This document shows positions 1 through 64,000 of a stretch of DNA of 64,000 nucleotides, one piece after another. A program made the position numbers and the translations under genes. Origin of the DNA: Amia ocellicauda (taxonomy: Eukaryota > Chordata > Actinopteri > Amiiformes > Amiidae); assembly GCF_036373705.1 (NCBI RefSeq), contig NC_089864.1:15362501-15426500 (forward strand). Reading direction: 5' to 3'. Under the pieces are notes generated by a model, which had not been told where the DNA came from, made no database searches, and worked only from the letters and a program-made list of their open reading frames with translations. The first letter of the stretch is position 1; every line of letters starts with the position of its first letter.

Positions 1-1450
1 CTTGAGAAGCTGTTAGCGTACCTTTCTGAGATGTTATAATTTTCTTGCTATATATTCATATATTATGATTTTATTCGTATAGTAAAGAAGTGACAACGTT
101 ATGTGTTAGCAGGGTTACTGGATTAATCACACAATAATGACATCTAACAGAAAAAGAATATTACTATCGTAACATAATCAATTATCTGAGAGTACCTGTG
201 CATTGTACAGTGCACTGTAATTACAGAAAAAGTAAGCGGTGCATTTGAGCTGACTACGCTTGTCTATGCTAAGTAACGTAGAATTAAACACCCATCTACC
301 ACACAACATCGCCACACAAAGGAAATTACGTTGCTACAATGTTGTGGCAAAGTTTTGTGTTAGCAAGGCATCAGTCGGAAGATGGCACTGTTTACTGTAG
401 TTCCAAATAAGTGTTTGTACAAGTATATACAAGTGTGTTTGTTTACCCAATGTCATTGTGTTGACACTGTACAAGATAGATAAAGGTGCCCTCTAAATTA
501 ATTAATAAATAATAGTATTGCTTTTGGTAGTGAAGAATTAAACGAAATTGACAACATGGACTTATAAAACAGCAGTGGTCATTTACTACACTATGTGTGT
601 AGCGTTTCGGATAACAATTAACATCAATCTTATCTTTTGCATAAGTATATATTTATTAGGTAGTGAAGAATTGTCTTTTAATTGCTCTCAGAAAAATCAG
701 ACTGTGGAGTAGATTGATTTGAACAGAGTCTTTATTCAAGCCGCTTGGAGAAAAGTAATACACACAGACATGCAGGTCCCTAAAATCATAGAGCTTACAT
801 GATGTTATATACATACTGCGATATCCTGGACAGGGTGAGTTTGAACCAATAAGGGGAGACAACTCCCTATCTTATGATATCTTCACTATATTCCAGATTA
901 AGCTTAAACACAATATTTTCTATTTTATGCCCAAATATGGAGACATATGTGACCATTTCGTTATTTATGTTTCACACGTATCTAACGCATGTCTAGATAG
1001 GCAAAGTGGGTTGTGTGCCCACTTCCCATCTTCTTGTGGTTTACTAAATTTGTATTGTGTGTCTGCAGAGAGATGCGTCTGGTACAAAGTGGTAGAAACT
1101 GGTCTCATTATGTGCTCTTTAATAACCTCATGTACGGGTGAGGTATTTGGGGCCTCTTCAGGTAGGCTACTGTAAAGCAGTGTAAGAAATCGGTAAATGC
1201 GGTCAGTTTTAAATAGCTTTTACGTTTGTCCAACTCATTTTAATCAAATACAGCTAAAATGAAATAATTACATTAATTAAATTAACTAAGTGAAATTAAT
1301 ATATGTTTGTCCAACTCAAACTAATGTAATTAATTGGAAATGAAATAAGGTAAAATTATTTTCCATTTGATCCACCATCAAGACACACAAAGAGACAGAA
1401 CCTGGTTCATATCAGACTGAGCAGGAAATGAAAGCAACAAAAACTCAAAA
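1..1450. other. AT-rich intergenic stretch, no gene recognised
   Basis: I see no coding exon with splice sites, no recognisable protein family and no RNA gene here. The short open frames have no domain features. The sequence is AT-rich and ends next to a local tandem duplication. Confidence 0.5.
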
Positions 1451-1870
1451 AAGTGCAGCTTACACTGTTTTTAAATGTCAGAATAAGGATCCATGAGGTC
1501 GAAAAACAACTCCCGAAAGATCATGAGGAAACTAAATAAAGGTAAACTAAATAAGGTAAGCCTAATTAAATAGGTAAGCCTAATTAAAGGACAATGTACT
1601 TACAATGTGCATGGTGTTCCCTATATGCAAGCAACTTCATTTCCACCCCCCCAAAAAAAAGAAAAAAAAGTGCAACTTACATTGCTTTAAAATGTCAGAA
1701 TAAGGATCCATGAGGTAAAAAAAAACTAACCAAAAACAACTCCCAAAGGATCATAAGGAAACTGAATAAAGGTAAACTAAATAAGTATTACACGTACTAT
1801 CTCAGGCAAAGATAAAACTAAATAATGTAGGTCTACTTACATAAGGACAATGTACTAACAATGTACACAA
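1451..1870. repeat. Tandem duplication, unit about 215-235 bp
   Basis: The block near 1455-1615 (a GTGCAGCTTACA stretch, then AATGTCAGAATAAGGATCC, then AAACTAAATAAAGGTAAACT) recurs near 1671-1865 with small changes (GTGCAACTTACA, the same AATGTCAGAATAAGGATCC, and so on). Both halves end with GGACAATGTACT followed by ACAATGT. The second half runs into the end of the hAT transposase frame on the minus strand. The repeat is therefore probably part of the same element or arose at its truncated end. Confidence 0.7.
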
Positions 1871-2450
1871 GGGTCAACCAATTATCAGTGATGTAGTGCG
1901 CTGTAACACCGAAGTAGTTGTGATTACTAATCAATGTCCAGAGGTCACCAGTTAAGGCAACAGTCGGTGTATTTTTCAAGTCCTCCACTTTCTTAGCCCT
2001 TTCATCTTCATAAAGTTCTTGTATTCTCGTAACAACAGTGGCTCTTGATGGCAACTCATATGTTGAGTCGTTTGATGCAATGCGAATAATATCTCTCAGA
2101 CCATCATCTTCCACAATGTTAATTGGCTGGCAAGCAACAGCTATCCACTTCGCTATAGCGGTTAGCTTGCTGCTGGTTGACTTGTCAATTTGCCTCCTGC
2201 GTGCAAACTCTAAAAGAGTAGGTTGCTGTTCAGCACTTTGAGCCCTCTCACCACCGTGGCTCATGTCAGCTGTGTGTTGTGCTGGTAAATGATACTTCAG
2301 ACTCGATGTACTTCGGTGATATACAAATTTGCCCTTACAGTAGGTGCAAATAACTTTGCTTCTAAAGACCCATCCGTACTTATTTTTTAATGAAACTGAC
2401 CGTCTCTTGTTGGCGTAGCCTCTGACTGAGGTAAAGGATGGGATGTTCAC
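1833..2450 (-). pseudogene. hAT transposase N-terminal half (BED-type zinc finger, ZBED1-like)
   Basis: This minus-strand open frame of 205 residues is the N-terminal half of a hAT-superfamily transposase. Residues about 20-60 form a BED-type zinc finger: an aromatic cluster, then CTYC, then a helix with SSLKYHL and a final H. Residues about 75-165 form a helical linker. Near residue 165 comes TGDLW, which in hAT enzymes carries the first catalytic aspartate, followed by YFGVTAHYI. The frame then stops at lysine after LSLC. The large insertion domain, the remaining catalytic residues and the dimerisation region are absent. GTAAGT follows just after the last residues on the minus strand, so an intron is possible, but no continuation is visible. 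The upstream side abuts a gypsy-type remnant at about 2455. I take it to be a truncated, dead element. Confidence 0.8.
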
Positions 2451-2458
2451 TGTGTGGA

Positions 2459-3990
2459 CTATGAACAGTAGGGTGAAATCTGGGTTCCAGAGGATGGGTC
2501 AGTCTCAACCTCTGGGTTCCATGTCACTTTCTCCAGTTGTTGTAAATGGGTAATTTCTGTCAGGGGAGATGCTATGGAGTAGAAGATAGGAAAAAAACAC
2601 CAGTAACCAGCCAACCCAGGAATGTTATCACCTGTTTCTTGGTCTTGTGTCTGGGCCAGACCCAGACAGCCTCCACCTTCTTCTTCTTCTGGGGCATGAG
2701 GAGGCCCCATCCAATTTTATATCCCAAGTACTCTGCTTCTGTTTATCCAAACCGGCATTTCCGGATATTGGCTTGAGCCCTGTACACCAGAGGTCTTCAC
2801 TTGTAGCTGGGTACACCTCCTGTATTAACATGCAGTCCTGTTCATGCCATTTCTTCAAGAGATTAATATTATATATTTGTACACATTTGTGGTGCCCAGG
2901 TTGAATGACCTTTTAATTGACAGCACTTACCCATTCCAGTACCTCACATGGCCCTTGCCAGGTGGCCAGAAACTTGTTTTCACAGTTGGGTACCAGTACC
3001 AGCACTCGGTCCTCTGGTTGGAACTCCCTGGGTTGTGCACGGTGGTTGTAGGCCCACTGTTGCTGGGGTTGGGTGGCCTCCATGTATTCCCAGACCATGA
3101 GGTAGATTGTCCTCATGCGGTCTTCCATTTCCTCAATCACTAAGCTGTGGGGGCTGATTCGCTTTCCCAGGTTTCCTTGGCGATGCCAAGCAGGCCCCGG
3201 GTTTGGTGAGCGAAGAGCAATTCAAATGGAGAGAAGCTAGTGGACGCCTGTGGAACCTCCTTGATGGATAACATTTATTAAGGTAATAGCTGATCCCAGT
3301 TCCACTCATTCAACTCTACCACCCTATGGAGCATAGTCTTCAAGATGCAATTAAAGCATTCCACCAGCCCGTCCGTCTTGGTGTGGTAGACATGAAGGGA
3401 GTACCCTGATCTGTGATAATTTCCTTCGGCATCCCCACATGGCTGGTGAACAGGAACAGATCGCTGGCAATTTTCTTGGAGGTAGATACTCTTAATGGTA
3501 TGGCCTCCGGGTATCAGGTGGCATAATCCACCAGGAAAGGAATGTATTGGTGTCCTCTAACCAAGTGTGATAAAGGTCCCACTATATCCATTTCCAATCT
3601 CTCAAACAGCGTTGGTATGATAGGGAGTGGTATCAAGGGATTGTGAAAGTTGGGTCCAGGAGCTGCCCTCTGGTAAGTGGGGGACCCTTGACAGAACCTT
3701 CTTACAGCCGCCTCACAACCCGGCCAGAAGAACCGAGCTGTCATGCAGTCACCCCTAGGTATCCCCCCAGAATGTGGCAGTGGGCTAGCTATAAGACTGT
3801 CTTGTAGCAGGGTTGGAGTACCAACCGCTGCTCTGTTTGTTAGCCCCATTGTAGCTCCACCTTAAAAAGCAGCCCATTGCGGATGATGAACTACTGAGTT
3901 GGCAGGGGTCCCGGTTGCTGGGGTCTCCCCTTGATCCCTGCAACCTGGGTTCTGGCATGCCTGAGTTTGCCGTCCTCCAGCTGGGCTGTG
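2459..3990 (-). mobile_element. Degenerate Ty3/gypsy-type pol remnant with integrase upstream of RT
   Basis: Read on the minus strand, about 3850-3514 encodes an integrase zinc-binding region (HSGG, FFWPG, RRFCQGS, CxxxQ-like) and the start of the catalytic core (LEMDIVGPL with the first aspartate, then GHQYIPFLVDYAT). About 3140-2913 encodes the integrase C-terminal part (EFQPEDRVLVLVP, TWQGPCEVLEWV). Further downstream on the same strand, about 2860-2710 continues with a KKWHEQ stretch. Then, with frame changes, 2710-2546 encodes the RT connection region (GLAGYW, FYSIASPLT). Most of RT is missing and there are several frameshifts. I see no LTRs. The order integrase then RT is the reverse of the usual Ty3/gypsy order and resembles Gmr1-type elements described from fish; rearrangement is the alternative. 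Confidence 0.72.
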
Positions 3991-4261
3991 CCAAACCTCT
4001 GAGGGGAAGAGGTGGGTGAGTAGGAACATGTTCACTTTCGTCATCACTGTGCTCTCTGTCCTCTGAGGGGTTGGCTGGGTCCTCGGTAGAGGGCTGGCTG
4101 TCAATATCTTGTGGTTGGGTGGTGCCATGGGTGTCCTTTGGGAATGGCTCTTAGTGCCCCCACTGACCAAAGAATCAGCCATTGTCCTGCAATGCCAGAA
4201 CAGGTCCTCAATCCCCTGGGCAGTCCCATCCAAGGAGGAGGGGGACCTGAAGTCTTCCATT

Positions 4262-5290
4262 ATAGGCCGCCAGAACAGCTTCAGTGCTCTTGGCACAGAT
4301 TCTACGAGTCTCTGGAACTCTACTAGATGGATGGAACACCATTCTTCCAAAAGATATTTCCTCATTTGGTGTTTTGATGATGGTGGTGGAGAGTCTAACA
4401 CGTCAGTCCAAAATCTCCCATAGGTGTTGGGTTGAGATCTGGTGACTGCGAAGACCATAGCATATGATTCAAATCATTTTCATACTCATCAAACCATTCA
4501 GTGAGCCCTCATGCCCTGTGGATTAGGACATTGTCATCCTGGAAGAGACCACTCCCATCAGGATAGAAATGTCTCACCATAGGATAAAGGTGATCACTCA
4601 GAATAACTTTGGACCCAAACCATGCCAGGAAAATGCCACCCACAGCATAACAGAATGTCCCCTCACTGTAAGGGTAAAGCAGTCAGGCCTGTACCATTCT
4701 CTTGGTGTCCCACACATGCACTTGCCCACTTGCCGAGAATATGGTGAAGGATGACTCATCTCACCATATAACTTTTTTCCACATCTCTGAAGACCAGTTT
4801 TTGCGCCACTGAACTCTCAAATGTGCATTTGTCTTTGTAATGAGGGGTTTATGCACTGCAACCCTACTATAATATCCCTCTCTGTGTAGTTCTTGATGGA
4901 CTGTTCTTGCTGACAGTCTTGTCACGTCCTACATTGACATTCTCAGTCACCTGGGAAAGAGTTGCTCTTCTGTTTTTCCTTACATATCGCAGTGATGCAC
5001 GAGCATCACGGTCATTGAATGTGCAATCGACCACAATTGCAACCCTAGTTACAGATGTCTTTTCCATAGATCTAAATGTAGATGTAACTTTAGTCACTGT
5101 TCCTATTGAAACACTAGCCAGTTGAGCAGTCTTTGTGACTGAAGCTCTTGCCATTAGTGCCCCAATAATGAAACCTCTTGATCCAAAATCGAGGTCAACT
5201 GGGCCTGCTCAGCATTTTTATATATGCCACAGAGCATTATAGAATGTTAATTGCTTAATTGTATTATGTAGTACACCTGTTTGGAGGCAA
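4262..5290 (-). mobile_element. Decayed Tc1-type transposon (transposase pseudogene)
   Basis: On the minus strand the N-terminal helix-turn-helix part reads from a start at 5154 (MARASVTKTAQLASVS, then GTVTKVTSTFRSM). About 4870-4460 holds frame-broken pieces of the middle, matching the WSDES and FQDDN regions of this family. About 4458-4262 encodes the C-terminal end (PPPSSKHQMRKYLLEEW, then LVESVPR). A stretch resembling the inverted terminal repeat lies at about 5215-5290 and matches, in reverse orientation, the isolated fragment at 22,640-22,745. Several stops and frameshifts make it inactive. Its 3' side touches the gypsy-type remnant. Confidence 0.75.
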
Positions 5291-5382
5291 CTGCATTCGT
5301 TATGTTCCTCCACTTATTTATTTAGGCTTTTCCTTTAATTTGTCACTTGTCTGTGTACACACACACATATATATATATATAT

Positions 5383-5480
5383 ACGATGACCCTCACCAGG
5401 ACAAGCAGTGTAGGAAATGGATGGATGGATGGATGGATGGATGGATGGATGGATATATATATATATATATATATATATGT
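5383..5480 (+). repeat. LINE-like 3' tail with (GGAT)n and (AT)n microsatellites
   Basis: A short GACCCTCACCAGGACAAGCA motif is followed by GTAGGAAATGGATGGATGG. This resembles the 3' end of fish RTE-type LINEs that end in a GGAT ladder. The ladder (about 5418-5453) is followed directly by an AT ladder (about 5453-5478). Only the tail is present, so the family assignment rests on a short motif. Confidence 0.5.
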
Positions 5481-5934
5481 TGGCACAAATTATTCTTCAT
5501 ACAGGTTACCGAATACGCCCTAAAACACTGCTGTGTCAGAACTGCACTTAGGAATACTACAGAACAGGAATTCAATCAAACAAGGCAATTTATAAAGTAC
5601 TGATTTTGGAGAAACTTGTGTATTTTAATCTCAATCAACAACCAGCTGTATAAATGGGTACACATTTAAGTTGCTTTGGATAAAATCATCAGCCAAATTA
5701 TTATTAACAATTATTATATTTTAATGTTTTTTGTAATTAAAAACCCAGTATTTTATATTGTTTTTCTATGAGTAGAAGCATGTGGCCAAAACAATGAAGA
5801 AGCCCCTGTGTACAGATGTGTAACTGGAGACAGTGTTGCACCAGACTAAATATGCTTGGAGCTTGTGGAAATACCCCTCGTCCGGATTGCACAGACAAAT
5901 TAGTGACCCAAGGCTAATATACGGTGGCCCTGAA

Positions 5935-6060
5935 GTGCAAAACACAACAACAAAAAGGAAAACAAATGAACAAAAAGAAAAAACAAATGAACAAAAAGAA
6001 AAAACAAATGAACATAAAGGAAAAACAAATTTACAAAAATGAAAAACACAATGACATTAA
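5935..6060 (+). repeat. Short tandem repeat (about 19-20 bp A-rich unit)
   Basis: Four to five imperfect copies of an A-rich unit (of the form AAAAACAAATGAAC) follow a GGTGGCCCTGAAGTGC motif. The array yields Lys/Asn-rich or Phe/Leu-rich open frames on the two strands, which I treat as repeat translation and not genes. Confidence 0.7.
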
Positions 6061-6234
6061 GAGAAAACAACAACTCTAAACCGGAAAGGGAGGTTACATA
6101 GGCAGTGCTGTACAATGCTTCTGATTGGAGGAACAACATGTCAATCATTGTGAAGCAGAACTGCATGGACAGGAGCACTTGGAAGCTCATGATGAGTAAT
6201 ATTTATCTTCTTTGACAATGTCAATAATGTGTAA

Positions 6235-6350
6235 TATTTGTAAATTCTATTCACTAATGCAGATCATGTAATAATTAAAGGGTAGGCTGAGGCAATTTGA
6301 AAGGAATTAACACATAGATAATTAGCTTTTTGGCAGCATTTTGCCAAGGA
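6235..6350 (+). repeat. Dispersed repeat, inverted copy at 19,130-19,250
   Basis: The run TATTCACTAATGCAGATCAT, then GGGTAGGCTGAGGC, then AATTAACACAT is found in reverse complement at about 19,130-19,250. The downstream copy lies just before the fossil integrase-type transposon at 19,275. The shared piece may be a terminal or promoter part of that element family. Confidence 0.6.
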
Positions 6351-7000
6351 TACATAATGGTGAATTTTCTAACAAGCAACAAGTCAATTGGTAAATAAGC
6401 TAGTTTTAATTAACTAGTCAAATGTAAACTGCGACTTTGACATGATTGTGACTTAATAATAACTGTAATATGGTCAATTAAAAAATAAAAACATCAGCTG
6501 TTTATTCGGTCAGACAAGTAATAGTTATTATATCTGTACTTCAAACTGCTGCCAAATGTTGTCATGCACTGCATGGGCTAAACTCGCCGGGCTAAACTCG
6601 AGCTGCAAGCACCCCCACCCCCGCTAATTTATATACAAACTATTTTGTATTAACATGTGCTGTACAGGTAAGTAGAATCGAGACGTGACAGTCAGAGAAG
6701 AAATGTCCCTGTCTAGCAGATGTTAATGCGCCATTATAAACCCGGCTGTGCTAAATCTACCTGAATCTATACCATTTTACAGCACATGTGTTGCGTGATT
6801 ACAGTTACTTGTGTTATTGTTATGTGACAGTAAATCATACTGTGTATTTCTGTACATATTTAACCCATAACAACATAACACACATAATAGTAATCAATAA
6901 TCACTTATTGCGCTGTAATGTGTTGCATTCTGCATATATTTACCATGACAGCCTGCATGTGGTATTTGTTCATTTTGCATATTTAATGATTAAATAAAGA
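6350..7000. other. AT-rich stretch, no gene recognised
   Basis: No gene or recognisable repeat was identified between the dispersed repeat and the hAT end at about 7134. Confidence 0.4.
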
Positions 7001-7049
7001 CTTGTTGATTAAATGTCTTTGGTCTTATTTTGTAGCTTGATTGGATAAA

Positions 7050-7134
7050 AACAAGAAATATCGAGATATATATCGTGTATCGCCCAAACTTCTAAAAACA
7101 TCGAGATATTATTTTTAAGTCATATCGCCCAGCC
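7050..7134. mobile_element. Terminal part of a non-autonomous hAT-like element
   Basis: The stretch contains repeated ATCGAGATAT/ATATCG motifs and ends in ATATCGCCCAGCCCTA. Its complement, TAGGGCTGGGCGATAT, is a common terminus of hAT-type fish elements. I could not place the other end, so the extent to the left is unknown. Confidence 0.45.
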
Positions 7135-7715
7135 CTATTGTCAAAAGTGTAGAATTTAAAACAGGGGCAGTAATGTTAAAGCTGTACAATGCACTAGTTA
7201 GAGCTCATCTGGATACTGTATACATTTCTGGGCTCCACACTTCAAGAAAGATATCGCTGCTCTAGAGGCAGTTCAGAGGAGAGCAACCAGACTTATTCCA
7301 GGTCTGAGGGGAATGTCCTACTGAGAGACTGAGGAACTGAACCTTTTCACCCTGGAACAGAGGAGACTACGTGGGGATTTGATTCAAGTCTTCAAAATCA
7401 TGAAAGGCATCGACCACATCAAACCAGAGAAGCTTTTCCAGATCAGCAGGGACACACGCACCCGGGGACACAAATGGAAATTGGGCTTCAAGGCATTCAA
7501 GACAGAAAACAGGAGACACTTCTTCACACAGAGAGGCGTCACAATCTGAACAAACTCCCCAGCGATATCGTTGAAGCAACAATTTGGGAACATTTCAAAT
7601 TATATTGGATAGGATCCTTGGATCACTTAGTTACTAATGGACACCAAAGGTGCATGATGGGTCGAATGGCCTCCTCTTGATTGGACACTTTCTTATGTTC
7701 TAATGTTAAATAATT
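7135..7715 (+). mobile_element. CR1/L2-type LINE fragment (RT C-terminal region and 3' UTR)
   Basis: With a few frame changes, the plus strand encodes the conserved region that follows the LINE reverse transcriptase. It shows [20 protein letters not shown], then a leucine/arginine-rich helix ([17 protein letters not shown]), then RRHFFTQR. The 3' end carries the motif GGTCGAATGGCCTCCTCTTG and TTCTTATGTTCTAATG. Related truncated copies lie at 8860-9093 and 49,557-49,950. It is a dead 5'-truncated copy. Confidence 0.8.
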
Positions 7716-7719
7716 GAAA

Positions 7720-8850
7720 AAGAAGGGAAAAAGCGTGTGCTCTGTGGAACTGAAATGATAACAGTGCTGCTCTTGGGACAAGAAAAGCTTCATATATATG
7801 TAGTTTATGCTCACAATTGATTTAATTTACCAGCAATTGAATTTTGCACTGTGCGGTGGATATACCAGATCACAGAGTGTGAAGGGGGTGATGTGGGGAA
7901 GTATGGGCCCCTGCTTTGGACCCTGGGGCCCTGCAGAGGTCTGTGGCCCGGTGTGGGAGCCTAGGCTGGTGTTGGTGCCTGCTGACCACTGTCCACCCTT
8001 CACTCCCCTATAGCAGTTTCTCTGTGCTGTAGGCTCATAGCGAAAATAATACTCTTCCTTTTGGACAGGCATTGCAAATTGTATTTCCGTGACTGCTCAC
8101 TCTCTCTTACAAGAGCACTGAGAACAGAGAGAGAGACGCAGACACGGGAAAGGCAGGTAGGGTGAGACAGGTAAAGGTGCACACATTGGGGTGTGCAGTG
8201 TCCGTTTCCCTGTGTGGGTGGTTGCCTTTATCCCATTATGCAAATGTTGGTAGCCTCTCCCCTCTGTGCAGCGCCAATTGAGTAGGAGACGGCGCTACAA
8301 TCAGGCCCTGTTCAATGCATGGGATTACCGGCGCACTTCTGTCCTATCAGAGTTGGCTTCTCTGATTGAAGGCGGGACTAAGCAGACTGACAACCCAGAG
8401 AGCCTTTCACGGGTCACAATTACTGTAAAGAAAAACAGTAATACCGCAGTTTGGACACAGTGAACGGACGAAAATCAAGAGGGAAACACGTGTAAGGTGG
8501 GCCCTCTCTCTTGACTTAACGCATTGTGTTGGTATTGATGATCAGGGCTGTTGCGTTCATTGTACAGGAGGGGGTGCAGCCTGCCAGCTCTGCTGCTGAT
8601 CGGGGTTATACTCGTGTGCTGTGGACTTGGACTGAGGGACACTTGTGCTGCTCGTTGCTGGTTGTGTTGGTGCTGATGTGATGAGCCATGCAGATCAAAT
8701 GTTGATCCTTAATGATCAGTGGTGTGACTCTTCAGCAGCTACAGACACGCATGCAGGGACAGCCGCTGCGCCTCAGACCGGTCGGGTGTAACGGTGCGCG
8801 GTGTGAGTCTGGCTGAGGGGCCGATGCGCACCGTTGACGTGACTCGATTC
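7720..8850. other. Higher-GC intergenic stretch, possible promoter region, no gene recognised
   Basis: This stretch is less AT-rich than its surroundings. It contains an octamer ATGCAAAT at about 8238, a CCAAT motif near 8273 and GTAAGG near 8492. These could belong to a promoter and a non-coding first exon of the eIF4G1-like gene downstream, but no splice partner can be shown from sequence alone. The open frames have no recognisable domain. Confidence 0.3.
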
Positions 8851-8855
8851 AGTGT

Positions 8856-9093
8856 GTTTGGACACAAATGCAAATTGGGCTTCAAGGCATTCAAGACAGA
8901 AAACAGGAGACACTTCTTCACACAGAGAGTTATTATAATCTGGAACAAATTCCCAGCGATGTGGTTGAAGCCACAATGTGGGAACATTTAAAAATAGACT
9001 GGGTGTGATCCTTGGATCATTTAGTTATTAATGGAAACCAAACGAGCTGATGGGTCGAGTGGCCTCTCGTTTGTAAACTCTTTTATGTTTTTC
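8856..9093 (+). mobile_element. CR1/L2-type LINE 3' end just upstream of the eIF4G1-like gene
   Basis: This matches the last part of the 7135-7715 element: TTGGGCTTCAAGGCATTCAA, AACAGGAGACACTTCTTCAC, then GATCCTTGGATCATTTAGTT, ending with GGTCGAGTGGCCTCTCGTTT. It ends only about 200 bp upstream of the start codon at 9291, so it may form part of the promoter. Confidence 0.75.
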
Positions 9094-9109
9094 TGATATG
9101 TGTTCGTTA

Positions 9110-9117
9110 TGACGTCA
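9110..9117. promoter_or_regulatory. Candidate CRE (palindromic TGACGTCA)
   Basis: A perfect TGACGTCA lies about 175 bp upstream of the first coding ATG of the eIF4G1-like gene, right after the LINE tail. This is the CREB/ATF consensus. Placement in a likely promoter supports it, but a single 8-mer can arise by chance. Confidence 0.4.
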
Positions 9118-9290
9118 GGTGTTGTGAGTCGCGTACGTAACAGTCGCTGGAATTCGATTGTGTTGCTCTGTGGATTTCGCCTAATTAGCGCTGATAGTGA
9201 GTTTGTAGACGGAGCCGTACAGTGAATTGATTTTACCAACGAGTAATTTCAGTTTTACCGACAGTCTTTTGGTTGTATTGAATTCAAAAT

Positions 9291-11256
9291 ATGGCAGCTA
9301 TTGCAGACTTCAAGTTTTGTATTGAAGACTCTGCAACTTTCAGGTAGGTCGCTTCAAATCTATCGTTTTCTTTTCATTGCAGCAGGGTATGTATAGACTA
9401 CGTGTTTTTAAATGACATTACAGTTAAAGTCTGCACACAATGTGAATAATAATGTTTTTCACCAGTACAAGATCGTGTGAATTGTTCCTAAGTGTGGGTG
9501 TGTAGCTACACATTGAACCATTATTCTCGTATATTGATTACTGTATGAGAGCATATGAAATATGGTGCAGTGGGTATGGTATATGCTGAAATGTTACTGT
9601 TTTACTCCATGAGACAAAGTAATGAATATAATGACTGTGGTGTATAGGCATATAACTTTTTTGTTTTCTTTTTGTAATATTTTCCATTTTTGTCTAAGCT
9701 ATTAATATTTTCTGATATCTGTTGAGTAAAAAATAAATCTGGGTCATTTAAACGTCGAATGTTAACAACAGATTTTGAGCCAACCCCTAAAGTGTATTGC
9801 TTTCATTATTTCGTAATCCTCGGCACAACCAAGACTTCTGTGCAAATGTTGTTGCATTGATTTTATGTTGTAGGTGGAAATATACCCCTGACGAGAAGGA
9901 GAATGAGCGGCAGTTCCTGCTGGACTTACAGTTCATCTGTGACAAGCTGCAGAAACTCCGCATTAGCGATGTGGTCCTGGCTAAGGTATGCAGCCCAGCT
10001 TGTCTAGAAGACCCTAGAGTTTTATTTTCTTGTTTTTATATATAAATAAATCTGATTGAGTTGGTTTCCTGCATTGTTCTGTTGGATCTGTTTAATGTTC
10101 ATATTTGGCATTTGTCTCATTTGTACTTATGTACCATATTGCATGTTTTTTGTCAACTGCTGTCTAATTGTGATTGTTAGTTTATGTGTGTTACCTGTCC
10201 ACCACAGCAAGTTACCAGAAGACTGTTTTATGGCTTGAAGGAATAGCAACTTTGGTCTGACCCTTTCTCCCTCCCTCCCCTCTCTCCAGGCCATAAATAC
10301 CCCTGTGCATCGCCTGGACCCCAGTCAGCTGACAGGGATGAACTCTCTCCCTGACCTTACCCCCTCTCTTGCCAACCTTGGCAAACAGCCCATGGGGGGA
10401 CATGGCCCAGGCTCTTTGCCCCCCCAGCCCTCAGCAAAGGGTGCCCGGTCCTCCTGGCAGGGCGAGAGGAAGGAGCCGCGAATCATCAACGTGTCATTCA
10501 CATATGAGATTCAGCTCAACAAGGCCGAGAATGCCTGGAAGCCTACAATTAAGCAGGCTCCAACTGTGGGTGATGACCCCGAGGTCATTAAGACCCAGGT
10601 ATGTAGGAGCAGAGGACACGGTTCTTGTTTAGCGGGTGGGAATAATAATTTGCTAGTCTAGTAAAGGGGATTGTGGGTAAACTTGGAGCCCCAGTGATGA
10701 TCTGTTGTTTGTGTCATGGTGTCTGGCCCACTGACCTCTACTGATGGAGAAGAGGAAGTGAGGGGCTGAGTACGCTCACATGCACCCACCTCTCCAGAAC
10801 AAATAAGAACACGGACTTGGCCGAGGTTTGCAGAACTAACTCTTTTTCCTTCCTTCCCTCCTCCCCCCTTTCCCTTCAACAGGAGCTGTTCCGCAGGGTG
10901 AACGGTATCCTGAACAAGCTGACCCCACAGATGTTCCAGCCTTTGATGCGTCAAGTGAACGAACTGACCATCGACACGGAGCAGCGACTCCAGGGTGTCA
11001 TGGAGCTCATCTTCGAGAAGGCCATCTCCGAACCCAACTTCTCCGCCACATACGCCAATATGTGCCAGTGCCTTCTGAGGGTGAGAGAAGGAGGGTGATG
11101 GGGAGAGTGAAGTAACAGAGGGAGAGAGGGGATGGTAGAGGGTTGTGAAGATGGTATTTGTGTAAATGTGAACTTGTAAAATGTATTATGCCTTGAACTG
11201 CTCTGTATTATTGCACTTTGTATTGCTCTCATATTGGACAAGGGTGTCTGCTAGGA

Positions 11257-11288
<32 letters not shown>

Positions 11289-14200
11289 AAATACATGGAT
11301 CAGATTCGTTTAGCTCTGGAATTGTAATTTGTGGGAGTTCAGTTTTGATTGGACTAGCAGATGTCTTGTGAAGCGCATATCAAGAGTTTTCATTCCGATA
11401 CCTATTGAAGATGGAAGCCAACCTAGCACACAGACCATGCTTAGCAAGTTTCCATCTTGCTTAGGGCTTATGTTGTTCCTGCTCCCCTTTCTGTAGTTCA
11501 AAGTCCCAGCCGCTGACAAGCCGGGAGAGACGGTGCCTTTCCGCACTCTGCTTTTGAACCACTGCCAGCAGGAGTTTGAGACGGAGGAGGATGGAGACGA
11601 GGTCTTCGAGAAGAAGCAGAAGTTGCTAGATGCATCCTTGGTGGTAAGAACATTTGAACTTATTTTTTAGGGCTGCCTCGATTAATCAATTAATTGGGTC
11701 TATGAATCAACTAATGAATTGACAATCAATGTTTTTTCTATTTAATCGAGCAGATTTATAAAACAAAAGTCATAATAGTGACTTTTGATTATATGGTTAA
11801 CACTAGAATCGCAGAGATTTTGAACTACCTACAAGAGGTGATAGCCCTTTTAATGCTGTGGTATAATGAAAGGCAAACGATCGTATAAAACTAGCAGAAA
11901 TTGAGTAGTATTTAAATGTAAATATGAACATAAAACTTTCAAATGATTGGTATAAATGACATCAAAGCACTTTGTTTTCTAAACGCATACACTGCACAAT
12001 CAAAACTAATGAAACAAGTGTTTAATCACTCTGAGTACACCTGTAATGCTACACAATGCGTGTGTTTTTCAAGCACATGAAAGACTGTAGACTGTAGGTG
12101 AGCTAGAGATCGGGATTTGAACTCGATTTGCGATTATGCAGCTAAAATGCTACTTAGGCATATTTAATACATATATTTAGTCAAAGTAAAGAACGGGTCT
12201 GCACAGAGTATTCAGGATTCAGTAATTCACATTAAATCGGTCAAACTGAGCAGCCCTGCGCTTCTACAGTGTTAAATTATAAAGGCGAATCAGGCAAGAT
12301 ATCACATCACGAGAGGTATGGTACAGCATCCCCGCACAAACTACAGGGTTACAGCCGCTAAAAACTACAGTCCAGCTTTGGATTCAAACTGGATTCGTAA
12401 GGAAACACTGAAGACAAAGGAAAGGTTTTCTGTTTAATTTGCATGCAATGCTTTTCTTATAAGGGCAGTGTGATTTTACAGTATCATTTGTGAGAAAAAC
12501 ACCAGTTTGCTGTAGTGATTTTATTTTAGTTTGCTGATTATAATGATTTAGTTTTTTGTTTTTTTTAAATATTCATTTAAACATTTTTTATCCATTCCCA
12601 TTCAGCGTTGTTATACTGTTATATCAATGCCTAGTATTTATTAAAGTATAACTGTGTGGCACAACCACTTAAAGAGTGTTACACTTATTTTAATAAGTGC
12701 CTGATTAATCTGCTGATTAATCAACTAATTAACTGATAACCAATCAAATATTTGAATCGACTGACAGCCCAAGTATTTATTTTAAATATAAACAGGGTTC
12801 ATACGCTAGTCTGGATGTCTGGAAAAAGTCTGGAAAATGCAAAACTGATTTCCAGGGCTTGCAAATGCTTGAAAAATCATGCCTCTATTATGATAGTAAG
12901 TAATTAAGTGCCGTGTGTGCGCAGGGCGAGGAGCGGCAGCGTCTATGTGACGAGCTGCAGGAGGCCAAGTGCAAGGCCCAGCGGCGCTCGCTAGGCAACA
13001 TCAGGTTCATTGGGGAGCTGTTCAAGGTGAAGATGCTGGTGAAGAAAACCATGCACAATTGCATCGTCAAGCTGTTGAAGAACCACGAAGAGTCCCTGGA
13101 GTGCCTGTGCCGACTGCTCTCCACTATCGGCAAAGACCTGGACTTGGAGACCGCCAAGGTAAGGCAGGTCCGGCCGCCGCACCAGACTGAGCCCTGCCTA
13201 AACATCCAGCAACGTGATGGGGCCTCTAGACAGTGGTCTGAATAAGTGTTTCTGAGCATCTGCAGAAGCCTTCTTGAAGGAATGCTGCTTCACTCAGTGG
13301 TATAAAGGTATTTCTGTACCTGCTGTCTGCACTGTTTTCTAATCGTTCTGTCTGACCTTTTCACCAGCCCCGCATGGACCAGTACTTCAGCCAGATGGAG
13401 CAGATCATCAAAGAGAGGAAGACCTCTCCTCGAATCCGCTTCATGCTGCAGGACGTCTTGGACCTGAGAAGAGTAAGTCATGAGTGTTGGGAGAATAGAA
13501 AACTTCCTTGCTTTCAGCTTCCCACTCCCCCAATCCCTGCCTGCCTCTCGTTCTCTCTCTCTACAATGGTCACTGACTCTTTCTCCCCTTCCTCAGGATA
13601 ACTGGGTGCCCAGGAGGGGTGACCAGGGTCCTAAGACAATCGACCAGGTCCACAAGGAAGCAGAGCTGGAGGCGCACCGTGAGCAGATCAAGGTGCAACA
13701 GCAGCTCATGAGCAAGAAGGACAACCGACGTGGGGGCCCTGGGGGGCCGCGCCCTGCAGGTGAGGCTCAAGAGCACACAGATGAGAATTCAACCAAAACT
13801 GTCCAATCACACCACCTCATTTTCTAATGATGTCTCTGTCGGGGGGGTCCCAGTCCCCAGTCTTATATGGCTTATGTTCCATTAAATTTTTTTGGCAACG
13901 TAAACCATTGAGGTTGTGTGAGTTACTTTGGAAACCGTTTAATTACATTCTACTGGTTCAATTCAGTAATGAGCTTATCTGGGAGAAGTGTGAACATCAC
14001 TGTGAGGACTAGGTCTGTGGTTTGGAGCAGTGAGCCTCCATTCTTGGTCATCTACACTGCATGCCCTCAAAACGCTCAGGCGAGTAGTTCTATCCATGCA
14101 GCAGCACAGCCTGTTCCTTCAGTGGCTCCCTCCCTCTTTCACAGCTCCTGAGTCTGGATGGCGCGCTACCGGCACCCTGAAGCGCTGCTCCACCCTGCAG

Positions 14201-14419
14201 CAATCGTCCTCCGCCGCTCCTTCCTCCGTTTTCAGGAGTAGCTCTCGCCGGGATGGCGGTGAGTGTAATAACCTCTTCAAGCAGCCGGAGCGTCACGAGC
14301 GCGGCCAGCGTGAACACTCAGAGAGGAGAGGCGCCGGGGATAAGAGCAGCCTGGACAGGATTGACTTGAAGAAGCCAAAGTCCATCATTGGGGAGTGTCT
14401 CCACCTCAATGACATGAAG
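9291..14419 (+). CDS. eIF4G1-like gene, first MIF4G copy (nine coding exons)
   Basis: Exons: 9291-9343, 9874-9985, 10290-10598, 10883-11080, 11497-11643, 12925-13158, 13368-13472, 13597-13759, 14145-14419. All have GT-AG junctions and stay in frame (532 residues). The start has a good context (AAATATGG) and an in-frame TGA at 9279-9281. eIF4G1 is the scaffold of the cap-binding complex; its MIF4G HEAT domain binds eIF4A and eIF3/RNA. Here residues about 159-386 form MIF4G ([55 protein letters not shown]). [15 protein letters not shown] follows, and the last exon ends with [13 protein letters not shown], the start of the MA3 region. There is no long N-terminus. At the eIF4E-binding site (YxxxxL plus hydrophobic) the sequence is NERQFLL, so the tyrosine is replaced by Asn. 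MA3 and W2 exons do not follow; instead the tandem second copy begins 510 bp later in the same phase. Confidence 0.85.
11140..11290 (+). repeat. SINE/LINE-like 3' tail with (AAT)n in intron of copy 1
   Basis: The stretch TATTATGCCTTGAACTGCTC, then GACAAGGGTGTCTGCTAGGA, then an AAT ladder (about 11,259-11,287), matches in reverse complement the LINE 3' end at 58,620-58,740. The same insertion is present at the equivalent place in copy 2 (15,640-15,805), so it predates the duplication. Confidence 0.75.
11668..12772. mobile_element. Non-autonomous hAT-like element (about 1.1 kb) in intron of copy 1
   Basis: The left end reads TAGGGCTGCCTCGATTAATC. The right end, in reverse complement, reads TTGGGCTGTCAGTCGATTCA, so the termini are inverted. 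The flanking 8-mers TTATTTTT and GTATTTAT match at 6 of 8 positions, as expected for an old hAT target-site duplication. The homologous intron of copy 2 (about 16,147-16,306) lacks the element and reads straight through TTTTATTTTTAAATATAATC, which is an empty site. I see no transposase inside. Confidence 0.8.
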
Positions 14420-14929
14420 GTAAGGGGATGATCCACTGCTGCACACAATAGGGGGCTCAGAGCCCATCACTTCAGAGTGCTGTTATCAAAGGTTTAACGT
14501 TTACTTACTTGTTCAGTGGATCTTGCTTCTGCTGAACACTTTCGTCAAAAATATACAGCAGCAGAGCTGAGGAAAAGTCAATGAATGTGCCTGCAATATT
14601 TTCACGTCACAAATGTAACATCAATAGAATCAATACTAGCAGTGTGAAGCTGGGTAAAAGGCTTGGCGCATTTTAGAAATATCACTTCCAGACACCAACC
14701 ACTTTAATTAAAAGGAGAATCTTCACAATAAGTCTATTTTTAGATAATGGTGCAGTTTGCATTGGAAGCGGTCTCAGCTGAGCGCTGTTTTATCTGTTGA
14801 GCATTGGAATACAGCTCCAGCAGGCGAATCGGGGATTGTGCGCAATGAGAATCTATTCACCACACGGCCCTCGCAGCGGAAGACACGTGCCCCTTGCCCT
14901 GACTAGCGACTGACTTTTTGTCCCCCCAG

Positions 14930-15742
14930 CCCTCAGCAGTGGCTCCCCAGCGCTCCCAGCAGGGAGAGAGGAGGGAGCAGCGCAAGGTCATCACCCTGTC
15001 ATTCTCACATGAGGTTCAGCTCAACAAGGCCGAGAAGGCCTGGAAGCCTACAATTAAGCAGGCTCCAACTGTGGGTGATGACCCCGAGGTCATTAAGACC
15101 CAGGTATGTAGGAGCAGAGGACACGGTTCTTGTTTAGCGGGTGGGAATAATAATTTGCTAGTCTAGTAAAGGGGATTGTGGGTAAACTTGGAGCCCCAGT
15201 GATGGTCTGTTGTTTGTGCCATGGTGTCTGGCCCACTGACCTCTACTGATGGAGAAGAGGAAGTGAGGGGCTGAGTACGCTCACATGCACCCACCTCTCC
15301 AGAACAAATAAGAACACGGACTTGGCCGAGGTTTGCAGAACTAACCCTTTTTCCTTCCTTCCCTCCTCCCCCCTTTCCCTTCAACAGGAGCTGTTCCGCA
15401 GGGTGAACGGTATCCTGAACAAGCTGACCCCACAGATGTTCCAGCCTTTGTTGCGTCAAGTGAACGAGCTGACCATCGACACGGAGCAGCGACTCCAGGG
15501 TGTCATGGAGCTCATCTTTGAGAAGGCCATCTCCGAACCCAACTTCTCCGCCACATACGCCAATATGTGCCAGTGCCTTCTGAGGGTGAGAGAAGGAGGG
15601 TGATGGGGAGAGTGAAGTAACAGAGGGAGAGAGGGGATGGTAGAGGGTTGTGAAGATGCTATTTGTGTAAATTTGAATTTGTAAAATGTATTATGCCTTG
15701 AACTGCTCTGTATTATTAGACAAGGGTTTCTGCTAGGAGATA

Positions 15743-15804
<62 letters not shown>

Positions 15805-17237
15805 ATGGATGAGATTAGTTTAGCTCTGGAATTGTAATTTGTGGGAGTTCAGTTTTGAGTGGACTAGCAGATGCCTGTCTTGTGTAGCACATATCAAGAG
15901 TTTTCACTCCGATACCTATTTAAGATGGAAGCCAACCAGACCATGCTTAGGAAGTTTCCATTTTGCTTAGGGTTTATGTTGTTTCTGCTCCCCTTTCTGT
16001 AGTTCAAAGTCCCGACCAATGACCAGCCGGGAGAGATGGTGACTTTCCGCACTCTGCTTTTGAACCGTTGCCTGAAGGAGTTTGAGATGGAGGAGGATGG
16101 AGACGAGGTCTTCAAGAAGAAACAGAAGATGCTGGATGCATCCTTGGTAAAAAATGTTGAATGACTTTTATTTTTAAATATAATCAGGGTTTGTACGCTA
16201 GTGTGATAGTCTGGAAAATGCGAAACTGATTTCCAGTTCTTGGAATGCTTGAAAAATCATACCTCCATTATGATAGTATGTAAATGAGTGCTGTCTGTTT
16301 GCGCAGGGCGAGGAGCGGCAGCGTCTACGTGACGAGCTGCAGGATGCCAAGCACAAGGCTCAGTGGCGCTCGCTAGGCTACATAAAGTTCTTTGGGGAGC
16401 TGTTCAAGGTGAAGATGCTGACAGAGGCCATGATGCACGCCTGCATCTTCAAGCTGTTGAAGAACCACGAAGAGTCCCTGGAGTGCCTGTGCCGACTCCT
16501 CTCCACTATCGGCAAAGACCTGGACCTCCAGACAGCCAAGGTAAGGCAGGTCCGGCCACCGTGCCAGACTGAGCCCTGGCTAAACATCCAGCATCGTGAT
16601 GGGGCTTACAGACAGTAGTGTGAATAAGTGTTTCTGAGCATCTGCAGAAGCCTTCTTGAAGGAATGCTACTTCACTCGGTGGTATAAAGTTACTTCCGTA
16701 CCTGCTGTCTGCACTGTTTTCTAATCGTTCTGTCTGACCTTTTCACCAGCCCCGCATGGACCAGTACTTCAGCCAGATGGAGCAGATCATCAAAGAGAGG
16801 AAGACCTCCCCTCGAATCCGCTTCATGCTGCAGGACATCTTAGACCTGAGAAGAGTAAGTCATGAGTGTTGGGAGAATAGAAACCTTCCTTGTTTTCAGC
16901 TTCCCACTCCCCCAATCCCTGTCTGCCTCTCGTTCTCTCTCTACAATGGTCACTGACTCTTTCTCCCCTTCCACAGGATAACTGGGTGCCCAGGAGGGGT
17001 GACCAGGGTCCTAAGACAATTGACCAGGTCCACAAGGAAGCAGAGCTGGAGGCGCACCGTGAGCAGATCAAGGTGCAGCAGCAGCTCATGAGCAAGAAGG
17101 ACAACCGGCGTGATGCGAACTTCAGTGAAAGTGTCCTGTCACGCGTTGGTCGGGCCAGAGCAGAGCAGGCCAGGAAGAGAGGGACTTTTGCGAAAGCACT
17201 AGAAATAGAAGCACCAGTCCTTCTCTGGCGAAGATGA
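14930..17237 (+). CDS. eIF4G1-like second MIF4G copy (six exons), probably spliced to the first
   Basis: Exons: 14930-15103, 15388-15585, 16003-16146, 16307-16540, 16750-16854, 16977-17237 (371 residues plus TGA). The first exon begins at a TTTTTGTCCCCCCAG acceptor with a CTGAC branch-like motif. It is in the same phase as the donor at 14,420, and no in-frame ATG lies just upstream (an in-frame TGA is at 14,900), so splicing from copy 1 is the simplest model. Residues about 59-285 of this part form a second MIF4G domain ([42 protein letters not shown]). Some residues that are conserved in eIF4G1 and in copy 1 are altered, for example RRSLGNI to QWRSLGYI. After [15 protein letters not shown] the protein leaves the duplicated sequence and ends in a unique basic tail of about 42 residues. 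An AATAAA lies at 17,291. Alternative: an unprocessed pseudogene, although every frame and splice site is intact. Confidence 0.8.
15640..15805 (+). repeat. SINE/LINE-like 3' tail with long (AAT)n in intron of copy 2
   Basis: This is the counterpart of 11,140-11,290. The AAT ladder is about 62 bp here (15,742-15,803) against about 29 bp in copy 1, and a roughly 20-bp piece before it is missing. The difference shows the microsatellite has expanded or contracted since duplication. Confidence 0.8.
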
Positions 17238-17290
17238 AAGCATCAAGATATGATCATTAAATTTCTTTCCCTTCTCTGTTTAATCTACAA

Positions 17291-17296
17291 AATAAA
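17291..17296 (+). promoter_or_regulatory. Polyadenylation signal AATAAA
   Basis: AATAAA lies 54 bp after the TGA of the second MIF4G copy, in an AT-rich 3' UTR. No comparable signal was sought between the two copies. Its place fits a single transcript ending here. Confidence 0.6.
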
Positions 17297-17749
17297 ATGA
17301 TAATGTTCTTCTGTTCAAACTAAGACTCTTGATCAGTGTGTATGTGGTGTCATATATTAGAGCACGATCAGTACAGCCTGGGGAACAGTATGGATATCTA
17401 TATCTATATTATATTGAATGGAGGTGCACTGTAGATCAGAGATGTAGACTCGGATGGTTTCACCGACCTTGGTTAGCACTAGTCTCGGAGTTCTCTACCT
17501 CCTATAAAATCTAATAGAGACTAGTACTAAACTGTGTTTGTGAAGCCGCCGCTAAGACATTGTGAGCAGAAGTTCAATAGTTGTACAGTGCAACAGGAAC
17601 AGTGCAACGAATTTGAAAAAGGACGTTTTAAGACCAATTAAAAGTATCTGATGAATATAAGCAGTTCAGTGTGTTAAATACCTTTTAAATAATCGTAGCT
17701 TCAAAGCAGCATCATAGCTTTTTTCTGGAAGGATTTATGAGAGGATTTT

Positions 17750-18300
17750 GCATTTGACCTGACAGGAAGGTCAAAGGTCATCAGAAAGGGCATTTTCAGG
17801 TATATCATACATGGGTTCCTATATGTGTCCCTGTTTAAGGATGGGCCTAACTGCACTATGAAAGAAGTTATGAGTTAGTTCTCACTTTGACCTTAAGTAA
17901 ATGTCAAAGGTCACAGTGGAGGACATTTTTGAACAGACTCATATGAGTTCCTATGTGAGTTCTGTAGCAATCATCAGCCTATCTACACTCTAGGGCAATA
18001 TCAACAATTGTAAACATTGATTGACATTGAAGGTGAGGTCAGAGGTCAAGATTAAGGGTGCAGTAAGCTTTGATTTTTAATCTGAAAGCAGTTATAAGGC
18101 AAAATAACATATACTTGGTCTTTGAACCCTAAAGGAAGGGTCAAAGTTCAAACATTTTTCACAAGAACATATTTGGCACTTTATGACATGATGTATGATG
18201 ACTGATGACTTTTGAAAGCTGTAAGCCAAAAATCCCCCTAAACATCACCTTTGACCTGAAAGGAAAGGTCAGAGGTCAAGTTGAAGGTCATGCTTGGAAA
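17750..18300 (+). repeat. Diverged tandem repeat (about 130-bp period) with five DR1-type AGGTCA pairs
   Basis: AGGTCA direct repeats with one spacer base occur at 17,768-17,780 (perfect), 17,901-17,913 (first half ATGTCA), 18,036-18,048 (perfect, spacer G), 18,138-18,150 (GGGTCA A AGTTCA) and 18,266-18,278 (perfect, spacer G). An extra half site lies at 18,285. Spacings are 133, 135, 102 and 128 bp. TTTGACCT in the opposite sense precedes several. The spacers share weaker similarity (GTTCCTATATG / GTTCCTATGTG). DR1 is the site bound by RXR heterodimers, HNF4 and COUP-TF. Function here is unknown. Confidence 0.7.
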
Positions 18301-18800
18301 GAGCCCATCTGGTTTCCTATACATGTTCTATAGTGACAAACATTGTATCTGCCACCTGTAAAGTGTCATAATCTGTCAAATGTCAAAAAAATGTTTTGGC
18401 AATATCCCATGATCCTTAGCTCCTATAGGATACAAGATACACACTTTTCTATCTATGTTCCATAGTAATATTACTCTGAAATGCATGCTGGAAGGAGAAA
18501 TGAGAATAGGAGTAAAGAATGAATAGGACAAACTCCTATTTGTTATGTAACTGTTTTTCTACGGTATTGTTAAGTTGGGGGGTGTTTTGTGTGTTGTGCT
18601 GGCAATCCTCTCAGATTAATACATTAAACAGGTGTTATGATGAATCCTGCACCCCTTGCATCCCCTAGCAATCACCCTGATTTCGCACTTGCGCAGACTG
18701 CTCTAGATTGATTTGGTGCATGCGCACAAGCGGGATATCGTGAAAAGTGCAAACACTCAGAAACCGGTCCCTGATGTCGACGCTTTGATTATTGCCCGAG

Positions 18801-18836
18801 ATGTCCGGCGCCAGGAAGCAGCGAGCAACAGAAAGT
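18801..18836 (+). other. Candidate orphan first exon
   Basis: ATGTCCGGCGCC opens a 12-codon frame (MSGARKQRATES) that ends at GTGAGT. The surroundings are richer in CpG than the flanking DNA. This looks like a first coding exon with a donor, but no downstream exon can be matched to it. It may equally be a transposon leader exon or chance. Confidence 0.2.
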
Positions 18837-18954
18837 GTGAGTATTAGGTTACATTTCTGTGGCACTGGCAGCAAGAGGCAACCAAGACTACGCCACTCCC
18901 TGTTCACTTTAAAGTGAGGGGGGGAGGGACTCACTAAACCCCTCTCACTCTCCC

Positions 18955-19075
18955 CATTTATTATTAATTGAAAATAATTCAGAGGCTCCGGACTCAGCGG
19001 GAATCAAACCTGGGTTTGCCACAGTGCTGCGCCCTTACCACATCACTCCAGACCCCGGCCTTAGAGAGGCCTCAG
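18955..19075 (-). repeat. Possible tRNA-derived SINE fragment
   Basis: In reverse complement the stretch reads TGTGGTAAGGGCGCAGCACT, then AACCCAGGTTTGATTCCCGC. This resembles a tRNA-like head with a B-box-like GGTTTGATTCC and a weak A box. It does not fold as a full tRNA by eye. Confidence 0.35.
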
Positions 19076-19129
19076 GATCGCTACACTAATATAATGTACA
19101 ATTCGTGCACCAGGAAAAGTGATTTGCCA

Positions 19130-19250
19130 TATACTTCGTTTTAATTTGCTTCTGTCCATAATTCCACATTGCAAACTGTCTTCGTTTATGTGTTAATTTC
19201 TTTCAATTCGCCTCAGCCTACCCTCTAATGATCTGCATTAGTGAATACAA
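19130..19250 (-). repeat. Dispersed repeat, inverted copy of 6235-6350
   Basis: The reverse complement shares ATTCACTAATGCAGATCAT, GGGTAGGCTGAGGC and AATTAACACAT with 6235-6350. It ends about 25 bp before the start codon of the fossil integrase frame at 19,275. Confidence 0.6.
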
Positions 19251-19274
19251 TCTGTTGAATGAGAACTTAGAGCC

Positions 19275-20566
19275 ATGTCCTTGGAACTATACAGAGAGGT
19301 GATTTGTGACATGATTTTAAAACACAAAATGCACATGGACATTGCAGAGCACCTGTCTCAACTTGGTGTCTTAATTAAGTCTTAATATCTTAATATATAT
19401 GTCTTAATATTGGCCTAGGTGTTTTGTGGTCTTGTGGTCTTATCTCAACAAAGCTGTATTTATCAGCCCCTATTCTAGGATTGAGTTATTGTCATTTGCC
19501 GGTGAGACGGGTGGGACATGTCCCCACCACTTTTTTAAGCGGAAAGCATGGACAGAAGATGGCTTAGCAACATACACTGCCAGCCTCGTTCGGAAGTCAA
19601 GCGGTCTATTGGCTGGTTTAAAAAGATCAGATGATACTGTACATTGCACATCTTGTTTTGATCACCATGACCGATAAATGCGGTAGTATTCAAAGACCTG
19701 CTTCTGTCTCAGCTTAAAAAAGCCTGCTTGAACCAGCGCAGATAAGAACTGATATATAGGCCTATGGGCTATTGTATATTGTGTTTCATTGAAATTCTTC
19801 CATCACTCTAGGCAGGACCAGCCTACGGTGGTAAGCTGATGCCATGAAATGCGAAGCAATGTAAGCCATTTTTTGTATTATTATTATTATAATGAATTCT
19901 TATTAATTCTTATTATATCCATCAAAACTGCATTGAATTGCCCCAGGGGATTGTTATTTAAATATTATGATTAATACACACACCACTAAATTACTGCTAC
20001 CGCAATATTTGCTATAGCAACCTCTACAGTTGGCATTACCTCTGCTACTTCTACTATTAACAATTATTGGACATATAATTCAAACATGACATTGTAATTC
20101 TTGCAGTGTTGTCATAGGGTGTGCGGAATCTTAATCCTATACCCTACCGTGCTGCTTACACAGGACACAAAATCCATTTAGATCAAAACGCAAAGTAGTG
20201 CATGTTTGGAATTACATGTCCTAGCAATTGATGGCTATAGCAGCAAGATCATGGCTTATGCCTGTATGCCACTAAATAATAACCTCACTATTTTTGAAGA
20301 AGTGTACAGGTTTGTATTTCAAAAGACTTTCTGGCTTGAACATATATTACATTAATACATTGCATATAGAAGAGTCAATGTTGAGTACTGCAATTCCCAT
20401 TTTGAACACATCAAAGCCTGCTGTAATCAACAATGGAATGTGGGAACAAATAAGAGTAGACCACGGCAAAGAGTTTATTCAAGAGATCCTTGCTGACCAC
20501 AGAGTGAATACAGAAACACCACCTTACCTATTACTTTTACCTATAATTGTAAAAGAAGTACTATAG
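19275..20566 (+). pseudogene. Fossil integrase-core (rve-type DDE) transposon protein
   Basis: From 19,275 the plus strand encodes MSLELYREVICDMILKHKM and AEHLSQLGV. This resembles the helix-turn-helix N-terminus of uncharacterised fish integrase proteins. From about 20,145, with frame changes, come AYTGHKIHLDQNAK, LAIDGYSSKIMAYACMP (one expected catalytic Asp) and then NNGMWEQIRVDHGKEF (the second Asp, with a Glu just after). The central part between about 19,390 and 20,140 is unrecognisable and may be replaced by other sequence. Stops and frameshifts make it a dead copy. Family naming (Ginger-like or an unnamed integrase-type DNA transposon) is uncertain. Confidence 0.55.
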
Positions 20567-20569
20567 CTA

Positions 20570-21028
20570 TAGATTGCAATAGATTAAATATCAAATTAAT
20601 TATTTTGTTTTAATTTGTCTTGTTTCACCTGCATTTGTGAAAAGTGCTGGTAATCCTCACAAAAATAAAATTACAAGTTTTTTTGTTTTTTTTAACAAAC
20701 AAACAAAAACACCTATAAATCATCAGAAAGATATCACTGGTTGTATCCATCTATCTTCAGACCAAAATACAGTTTTAATGTATACATATACTTATGTTTG
20801 TTACCTATTTTAGTTGATTTTATTCTATAATTAGATGGCACATTTTTATTGAAAACATCTTACATTTTTAAAAGTGTTGGCTTACAATGAAATCACAACA
20901 GTAGTACATATACTTGAGTATTTAGATTTTCTGCTGCTTGTGCTGATCTACATTAAAGATAAATATTTTACTTGTTACTCCCCAACATTGTCCTTCTGTT
21001 ACTGAATGATATTTAGTCCACTGTGATA
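20570..21028. other. AT-rich spacer, no gene recognised
   Basis: No feature was recognised between the fossil integrase and the Tc1 element. Confidence 0.4.
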
Positions 21029-21237
21029 TACAGTGGGGGAAAAAAGTATTTGATCCCCTGCTGATTTTGTACGTTTGCCCACTGACAAAGAAATGATCAG
21101 TCTATAATTGTAATGGTAGGTGTATTTTAACAGTGAGAGACAGAATAACAACAAACAAATCCAGAAAAATGCATTTCAAAAAAGTTATAAATTGATTTGC
21201 ATGTTAATGAGTGAAATAAGTATTTGACCCCTTCGAC

Positions 21238-22251
21238 TTAGTACTTGGTGGCAAAACCCTTGTTGGCAATCACAGAGGTCAGACGTTTCTTGTAGTTGGC
21301 CACCAGGTTTGCACACATCTCAGGAGGGATTTTGTCCCACTCCTCTTTGCAGATCCTCTCCAAGTCATTAAGGTTTCGAGGCTGACGTTTGGCAACTCGA
21401 ACCTTCAGCTCCCTCCACAGATTTTCTATGGGATTAAGGTCTGGAGACTGGCTAGACCACTCCAGGACCTTAATGTGCTTCTTCTTGAGCCACTCCTTTG
21501 TTGCCTTGGCTGTGTGTTTTGGATCATTGTCATGCTGGAATACCCATCCACGACCCATTTTCAATGCCCTGACTGAGGGAAGGAGGTTCTCACCCAAGAT
21601 TTGACGGTACATGGCCCCATCCATCGTCCCTTTGATGCGGTGCAGTTGTCCTGTCCCCTTAGCAGAAAAACACCCCCAAAGCATAATGTTTCCACCTCCA
21701 TGTTTGATGGTGGGGATGGTGTTCTTGGGGTCATTCCTCCTCCTCCAAACATGGCAAGTTGAGTTGATGCCAAAGAGCTTGATTTTGGTCTCATCTGACC
21801 ACAACACTTTCACCCAGTTCTCCTCTGAATCATTCAGATGTTCATTGGCAAACTTCAGACGGGCCTGTACATGTGCTTTCTTGAGCAGGGGGACCTTGCG
21901 GGCGCTGCAGGATTTCAGTCCTTCACGTCGTAGTGTGTTACCAATTGTTTTCTTGGTGACTATGGTCCCAGCTGCCTTGAGATCATTAATAAGATCCTCC
22001 CATGTAGTTCTGGGCTGATTCCTCACCGTTCTCATGATCATTGAAACTCCACGAAGTGAGATCTTTCATGGAGCCCCAGACCGAGGGAGACTGACAGTTA
22101 TTTTGTGTTTCTTCCATTTGCGAATAATCACACCAACTGTTATCACCTTCTCACCAATCTGCTTGGCGATGGTCTTGTAGCCCATTCCAGCCTTGTGTAG
22201 GTCTACAATCTTGTCCCTGACATCCTTGGACAGCTCTTTGGTCTTGGCCAT
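21238..22251 (-). pseudogene. Tc1 transposase, full length but with one internal stop
   Basis: The frame runs from ATG at 22,251 to the stop at 21,238. The N-terminal paired-like helix-turn-helix is present ([29 protein letters not shown]). The catalytic domain has WSDETK (first Asp), HDNDPKHTA (second Asp) and [11 protein letters not shown] (the Glu of DD34E). The end is [17 protein letters not shown]. The only break I can see is an in-frame TGA at about 22,066-22,068, directly after PRSGAP; reading continues in the same frame as [15 protein letters not shown] short protein from the internal ATG at 22,041 would keep the catalytic domain but lack the DNA-binding part. Confidence 0.9.
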
Positions 22252-22290
22252 GGTGGAGAGTTTGGAATCTGATTGATTGCTTCTGTGGAC

Positions 22291-22385
22291 AGGTGTCTTT
22301 TATACAGGTAACGAGCTGAGATTAGGAGCACTCCCTTTAAGAGAGTGCTCCTAATCTCAGCTCGTTACCTGTATAAAAGACACCT
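22291..22385. repeat. Perfect 43-bp inverted repeat (9-bp loop) inside the Tc1 element
   Basis: The left arm 22,291-22,333 begins AGGTGTCTTTTATACAGGTA. The right arm 22,343-22,385 is its exact reverse complement. The loop is 22,334-22,342. It lies in the transposon's non-coding part, between the transposase start and the right terminal repeat. It can form a long hairpin in RNA or a cruciform in DNA. Confidence 0.9.
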
Positions 22386-22629
22386 GGGAGCCAGAAATCT
22401 TGCTGATTGAAAGGGGATCAAATACTTATTTCCCTCATTAACATGCAAATCAATTTATAACTTTTTTGAAATTTATAATTTTCTTGATTTGTTTTGTTGT
22501 TATTCTGTCTCTCACTGTTAAAATACACCTACCATTAAAATTATAGACTGATCATTTCTTTGTCAGTGGGCAAACATACAAAATCACTGTAGGTGATTAT
22601 GGCCAGTCATGCCCCACTGGCGACACTCA

Positions 22630-22885
22630 CACTATATGATATACAGACGGTTGACCAATTAAAGAAAACCTGATGCAAAAGCCTCCAAAGAGGTGTACTG
22701 CATGATACAATTAAGCAATTAATATCCTATCATGCTCTGTGGCATGTGCAAAAGTTTTTGCTGTAAAGGTAGAATGATTTCAAAAATAGACATGTTACTA
22801 GATAATAATAACTAAACACAAAGTGAGTGAACAGAAGAAAAATCTACATCAAATCAATATTTGGTGTGACCACGCATTGCCTTCA
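22630..22885 (+). repeat. Chimeric leftover of two Tc1 terminal repeats
   Basis: About 22,640-22,745 matches the terminal region of the decayed Tc1 at 4262-5290 (GCCTCCAAAGAGGTGTACTG, CAATTAAGCAATTAA). About 22,770-22,885 matches the terminal repeat of the Tc1 at 35,415-36,905 (AAAATAGACATGTTA, AAAGTGAGTGAACAGAAGAA, TATTTGGTGTGACCAC). No transposase is present. Confidence 0.75.
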
Positions 22886-23884
22886 CATATTTCAATAGAA
22901 AGCTTTCCATCTAATTATTTAATTTACAGGTAATTCAGACTGGTGTTCCTCATGGGTTGATATTGGGACCTATCCTATTTAGAATGTATGTGCTTCCAAT
23001 TGGTAAAATCTTTACAAATCATGTTGAAAATTCACATATTCCCACTCAGATTTATCTGCAAACCACACCTAACAGTGACCTGGCCATTTCTGTGCTCACA
23101 AATTGTATTGATGACATACTGGCTACCGGTCAAATACTGTATTGATTTTAAAGTACTGTTGCTGACATTCAATGCCAACAGGGGAGTTCTCCAGCTTCTA
23201 TCTAACTACTTTCCAACTACACTCCAAGTCATGATTTGAGTTCTTCTGGTGTGGGCCTTCTGGTCGTTGCCCCAACCAAATGGCATACAGTGGGTGACAA
23301 GGCTTTCTCCTCTTATGCACCTAGGCTGTAGAACACACTTCTTAATCTGTTCTTAAATTTCACCTTAAAACATTTTTTTTTAAATGGCATTTTTATTATC
23401 TCCTTTTGTTTTGTGATTGTCTTATTTAAGGGTGTGAATCTTTGGCTTTGATTCAGTGGTTGGCAATTCGATTCAAAAGCAATTTCGATTTATTTGGAAT
23501 GATTCGATTTGATTCAGAGTACCACAATTCAATTAATTCACTTCTTTAACCATATTTCAAATATCTACAAAATGAATACCTGAATTGCAGTGAGACTTTC
23601 TTTAGCCTGTTCTGTTGATTTGAAAAAAGTATGAACATCAGACAATGTAATTACTTAAACATATTTATTTTAACAAACACATTTGAAGGACAATGTATTC
23701 AGCTTAGATTGGATTTCAAGGAGTGTTGCTGGGTGTGTGTGTATCTGTGTGGTGTGTGTGTGTGCATGCATGTGCACAGTGTTTACAGTGAACAGTGTCA
23801 TCATATTTATTTAGCTTGATCATCATTTAAGACCAGGTCAATATGCCATTTAAAGCACACCTCATCAAAATTTATATTTGTAAC

Positions 23885-23995
23885 ATCCCTTGTTAAAAAG
23901 TAGTGTACTAAACGCATACTTGGGTCAAAATTGTATTTTTGTATTGTTTTGACAGAGTATAGTGTACTTTTTATACTTTTTAGTATAGTATACTG
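23885..23995. repeat. Foldback MITE, diverged relative of 54,932-55,040
   Basis: CCCTTGTTAAAAAGTAGTGT, then TACTAAACGCATACTTGGGT, then CAAAATTG, followed by an imperfect inverted half ending in TTTTAGTATAGTATACTG. The left half lines up with the reverse complement of the right half of 54,932-55,040. Confidence 0.6.
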
Positions 23996-24889
23996 ATTAA
24001 TGACCTAAAAACTACTTGCTATCCATTAACTAACATCAACCCTAACTCTAGTAACACACCACTGGCACTGAGACTTATGCTGTGTTCCAGACAACTCGGA
24101 AAGTCGGGATTTCCAACTTCCTACTAGGGAAAGTGCATTGGAACACCACTCGATGTTGGAGTTCCAACTAGTGAACTCAGGCGGAACTGAAGAGCCCTGA
24201 CTTCAGCGAGAGGCGATTATATGACGTCACACAAACATGGCAGAACACCAGGGGTTCTCAAACTTTTTCACATGTGACCCCCAAAAACACATGTTTCAAA
24301 TATTGCAATCCCTGCACACACATGTGCACATAACATAAGGACTCACACTACACAACACAAATGTAGACACGCTCTTATCAACTATTTCATATTAATGATC
24401 TGTTCTCTCACGTATGTTTATTATTAGTAAGTTAGTAAGCAACTTACTCGTTTAATGAGATGGGTGGGCCTGCTTTTTGAGATCATCCTGCACATTGAGA
24501 CATGATATTGTCACATTGTTTTTGATATATGTCAGTGTGGAAAATGTTGCCTCACATAAGTAGGTTGATCCAAACAGAATCAGTACATCCATCGCTGCTT
24601 TGGATATTCCTGGGTATTCCTCTGCAACTGAAATCCAGAATTCAGCAAGTGTGGTTGAAACAAACATTGCCTTTAAGGTCTGATCACTGGACAGCTCCAT
24701 CAGTGCGATCTCCAGGTCGGATGACAGGTGATCCCCAGTTGCCATGAACAGTTGTCGTAACCAGTCATATCGTTGTGGAGGTGTCTCCTTTGGGAAGTAC
24801 TCCATAAAGTGATCCAGAAGGCCTTGGAGATGTGACATTGCTGCCTTTAGCTCGCACAGCCCTGTAGCATAAGGCACACTTATAAATTT

Positions 24890-26240
24890 AAATTAAAGAA
24901 GTGAATTTATAGTATCACCTTATCACGAATCCTGGAATCTTGTAGAACTCAATTTCTGTAATATTGGACGCAGACACCAATTCCAAAGATATAAATTGTC
25001 AAATTTATTCAAAAACAAAGACTAAATGTAGCACTACACTAATTATACAAAATGGAAAAACTAATTAAAATTCAACTCTAGATCAACAAATCAAAGACAA
25101 ATCACTTCCGTGACCAAATCAAAGACCATGGGATCGCATATGATAACACAAATCGTTAAACAAAAAAGGTTATAAACACATTGACTACAATACCGGTTAG
25201 TAAGACGAAGGTGAGTCTCTCATTAGTATTGTTAGTCAGACATTAAATAACTACGCAGGTTAGTATTTATGTCAGGTAACTTCTCGTTATATATATATCA
25301 GTCTCATTTACGTTTAGGTGCCAAGAAAGATCCTATCATTACTTGTTACCACAATTTCCCTTAACTGATTATTATTCAATGATTAAGGATAGGCAGGGCC
25401 ACCTATAATCTGGTGTCCATTAACTTGTGTCAATTTCAGACTAAACAGTTAAACAGGAATGAGAAGATATTTCTCGGCGTTGACAGATTTTATTTCTAAA
25501 ATTATCAACAAAACAGTTTAATGCAACACACATTTATATTTAAGAAAACTAAATGATATTACACATTCTAGAGTTATGAATCACAGATTAACATTTCTGA
25601 TTTCTCAAATGTCATGAATCATGAACTCCAAACTGTTAAACTTATCTGAACTTCGTCGCAGAGAGGCAGCGCAGTCTGTAATGTTCTTTATTTAATGAAG
25701 TCCTTTAAAACAATTCTTCGTACGGCTCAATCTCCTTCTCCCAGTTTAACTCTTCTGTTGCCGGCAAAGACTTGGTTGGTTTCTGGTTCTGGTTTGGGCA
25801 ACAGAGCTACAGGTTGAGCTGTGGCAGCAAGTTTCTGGTTCAGGTGAGAGAGAGAGAGAGAGAGAGACTGTGCGCTGTTCTTTATAGTCTGTCAGATCAA
25901 TAGATGATTGGTTCTTGAGTTTGTGAGATTGGATTTCAGTTTCAGCCCCCAGTGTCCTATTGGAGGGGGGCTTGATTTATGACTGATGTCAATCCATGCC
26001 ATCTTTTGGAAATGCCGGTTGGCCCGGGTTCGTAGCTCTGTGTCGGGATTTCGGCTCTCGTCCATTTCATAGAGTTTTTATTACCTACAGGCCCCCTTCC
26101 CCAGACATCTCACAGCAGGGATTCCAAACTATTTGGCCTATTCTCGGTGCCATCCTCCCAGACTGTCACTTTGATGTAAACCAGTTCCACACTTTAAGGA
26201 AATCTGATAACTTTGGGGGGGAGAGGTCTTCTTTAGATCA
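24890..26240. mobile_element. Unclassified insertion splitting the hAT transposase
   Basis: The hAT reading is broken between its catalytic part (ending about 26,246) and its C-terminal part (starting about 24,877) by about 1.35 kb with no similarity to hAT. It includes a GA ladder (25,850-25,868). I could not find clear LTRs, TIRs or a coding domain. Confidence 0.4.
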
Positions 26241-27239
26241 GTGCTTCAGCTCAGAGCTGAAATGCTCTTATCAAAATACACCCAACATAATGCTACAGCC
26301 CATCTCTCCAACTTTTTTGTGAATGCATTGATTTTATCTGCCATCGATTTTGTGCCTTGTAGTGATGAGTTGAGTATATTAAGTTTGTCGAATATACACA
26401 CCAAATAAGTAAGATTTACCAACCATTTGGGGTCTGTCAGGTGGTCCGCGAGATGGGAGCCAGACTCGATCAGGAAAACTGCGCACCTCGTCATGCAGCT
26501 CAAACAGGCGGGTGAGAACTTTCCCCCGTGATAGCCACCTGACCTCGGTATGGAACAGCAGGGCTTCATGTTCCGAGCCCATCTCTTGGCAGAGGGTGGT
26601 GAACAGCCTGGTGTTCCTGGGACATGATTTAATGGAGTTTACTATTTTAATAGCACATTGAAGAACACGGTTTAACTCTGGATCGAATGATTTGCTAGCG
26701 AGAGCTTCTCTGTGTATAATACAGTGCGTAAAATTAACGTGAGGTGCCACTTGTAAAATTCTCGGTTTTAGTTTTTTTTTTTTTTCCAATATTGCTCCTG
26801 TACCATCTGTGCAGACACTGACACACTTGTCCCAAGAGAGGTCCTCCTCTTGTATTTTGGTATCCAGATTTGTGAAAAAGTCATTGCCTGTACAAGAACC
26901 CTCCAAAGCAAAAGAAAACAGCATGTCCTCAGCGTGTCCCATTAAAACTGTATCTGATGAATACAAGTAACTGGGCAGCATTTAATATGTCCATTGACTC
27001 GTCTAGTTGCAAAGCATATTTTTCGCCCTTCACTCGTTCAGTAAGCTGACACTTAATATCAGCAGCAAGGTCATTAATTCGCCTAGCAACGGTGTCATTA
27101 GATAGTGTGATTGTATCAAGTTCACAGGCCACTTTATCACCATGGCCTGGCACATAGCCACTGCTGCCAGCTTGATAATGGTCTCCCCAATTGTATGTGG
27201 CTTTTTGGCCTGTGCAATGAGGTAGCTACTTCATATGAT

Positions 27240-27753
27240 TCAATTTGCGCTTTGGCGGGGACTGTGGCTTACAGAGTTATTGCTTGCTTCTGATAGAAAG
27301 GTGTCAGAACACACAGTGCATCGCAGTTTGTTGCGTATGGGGCTGCGTAGCCGCAGACCAGTCAGGGTGCCCATGCTGACCCCTGTCCACTGCCGAAAAT
27401 GCCTACAATGGGCACGTGAGTATCAGAACTGGACCACGGAGCAATGGAAGAAGGTGGCCTGGTCTGATGAATCATGAGTTCAAGGTGTCGACTTGGCCTC
27501 CAAATTCCCCAGATCTCAATCCAATCGAGCATCTGTGGGATGTGCTGGACAAACAAGTCCGATCCATGGAGGCCCCACCTCACAACTTACAGGACTTAAA
27601 GGATCTGCTGCTAATGTCTTGGTGCCAGATACCACAGCACACCTTCAGAGGTCTAGTGGAGTCCATGCCTCGACGGGTCAGGGCTGTTTTGGTGGCAAAA
27701 GGGGGACCTACACAATATTAGGCAGGTGGTCATAATCTTATGGCTGATCGGTG
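27240..27753 (+). mobile_element. Internally deleted Tc1 remnant inside the hAT
   Basis: The plus strand encodes a Tc1 transposase piece ending at VAWSDES, then directly [20 protein letters not shown] in a shifted frame, then RGLVESMPRRVRAVL and GGPTQY. The whole stretch between the first catalytic Asp and the SPDLNPIE motif is deleted. The right terminal repeat (GGCAGGTGGTCATAATCTTA, GGCTGATCGGTG) ends at a TA (27,754-27,755). The left side is truncated inside the hAT frame. Confidence 0.8.
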
Positions 27754-29569
27754 TATATAATATAGCATTTTTCAGGTTTATTAAAAATAGCACTTTTAAT
27801 TTTAATTTATTTATTCTAGAAATCATCTTGCGACCCCCCAAAAGCCCCCAGGGGGTCACGACCCTCACTTTGAGAACCACTGGTGTACACTGTAAATGTA
27901 CACTAAATGTAAATAATCATCTTAAAGACTATTTTAAGCTATTAAAATGCATCGTTGAGTCAAATGTCATACATGGTATAACAAAACCCATTATGCTTAC
28001 AGAGACAGGTCTGTGACCACAAGGGTTAATCATGAAACGCAATATTGCTTAGGCAAGCATAGCTGTTCAACATATCGGTATGGGATTCTACAATATTCAC
28101 TCCGGATATCAATTAACATTAGCAGTATCATTTAGCCTGTATGTGCTGTAGGTGATACAATTGTTATTCACTTCTATTTGCACTGCAGTCTACGCAGATA
28201 GGGATTTGAATCTGTTTTTGGATGAGGCAAGGTCACAGCCTCTCGCTGTATGACAGGAGGCTTCTCTGTTAACATTTCAACTGTTCGTACACCTGTAAAA
28301 GAAACACCAGCTTCTCAAGTTCAGACATTTCTTTGTTTATATGTCAACTCTTCGAGCTTCGAATACTGAAACGATTTTTGGTCGGAAGTCGGAAATATCA
28401 AGCAAGAACTTCCCACATCCGAGTCTGTCTGGAACGCAGCAGTACCCTGCGTTCACGTCAAGTGGAAATTACGGTAGAAACCACTTACTTGGTCGGAGCA
28501 ACAACTTGTGAGTGTTCACGCCATGACCTTGAGTGAACCCGTTCGGACGCCAAGATGGAGGTTTTGCGCAGACTTAGTTTTGTGCTAGTAATAATTATCA
28601 TTAATGTCATTAGCCCAGGAAAAACACATGAACGTCCATTGTACTTAAGGAGGCAAACATTATGGAATGAATCGAAGATTTGCGTTTTATTACACTTTAC
28701 AATCGAATTGGATGACGTGTATCGTGCTGTTTGCTTATATTTCCGCATTCGAGACGTCAGAATTCTTGAAGTAGCAGAAATGTGGGTCTATCTCCAAAGT
28801 CCGGGTTCATGAGTAGTATTTACGACCTGGAAGCTGACGTGGACTATTTTTTCAAGTCGGGAGCTCGTATTTACCATCCTCCACACATGACGTGAATGCA
28901 GGGATATTTGCTCTCGAGTCCCTCCTCTTTGTTTTTTCTCCTGCGTAAAAAAGTGACTTACGTTCCTTCTGCAGGTGATTGGCTGCATACAAATAATTAT
29001 TGACAAGCCTTGCCTGCAAAGTGATTGACTTCATAAAAATGATTGACAGTGACTACAATGACCAATGCCAGCATTTCGAAACCTGTGTGGGCGTGGCTTG
29101 CCCGGAGAAGGATTGGGTTTCGAAATGATGCGAGTGGGAGCGTTGTATACTCATCACAGTGCGATGTAGGTACACTGCGCAATAGGGGCTAAGGGTGGCT
29201 AAATGATGGTCGAGTGTCTATCATATGGAGCCATTTCAGGAAAATAAATAATGAAAAATCACAAATATACACAATGCACTCGATTCATTTGATTATAACC
29301 ATTCAAAACGTCATGTATGCAACGATTCGATGCAAAGTTGCAATTTAACAATTAACAATGAGTTGAATCGTTAAGAATTCTGATCCATGCATCGAGAAAA
29401 CGAATGAATCGTTACCACCCTACTCTTATTGTTTCATGACTGTTTTATTGTTCTCTGTTGTTCTGATCGTTTTACTGTTAATTGATTTGCTATATCGTTT
29501 GTAAAATGCTTTGTGATATTCAGTTATGAAAGGCGCTATATAAAATAAAGATTATTATTGTTTATTTCA

Positions 29570-30890
29570 TATCTAATACATGAATAAAGTGTAATTTAAA
29601 TAAATTGAATATTTAATTTGTTAAATATTTAACATGTCTTAATAAAAACTGTAGGGAAATGATTTTACAGTAATGCTGGCAAATAAAAAAACTAAATACA
29701 ATAAATACACTGCACATGCAGGGATTTAATGCTTTAAAATCCACTCTTGATGGATAGACCTTCACAGTAGCAAAATACAAACTATATCTTGTTGAACTCT
29801 TGTTCTCTTGGGTTGGGGTCGTGTAAACGAGGTCGGGGGGGGCGTGATTAAGTCAGGTCCGGGGAGGGGACTGGGTTGGAAGTACTGGTGAAGTGAACTC
29901 TTATTGAGAGCACTGAGGGGAAATTACAATGAGGAAAACAATCCCCTCTGAGCAGCCTGGCAAGATAGTAAAATCTATTAAAATAATTCTATATCTTGAT
30001 AAGACAAATAAAAATAACACATACAATGATTTTATAGGCTACATTTTATATTTGTTATCCCCACTCTCTCTCTGTTTGTTTAGGGGAACATTTAAATGTG
30101 AGATTCTGGAAACAAGATCTAAATTTAGCAGGATCGGTAGGTCGTAAGCCGATACCGGGGGAACACAGAGTGGATTGCACTGCGCTCAATAAAGTCCATG
30201 TTCAAATCCTGTGTCTCCTACATTATTTGCTGTGACGAAGAAGAAATTCAAAGTCGTTACAATACTAAGAAAAAATAAATCCTTAACTAAACTCACATAT
30301 AATGAAAAGAGCATTATTTTGAATTTAACTTATTTAACTTTCATTTTACCTCATCAACCCCATTGTAGATTGTCTTCGCAAACAGTCCAACTCCAAGCAG
30401 CAAGCGCCCCAGAACCTGGAAATAGGAGCAGACAACCACACTGCAATATAATACACTAAACATATAGTTGATGTGATTTAGTTTTAGCACAAAAATATTT
30501 ACTATGGCCTATGGATAGAAAGTAGCTTGCATTTTCATAGTTTAAATATTAACTAATATCCAATGCTATATTTCTGAAATAGGTATTTCAGGCTTTCAGC
30601 CGTGCCACTTCTATATTGTTAAACACACGTTTCTGGCTAGGCAATACTGCACGATAACACAATCAAATGCCAGAGCTTTAACTTTAAAAGTGGGATTTTC
30701 TAGATAACAGAAATGCCTTAATTCACTCACTCTCCAAAACTCTATAGGTAGATTCTACACAAGATGTGATGCAATCCCACACACTACTAGCGCTGATATC
30801 ATCAGCATAACCCCAAAGTCAAATGCTTTAATTTTTCTCAATTTCACCCATAATTCTCTCATCCTAGGACAGTTTTTTTTTCTACTCCGT
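29570..30890. other. AT-rich stretch, no gene recognised; possible LTR end near 30,180
   Basis: Around 30,150-30,230 there is a run with AATAAA followed by a GT-rich segment and CTCCTACA, which looks a little like an LTR R/U5 end. I found no partner LTR or internal coding region. Otherwise I see nothing. Confidence 0.3.
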
Positions 30891-30894
30891 GACT

Positions 30895-31008
30895 AATGGT
30901 TTACTTTTACATGTTGTATTAATCACCATCTTACGTTGTTCTTTCTGTGAAGTGCTCTGTGGAAACCTTGCGATGGGTGCTATACCAAATTAAACTATTA
31001 TTGATTTA
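30895..31008 (+). repeat. L2-type LINE 3' tail
   Basis: TGAAGTGCTCTGTGGAAACC, then TTGCGATGGGTGCTATACCA, then AATTAAACTATTATTGA is the typical 3' end of a fish L2-type LINE. Only the tail is present. Confidence 0.65.
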
Positions 31009-31010
31009 TA

Positions 31011-31283
31011 CACTCAAAACAATGAAGGTTCTTTAGCGGTTCTATTTAGAACCTTTGTGTTGTTCGTGAGTTTATTTTCATTAAAGGGTTCGTTTAAGAA
31101 CCGCGAGGTCCATCGTTAACACAAGGGATCATTTAGGAACACTTTTTCATCGTGATCGCCGTTGATTTAAGATACATTTAAGGTTCTTTAAGGATCCTTG
31201 TTTGCAAGGAACCTTGGTAAAAGGTTCTAATAAACCCCGGGAACCCTAAAAGGTTCTTATTAGAACCTTTACTTTTTACAGTG
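31011..31283. mobile_element. Tc1/mariner-type MITE rich in AAGGTTCTT
   Basis: A 273-bp unit is flanked by TA on both sides (31,009-31,010 and 31,284-31,285). Its ends are CACTCAAAACAATGAAGGTT and, in reverse complement, CACTGTAAAAAGTAAAGGTT. The inside has multiple AGGTTCTT/AAGAACC motifs in both senses. There is no coding capacity. It sits directly behind an L2 tail. Confidence 0.7.
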
Positions 31284-31289
31284 TATTAT

Positions 31290-32860
31290 CGTTATTATCT
31301 ACACTTCTAGAATTAAGGAGTGTTCTTTCACAATGAGACATCTGTTTAATTAATTTAGAATCAATATAGAATTGAAGAACAACATTATTTAAAAAATAAA
31401 CAGTTTCTCTTTAAATAAACACATTCTTATTATTTTAACATAACTGTATAACAGTTTTATATAAGTCTTGGTTATGTTGAGATTGAAACTAAATAAATGT
31501 GTCTGACCATGTCACATTGATGCACTGAACCATTACATATAAAGTAAGGTATGTGTATGGCACCCTTGGATTGCTGACGTTGAGTAGAATAACACTTTAC
31601 TGCTTCATTTTCTTGTACAGCATGAAGCCAACCAACTCTGGTACTTATAGTATTTCATTTTTCAGTGGTTATTCTCAAAAGGACTTTATACACATTATTT
31701 GTGTGTTGGCTGTGGGAAATATGGAGCCATTCTGTGTATTTGGGCTACTGAGGTTGGAGTCATTTAGCAGATGCCTTATTCCAATGTGATCTGCATGTCT
31801 TTTCAAGCTAATATAAAATGAACTTCATATTCACTACAAATGTATGCTCATTACAATGAATAACTGTATTTACAATTGTGTCCTCTAAATTGATTGTCCT
31901 GGCAATTGATTGAAAACTTTTTAATAAATCACTAATATTGCATAGTGTCGCCCAGGTTATTAGCCTTTATTCAGAGCACATTACACGTTTACCCACTATA
32001 AAATATTGTCCTAATTTACACACACACCTCATTTTTCCCAGTATCCAAATCAATATTTCTGCCATGTCTATAGAAAACGATGGCACATTATTCACTTTAT
32101 TTTAAAATGTATTCAGTTTATTATATTTATATTTTAGAGACTCTCTGAAAAGGTCGACACAACTATTTGCATTATTGATATATTTGTTTGTTTGATGATA
32201 ATAACGATGATGCTTGTTAAAGGTTAACGCCATGCATACTCCTGGTACGTTAACACAACAGAATAGAAGAACCGTAGAAACACATATAATTGGCAATTGT
32301 TTTGCATACACTATACGAATCACTTCTACACATCCAGTACTGTAGACAACTCTGTGCTGTGATTTCTGCCCATCAGATGCCACTTCTGTCCGAAGAAAAG
32401 CGCCTTTGCAGAAATAATCCATTATACTGATACAGGCGGATAGTGTCTATTGAAACCTTCGCCATTGCTGGATGTTAAAGGCTTTTCTGAAAACGACGAT
32501 TGTTTTGCTAGTTGTCTGATGGTGCCCTGCTTTGCAGCTGTTCAAAATGTAATTTCCGCTAACAGTAAACTGTATAAACTCCCGAAATCAGTTGTGCCAT
32601 CTGGATTAAAAGGTGTGGGCGGTTTCACGTTTTTTTTTTAACTGTACGTGAAAAATAAAAAAGCTTTGGGCCGGTACCAACATTAAATGGTTTCAATACA
32701 AAAAGATATAAATTCATTACTGAGTGTTTTTTGATGTACTAAATGTAGTGGTGGCTGGAAACACCGCATATATTGATTTACTTGGGGTTTGTCAGAAAAA
32801 TTAAAATAAATCGGGGCTGGTTGTGGGCTAGGAAGTTTTTCATCTGTAAAGACTTCCTGT
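31290..32860. other. AT-rich stretch, no gene recognised
   Basis: Several short open frames are present without any recognisable domain, signal peptide or splice support. I would not call a gene. Confidence 0.4.
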
Positions 32861-32865
32861 TTCTA

Positions 32866-33150
32866 TGTCAATTATAGCAAAGCCGTTGTGACATTTAATC
32901 CATAATTACTGAACTGAAATACAATTTCTGATATAAAAAATAAAACTGAATGATCTGCAAGAATTATCTGCTTTAGTTGATATCAACAATCGTATTTTTG
33001 ATATCAGAAATTAGATTTGTGATATCAAAATGCATTAACATCTGGTTAAAGATTAAATGTCTGAATGGGTTGCCATGAATTGCTATCAGCAATCAGATTT
33101 GACATCAGTAATTATGGATTAAGTGTCACAAGGGTTTGCCATAGTCATTG
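32866..33150. mobile_element. Palindromic (foldback) MITE with GATATC-rich core
   Basis: The left arm around 32,866-32,912 contains GTTGTGACATTTAATCCATA and ATTACTGA. The right arm around 33,105-33,150 is its imperfect reverse complement (TCAGTAATTATGGATTAAGT, GTCACAAGGG). The core carries repeated GATATCA motifs. No coding capacity. Confidence 0.75.
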
Positions 33151-35410
33151 TAATAATGTAATGCAACTTTTAGATGGTTTAGGCCCTAGAATGGGGGATA
33201 ACACAACCCATAGATAAGCAAAGGAATACAAAGTGGAGTGATCTGGGATTACAGTCCGAGACCAGCACTAGTAGACACTAATAATAATATCAAGACTCTT
33301 TATTGAACTTGGTTTATTTGTCTAGTTAACTTTCAGACAATGGTCACGTACACACATGAGAATCCTACACTTTGCACAGATATCATTTATAAGTGATGCA
33401 GAACAAAAATGTGATATTTTTTTCCCCCTAGTTATAGTAATTAAATAATATATAAATAATTAAATTCTTAAAATATATACTTAAATAAATGCTAAATCTC
33501 CATTGAAAATACTTATCTGCTGTTTGTCTAAATATTTAACTAAATCCTAAATCTGTATTTAATTTTCAGATATATATTTAATTTAAACCTTGAATTATCT
33601 TAAATCTAAAAGCTAAATGTTAAATGGAAAAACCTAGTAGGTCCTGAAAGGCAATCCAGCACTGGTAACAAGCAGTCAATGTGTTACACTATAGCTTCAC
33701 TACTACGACTCAGATCATATCACTACACACACACACACACTTGAGAATTATAGAAAATATATTCCTCTGTGGCTGGTGCCTGACTCTGAGTGGTCTGATC
33801 TGGTGAATGTGTCCCAGTCTATGGCAGAGCATTGCTTTATAAACACCAGTTCCCTTGTAATAATGGGCGCATGACGATGAACACCTCACTGCAGATCACA
33901 GCTGGACACAGCAGACTACCAGTTTCCTTCTATATACCATTTAATGCTTTTCTGGCTGTCATAGCAGAAATAAATGGACATGGACAGAGTGAAATATATA
34001 AATGTATTAATTTCAGGTAGTCCTCCAAATAAGCAGCACACCCTTTTCACCAAAATCTGTCAGAAGCCAAGGGTGTGACCTTACCCTGTAGGGGAGATTT
34101 ACATTAATTTACAGTAATTGTGGATTGCAAGTATTGCAGATGTTTACACCAACTAGAATAGTGCAAGAGTACACCACCTTGTTATGAAGGCAAGGACCTC
34201 AAAATTAATTAGAGTTCCCACAGAAGTTGAACTGAGAGAAGAACTTTAGACTCTTCGGTTTTAATATTTTTGTGTTACACTGATGCCTCAAAACCACATA
34301 TTGCCTTGCTTCCTTCAAAACTGCTGACAGTCATGGTACACACCTTAAAAATATGAATGGATATTAGTGTATATGGGATAAACTAGTGCTATGTTATGTA
34401 GACAAAGTCTTTGTGGTTTCTAATTCAACCAAATTCTATTTCCATGTACAGTACTTTCTGAAATTACTTAACTGCCTTGTAAGTGAGCTGTCTACAGGAA
34501 AGAGAAATGAAAGTGCTAGACTCTGCGGATCAGTTTAGATACAGAGTGGGAGTAAAGTAAGTAGGCAATATGAGTCAACACAAATATTTCAAAGCATAGC
34601 AATTTCTGTAGTAAATAAAACATAAATGTATAACTCAAACATCTCCGCCACCTGTAGACAGAAGTTTGTGTCCAATCCATATCCACAAAATCTCAATGAT
34701 CTCTTGGTGTATCCTTGTTACCAAATGTATGTATACCTGAACCATGGCCATTTCTTATGTATATAATTAAAAGAGCAATATTTGTTTTTGCCTACATTGC
34801 TTGTGACATATAGGAATTGTATTATAATACCATAACAAACCCATTCTACCAACCTGTACATGAAGTAATAATCACTAGGCTACTTCAAAAGGATTTTGTT
34901 TCAAACACATAAATATATAAACATATAATTATTATTTGGGTTAGCTGTGCAACAATGAGGTGTGTGGTCTGCTGCAGAATTTATTTTCTCAAAAGTTTTG
35001 TTATACCCAAGCAAGTGGAAATGTTTTGAATTCAGTGGTTTTATTCATAGTGCACCATGTAACAAAAGGGGGCTTTTTGTGTGATGTGGTGACCTACTTC
35101 TTGTACAGTTATTGGTTGCAGTGGGTTAAGTGTTGGTGTTGATGTTAATGTTTAGATTAACCCAAAAAACACTCTCAGGGTAATGCACATACTCTTAAAT
35201 ACAAATTGATTTCTAGATTGTGCAGCTATTTTTGAAAACCATGACCTCTGCTCATCAGATTAAGAAAACATTTGACAGCAGCAAACAACCTAAATTCATG
35301 TTGCCAAAATGTAGGCTGGGAACTGATTCTATATACCAATGTTAATAGAATAAGTACTACTGGAAGCTATGATGTATTTGTTGTATGTACAATGTGAAAC
35401 ATACAGTAGA
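33151..35410. other. AT-rich stretch, no gene recognised
   Basis: Contains an (AC)n run at about 33,725-33,740. No convincing exon, RNA gene or repeat family was identified. Confidence 0.4.
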
Positions 35411-35414
35411 TTAC

Positions 35415-36905
35415 ATAGATTAATAGATTATATTTATCAATTAACTAAATGCAAAGTGAGTGAACAGAAGAAAAATCTAAATCAAATCCATATTTGGTGT
35501 GACCACCCTTTGCCTTAAAAACAGCATCAATTCTTCCAGGTACACTTGCACAAAGTCAGGGTTTTTGTAGGCATATAGTCAGGTGTATGATTAAACAATT
35601 ATACCAAACAGGTGCTAATGATCATTCAATATGTAGGTTGAAACACAATCATTAACTGAAACAGAAACAGCTGTGTAGGAGGAATAAAACTGGGTGAGGA
35701 ACAGACAAACTCAGCTAACAAGGTGAGGCTGCTGAAGACAGTTTACTGTCAAAAGTCATACACCATGACAAGTCTGAGCACAGCAACAAGACACAAGGTA
35801 GTTCTACTGCATCAGCAAGGTCTCTCCCAGGCTAACATTTCAAGCAGACAGGGGTTTCCAGGTGTGCTGTCCAAGCTCTTTTGAAGAAGCACAAAGAAAT
35901 GGGCAACGTTGAGGACCATAGACACAGTGGTTGGCCATGGAAACTTACTGCAGCAGATGAAAGGCACATCATGCTTACTTCCCTTCACAATCGGAAGATG
36001 TCCAGCAGTGCCATCAGCTCAGAATTGGCAGAAAACAGTGGGACCCTGGTACACCCATCTACTGTCCGGAGAAGTCTGGTCAGAAGTGGCCTTCATGGAA
36101 GACTTGTGGCCAAAAAGCCATACCTCTGACATGGTAACAAGGCCAAGTGATTCAACTATGCATGAAAACACAGTAACTGGGGTGCAGAAAAATGGCAGCA
36201 GGTGCTCTGGACTGATGAGTTAAAATTTGAAATATTTGGCTGTAGCAGAAGGCAGTTTGTTTGCTGAAGGGCTGGAGAGCGGTACACAAATGAGTGTCTG
36301 CAGGCAACAGTGAAGCATGGTGGAGGTTCCTTGCAAGTTTGGGGCTGCATTTCTGCAAATGGAGTTGGGGGATTTGGTCCGAATGAATGGTCTCCTCAAT
36401 GCTGAGAAGTACAGGCAGATACTTATCCATCATGCAATACCATCAGGGAGGCATCTGATTGGCCCCACATTTATTCTGCAGCATGACAACGACCCCAAAC
36501 ATACAGCAACAGTCATTAAGAACTATCTACAGCATAAAGAAGAACAAGGAGTCCTGGAAGTGATGGTATGGCCCCCACAGAGCCCTGATCTCAACATCAT
36601 CGAGTCTGTCTGGGTTTACATGGCGAGAGAAGCAACTGAGGCTGCCTAAATCCACAGAAGAACTGTGGTCAGTTCTCCAAGATGTTTGGGCCAACCTACC
36701 TGCACACAGTTTTTGAAGGAACTCGGCAAGTGAACCTAGAAGAATTTATGCTGTTTTTAAGGCAAAGGGTGGTCACAGCAAATATTGATTTGATTTAGAT
36801 TTTTCTTCTGTTCCCTCACTTTGAATTTAGTTAATTGATAAATATAATCTATTAACATGTCTATTTTTGAAAGCATTCTTACATTACAGCATTTTTTCAC
36901 ACCTG
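35415..36905 (+). mobile_element. Decayed Tc1-type transposon with long terminal repeats
   Basis: The terminal repeats contain AAAGTGAGTGAACAGAAGAA, TATTTGGTGTGACCACCC on the left and the reverse complement on the right (about 36,755-36,905). The transposase lies on the plus strand from about 35,767. It has SQANISS and KKHKEMGNVEDHR in the helix-turn-helix part, then ELAENSGTLVHPSTVRRSLV, then [22 protein letters not shown] and PPQSPDLNIIESVW, the DDE signatures. At least four frameshifts or stops interrupt it. A terminal-repeat fragment of the same family lies at 22,770-22,885. Confidence 0.85.
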
Positions 36906-36917
36906 CCTTAAACTTTT

Positions 36918-36947
36918 AAGTGTGTGTGTGTGTGTGTGTGTGTGTGT
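36918..36947. repeat. (GT)n microsatellite
   Basis: A run of about 14 GT units is followed by TATATA-rich sequence at the right edge of the Tc1 remnant. Confidence 0.9.
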
Positions 36948-37323
36948 CTATATATATATTTATATCTATATCTATACATCTCATATGGTGGCAAACCAAA
37001 TGGTCTATTTGAAAAACAACAAAAATTACTGATTGTGATGCATCAACTAACCATAAATCAAACAATTTGAAAAGCCTGAAACCAGAGATTAATTTAAATG
37101 TATATGAAGCACATTTTGAAATTATTTGATGCAAATCCAGTTACATAGATATATATGCAATACATGCAGAATTTCCATCAAATAAGACGATATACAAAAA
37201 ACACAATTTCAAGCTAAGAACTTGTTTAATATTCATGTTACAGAAAAGTGAAAAACTGTAGGGATATAACACTGTAGTCTACAATGTAAAAGAGAAGCAG
37301 AAGACTACAGGGTAAATGTATGG

Positions 37324-37329
37324 TTTATT
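37324..37329 (-). promoter_or_regulatory. Polyadenylation signal of the tetraspanin paralogue
   Basis: AATAAA on the minus strand lies about 87 bp after the TAG at 37,416-37,418. Confidence 0.5.
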
Positions 37330-37415
37330 TATTATCTAAGTTTACATTTTTAAAAGAGAAATACAAACCTAAAATGTTATCAGGTTTAACATTCTCTGGG
37401 GATTCTCTGGGATTC

Positions 37416-40400
37416 CTACAGTGCATAATGAGGATCAGTAACCCCAGAGATAGCTGCTTGTTTTAGCTGGCGGGCAGCACACGTTGACAGAAGCATCCCC
37501 AAGAACTGGAAAAGACAGAATACACAAGAAACAGTTAGTCACAAGATCCATTATTTCTGATAATGGATATTAACTATTTTGCAAATGCTGTCTACTTATT
37601 AGTACTTGAATCTATCTGAATAATTACCCCCAAAATCTTTTTTTTTTTTTTTTTTTTAATTTAGCATGTTGGCATAAATCCATAATTTTTCATTATTTTG
37701 GGGGAACTTTATTGTTAGTTAAACAAAATGCTGTAATCATTTGCTTGACTGAAACAAGGGTCTATGGAAGCTAGTACTTCTAAAGAAAGGATTTGTTTAT
37801 GTAATGTGTTTTTGTATATTTTGATTGTTTAGTCAATTTGCTCCATGCTTGTGGGGTTGTGGAAGTGACTGCTGCTGTGTTGCTATATACAGTACATACA
37901 GATAGATGGATGCATACCGCAATGATTGCAAATCCAAAGCTTAATCCAAAAATCACACTGTAGCCAAGTTCCAACAATGAAAACATCACATTGATACACG
38001 GCTAAAAAACAGAAAATCAATATTAAGTTACACGTTGGATTTGAAAAAAATAAAGATCTGTGTAATAATTTTTGTTTTAAATAAAACAGAACTTCTAAAT
38101 AAAGTTATTCTCACCTGTGCATAGACACGACGGGATTGTCCCTGTAAAGAATTTCAAACATTGGTTAAAGACAAATTCTGGTTCTGATATGCCTGTACAA
38201 CGCGAGTGTGAAAGCATTCACTCTGGAATCGATAGATTGATTGTCACCCTGTCGGTAACTGCTGTCCGAATCAGGCACTAGAAAGTACCTGAGATAGTAA
38301 TCCTCTATCTCCTGTTATACGAGGTTGTCTCACTAACACAATTATACACCTCCTTAGTCTGGGCTTGAATTATGACCTGCAGAATCGTGCAGAAGAGTAT
38401 GGTTGCAGATGTAAAAGACAACAACATGGGGTTGAACCCTCATTACCCACAGCTGCGTAGGGCACCAGAATATACCGATGTTATTTGACACTTGGGTGTT
38501 TATTAATGTATGTCAAGACTTGCATTATGTATGTCAATGCTATATGTGCTGAATCTCATATATTTGTTTGTCTTGTGTGTTCTAGGTAAAGTGACTGACA
38601 CACACAGACTGCAGGTGGCACTGTTTCCTCAATATCTAACATGTTGATCTTTCTAGTAAGGAGGGCAGAGGGGAAGCAATGGAGACGAATAACTAAGTGT
38701 CAGTGCTGTGTGCTTGTGACTCAGTTCTATCCCTCTACCCAGGGAATATAACAATTTGGCATTACCTAATGTTAAGATTTAAAAAAAATATACAGTATAT
38801 TTTATATGCATCACGTTACTGAATATAACCAGTAATACAAATATACATTCTGAATTAAATACAATAGTTTAAAATGCTAGTTTCTGTCTGTCAACTTCAT
38901 CAGTATACCTTGTCATAATATATATTTACATATATTAACAGTTACCTCTACATTGATACAGTCTGAGCTCCCAGATGTGCAGTCACATGAGTCAGGAATT
39001 TGGCTTCCCCAGTCTTTATAACCATTGACCAACCCACAACACCTAGCCTGTTAGAGGGAATAATGTATAGGAAAATGTAGTCAGTACACACAATTACATT
39101 TTAATAGTGATTTAATCTGAACAGGTCAGATAGTAAAAAGGCAAATGTATTTGTGGTTTATATAGTTTTTCTTAATTGGATTTCTTAAGGCCGTTAATCC
39201 TGCAACAAAATTCCATATCTCACACACTATGCCAACAAATATGAATTGACATGATATCCTGTGTTTAGATTATTGTGAACATTCATGATAAAACATGATT
39301 CCCGTCAGATGACCATGTAACGTAATCTAAACTAAAGCACTTACAACTGCCTGAAGCTGGTCCAATTCTTTTCTCATCTCATCACCCTTTACATCCAGTG
39401 GAATTAACTTTTCAGTTTCACTCTTAAATGCCACAAAAACCTAGATTTTAATAAAAAAGAAAGACAACTCTAAATGTGGGTAAATTGGATGAGTATACAC
39501 AATAAGAAGTTATTCTCAGTTTATAATACAAGTGTAAATGTTATATAGAAATTTACAGTCCAAGTAAGGTGAAAAGTTTAATGGAAATAAACCAAACACC
39601 CATATTATCTGTAAACAGTTGCCACTTCTGAACATGCAAGAATCCCACTCACCACCACAACCTTAGGCAATACTAAGGAATTGTATTATACAATATGAAA
39701 CACACAGATTCTATGCCCTTGTATGGGTGTCATTTGAGATGGCATTTGGCTTCCTTGTAAAATAAGTAATAAAGAAAGCTTAACTTTGGTAGGTATAACA
39801 AGATGTTTTAAAATATTTACATAATCTGTTTTAATAATAATACTTTAGACTCATAGACACATCAAATATTCTTATGAAAAAATAATCATTAATTCTCCCT
39901 GAATTACAGAAACCCATAAATCATTTCAGTCAAATCACTTTAATGGTTTGTATTCTTTGGTATACAGCAACGGTGGCTAACCCTGGTCATGGAGAGCCAC
40001 AGGGTCTGCAGGTTTTTGTTTTATCCAGATCGTTAACTGCTTAATTGCACCAATTATGGGTCTTAATTAGGCAAAATGTCCCTGTGTTCAAGATATCCAT
40101 TGATTGGTAATGAATCCTGCAGGATTGCGGCTCTCCAGGACCAGGGTTAGCCACCCCTGGTATACAGTATACATAGTACATTATTTGCAATTTTTTAATA
40201 TGATATGAAGAACATGAAAAACATACCTTAGATTTCTGTGAAGCAAACCATATTCCTAGAATTACAAGCATGATAACACAGAGAGCCATTCCAGTGGAAT
40301 ACTGCAGGAAACAAAACATATTGGGAAATAGTTCATTCAATGAGCCTAAATATCATCTTGAATTTCATATTCTCTATTTATGGTATTTACAGTTATTATG

Positions 40401-42949
40401 AAGAGTGCCCAAACAGTAATTTATACCAACGTTAATCTCACACATACCCCTTTCAGCATACACTGGTTCTCCGATTTGGCACCAAAAAGTCCAAATAATC
40501 CAAAAGCAACAGTAACAACTGCAATAAGGATACACATGCCTTTGGAACTCCCAGTGTGTCCCTCAGCCTGAAAGTCAACATCATTCATAAAGAGATATTT
40601 AGTGAATATTATTTAAAATTGATTCAGTAAATACATATTTCGTTTGTATGTTGATTAAAAAGATTTTCAACACAAATGATAAAAAGCTTGAATTAAGTTT
40701 GATGACTTCCAATGATTACATACATCTAGTTTATACATGTATGCTTTTGCAGCTATTTCTGCAGTGAGTAAGACTTATTTTCTCAGTCGAAGATCTGAAT
40801 AAGAGACAGAATTGACTGACTGTTAAAAAAAGCCCCAAACAATTATAACTGCACAGCCTTTATTTAGTGGAGATGTCAGGCCTGCTCTCCACACTTCCCC
40901 TGTTCAGCACTTGAGGTCATCCTCATCACCTGAATACTAGTCAGTCTCTCTTTCTCTAATAGAAATCATCCAAATAACATTCCTACCATGTGCGCTTGTC
41001 CCAATAACCCTCTGCACTCATTGGTTCTACTTTCCCTACCAGCTCCACTGACTCCACTCTGCCCTGCACTTAAACCCCTGCTTGCCTCTGCACTGTTCTT
41101 TACTACGCCTTTACAGTCTCCCCTTTGTACTTTTGCCTTTGCCCTCCTTTTGATTGAGTACACACTTGAATCCACATCTGCTAGGTTTTTCTGTCCTATT
41201 AATGCAATTCAATGTGAATCTTCCATGGTTGCTTTTTTTTTTTAATTATTATTTTTATTGGTAATAAACCTTCATTCCAAATTGGCACTGTGGTGTGAAA
41301 GATCAGAGATCTGCAAGATTTCCACAGGAAATTAATAGATCACATTTTCCAATATAAATTATTATATTCAAACAAATAATGCAAAATGGCATGCAAACTT
41401 TGATTTAGGTCATGTAGTCTTTGGTATATCAAAGATTTGTTTTTCTAAATTATATCTTAGTTTGCTAATTTTGAATTGAAGACCCTACATAATATTCAAT
41501 CTGTTAGTTTTACATTACATATACATCTTGCCTGTCTTGACTATGATGAATTCTTCCTTTTGACTAGGGATGTCATTTCCATCAATAATTACAGGTCATC
41601 TCAATATAGATAATGTTTTTAAGCTTGGGACCTGAATGACACAGTCACTGGAAACCAATGAGATTTGTTCATTTTTGACCCCATGTAGAACTACTTTCTA
41701 CATAAAGTGAACATTTTAAGACATAAATACAGACCAATGGATATACATTATATATAATTTGGATATAGTAAAAGTTGAGAAAACCTTGGTGGACCCGGAC
41801 CCAATGATCAGTATATCAGCACAGTTCATTTCAGTGGGTGAATGCATTAATAAACCTGAATATGTATATTAACAGGAGGTGAGCAACAAATCGAAAATGG
41901 GTAACGGTTTTATTATCTGAATATACTCTGCCAATATAATACATTTAGAACTACATGCTATACTTTGTTCATCTTTTAAGGGTGCTTGTTGGGAATTTAA
42001 ATTATGAGATTAGAACATTACCTGTAGGTTTTCAAAATGGAAGTGAGAACTTTGTTAATTTAATTGGGTAAGGACATTGGAAACCACATGAAGTTGTATT
42101 TTATTAGAACAATAGCAACACAAATGATTTGACAAGCCTACATTGTTGGATATATTTGAACCATTATTTGCTTACTCAAATTTAACAAGGACAATAAAAT
42201 TTGTACTTACAGCATTTTGGAAATGAATCCCAAACAGAAGGAAAACAATTCCAACAAGCTGCAAATAAGAAAATAAATACATGCATACATCAACCAACAT
42301 TATTTGGATGAATTAGTTTTAATCACTATAATCCATTCAGTATACCCAAGCATTAAAAACATTACTTGTAAGAACTTGTAACATGTATGTATTTTGAATG
42401 ATTGATATTAAACATATGTAACTAAATGCACCATCACATATAATTAAATATTCTCACAGTATATAAGTTTTATAGTAACAAAGAGAAGGAGATCTCCGTC
42501 CAGTGCATATCAGCCACTACTTTCTTGTAAAGCTTTAGTGGAGTGTGTAGTTAAAGTAAAGCTACATAAAGCTTATTGTAATACCATAGGATCCAAAGTT
42601 GAACTTAAAGCTGTATTTGTGAAATTGTTACATAATTATTTTGTATTGCAATGGTGAAAACCTAAATGCATGTTTATATGGTCTAAAATTATACATTAGT
42701 ACAACAGACCAATACATTTATTAAAGCAAATGGCATCTACTTGTTTAGATATAATACTGTTTTCATGAAAATATTACTCCAAACACTACATACATATACA
42801 CTACATAAATAGTGACCTAAGAATAATTATAACCAAAAAATGAATACAATTCTTAATATGTTGTGGCTGTAATAATTTGAACAACTTACTGTGAGCAATA
42901 TGTTGAAGGTGACGAGTAATCCTTTCAAACAGTAGTTGATGTGTGCCAT
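37416..42949 (-). CDS. TSPAN8-like tetraspanin paralogue (nine coding exons, 233 aa)
   Basis: Exons in gene order: 42949-42890, 42258-42211, 40567-40448, 40301-40227, 39440-39345, 39047-38946, 38141-38115, 38001-37918, 37505-37416, all GT-AG and phase 0. Tetraspanins are four-pass membrane scaffolds that organise integrins and other partners. TM1 is about residues 6-32 (CLKGLLVTFNILL onward), TM2 about 48-70, TM3 about 77-97, TM4 about 182-208. The large loop has the hallmark [13 protein letters not shown], then SCDC, DC and PC, six cysteines as in TSPAN8. Unusual: the usual GCCGA after TM2 is GLFGA, lacking those palmitoylation-type cysteines. The loop exon is split by an extra intron, giving a 27-nt exon (GQSRRVYAQ). 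The tail is KQAAISGVTDPHYAL. It lies 4.5 kb downstream of a more typical TSPAN8 in the same orientation, hence a tandem duplicate. A TTTATT (AATAAA on the minus strand) is at 37,324-37,329. Confidence 0.88.
39968..40159. mobile_element. 192-bp hAT-type MITE with perfect 8-bp target-site duplication
   Basis: GTATACAG flanks both sides exactly (39,960-39,967 and 40,160-40,167). The termini are CAACGGTGGCTAACCCTGGT and, in reverse complement, CAGGGGTGGCTAACCCTGGT. It lies in the intron of the tetraspanin paralogue between exons 39,345-39,440 and 40,227-40,301. The perfect duplication suggests a young insertion. Confidence 0.92.
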
Positions 42950-45900
42950 TTTTAGATTGGTAACTTCAGAATTACCTGAACCTTAATATGAATGGTGCAG
43001 AGTAATATACTTGCATCAGATGTAATTTAAGATCAGTGGTAGGAGGAGCCTCTTTTCATATTTGATGCTGATTTTTATTTTATATTTCCACAGAAGGGCC
43101 AAACTTTAGAAGAAGGCATAAAAGCAATGTTTGGTACATATATTTAAAATGATCATATTCTGCCTGTATTAGACGAATCATAGAATGATTTTCCACAGAC
43201 CATTGGTCTTCTCTGCAAAGGTATATTTTGCAGTGAGAGGCAATGAATACATTTATGAGAAATCACACATGCATCTGAACAGGAAGTGCTTGAATAGGAA
43301 CCCAGGAAACCAATGTTCTGTGGGAATTAAACTTTAGACAAACCCCAAGACTAACATGAGCTCACTGAACACACAATTATTAGATTTGCTGAAATTAACT
43401 GCTGAAAGATGCAAACCTATTAATGTCATTTTATATTATGTGCGCTATATAATAGAATAAAACCTTATCTGGAATTGATTTGGAAGCAGGGAACTTCTTC
43501 TATAAAACTACACTACAATACCTACTTTAAGTAGTAATGAAATGCAATGAGTAATGTATTGGAAATTGAGCCATAGAATTAATTGATCTTTTCTTAAATT
43601 AGATAGACTATGCAGTGGAAGATATTGGTCTAGACCGTTTCAAAACATGTACCTACTATGTTACTTATATGTAGTTTGTATCTTATGAAAAATTAAAAAT
43701 AACTAAATAAACCATTAGTACAACATCTACAGTTTCTGAGTTGGTTGACATCTAGATGTAGTCTAGGCCTGAGTTAATAATATATGCAGGTTTTGTTGTT
43801 TGGAAGGGTGCCAGGTACACATCTTTTTTTTTTTGTTTTGTTTGTTTGTCTACTTTACTGCACAGGACAGATATATTAAATCCTGTCACCATTGATATGA
43901 AAGTGTGCAGGCATTGACGAGAAACTCAATCCAACCACAAATCAGGTCTCAAAAGGTGTTTGCCACTTCTTGACGCCTTCAATTCAAGTGCAGCATGTGA
44001 AATACACAGGAAAGCACAGAGATTGCTAAAGGGCCCACTTTTTTGACCTACATACAAATATTTTCCATCTCTATGAAAGCAGTGATACAGACAGTATGTA
44101 AGTTGACCCAATTACAACAGAACCACAATGGTTTCAGTTGTTCAACCTGTGTGAAATACACTTGACTTAAATGTCCACTGATATAACTATTCATGGACTG
44201 TGAGTATGTATTTATTGGATACCAACATCTCAACACTCAATTCAAGTAGAATAAATTGTCAGACGGGGCTGTGACTCGGTTAAAAAATGTTTTTTAATTA
44301 TTACTTGAACTTTGCTTATTAATAGAGAGTTTATGTGAAATCATAAAAAGAACAATACGTATGCCACTTACAAAGTATGTCAGATCTCCATGCAAGTGTG
44401 AATGAGCTGATGTCTTTAAGCTTTGAAAAGGAATAGCAGGAACATTTGCACTTCAGAAAGCAAAGTATTTTTTTTAGAATGCAATTCTTTTGGGGTAACC
44501 GATTACTTTTCCAAATGTGTTTGTTCTCTGATTTGATTTAAATACCAAAGTCTTTTAATTGCATGTCTGCTGCACAAACCCTGAATATGCAGTGTCTATT
44601 TTCAGACGGACATTTACTATGGAGAACCCTTAGTTATGAAATGTCTAGAAGTCTGTAAATGAAAACACTAAACATAAGCTGAACATGACATACTTGTTTA
44701 TGAGCAGCAATAATTGTAGTTAACATTTTTGTTGCTCAAATTGAAAAATCTAATCTGATATTTCTGAAAAATGTAAAATTATTCCACATAAAAAGTCAGT
44801 CATTAAGATTATGAAACAGCGCACCAGAGAAACCAAAATCACAGATGAGCTTGATAGTGCACAATTGTACCATTGATTCTTTACATCCGATCTACTGCTG
44901 TACTAGAGGAGACAGGTGCTTCTATTTATTTAATTGAGCTGGGGTATCTAATCTTTGTCACCCAAGCATTTCTAGATGACACCTCACAGATTAAAAGTAT
45001 AAAAATTCTTATAAAATCTTAATCTAACACCCACATTTACATATGCATTTATGTAGCATTTAAGGGATCTCAGTACAGGAGCATAAAGAGTGTGTAAGTG
45101 TTGTGGGAGGGAGGGAGGATTGTTTAAGGTGTTAGTTTGGAAAATCATAACATATGCACAAGAGAAAGCTTTTAAACCATGCAGGTGTAACATCTTGGTT
45201 TTGTCGCTATAGCCTGTAACCAACTATTGCTCAAGGGTAAGGTCCTCAATCAACTCTTAAAATCAAGTTTTGCTTCACAGGTTTGTAAAATAGTAACATG
45301 GCTTCAGAGACTAGCATTAGATCATATCAAATGGTCTCACAATTTGACTCATTTAAAATTAACAGACCATTAAAATGTAAATTAAAACAAGACCTATAAT
45401 TCCTATAATACTATACAGATGGCAAATGCTTAATGGTTTCATGTTTGTGTATGTATTAATCTGTGCTTTACATAATTATGACCATTTGTGTGTTATTCAT
45501 TTAAAAGAGCAAACAAACATTCAGTTACATTCATTTCCCCTGCATGGAAGTAAATTTGCATATGAAATCCCACTGTAACCACGGAGAATTCTTCTCACAT
45601 TTGCTTAACAATGTGAAGTGTCTGAACACCAGCACACAGAAGGCCTTTTCAACCCTGATTTCCCCTATAACAGTTTTTTTTTTTAACATCACTATATTGA
45701 CAGCTGGTGTAGCTTGAATTTCCGTTACAAATGCACCTAACCTAAATTCTGTAAAAAATCTGACAGAACTCATATTACAGAATTTTCTCAATCATCAACT
45801 CCATCTTAAATACAAATTATAAAACATTGTATTGCCTTAAGGAAAGTCATCAAATAATACTAGTATCATTTTTTTTTTAAATAGTTGGAAAATATATTTT

Positions 45901-47200
45901 TGTTCCTCAAGGTTCCCAAAGTTATTTTTGATTTGCCGATTAGACGAGCATGAAATAGACTTAACTAAGCTAATGAATCTGCACTTATAAATATGTAAAA
46001 TTAGAAATGAAAACAATGCAAATAAAATAAATGCATAAAGCCACCACTAATTTAGATAAACTGTAGTTTGCTATTAGCAGGTGGGTCAAAGCTTTAGTTT
46101 TCATACAGCAGTTGCGGTTTCATTGTCAATAAGAGGGCTCATTCAAGGCAGTGAGAAAAAACAAACCTGGCTAAACCCAATCCTTTAATTATTGGATGAC
46201 AGAGAGCACTTTTCTATGATTACAGGTGTAACAGAGTATTCTCTCTAAAATGGGGGCTCATAAATGCAATTCATGCAAGAAAATCTAAAAATACCCACAG
46301 TCTGTAAATCCAATTCAGACATATTGTTCATATTGCTGAAGTGAAAACAATGAGATCAAACCTGTAAAAGCTTATGAAATGGACACAAATGTCAATTATT
46401 TAAAATAAGCTAATTACTAATCATTCTATCAGAACAAGCTGAACAAATGTAGGTTTCTTTTGGTAGTTTTATAACAAAACATGAAAACTAAATGATTGGG
46501 AGATGGTTTAGTATAAAGTTTAATCTCCAGGAAGTCATGCTAGACAATACAGTCAGTCACAGACTAATAAATAAGCAACACTTTAAACATTGAGGTAAAT
46601 TTAGTTACACAATCAAAACAGATTAACAATGTTATAGCTGCATTATATATAATGCCAATATTAAAAACATTCCAGCAGTTTAACAATCAGAACATTTGCA
46701 ATAATAAAAAAAGTTTTATTAAAGTTGATACAAAAATAAATCACAAACAGGAAGCTAGATTATGCATCTATATCTTTGTGGATATAATATAAATATTCCT
46801 GGATTACATTTAAATATCCAATCAGTAATTAAATAGGTGTTTTTTGTAGTTTTGTTTTTAGAAAACAAAAGCAGAGCAAAACAATATATATGCCTTGAAA
46901 AATGGTAATCTGAAGTAGCACAACAATAATCTTCCAAATCTAAGATATAATTCGGCATGTTCACACTAGTGTACTAGAAAAAATGTTCAACTGTTCAAAA
47001 CTACATTTGTTTTGTGCACACAAAGAAGGAGTTTTAAGCCAGTCTGACAACTTACAGAATTCATGCACATACTCGTAAATCCAAGAAAAGTCAGTATTGT
47101 TGTAAAAGCATTACATTCATTCAAATGGAGAGCACTGCCCCTTTTCTTTATTATTATTATTATTTTTTTTTTCAAAAGAAGGATGGTTAGGTATGATTTA
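42950..47200. other. Intergenic region between the two tetraspanin genes
   Basis: About 4.2 kb of AT-rich DNA separates the start of the paralogue from the 3' end of TSPAN8. Short open frames have no recognisable domain. The promoter of the paralogue should lie just above 42,949, but I see no distinctive motif. A T-rich tract is at about 43,825-43,840. Confidence 0.4.
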
Positions 47201-47299
47201 GAATTTGATCTTTATTTTAAGTAAAAACATACATGCAAACCTATGAAGGAAAAACAAAGCATTTTTAGCCAATCTTTACATTATGCATACATTTGGAAC

Positions 47300-47305
47300 T
47301 TTATT
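47300..47305 (-). promoter_or_regulatory. Polyadenylation signal of tspan8
   Basis: AATAAA on the minus strand lies about 140 bp after the TGA at 47,444-47,446; a second lies near 47,211-47,216. Confidence 0.5.
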
Positions 47306-47443
47306 ATTAATTAACAATCAAAAAAGTATAAACGGCTAAACGAAAGTGAAATTAGTTAAAACCCATTTCCATTGCAAATCTCTCTTCACTTAAAGTGTAT
47401 TCTTACAGCCCACATTGACAGTTGACATTTAAGCATTGACTCT

Positions 47444-50400
47444 TCATGCTTGACCAGCCTCTTTCCTACGAATCTGGCAGTAAAGCGTCATTGCCAAGCT
47501 CATGCCGAAGATCTGCAAAATATAAAAACGATGAAGACAGGCCTTGACTAGATCACAATTTTGACCTTGCGCTAGCTCTCTATTGCATATTGATTTATTG
47601 ATAGTAAAGTGTCTTTTAACAATAATAATAAAAACAAAATTACTATAAAACTGAATACTGAACTGTCAAGATACCATCAGGTTTTGAAAGACTTTATGAA
47701 AACAAAAATAGCTTCTTACCATGAGGATAGCAATTGCAAAGGCAATTCCCAGAACAACAGTCAAGTTCTGCTTCATAAATGCTATCACAAATGTCATACA
47801 AGGCTGTACAAAAGAAGAATAAAAATAGTTTAAATCAACAAAATGTAAAACTTTTAATGGCAGAGAGATGTAACTATATTTAAAGAAGCAGTGTGGGGGG
47901 GGTCTTACTGGAAGGAAGATTGGAGTGTGGCAAGAGTACAATAAAAAAAAAGACAATTTTTGCATTTATTTGTATGTATTGTAATGAAAATCCACCCACG
48001 TTAAATCTTTTAAATACGGCCCTGGTATGGTGGGCAGAAAAATACATTGCCTGAGAACATTGTATTGAGCCACAGTCAACTCACTGAATTCTGTAACTGC
48101 TATTGGATAAAGTAAATAGTAAGAGTGAGAGTTGGCAATGTATCAGTTCTGACCACAACATGTTCACGACTGAATGAGAATTACAGTCCCTACCGTTTTG
48201 TACAAATTGCGAGTCCCAAATGTCTGGCACGGTGCAGAGGTATCGGTGCAGTTACAGGATGTTGGGATGTTGGAACCCCAGTCACTGTATCCATTGACTA
48301 ATCCACAGCATTTACCCTAGGAGAAAATGGGTTATACATTAAAATCAAGGTTAAAGTACACCCTTATTCTCCTAAATAGAAAACACTTGGCATTTATTCT
48401 CCCTAATCTAACATTTTGCATAGATAGGGTGAATGTGTTTGAGGAGCTTTGGTCAATGTGGACTTTGATTAATACAAGTGTAGGGGAATGTGTTTAAATA
48501 TGCTTGTCCGGATATTTTGACTCTGGTACACATTAAGTCCAGAAGACATTCAAGGCACCACTATGGTTAAATTTAGTTTCAATTTCTAGTCAATTCAATA
48601 ATTTGAATCGCCAATTGAATGTTACCATGGTGGGCTCCCAGGTGCCACAGGAGTCGTCATTATGAGGAAAGACTATGAAACCCTCACATCTAGTAAATCC
48701 CTGTCACAGCCTACTTTGACTTTGATGGATTAAGGTCTGAAAGTGTAAACCCCTCCACTTCACCATGCAATTACATGGAGAGCTGGGCTGCAACACAGGA
48801 AATGCTGCACCCCCACTGGTCTGAAACATGCATTGCAACTTCATTTTAATTCCACCATGCTTTCATTAGCATTTATTTCTGGAATGAGCGTTAATTTAAT
48901 TCCTTTGGGTCCACCTTTATCACTACAAATCTAAGACAAAACATATTTAATGTGAACAGGCCACAAGGGATTCTGAATTACTGTGAAATGTGTGAGAATG
49001 ATTGGATATTTCTGCCGACTAACACTTTCCTTTTACAAGCTATTCAAGAAATTAGTACCATGTGATTTTACCTGTACTTCTAGAGCTTGGAGATCAGTCT
49101 GTACATCTGGAGGTTGTGATGACAATGGAAGAAGTTTCTTCAGGCTTTCTTGGATCCAGTCATTAATCTGAGAGAAAAAGAATAACAAAAAAAACATGAA
49201 TGGTCCTGAATTTCCATGTACTGAAATCCTACTGGTATAATATCACATGAAGTGAGTGGCACTAAAAATCATCTAACCAAGACTTTAAATTACCTCGTTT
49301 CACAAATAAAGTGTTGAGCAGGTTGTGTAAATGAAAGAAATTAAATTGAAATGCATCAATTTCAGTATGCAACAACAAAATGTGAGAAGTCCAAGGGGGG
49401 TGAATACATTCTCTAGCCACTGTATGTGTTCTGAATGAGGGGCAGTTTTAATAAAGGCTTCAATAGGTTTTTTTGTATACCTTTTAGTCACAACACCAAT
49501 TGTATAATATTATACATACATACATACATACATACATACATACATACATGCTAGGGTATATTGTCAAAAGTGTAGAATTGAGAACAAGGGCAGTGATGTT
49601 CAGACTGTACAATGCACTAGTTAGAGCTCATCTGGATACTGTGGACAGTTCTGGGCTCCACACTTCAAGAAAGATATCGCTGCTCTAGAGGCAGTTCAGA
49701 GGAGAGCAACCAGACTTATTCCAGGTCTGAAGGGAATGTCCTACTGAGAGACTGAGGACCTGAACCTTTTCACCCTGGAACAGAGGAGACTACGTGGGGA
49801 CTTGATTCAAGTCTTCAAAGTCAAGTCTTCACACAGAGTTGTCAATCTGGAAAAAAATTGTTGAAGCTGACAATTTGGGAACATTAACATATAGACTAGA
49901 CGTGATCCTTGGATTATCGCCTCATCTCGCTTTCTGTTCTTGTATATATAACATACTATAAGCTGGCCTTACTTTGTTTTCACCAACAGCTCCAAGAATG
50001 CCAGCTGCCAGCAGGAGGATGAAGATGAGGAGAAGACCAATGAAAAACTAGAAAAATAAAAGTGAAAACAATTATTCTGGGGTGTGAACCTCATTCTCAA
50101 GGGGGCTGCTGAGAAACACTGGATATACTGCTCTAAATGTGTTTATTTCACACCTGTCTGCATACCTGAATACACAGCAAAGGGTCTGTAGGTATTTGTG
50201 TCCATTCCTTCTCTGATATAGTTTGGCATGTTGATTTACTACATAATGGCTTTCAAAAAGCTGAAGGGGAGAATACCATAGGATATTGATCTACATACTA
50301 ATCAATCAATAGACTAATGCTTTATGCAGTTGTCGCTTCCTCTATACTTCCTACATCCACAGCTTCCTTCAGCAGCTTTCAAGATGCTTTTATTTTTTTT

Positions 50401-53400
50401 AATATCTCTTAATATTTGTACTGAGTGACAAGATTTACTATTATTTTGTACTATTTCAGTTAAAAAATGTCAAATGCCATATTTGTTTAATAAATGCTAA
50501 GATTAAGATAAGAGATTGTGTTCCAAGATGTATCGAAGACGGTTAACCGTGTGACTAGACACCCAAACAAACCTCTAACCCTCCAATACACTTCTCTGCC
50601 GAGGGATTTAAACAATGAGGTCAAGCCACACAACACAAGCAGCCACAGTACACACCAGCATAAGCATGACTTTGCTCTCTCGAATGGCACCACAGCAGCC
50701 AAGGAACCCGAGGATCATAATGATCACGCCAATGGCAATTAGCAGGTCTATGCCAGGAACAGACACCTGAGTGACCTTAAAAAACAAAAGAAAATTACAA
50801 AAGAAGGATTAAATAAACCTTTATTTAATTATGTTCACATAGTTTCATGCCCTCAGACAAATGTATTTGATGATATAAAAAGTAGTAGTTTTGATGAAAC
50901 GGTGCTCTGGACCTCTTGGGGTCATGGCTAGTGTATTATATATATATATATATTATTGCTAATAAATTGCACCTCAACTGAAAACAAATGCACATTATTA
51001 AACATGACAGGGATTCTCATAACTGTACCTTGTTAGCATTGTTGCTCACACGTAGCCAAATTGCAACTGCAAGTATGATGCATCCACTAATCTGAAAGAA
51101 AGATTTAGAGGACATTATTAATGTGCAACACACACGCACATTTAGTATTTAGCACACCGCTTTAGTATTATAATACTTTTCATATTATATAGCAAAATGC
51201 ATTTAAATCCATTAGTGCAAGTACAAATCTGTGCTAATTCACTTGGCAAATGTGGGAAACATTATTTAACGATAAATAAATCAGGGTTGGCAAATTCATC
51301 CTTTTATCTAAAGAATTAACGACTTCAGCCAAACGCTTTACCTTACGTGGGCTGCTTTTAAGCATAGAGGATAAGGAAAAGTAAAAAGGTCTTAATTGCT
51401 ATGATCTGGCATTTAAAGGTGAAGTTAGTTTCATTTCATTTTAATTAAATATGCATCTACTTAATTAATATCCTTTGCTACATAACAAAACATTATTAGA
51501 GCTTTTTATAATCTAAATGCAGAAATACTTCTGGAAATATTGATTGAAATAAGAGTGTTTACAGAACCTTTGTATAATTAATATTTTTTAAACGTATTTG
51601 AACTTCATTATAAATATCAGTGTTCCCAAAATAAAAGTGCAGACCGAGAGAGAGAGATGGTAAAATAGCACCATCTAGGGGTATCCCTCTGAAACATGTT
51701 CAATTCCTTTTGAAGAGAACCTGAATTACATTGTGCTGTGTAATACCTTTTCACTGCTAATTACATACGAACCCCTGAAAATGTATCTGGAACCCATTAT
51801 AAAGTACTGCAAAACATTCAAACCTGATTGTCCCCAATAAAGCCTGAATCATTTGATTGGAGATAGGCATTGCATATAAAATCAGTCCTTTCACAAGTCA
51901 AGTTTTGCTGTAATTAATGTACATCTAGTAAACACTGTTGAGAATCTGTTTCTATACAGTGCTAGTTATACATTTATATTGTTATGGTCAGATTCAATTG
52001 GAAATTGAGACCACAGAATGAGGAATTAAACTCATGAGGCAAAATAGCCTCCTCTGAAAGTTCATGCCTGTGCAAAACTTTGACAGTGATGCCTAGCTCT
52101 GGGCCTACAGGGCCCCAGTCCAGCAGGGTGTATAGCAAATAGTTACATAATCAAACTATGGCAAGAAAAAACAGATGATACTACAGCCCCGGAGGACTGG
52201 ACCCGGGGTCCCCTGATACGAGACACATGGGTCACGTTAAAACAGTTTTTGTTTTTACCTCATGATGATTGACAGGGAAACCCCCCCCTATTTATATTTG
52301 AAACATAGTGGCTTTGAACTGGTGTTTAAGTATTTAAGATGGAGGTTGACAGTTTATGCATGTTTCACAGATATGAGAAAAATATCAAAGACCTTAAGAG
52401 TGGCAACAGAATTTGCCCGTGAACAAAGTTGTCAATCTACTGGAAAATGTCAGAAGAGAGCACAGAAGCAATGAAAAAAACAGTGAAATGTGTTGCTACA
52501 AGAGACATTTGTTGAAAAACTATTGCTGACATATAGAGGGAATACATTTGTAGGTGAAGACCCTAAATGGAGGCAGATTGTTAAATTAAATATATTTGAC
52601 ATATATTGATGCTGTATAAGGTCTTTGATGCACTCACTCATTTGTTTTGGTAGTACATGATACTGAATAGAATTTTGCTGGGATCCAAGAAATGCTGAAA
52701 ATACAGTTTGTTTAATTACCACCAAACTCAAAAGAAAGCTTAATTTCTTCCAACTCCCTCAGCAAATTTAACATCTTTATTTACAACACATTCTTACTGA
52801 TCTTTAAATGTGTTTCTCTTTCCTCAATAAAAAGTGCCCCATTTATCAGAGCAGCAAAACATTTCAAAATTTCAGCACGAGTAATACGAAAATACTGCAC
52901 TGCCAGTGTAGCCATGACATGAACATGAAAACAAAATACATAATTTTCTCCGTAGAGATGTTGTTAGCATACCCATGACCTTTGGTATTGTTATGAAGAG
53001 ATGATTTGGGTAATTCTAATGTAAAAACTAAATGGACATAATTTGTACCGATTGAAATGGTTAACCCAGCCCAAATTCCTGTATATATCTCTTTAGATCT
53101 GAACCAGTTCTGTGCTGTATATTAAATAGCCACGAGATTGTGCCGATACCAGGCTGCAATGCAACTTCAGTCACACTTCTTGCGAAACCTTAAGGTCGCC
53201 CTATGTAAGGGCGTCTGCCAAGAACTAAATAACAATAAGCCCTGTGAATCACGAGATTTCTACATTCTTCACAGGCTTGGGGTGTGATGTTACCATAGCA
53301 GCCTTCTTCAGTTTCACACAGACTATATGCAATCGTGTATGTGTACAACACCTTGTTCATGTGTAACCTGAAATGACTTACTAAATAATTCTACATGGAT

Positions 53401-55360
53401 ACTGAAAGCATTCCTGGAACCGTTAAAACGCATAGGGCCAGAGACTTCCTTTGGATCTGGGCCTAGCAGCATACCCAAATTCTCCACATCACGTAATAAA
53501 AATGTGCACATTTCAAAAAGCATTTCCAGCTTCATTTATTCACTTGTTCTAAGGAATACCTTTCTTCCCCAAATTAATTAACACCGAAGTCTGAGAAATG
53601 AGGCATAAGAATAAACCTATGCTTTTATTAACAGGTGTTCATGGCACAAAAACACTGAACAACACCGACTCATCAGAACTGGCAGAAACTCAAAGATCGG
53701 TTGAATTTGTTTTCCAGATCCGAGTTTCATTGTAAACATTGTAAGCCACAAGGTCTACTGATTAGATCTTCCTTTCAGATTTAAATCTGCTTTAATGACC
53801 TTCTCAAGTGCATTATTTCTAGGACTGAAACATGTATGTACAGACTCTAATGAAACCGTCAGGTGTGGCGTGTTCTAAAGTTAAACAATCTCCAGAACTT
53901 GCCAATCAAGAAATGATGGGTCACAACTTCTCCGATAGCATTCCACAGCTAAACATAACAAGCTAGAATTCCACCATAGACATTCCTCAGCTTTTTTGTT
54001 CTCATGATATACTATATGAAAGTATTACAATAATGACTCAAGTCTTCCAAACAGGTTTTATTTGTTCACACTCTATGTGTAAGAGAAGTTGAGACAAGTT
54101 CCTACTTGCAGTTTGTTTTGACACTAAACTCTAGAAGGGTCTAGAAGGCAACTCCCTCTCCCCCACAATGGATTTCATAGGAACAAACATACTTTAGCCA
54201 TTTATATTACATGTGCAACAGATCTATCTTTTTCATATGCCATTTAAACTACTTTTTTAAGGATCACTGTATGAGACATGTATTGAACATTCAGTAATTG
54301 TAACAACTTTTATCCTTAGATTAAATAAGTCACCATGATCCGTCTGTTCACGTTATCTGTAAACAAACCTTATTAAGTTTTAATCTGTCTTTCCAACTGT
54401 ATAATTGAATGGCATGTTTGTTTCTTTACTGGTTTGAAAAAGTCAAGGCCAAAAGCAGGCTTGACTTCAGATTGGTTAATACAAGATTGGCAGAGGTCTG
54501 GGAGGACTCTTCAAAGCACTTGCTGTTCCTCTGTGGTCTGTAAACAGCAGCATAGCCCATATGAATGCAGGCCAAAGACAACTGGTCATGCGTGTCCTGA
54601 TGTTTAAAACCAACAGCTCACAAATGGCTGAAAATGCATGAAGCTCCAATGAAAGAGCAACACCACAACTTTTTCAAAGCAGCTGTTTATTAGGCCGGGT
54701 CTTGCTGGTCGTGCTGGGCTCAGGGTGTGGCACCATCAACTACAACCAGTATCAGGTGTTAACTCGCCGATACTAAATCCCAGCAGGGAAGGGAAGCTGT
54801 CCTGTATACCATGAGCGCTGATCTCATTCTCAAGGTTTAAGTGTGTGGTTTAAAAAGGAATTATCCCAGTTTTAAAGTGATCTACCTCCTTACAATAATT
54901 GCTGCTCTCTCTAGATAGTCTTATGAATGGTACTTTGTGAAAAAGTAGTATACTAAAAGGACACGTGTGTCAAAATAGTATACTAATAGCATACTATTTT
55001 GATCCGTGTTCTTTTAGTATACTACTTTTTTCACAAGGGTATCCATCTCTAAATTACAATATATATATATACATTTTTTGACGTGCACATACTCCACTCA
55101 ATGATCAGATTTACACAATGCTGCGAGCCTTTCATACCCATTTGACTTCATGTTCAGAGAATTGCAGGGTTCATTACTTCATGACTCCTCTGCATGAGAA
55201 CAACTGCTTTTTGTTTTCCCCCCAAAGAACAAAAGCAATACCAATACTACCGAAAAAGAAGAAAAGGAAGACTATATACTCATGCACGCAGAGAGGCACT
55301 TACCCAGAAGAGCAAGTTGAAGAGGAATAGTAAATACTTCACGCATTTGTTGACTGCCAT
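47444..55360 (-). CDS. tspan8: Tetraspanin-8 (eight coding exons, 228 aa)
   Basis: Exons in gene order: 55360-55304, 51091-51029, 50775-50656, 50047-49973, 49167-49072, 48316-48194, 47803-47720, 47512-47444, all GT-AG and in phase. TSPAN8 is a cell-surface four-pass scaffold in tetraspanin-enriched microdomains and exosomes. The start [19 protein letters not shown] and the first loop's [12 protein letters not shown] match TSPAN8. TM2 ends in [16 protein letters not shown]3 is [20 protein letters not shown], and the large loop has [14 protein letters not shown], then SCNCT, PCQ and PCM (six cysteines). TM4 is followed by EIL-type [12 protein letters not shown] and a short basic tail, RRKEAGQA. 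A possible N-glycosylation site is NCT in the large loop. Length is usual for the family. The first intron is 4.2 kb and probably holds regulatory DNA. AATAAA on the minus strand is found at 47,300-47,305. Confidence 0.93.
49512..49548. repeat. (ACAT)n microsatellite
   Basis: About nine TACA units are located immediately before a CR1-type LINE fragment in a tspan8 intron. Confidence 0.9.
49557..49950 (+). mobile_element. CR1/L2-type LINE fragment in tspan8 intron, internally deleted
   Basis: The sequence matches 7135-7715 from GTCAAAAGTGTAGAATT through GACTTGATTCAAGTCTTCAA. It then skips about 120 bp and continues through CACACAGAGTTGTCAATCTG to GTGATCCTTGGAT. It is antisense to tspan8 and not coding. 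Confidence 0.8.
51092..55303 (-). other. First intron of tspan8, 4.2 kb
   Basis: It holds a foldback MITE at 54,932-55,040 and a short tail near 53,180-53,230 (GTAAGGGCGTCTGCCAAGAA) related to the LINE tail at 58,620. No coding exon was found; open frames in it lack domains. Confidence 0.5.
54932..55040. repeat. Foldback MITE (about 109 bp) in tspan8 intron 1
   Basis: The left arm starts ACTTTGTGAAAAAGTAGTAT, then ACTAAAAGGACACGTGTGTC, AAAATAGTAT. The right arm is nearly its exact reverse complement, ending in AGTATACTACTTTTTTCACA. The loop is about 10 bp. A diverged relative is at 23,885-23,995. Confidence 0.85.
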
Positions 55361-55379
55361 CTTCAGAGGTTTTTAAGTT

Positions 55380-56173
55380 TGACACCAGGCGATGCTAGTT
55401 GCGGCAATGCTCCGGTACACGTCAAGTGGGTGGGGAGGTAAATATTGAAATGAGTTCCTGAAACGGCAGCTGCAGAAGCGCTCGTCCCGCAGGCTTGCAA
55501 TGGCGGAATTGACGTTATAACCCAATTTCGCCTCCTGCCAATAATGGTTTCTATTCTATTTTCAGGAGTGTTATTTAATTCAATTGTTATTTTGGGGAAT
55601 TTCACGGCAGATTTCCCAGTTTACTTCTTTGCACTACTGTTTATTTGTTTTTTTATTTTCTTAGATTATTTGTTATTCAGGGATACAATGTATTATTAGC
55701 CCAACCCAATTAATGACCCAACCCTAGACGCAAGCCAGTAAATAATGGGGTGTTTTCACTCTTCCATTCTTATTTTGTAAAGGGCTTTATCGTTTATGTA
55801 TATTTTTGGACATACACAATAGATGTTTTTATATAAGTAAGCTACATGTTTATACTATAGCACTCCAGTTCAAGTCACGACCTGCCCTTGACCATTAGCC
55901 GCAGATAAGCACGTCTGTCTTTGCGGAGGCAGTGCAATACTGTTTGCACGACTGAGGACAACTGCGCTTAGTATCGTGGCTGGCAAATGGAGGGTTGTGT
56001 TTTAAAAAGATTAAATCATGCAACCTGCTGACAAATTATTTCTTAAATGTCACATGTCAGAGACTAATGCAAGACCCAACGTAGCCAATGTTTTTCCTTA
56101 ACACACCCTAACCACTGAGGGGTGTTTCAACACATCGCGCACCCACACATAGCTTTACTGCAATAACATGAAA

Positions 56174-56178
<5 letters not shown>
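55380..56178. other. Upstream region of tspan8, no further gene recognised
   Basis: The first few hundred bases are somewhat richer in GC (around 55,390-55,510) and probably include the tspan8 promoter. No TATA box or other clear motif was found. Confidence 0.35.

Positions 56179-56222
<44 letters not shown>
56179..56222. repeat. (AT)n microsatellite
   Basis: About 22 uninterrupted AT units. Confidence 0.95.
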
Positions 56223-56226
<4 letters not shown>

Positions 56227-56253
56227 TACATTCAATGTAATCTTCATTTAAAG

Positions 56254-56548
56254 CAGTGGTTCTCAACCCTGGTCTGGGAGAAGCCCCTACCTTGCTGGTT
56301 CTTGTTCCAATGGCGCTCTGAATTACTTAATTGAACCTTAATTTAACTGATAATGTGCTTACAGTTGACTTTTTAAATTGTGTAACTGATAGAAAGTTAG
56401 TTCCTTAATAAGTTCCTTATAAAGTGGTATATTAAAATAATTAAAAAGTTCTGATTTAAATTAAGGGTTCAAATACATAATTGAGAGTTTGGTTGTAACA
56501 AACCCCAGCAGGGTAGGGGTCCTCCAGGATCAGTGTTGAGAAGCACTG
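56254..56548. mobile_element. 295-bp hAT-type MITE with perfect 8-bp target-site duplication
   Basis: ATTTAAAG flanks both sides (56,246-56,253 and 56,549-56,556). The termini are CAGTGGTTCTCAACCCTGGT and, in reverse complement, CAGTGCTTCTCAACACTGAT. It is clearly related to the element at 59,890-60,163. Confidence 0.93.
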
Positions 56549-56559
56549 ATTTAAAGTGA

Positions 56560-58540
56560 CAACACCTCAGTGTATTCAAAACTATATCAAAATAAGGAAA
56601 TCCAATCCAATCACACCTATCAACAAGTAATTTGTGTTGTGTTAATAGCCTGAACAGAACAATACAACAACAAAACTGAACTGAAAAACATGTCTAAAGG
56701 GAAAACCCTATTTGCACATGCTTAAAGAAAACAGAAAATAAACAAACACACACAGAGACAACATACAGACTTAGGAAACTAATAGTTTAAATACATATCC
56801 TTAATTAAGTCTCTCTATCATGCAGAACACTACTTTAGGGCAATAACATATTTTCCCTAACAGTTCAAGTTCATTTTTCTTTGTCTTGTTTATGCCCTGT
56901 TTATATTTAAGAACATTTTAAGTGAAGCCTCGTGGTTTATTACTTTATTGGCTACTTTTGGCAAGTCTCCTGGTCTGGTTTTTAATAATATAACTTTTTT
57001 GGCATGGTGAAGTCAACTGAAAACACATCCTGAAAAGTGGCTTTGTGTTCATGGGGCTTAAGAATATTTCATCTAACTGCAAATTACATCAATTCTTCGT
57101 CTTAAAACAATATGGCTAAGTGCTATCAACTATTATCATATTGTTACAGGTTTGGCATCAGATGGATATAAATGTGAATTCCCTTGTCAATTCCCTGCAA
57201 TTACCAGCAAGCACTCTGAGGGACATTAAGATTGTTTTACACCATAATACTATGAGAATCAATTTAGAGGGCTAAAGCACAGAAAGATCTTGGAGATGAA
57301 ACACACAAAAGGGTGATATTCAACAACAGGGACAGTGCTTTCTGTGCCCTATCTTTGCCAAATACATCAATTTTAACATGGTAGAATTATTAAGTAACCG
57401 ATACTTTAGACAGAAATGTATAACTGCTGCTATATATACACTTTTGTTGTTACAAGAAATCAGTTTTTCCTTTTAAAAAATCTAAACGTTTGCTCTGAAA
57501 ATGTAGAAGTCTAAATTTTAGATAAGGCAATATTTAAACTCTGCATGTCCTTCCACAGATGAAACATATTTAATACTGTGAGGCTTGTATATTGGCCTCA
57601 GTGGATTTAAATTATTGGGTGTGTTATGGGACATGTGTCCAAGACATGGCTTGCTCAACAACAATGGTGCACAGAGGTAATTTTAGCATTTCTGTGGCTT
57701 TAACGGAAATCCACTGGTGAGAAATCTCTTGACCGCCCTGTTGTGACTCAGGTGTTCAGGTGCCCAGGGAGAACAGATGGAAATTGTCTGGGCTGCAGTC
57801 CTTGAGTTCAGTGGGTGGGCAACACCAGGTAACTGAGTTAGTGGAAGAGAAAGAGGATCTGGACTGACTTTGAAATTGGGGCAAATGTAATGATAAAAGT
57901 CTGCCATGTGGAACATTAAGATTGGCAAGGAGGGGAATTTATATAACACAGAGACTTGGGATCAAAACAATATATAGCTGGAATTTTCTTTAGACTTTAG
58001 CAAATCAAAAAAGACTTTGGAAAGGGAATGTGGATATAAGTGAGAAAGTCAGATTAAGGTTTATTGGGATTGCATAAACAATTACTATCCCTCAAGGGAA
58101 TTAAAAGTTAAAACAAGGGAAGTGGGATGGTACAATATTTATTGCATGTGTATCTACTGACATGGATATAATAGGTTTAGTGATTTGTATTCCTTAACCA
58201 TTACATGAGATGTGCCAGTTATTAATCTAGCTTTATGGTTACCCCTCTGACAGTAAAAAACTCATGAAAATATATAAAAACTTCAGAATATATGAATATA
58301 TGATTAATTTGTCTTGGACATTATAATTTTATATAATTGTAAGAGAAACATTCCTTTGATGATTTCCTTTTACCATGTTTAAATGATCTTGCCAACTACA
58401 ATGTCTCTGACAGATTGTTCACACATCTGTAGGCTACTTAACAGCAGTTGTTTCCATATCTAACTTTGGGAGCATACCAGTTCAGCCTTTTTTATATTTG
58501 TAGCTTTTACTCAACGTAAAAAGGTGCAGACAAGATAGAC
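56560..58540. other. AT-rich stretch, no gene recognised
   Basis: No exon, RNA gene or known repeat was identified. The open frame on the minus strand near 57,683-57,949 has no domain features. Confidence 0.4.
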
Positions 58541-58544
58541 ATAG

Positions 58545-58545
58545 A

Positions 58546-58621
<76 letters not shown>

Positions 58622-59585
58622 TATTTCTTAGCAGATGCCCTTGTGACCAGGGTGACTTACAAAATATAAGAGCAATACAAAGTGCAATAATACAGTGCAG
58701 TTCAAGGCAAAATACATTTTTCAAATTCCAATTTACACATGTATACAAGATATACAGTAAACAATATATAAGCTCTTACATCCTAGACTGTAAAAGCTGA
58801 TAAGTCCAGACAAGATGTTAAGTTACAGTCAAGGGCAAAGGGAAAGGGAGCATAGGGGAAATCAAAATAAATATGAGTATTAGTAATGCAAAGCAAGAAG
58901 TATGACAAAATGTTGTAAAGTGCAATCTTACAGGAGAGTAAATGACTAAATTACAAGTACAGTCTGAAAAGATGCATCTGGAGTAATTGCCAGAAGAAGG
59001 TCAAGGACTCTGCTGTTTTGACTTCAGTGGGAAGGTCGTTTCACCACTTAGGGGCCAGGGATGAGAAGGAGCGGCTCTGGAGGAAGAGGAGTGGAGAGGA
59101 GGCAGAGTTAGTCTTCTGGCACCAGAAGAGCGCAGTGGCCTGGAGGGAGAGGGTCTGAAGGTAACTTGGTGCAGTCTGTTCGAGACAGCTGTAGATGAGG
59201 GTCAATGTCTTGAACTGAGTGCGTGCCGTTATCGGGAGCCAGTGGTTCTGGATGAGCTGGAGCGGTGGGTAGTAGATACAGGCAGGCCGGCCAGGAGGGA
59301 GTTGCAGTAGTCCAGGCGGGAGAGGACCAGTCACTGGATGAGAAGCTGGGTCGAGTAGTTGGTGAGGAAGGGTCGGATTCGGCGTATGTTGCTCAGGAAG
59401 AATCTGCAGAATTTATGCACTCCACTTGTGCTGTTGATCCACCCTTTCTCAGGAAAAAGAGCTCTGGGAAGAATACTTAATTGAAAAGAACCACCACACT
59501 GGAGCAGTATGGTCAGTGTTGCAGGGTAGAGATAAAGCACATGTATTGATGTCTGGGGATGATCATGACAGAGAAACATGTTCAC
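58545..59585 (-). mobile_element. LINE 3' fragment (end of RT, C-terminal region, 3' UTR, (AAT)n tail)
   Basis: On the minus strand 59,585-59,331 encodes FCRFFLSNIRRIRPFLTNYS and STQLLIQ. Then 59,334-59,041, in another frame, encodes GRPACIYYPPLQLIQNHWLP, FKTLTLIYSCLEQTAPSYL and RSFSSLAPKW, the region behind the RT domain of L2/Rex1-type LINEs. The 3' UTR follows (CACAAGGGCATCTGCTAAGA) and ends in a long AAT ladder (58,547-58,623). The same tail occurs in the eIF4G1-like introns, indicating related SINEs or truncated copies. Confidence 0.8.
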
Positions 59586-59889
59586 AAATGGGCCCAGAGT
59601 GGGTGCACCGTGGTTTTCCTATATGTCAAGTATTTAGCAGAATTTAGCAGGTATTTCTCTGGTTATGTCAGCTAGAATCTACAGTTTACTCAAGATTTAA
59701 TCAGTATTCAACAACAAACATTAGTCTACAATTGTATACATATACAAATACATACACATACACATATATATCATCAGCAGCAGCAGCCGTTATGGATCCC
59801 CAAGATGTTTCCACTTGTTTTGAAGTACAGCATCTCTTATCCAAGTAATGTAATCAATGCTTCTAATTTCATCTTCCCATCTTCTATGT

Positions 59890-60163
59890 CAGTGGTTCTC
59901 AACCCCGGTCCTGGAGGACCCCCTACTCTGCTGGTTTTGGTTCCAACCGCGCTCTCATTTACATAATTGAACCCTTAATTTAATTTGCTTACATTTGACT
60001 TTTTAAATTGGGTGACTAATAGAAAGTTGATTCCTTAATAAGATAATATGTTCCTTATAAAATGTTATCTTTAACTTAAAACCCCTACTGTTCAAAATAA
60101 TTCAAAGGCTCTGATTTGGGAAATTATATATAAATTATTTGGGACCAAGATTGAGAACCACTG
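59890..60163. mobile_element. 274-bp hAT-type MITE with near-perfect target-site duplication
   Basis: Flanks are TTCTATGT (59,882-59,889) and GTCTATGT (60,164-60,171), 7 of 8 matching. The termini are CAGTGGTTCTCAACCCCGGT and, in reverse complement, CAGTGGTTCTCAATCTTGGT. Same family as 56,254-56,548 (shared GAACCCTTAATTTAA and ATAGAAAGTTGATTCCTTAA type interior). Confidence 0.92.
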
Positions 60164-60171
60164 GTCTATGT

Positions 60172-63100
60172 GGTGTGCTTCTTGGTCTTCTTTCATATCT
60201 TGGGATCCATTATATATCTTCTTTTGTCCATCTTTTGCGCTTTCGCCACTCTTCTTTTGATTTCTTCCATCAATTATGTATCTATATGTATATGCATATT
60301 TACATATACATATTTAATCATATTTTATTTGAGAATCTGAATCAAGGAGCATCCATTTTAACCTTCTGCTTCTGAGTCTTTGCTATTAATCCTCTGTACC
60401 ATTTATCCATGGCGCATAATTGCCTTCCGTAGTCCTATCCGAAACGTCTGCGCTGGATCTTTTCCTCATGCAGGTCCGTTTCACAGCAATTCAAAAAGCC
60501 AATTAATCATGTGATAATTTATTGACATCTGGAATGAATCAGTTCCCCTTTAAAGGCCTATTTCCTTTGTGTAAAATAATATTTTGGAAAGCTCTGTTTA
60601 AATAACATAAATATGTACAACATATTCTCAGATCAAAAGGGCTGTAATGACATGCATTTAATCTTGATGGGCATTCTGTTTATTCAAGTCTGATTAAGCC
60701 AATAAAAAACACAATATTCAATCATCATTAGACATATATTTGCCCACATCCCGAGGAAATCCAAGAAGGCTCAAAAGCATATTGTATTACATAGGAATTG
60801 CTGTTTCAGACAGACTTCCCTGTGACTGTTTAAATTGTGCAGTTAATAGCAGCTTGCTGATGCCTGTGATTAGTTAACCTGGATTAAATCAAATATGTGC
60901 AATCTCGAATTATGGACCAGTACTAGATGGCAGATTTGCTAGTCGGGGGCTGCATGCTTCTACGCAATTGAAACCTGTCAGCAAGTCCCGAGTTCAATTT
61001 CAATCCCAATCTTAGTTCAATCCAAAAGAAATGCTATCTTGATACATACTAGTTCAACGGTCTGAAAAGGGGAAAGGGGGCATTTTGGTTCAGTTAGGTC
61101 ATTAATTAGCTCAATTCAGTGCTTAAGAGTAGAATGAAAACCTGAGCACCCTGTGTACCTCGTGGACCTGATTGAAAACACCATGTTAGGCTGACATTAT
61201 TGTCTCACATGACTGTTAATAACTAGTCATCTAGGCTGCCTTAACACTCACTTTGTTGTTACATATACATAGTAGTCCAGGAGCAATTAAAAAAGACAGG
61301 GGAGAAAACTAAAGCCACTAGCTGCAGACCCGGCTGCCTGAATGTTTTTACAGGCAGGAACTCTAAGTAGGTGTCAGAGGTCCAGATTGTTAATTAAATG
61401 CAGCCGTTGCACCTCGGTCCTGACTGACTGAGTGGAGAACAGAGTGTAGCTCAGTGTTGTCAATCTCCAGCTCAAGCCCTGTGTTATTTACCCAACCCCA
61501 CCCTGGTGTATTCATCTGGCCTAGTATCCTAAGTATGAAACACATCACATCACTCAACAGAACAGAAGCCACACTGGAATGTGGAACTTTGAGCTACCTT
61601 GAATACAAAATGTACGTTCCTGTGAACCGAATACAGGAAATCACAACTAAACTAGTTTTGCTCTGAAAGCAACACGGTATGAGACCTTTCAGTTGAACCT
61701 TCATGCCCAAAATGCTACATTATTATTAGTCTCCACTCCCAATGGAAGATCAACACGTTGACACAACTGGATCTGAGCAGAGTAAATATCAATGGTATGA
61801 TGTAAACACCAAGCAGTGATGACTCCTTTCACTCAGAATACATAAATAGGTCTGTTTGTTTTCAGTTTTTACCACACCTACCTGAGGAATTTCTCTGTTC
61901 TACCAAAACTAGTAAGGATTTGCTTTAAAAATCATTCTTGGCTTTTCAGTTTTGTCTCAGTATAACTTTCTGTTTTCCCAAATACAAATACATATATTTT
62001 TCTTAATATATAAACATGGAGAAATAATGGGCAGAAATAAGTGCACTTATATGAAGACAATGTGCAATTAATGAAATGTTAAACTGCATTGATAAAAAAA
62101 ATATGTATTTCTATTAAATACTCTACTAGTGTTCATAGTTCTAGTGTATCTGGTTCTGTCTACTGACATTCTGAAGGCAGCTTTATCAAGGACATGTTAC
62201 CTTATACATTACAGAAGGCTTATGAAATGCTTTATATTTGATAATTATCCACAGCAAGGCCTGCTTTCTGGAAAATGACTAACTCTGATTGCACTTCTAA
62301 TATAAAAGTGTGAAAAAGAGAAGGACGTTTAAATAAATCATTAATTTTAACAGCACTTCTCATATTTATTCTTCTACCAGGGTGGGTGTGAGACAAAGCT
62401 GTCAAGTGGAAGAATGTGATCAGGATTAACTGAAAGCAGGATTAAGACTGATCATCTGAAACTTTAATATAACTTAGTTTTTCCTGTTATTAACTAACTA
62501 TTTTAAAAACATAACATGACTATGCAAATACTGTTTTGATCCTCACTAAGTATAACACCCACTGCTTCAAAATACAAGTAATTAAATTACACTTCATTGT
62601 CTGAGCTGAGATGAGACTGCCTCTAGACAATGAATAACTCATTTATCTCACATTAAAACAAATATCTGTAAAAATCATTGGAAAAGGTTGGTTTTACAGT
62701 TCTGTGGTACACCTGCAATAATGTGTATTGTGAAATATGAAATGTTTCAATTTTATTGTATCCAATGCAGCTGAGTTCCCCTGCTGTATACTTCCCAGTG
62801 CCAGATAAGATCTGTAATTGATTTGCATTGCTCATACAGTGGTCTGCTTCTAATAGCATAGTGTTTGTTTTAAATATTCCAGGATTAACTGAATGGGAAG
62901 CACATTTCTTATTAAAATCCAAAATAATAAGTCAGCAATAATAACATAAAGGAAGCCAGCTACAAACACTCATATCATTTTTATTAATCACATTCAATAA
63001 TGACATATGGGATTAGATTAAAATGTCACGAACTTATAATTTAATTTACATCCCATAACTTTTTGAATAGTGCCAGGCGTTTGAAATGTTGGAAGGTCAT

Positions 63101-64000
63101 CTAGATTTCTGCGCTTCAAAGAAATGGTACTTACACGGTAGGCCAGGAGGTGGCAGTAACTCACAACATGTTGGAGTGAACCGCAAAAATGACAGAAGAG
63201 CACCGATGTTCATAAGATCAAACCACATGCAAAGTTTTATCAGCACGACTAATTATTGCTGTGTGATTTCAAACTTTAATATATAGATAGATTATCAGTT
63301 CATATGCCATTGTGCCTTTTAAAAAGCAAAACAGTCGCAGGACATTAATTTTCATAGAGTCCCAGATTGAGTTTATTGCTTTTTCCCCAATGCCAGATCC
63401 CACAGAAACAGCAGATATAAATCAGACCTTACACTTACTATATATATACTTGATTGTGAATTCTGTTCATTTGCATAACCAAGACTAAAGTAACGCTGTG
63501 ACATCAGAACCAGATGAAGTTTTGTGCTTGACGTTTGTCCCCATACATAACAGATTTAAAAAAACCTTTTCTCCTATACACATGCCAACCATAACAACAT
63601 GCTCCTGGTTATAATATTGTTTGCATTAAAATATATCTATAATCATCATACTCATCAGTGTACAATGATTATCTAAATGCTTTCCTCATATATGTGAGTA
63701 GAAAACAATAATTGAAAGTAATGTAATGATTAATAACTATGCCCAAGGGTTTGTCCTCCAATAAAACATCCGTACATGTGCTGATGATGACGACCTGTCG
63801 GATGTGATTGTCATCTGAGTCTGATTTCGTTGAGTCCCCTTGTAGCGTGGCCCAAGTAGTGTCAAGATTTGTATCAAGTCTGCCTGCATTAAACATTCTC
63901 CCATAGAGGCATCGTCTGCGTCACGAGGACGTGACTCATTTCACGAATATTAGCAGTGGACCCCTAAATGTCAGTGCCACATCAGCCCACCAAGACAACA
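60172..64000. other. AT-rich stretch, no gene recognised
   Basis: Only short open frames without domains are present. A 15-bp CCAGGAGGTGGCAGT at about 63,143-63,157 resembles a CTCF core site. The minus-strand frame near 63,669-63,896 (with SDSDDNH) has no family that I recognise. Confidence 0.4.

Follow-up and report, generated by a model that had tools for sequence, protein, structure and literature searches.

A bowfin eIF4G1-derived gene predicted to encode a protein with two MIF4G domains

Layout of the tandem MIF4G gene

The window analysed here, a stretch of 64,000 nucleotides from the bowfin Amia ocellicauda, contains on its + strand an eIF4G1-like gene whose 15 predicted exons form one open frame of 903 codons followed by one stop, with GT–AG borders at all 14 introns. 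The window is located on contig C21 of the 988-Mb assembly. The MIF4G exon set is present twice in direct order, the exon pairs being 88.0–98.5% identical between copies and intron A 98.9% identical. Both the doubled exon set and the single frame of about 903 residues had been proposed in a preliminary description of this DNA and are borne out, and the exon coordinates given there were right to within about a base.

Exon 1 (9291..9343, + strand, as are all features below) provides an ATG and 17 codons and ends in phase 2; an in-frame ATG is found at this exon in all 10 loci read there, the window included, and 12 loci were translated, two of them shown without exon 1. Exon 2 (9874..9985) derives from the eIF4E-binding exon of eIF4G1, and exon 3 (10290..10598) is a fusion of two eIF4G1 exons, in which the intervening intron, which precedes the RSQQ exon in the canonical gene, has been lost and the old 3' splice tract is read as SLPPQ. 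The following intron of copy 1 carries a match to the snoRNA SNORD66 (10689..10765, 64.1 bits, cut-off 32). MIF4G domain 1 is encoded by exon 4 (10883..11080), which carries predicted eIF4A-contact residues, and by exons 5 (11497..11643), 6 (12925..13158) and 7 (13368..13472), while exon 8 (13597..13759) covers the end of this domain region and ends in phase 1. Exon 9 (14145..14419) encodes a linker that matches three stretches of canonical eIF4G1 and ends with the first MA3 residues (LHLNDMK). Copy 2 begins with exon 10 (14930..15103), followed by an intron with a second SNORD66 match (15194..15270, 63.2 bits), and its MIF4G domain 2 comprises exons 11 (15388..15585), 12 (16003..16146), 13 (16307..16540) and 14 (16750..16854), as well as the first part of exon 15 (16977..17237), which also encodes the tail and the stop codon TGA. 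Exons 2–7 and 9–14 all end in phase 0.

The two copies are connected by a joining intron (14420..14929) whose donor GT occupies 14,420–14,421, directly after the last base of exon 9 at 14,419, and whose acceptor AG occupies 14,928–14,929, with phase 0 on both sides. This agrees with the junction described earlier, as does the lack of any in-frame ATG upstream of copy 2 from 14,929 back to an in-frame stop codon whose last base is 14,902. The earlier remark that the only AATAAA noted follows copy 2 needs a minor correction: between 9291 and 17400 on the + strand, AATAAA or ATTAAA occurs at 9732, 10045, 12231, 12640, 13881, 14707, 17256 and 17291, and only the motifs at 17256 and 17291 are located 3' of the stop codon of the frame, the six others lying upstream, including an ATTAAA at 14707 inside the joining intron. 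The AATAAA at 17291..17296 is a candidate poly(A) signal. A tRNA scan of the window found no tRNA.

Each half of the predicted protein constitutes a full Pfam MIF4G domain by score (187 bits and E 3e-55 for copy 1, 183 bits and E 1e-53 for copy 2, cut-off 30.8), a check by HMM scan having been suggested in the preliminary description, and the domains are of the eIF4G1 type (phmmer E ≤1.6e-140 against two long human eIF4G1 chains). The gene resembles canonical vertebrate eIF4G1 and eIF4G3 in its MIF4G sequence, its exon–intron layout and its intronic SNORD66, whereas its protein differs from them in having two MIF4G domains and in lacking the eIF4E-binding Tyr, MA3, W2 and the long N-terminal region. 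Indeed, MIF4G was the only domain detected in the Pfam scan, which found neither MA3 nor W2, nor a TRIM coiled coil, RING or B-box; the MA3 remnant is limited to the first residues of that domain. The eIF4E-binding motif follows the rule YxxxxL-hydrophobic, and its Tyr is replaced by Asn in the window (KENERQFLL, against KKYDREFLL in the gar protein P0012), as well as in the bowfin paralogue P0001, and by Ser at the bowfin locus L022. The PABP site of eIF4G1 resides in the long N-terminal region, for which a comparison of window positions 9000–9900 with the canonical gene stretch gave no significant match, a single 17-codon exon preceding the motif exon. Moreover, two canonical exons located between MIF4G and the linker (7706–8115 of the stretch on contig C7) have no counterpart in the window, and the matches of the window to the canonical locus L018 jump over 7497–8379.

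Origin of the joint and spread through the bowfin genome

Bowfin has an apparently complete canonical eIF4G1 on contig C7, where residues 13–1417 of gar eIF4G1 are matched in order by L018 together with L034. The left end of the joining intron (14382–14528) resembles the end of the MA3-start exon and the eIF4G1 intron that follows it (82%), and the right end (14802–14930) resembles the eIF4G1 intron before the RSQQ exon (71%), which is the counterpart of the first exon of copy 2. By these alignments, the joining intron is chimeric, composed of parts of two eIF4G1 introns, and thus the duplication broke within two introns. Since the donor after 14,419 and the acceptor before 14,930 are then old phase-0 splice sites of eIF4G1, the open frame across the joint is explained without recourse to chance. 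At the other end of the gene, the tail of copy 2 from 17161 resembles the sequence directly 3' of the canonical W2-coding exon, which is probably the canonical 3' UTR, so that the 3' end looks like the result of a deletion back to this region. A retrocopy origin is excluded by the introns common to the family and canonical eIF4G1.

The window gene belongs to a bowfin family with many copies. Among 20 stretches chosen from genome-wide MIF4G matches, to which five adjoining pieces and one further stretch were added, exon mapping found the two-MIF4G layout in seven (L013, L014, L019, L020, L021, L022 and L023), one MIF4G only, but an identical type of last exon, in six (L011, L015, L016, L024, L025 and L026), the canonical gene in one (L018) and more diverged sequences in the remaining six (L009, L010, L012, L017, L027 and L028). 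Eight two-domain loci are thereby counted, the window included, and the frame is intact across both domains in five of them, namely the window (903 aa), L022 (902), L013 (912), L014 (911) and L021, the latter read from exon 3. L019 is intact yet shortened to 721 aa, its first domain lacking exons 7–9, and two loci are broken, L020 by a frameshift and L023, according to exon mapping, by rearrangement. Of the five single-MIF4G loci that were translated, L024 keeps an open frame (472 aa), L015 shows no stop across the six exons read, and the frames of L011, L016 and L026 are broken. Therefore, with two broken and one shortened two-domain loci and at least three of the six single-MIF4G loci broken, much of the family is decaying. 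A DNA search with window positions 14,000–17,300 gave whole-query matches on contigs C21, C2, C4 and C11, a lower bound, as the best 40 of 1544 candidates were scored. That the gene is a singular oddity is not supported, given this family and the multi-MIF4G proteins of other fish.

Two NCBI protein models of Amia ocellicauda, P0001 ('eukaryotic translation initiation factor 4 gamma 1-like') and P0002 ('uncharacterized protein LOC136770503'), show the junction, two-domain order and tail of the window protein, to which they are 92–93% identical. They nonetheless come from separate loci and have other predicted starts: P0001 corresponds to L021 (C11) and P0002 to L022 (C2), nearly residue for residue. 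In the part of L021 that was read, from exon 3 on, P0001 departs from it in a few residues at a single boundary between exons. Both are database models, and their starts also differ from each other. No exact database protein for the window locus was present among the best 120 matches listed per search; the window protein shows the marks of the bowfin two-MIF4G family, that is, a junction of the LHLNDMK-to-PSAVAPQ type, tandem MIF4G domains and a VLLWRR-type tail.

A protein tree built from 51 MIF4G domains placed the copy-1 domains of P0001, P0002 and the window protein in one group with the A. calva fragment P0236 (98/89), and the copy-2 domains of the same three proteins in another with P0242 and P0245 (98/97). 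Copy-1 and copy-2 groups (95/91 and 97/95) were again obtained in a DNA tree restricted to the exons least affected by conversion, with 15 domains from nine loci. The one exception is domain 2 of L013, which was placed among the domains of copy 1, a position that gene conversion would produce. Since copy-1 domains cluster across loci and copy-2 domains do likewise, the two-domain gene arose once and was then copied. The multi-MIF4G proteins known from other fish (eels and tarpon; salmonids and pike; a cyprinid; a rockfish) were placed outside the bowfin groups in the protein tree, which suggests that they arose independently.

SNORD66 has spread together with the family. In addition to the intron of each window copy, a match is found in the canonical eIF4G1 intron; in human, SNORD66 has EIF4G1 as its host gene and C1272 of 18S rRNA as its target, according to an excerpt of PMC7072173. 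A genome search, in which the best 58 of 62558 candidates were scored, gave at least 58 matches above the cut-off, the window copy-2 match being absent from those listed, and 56 of these 58 are located within 5 kb of one of 150 listed MIF4G matches. Thus, the bowfin family is also a snoRNA amplifier.

Predicted eIF4A contacts and the VPg patch

The modelled eIF4A interface of human eIF4GI comprises S738, R764, S767, T773, Q779, Q783 and D982, as given in a portion of PMC7470955. Within this set, R764, T773, Q783 and D982 are retained in both window copies, and S738T, S767G and Q779P are changed. W735, which we take to be a further eIF4A contact, is likewise retained in both. The three changed positions carry the same letters in canonical eIF4G1 of other fish (T738, Astyanax; G767, paddlefish; P779, carp). 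The argument that Q779P and S767G abolish eIF4A binding was considered and dropped, because the canonical proteins of carp and paddlefish have these letters. Judging from residue conservation, both MIF4G domains of the window protein should bind eIF4A, and the exons with most of the contacts are nearly identical between the copies. The resemblance of copy 2 to eIF4G1 ends near human residue 1034, which falls between the ends of two human eIF4GI fragments described in PMC7470955, 653–1053 (active) and 653–1020 (inactive).

The site bound by norovirus VPg corresponds to human eIF4G residues 912–919, according to the relevant passage of PMC4703368. This patch has diverged in the window protein, with E914K and D919N in copy 1 and D919A in copy 2, H918 being retained; any link of this divergence to viruses would be conjecture.

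The AlphaFold model of the paralogue P0001 shows two helical MIF4G-like modules, whose ten-residue blocks have pLDDT values of about 56–85, separated by a low-confidence linker. Beyond these two modules confidence is poor, and the mean pLDDT of the whole model is 55. Its best structural matches are eIF4G1 MIF4G structures in complex with eIF4A, each spanning the length of one domain.

Constraint, interpretation and alternatives

The evidence in the sequence is strong that the window holds one gene whose predicted product has two MIF4G domains but no complete MA3 or W2, and this central claim of the preliminary description is upheld by the ancestral splice sites at the joint, by the recurrence of the layout and by coding constraint. 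Beyond this structure, the reading that we favour, with a probability of roughly two in three, is that of a single eIF4G1-derived gene whose tandem MIF4G protein would act as an eIF4A-binding modulator or decoy that does not bind the cap. Its origin lies in a tandem duplication from intron to intron, bounded upstream by the intron that precedes the RSQQ exon and downstream by the one that follows the first MA3 exon, together with a loss of the 3' end of the gene back to the apparent canonical 3' UTR. The mRNA would be spliced from 14,419 to 14,930 to give the 903-residue protein, which would bind RNA and eIF4A, perhaps two molecules of the latter, and would be unable to join the cap or to build a full eIF4F. 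Such a protein may serve as a competitor, a decoy or a local modulator of initiation. The binding of two eIF4A molecules or a dominant modulating action, as raised in the preliminary description, would be plausible in view of the conserved residues. If expressed, it would be an eIF4G-derived scaffold with two predicted helicase-binding modules and without the eIF4E-binding Tyr, MA3 and W2, and thus a natural test of MIF4G acting alone.

Coding constraint bears on whether this protein is used at all, and it apparently acts on both domains. Between the window and L022 (C2), a single exon indel, of 3 bases, occurs in 2.7 kb of coding sequence and none breaks the frame, whereas the introns show 31 gap runs in 5300 columns, and the length of 28 of these runs is not divisible by three. 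The dN/dS ratio ranges from 0.25 to 0.82 in all 28 pairs of eight copy-1 domains and from 0.24 to 0.92 in all 21 pairs of seven copy-2 domains; it is lower among close copies, at 0.25–0.45 in the 10 copy-1 pairs among the window, L019, L021, L022 and L024, and 0.24–0.55 in the 10 copy-2 pairs among the window, L019, L020, L021 and L022. The top copy-2 values involve L013, whose domain 2 is converted. Fisher tests for the window–L022 and window–L021 pairs gave p values between 2e-5 and 7e-3, the site totals used being approximate. For the window and L022, dN is 0.034 in domain 1 and 0.025 in domain 2, and dS about 0.10; the divergence of introns and 3' flank from the window, excluding copy 1 intron 5, is 0.056 for L022 and 0.076 for L021, and since intron divergence is lower than dS, the constraint is milder when measured against introns.

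These data weigh on the possibility that the locus, transcribed or silent, is a relic in which SNORD66 is the useful product and the protein is unused, its frame having been kept by youth and gene conversion. The presence of SNORD66 in both copies and beside MIF4G matches across the genome, the broken loci of the family and the near-identity of intron A between copies fit this explanation, yet amino-acid changes are less frequent than synonymous changes or those in introns, frame-breaking indels are absent from the coding sequence of the window and L022 and many in the introns of the same pair, and the frame is intact at five two-domain loci, in one case as read from exon 3. SNORD66 amplification leaves the coding constraint unexplained, and we consider a mere relic unlikely. 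Among the alternatives to a function of the protein, it is nevertheless the strongest.

Between the two window copies themselves, exons B and E have one amino-acid-changing difference each, exon A 18, exon C 12 and exon D about 20, and overall dN/dS is 0.67. Positive selection between the copies (in exon A, pN is 0.137 and pS 0.051) is not claimed, as the uneven identity among exons suggests gene conversion.

It is likewise improbable that each copy is mostly used on its own, through alternative splicing or separate promoters that yield single-MIF4G products. The phase-0 ends of exons 2–7 and 9–14 mean that skips between copies can keep the frame, six family loci have one MIF4G only and share the last exon, and the two NCBI models have unlike starts; against this, no in-frame ATG precedes the MIF4G of copy 2 back to the stop ending at 14,902, and both ends of the joining intron derive from eIF4G1 introns. 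An assembly error, a common consequence of tandem repeats for which no specific support was found here, can practically be dismissed, because the two-MIF4G layout recurs on other contigs and three exons differ by 11–12% between copies.

For the favoured decoy or modulator, a defence role would be the likeliest setting, as weakly hinted by copy-number turnover in bowfin and by TRIM fusions in other fish. A more far-reaching version is doubtful, namely that ray-finned fish repeatedly made eIF4G1 fragments into fast-turnover defence genes, and that the bowfin two-MIF4G decoy, made once by intron-to-intron duplication and spread to many loci, with eIF4A-binding exons nearly unchanged between copies and a diverged VPg surface, intercepts viral or stress translation complexes. 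Nevertheless, the many bowfin MIF4G copies and the separate multi-MIF4G and TRIM–MIF4G genes of teleosts suggest that a core translation factor has repeatedly been recruited to high-turnover families.

Several systems invite comparison. The two-MIF4G protein type is already in databases through the NCBI paralogue models and, as far as seen, is apparently undescribed in the literature: our search, which left most subscription journals outside its scope, found no work on bowfin or teleost multi-MIF4G or TRIM–MIF4G genes, and a term search of the main text of the bowfin genome paper (PMC8423624) found no mention of MIF4G or eIF4G. From excerpts of the respective papers, the rockfish 'mif4g domain-containing protein a' (PMC4557894) and the salmon 'nucleolar protein with MIF4G domain 1' (PMC12294397) look like other genes. 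UPF2, according to part of PMC3936715, has several MIF4G domains in one protein, as does the bowfin gene, but it belongs to another pathway, its structural match is weak (UPF2 MIF4G-3), and it gave no sequence match to the window protein at the Pfam and phmmer thresholds used. The TRIM–MIF4G fusions of teleosts (salmonids, pike, cyprinids and cod) resemble the bowfin protein in their eIF4G1-like MIF4G, often in two copies, and differ from it in their TRIM coiled coil, sometimes with RING and B-box, and in their placement in other parts of the tree. The eel and tarpon proteins P0004 and P0028 resemble it in having two or three MIF4G domains and no MA3 or W2, although they form a separate clade and P0004 has a C-terminal LITAF-like domain.

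Genomic distribution of MIF4G and SNORD66 matches

Across the bowfin genome assembly, MIF4G matches fall into 78–88 clusters on 34 contigs, a tally based on the 150 matches listed of the 170 found, with 150 of 285 candidates scored, and part of these matches may represent other MIF4G genes, e.g., eIF4G3. The snoRNA SNORD66, matched in an intron of each copy of the two-MIF4G gene (window 9291–17237, + strand), gives at least 58 matches above the cut-off genome-wide. Of these 58, 56 have a listed MIF4G match no more than 5 kb away, and the canonical eIF4G1 stretch (L018, contig C7) contains three. MIF4G copies that are more diverged form dense arrays at C5:51.5–53.4 Mb, C8:2.5–2.7 Mb, C23:29.6 Mb, and on C374.

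Single-MIF4G copies

The single-MIF4G gene on contig C25 (L024) combines exons 1–7 of copy 1 with the last exon of copy 2 in an intact frame of 472 residues, an exon make-up as expected from unequal crossing-over. Very similar single-MIF4G copies are found on C38, C43, C82, C90, C377, C385, and other small contigs. On several of these contigs, the copies are spaced roughly 95–150 kb apart, as though they belonged to a very long tandem repeat. The sole such copy that was read (L011) has a broken frame.

Repeats and transposon pieces in the window

Upstream of the two-MIF4G gene, a 188-base repeat is present in two copies (window 7466–7653 and 8860–9047) with 86% identity, and several paralogous loci are likewise preceded by related sequence. 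Tc1-like transposase pieces are located at window 21241–22065 (− strand; DDE_3 and HTH_Tnp_Tc3_2), 27380–27718 and 36314–36646 (both + strand; DDE_3), while hAT-type pieces (BED zinc finger, hAT dimerisation region) occupy 1836–2498 and 24455–24892, both on the − strand.

MIF4G proteins in other animals

A TRIM coiled coil accompanies one or two MIF4G domains in the teleost proteins P0309, P0319, P0336, P0340, and P0227, as well as in several salmonid proteins among P0256–P0283. Some teleost proteins of this type also contain RING/B-box, and one bears the database name TRIM25. Tandem MIF4G domains, two or three in number, are also found in P0235 from the tunicate Clavelina and P0017 from the jellyfish Rhopilema.
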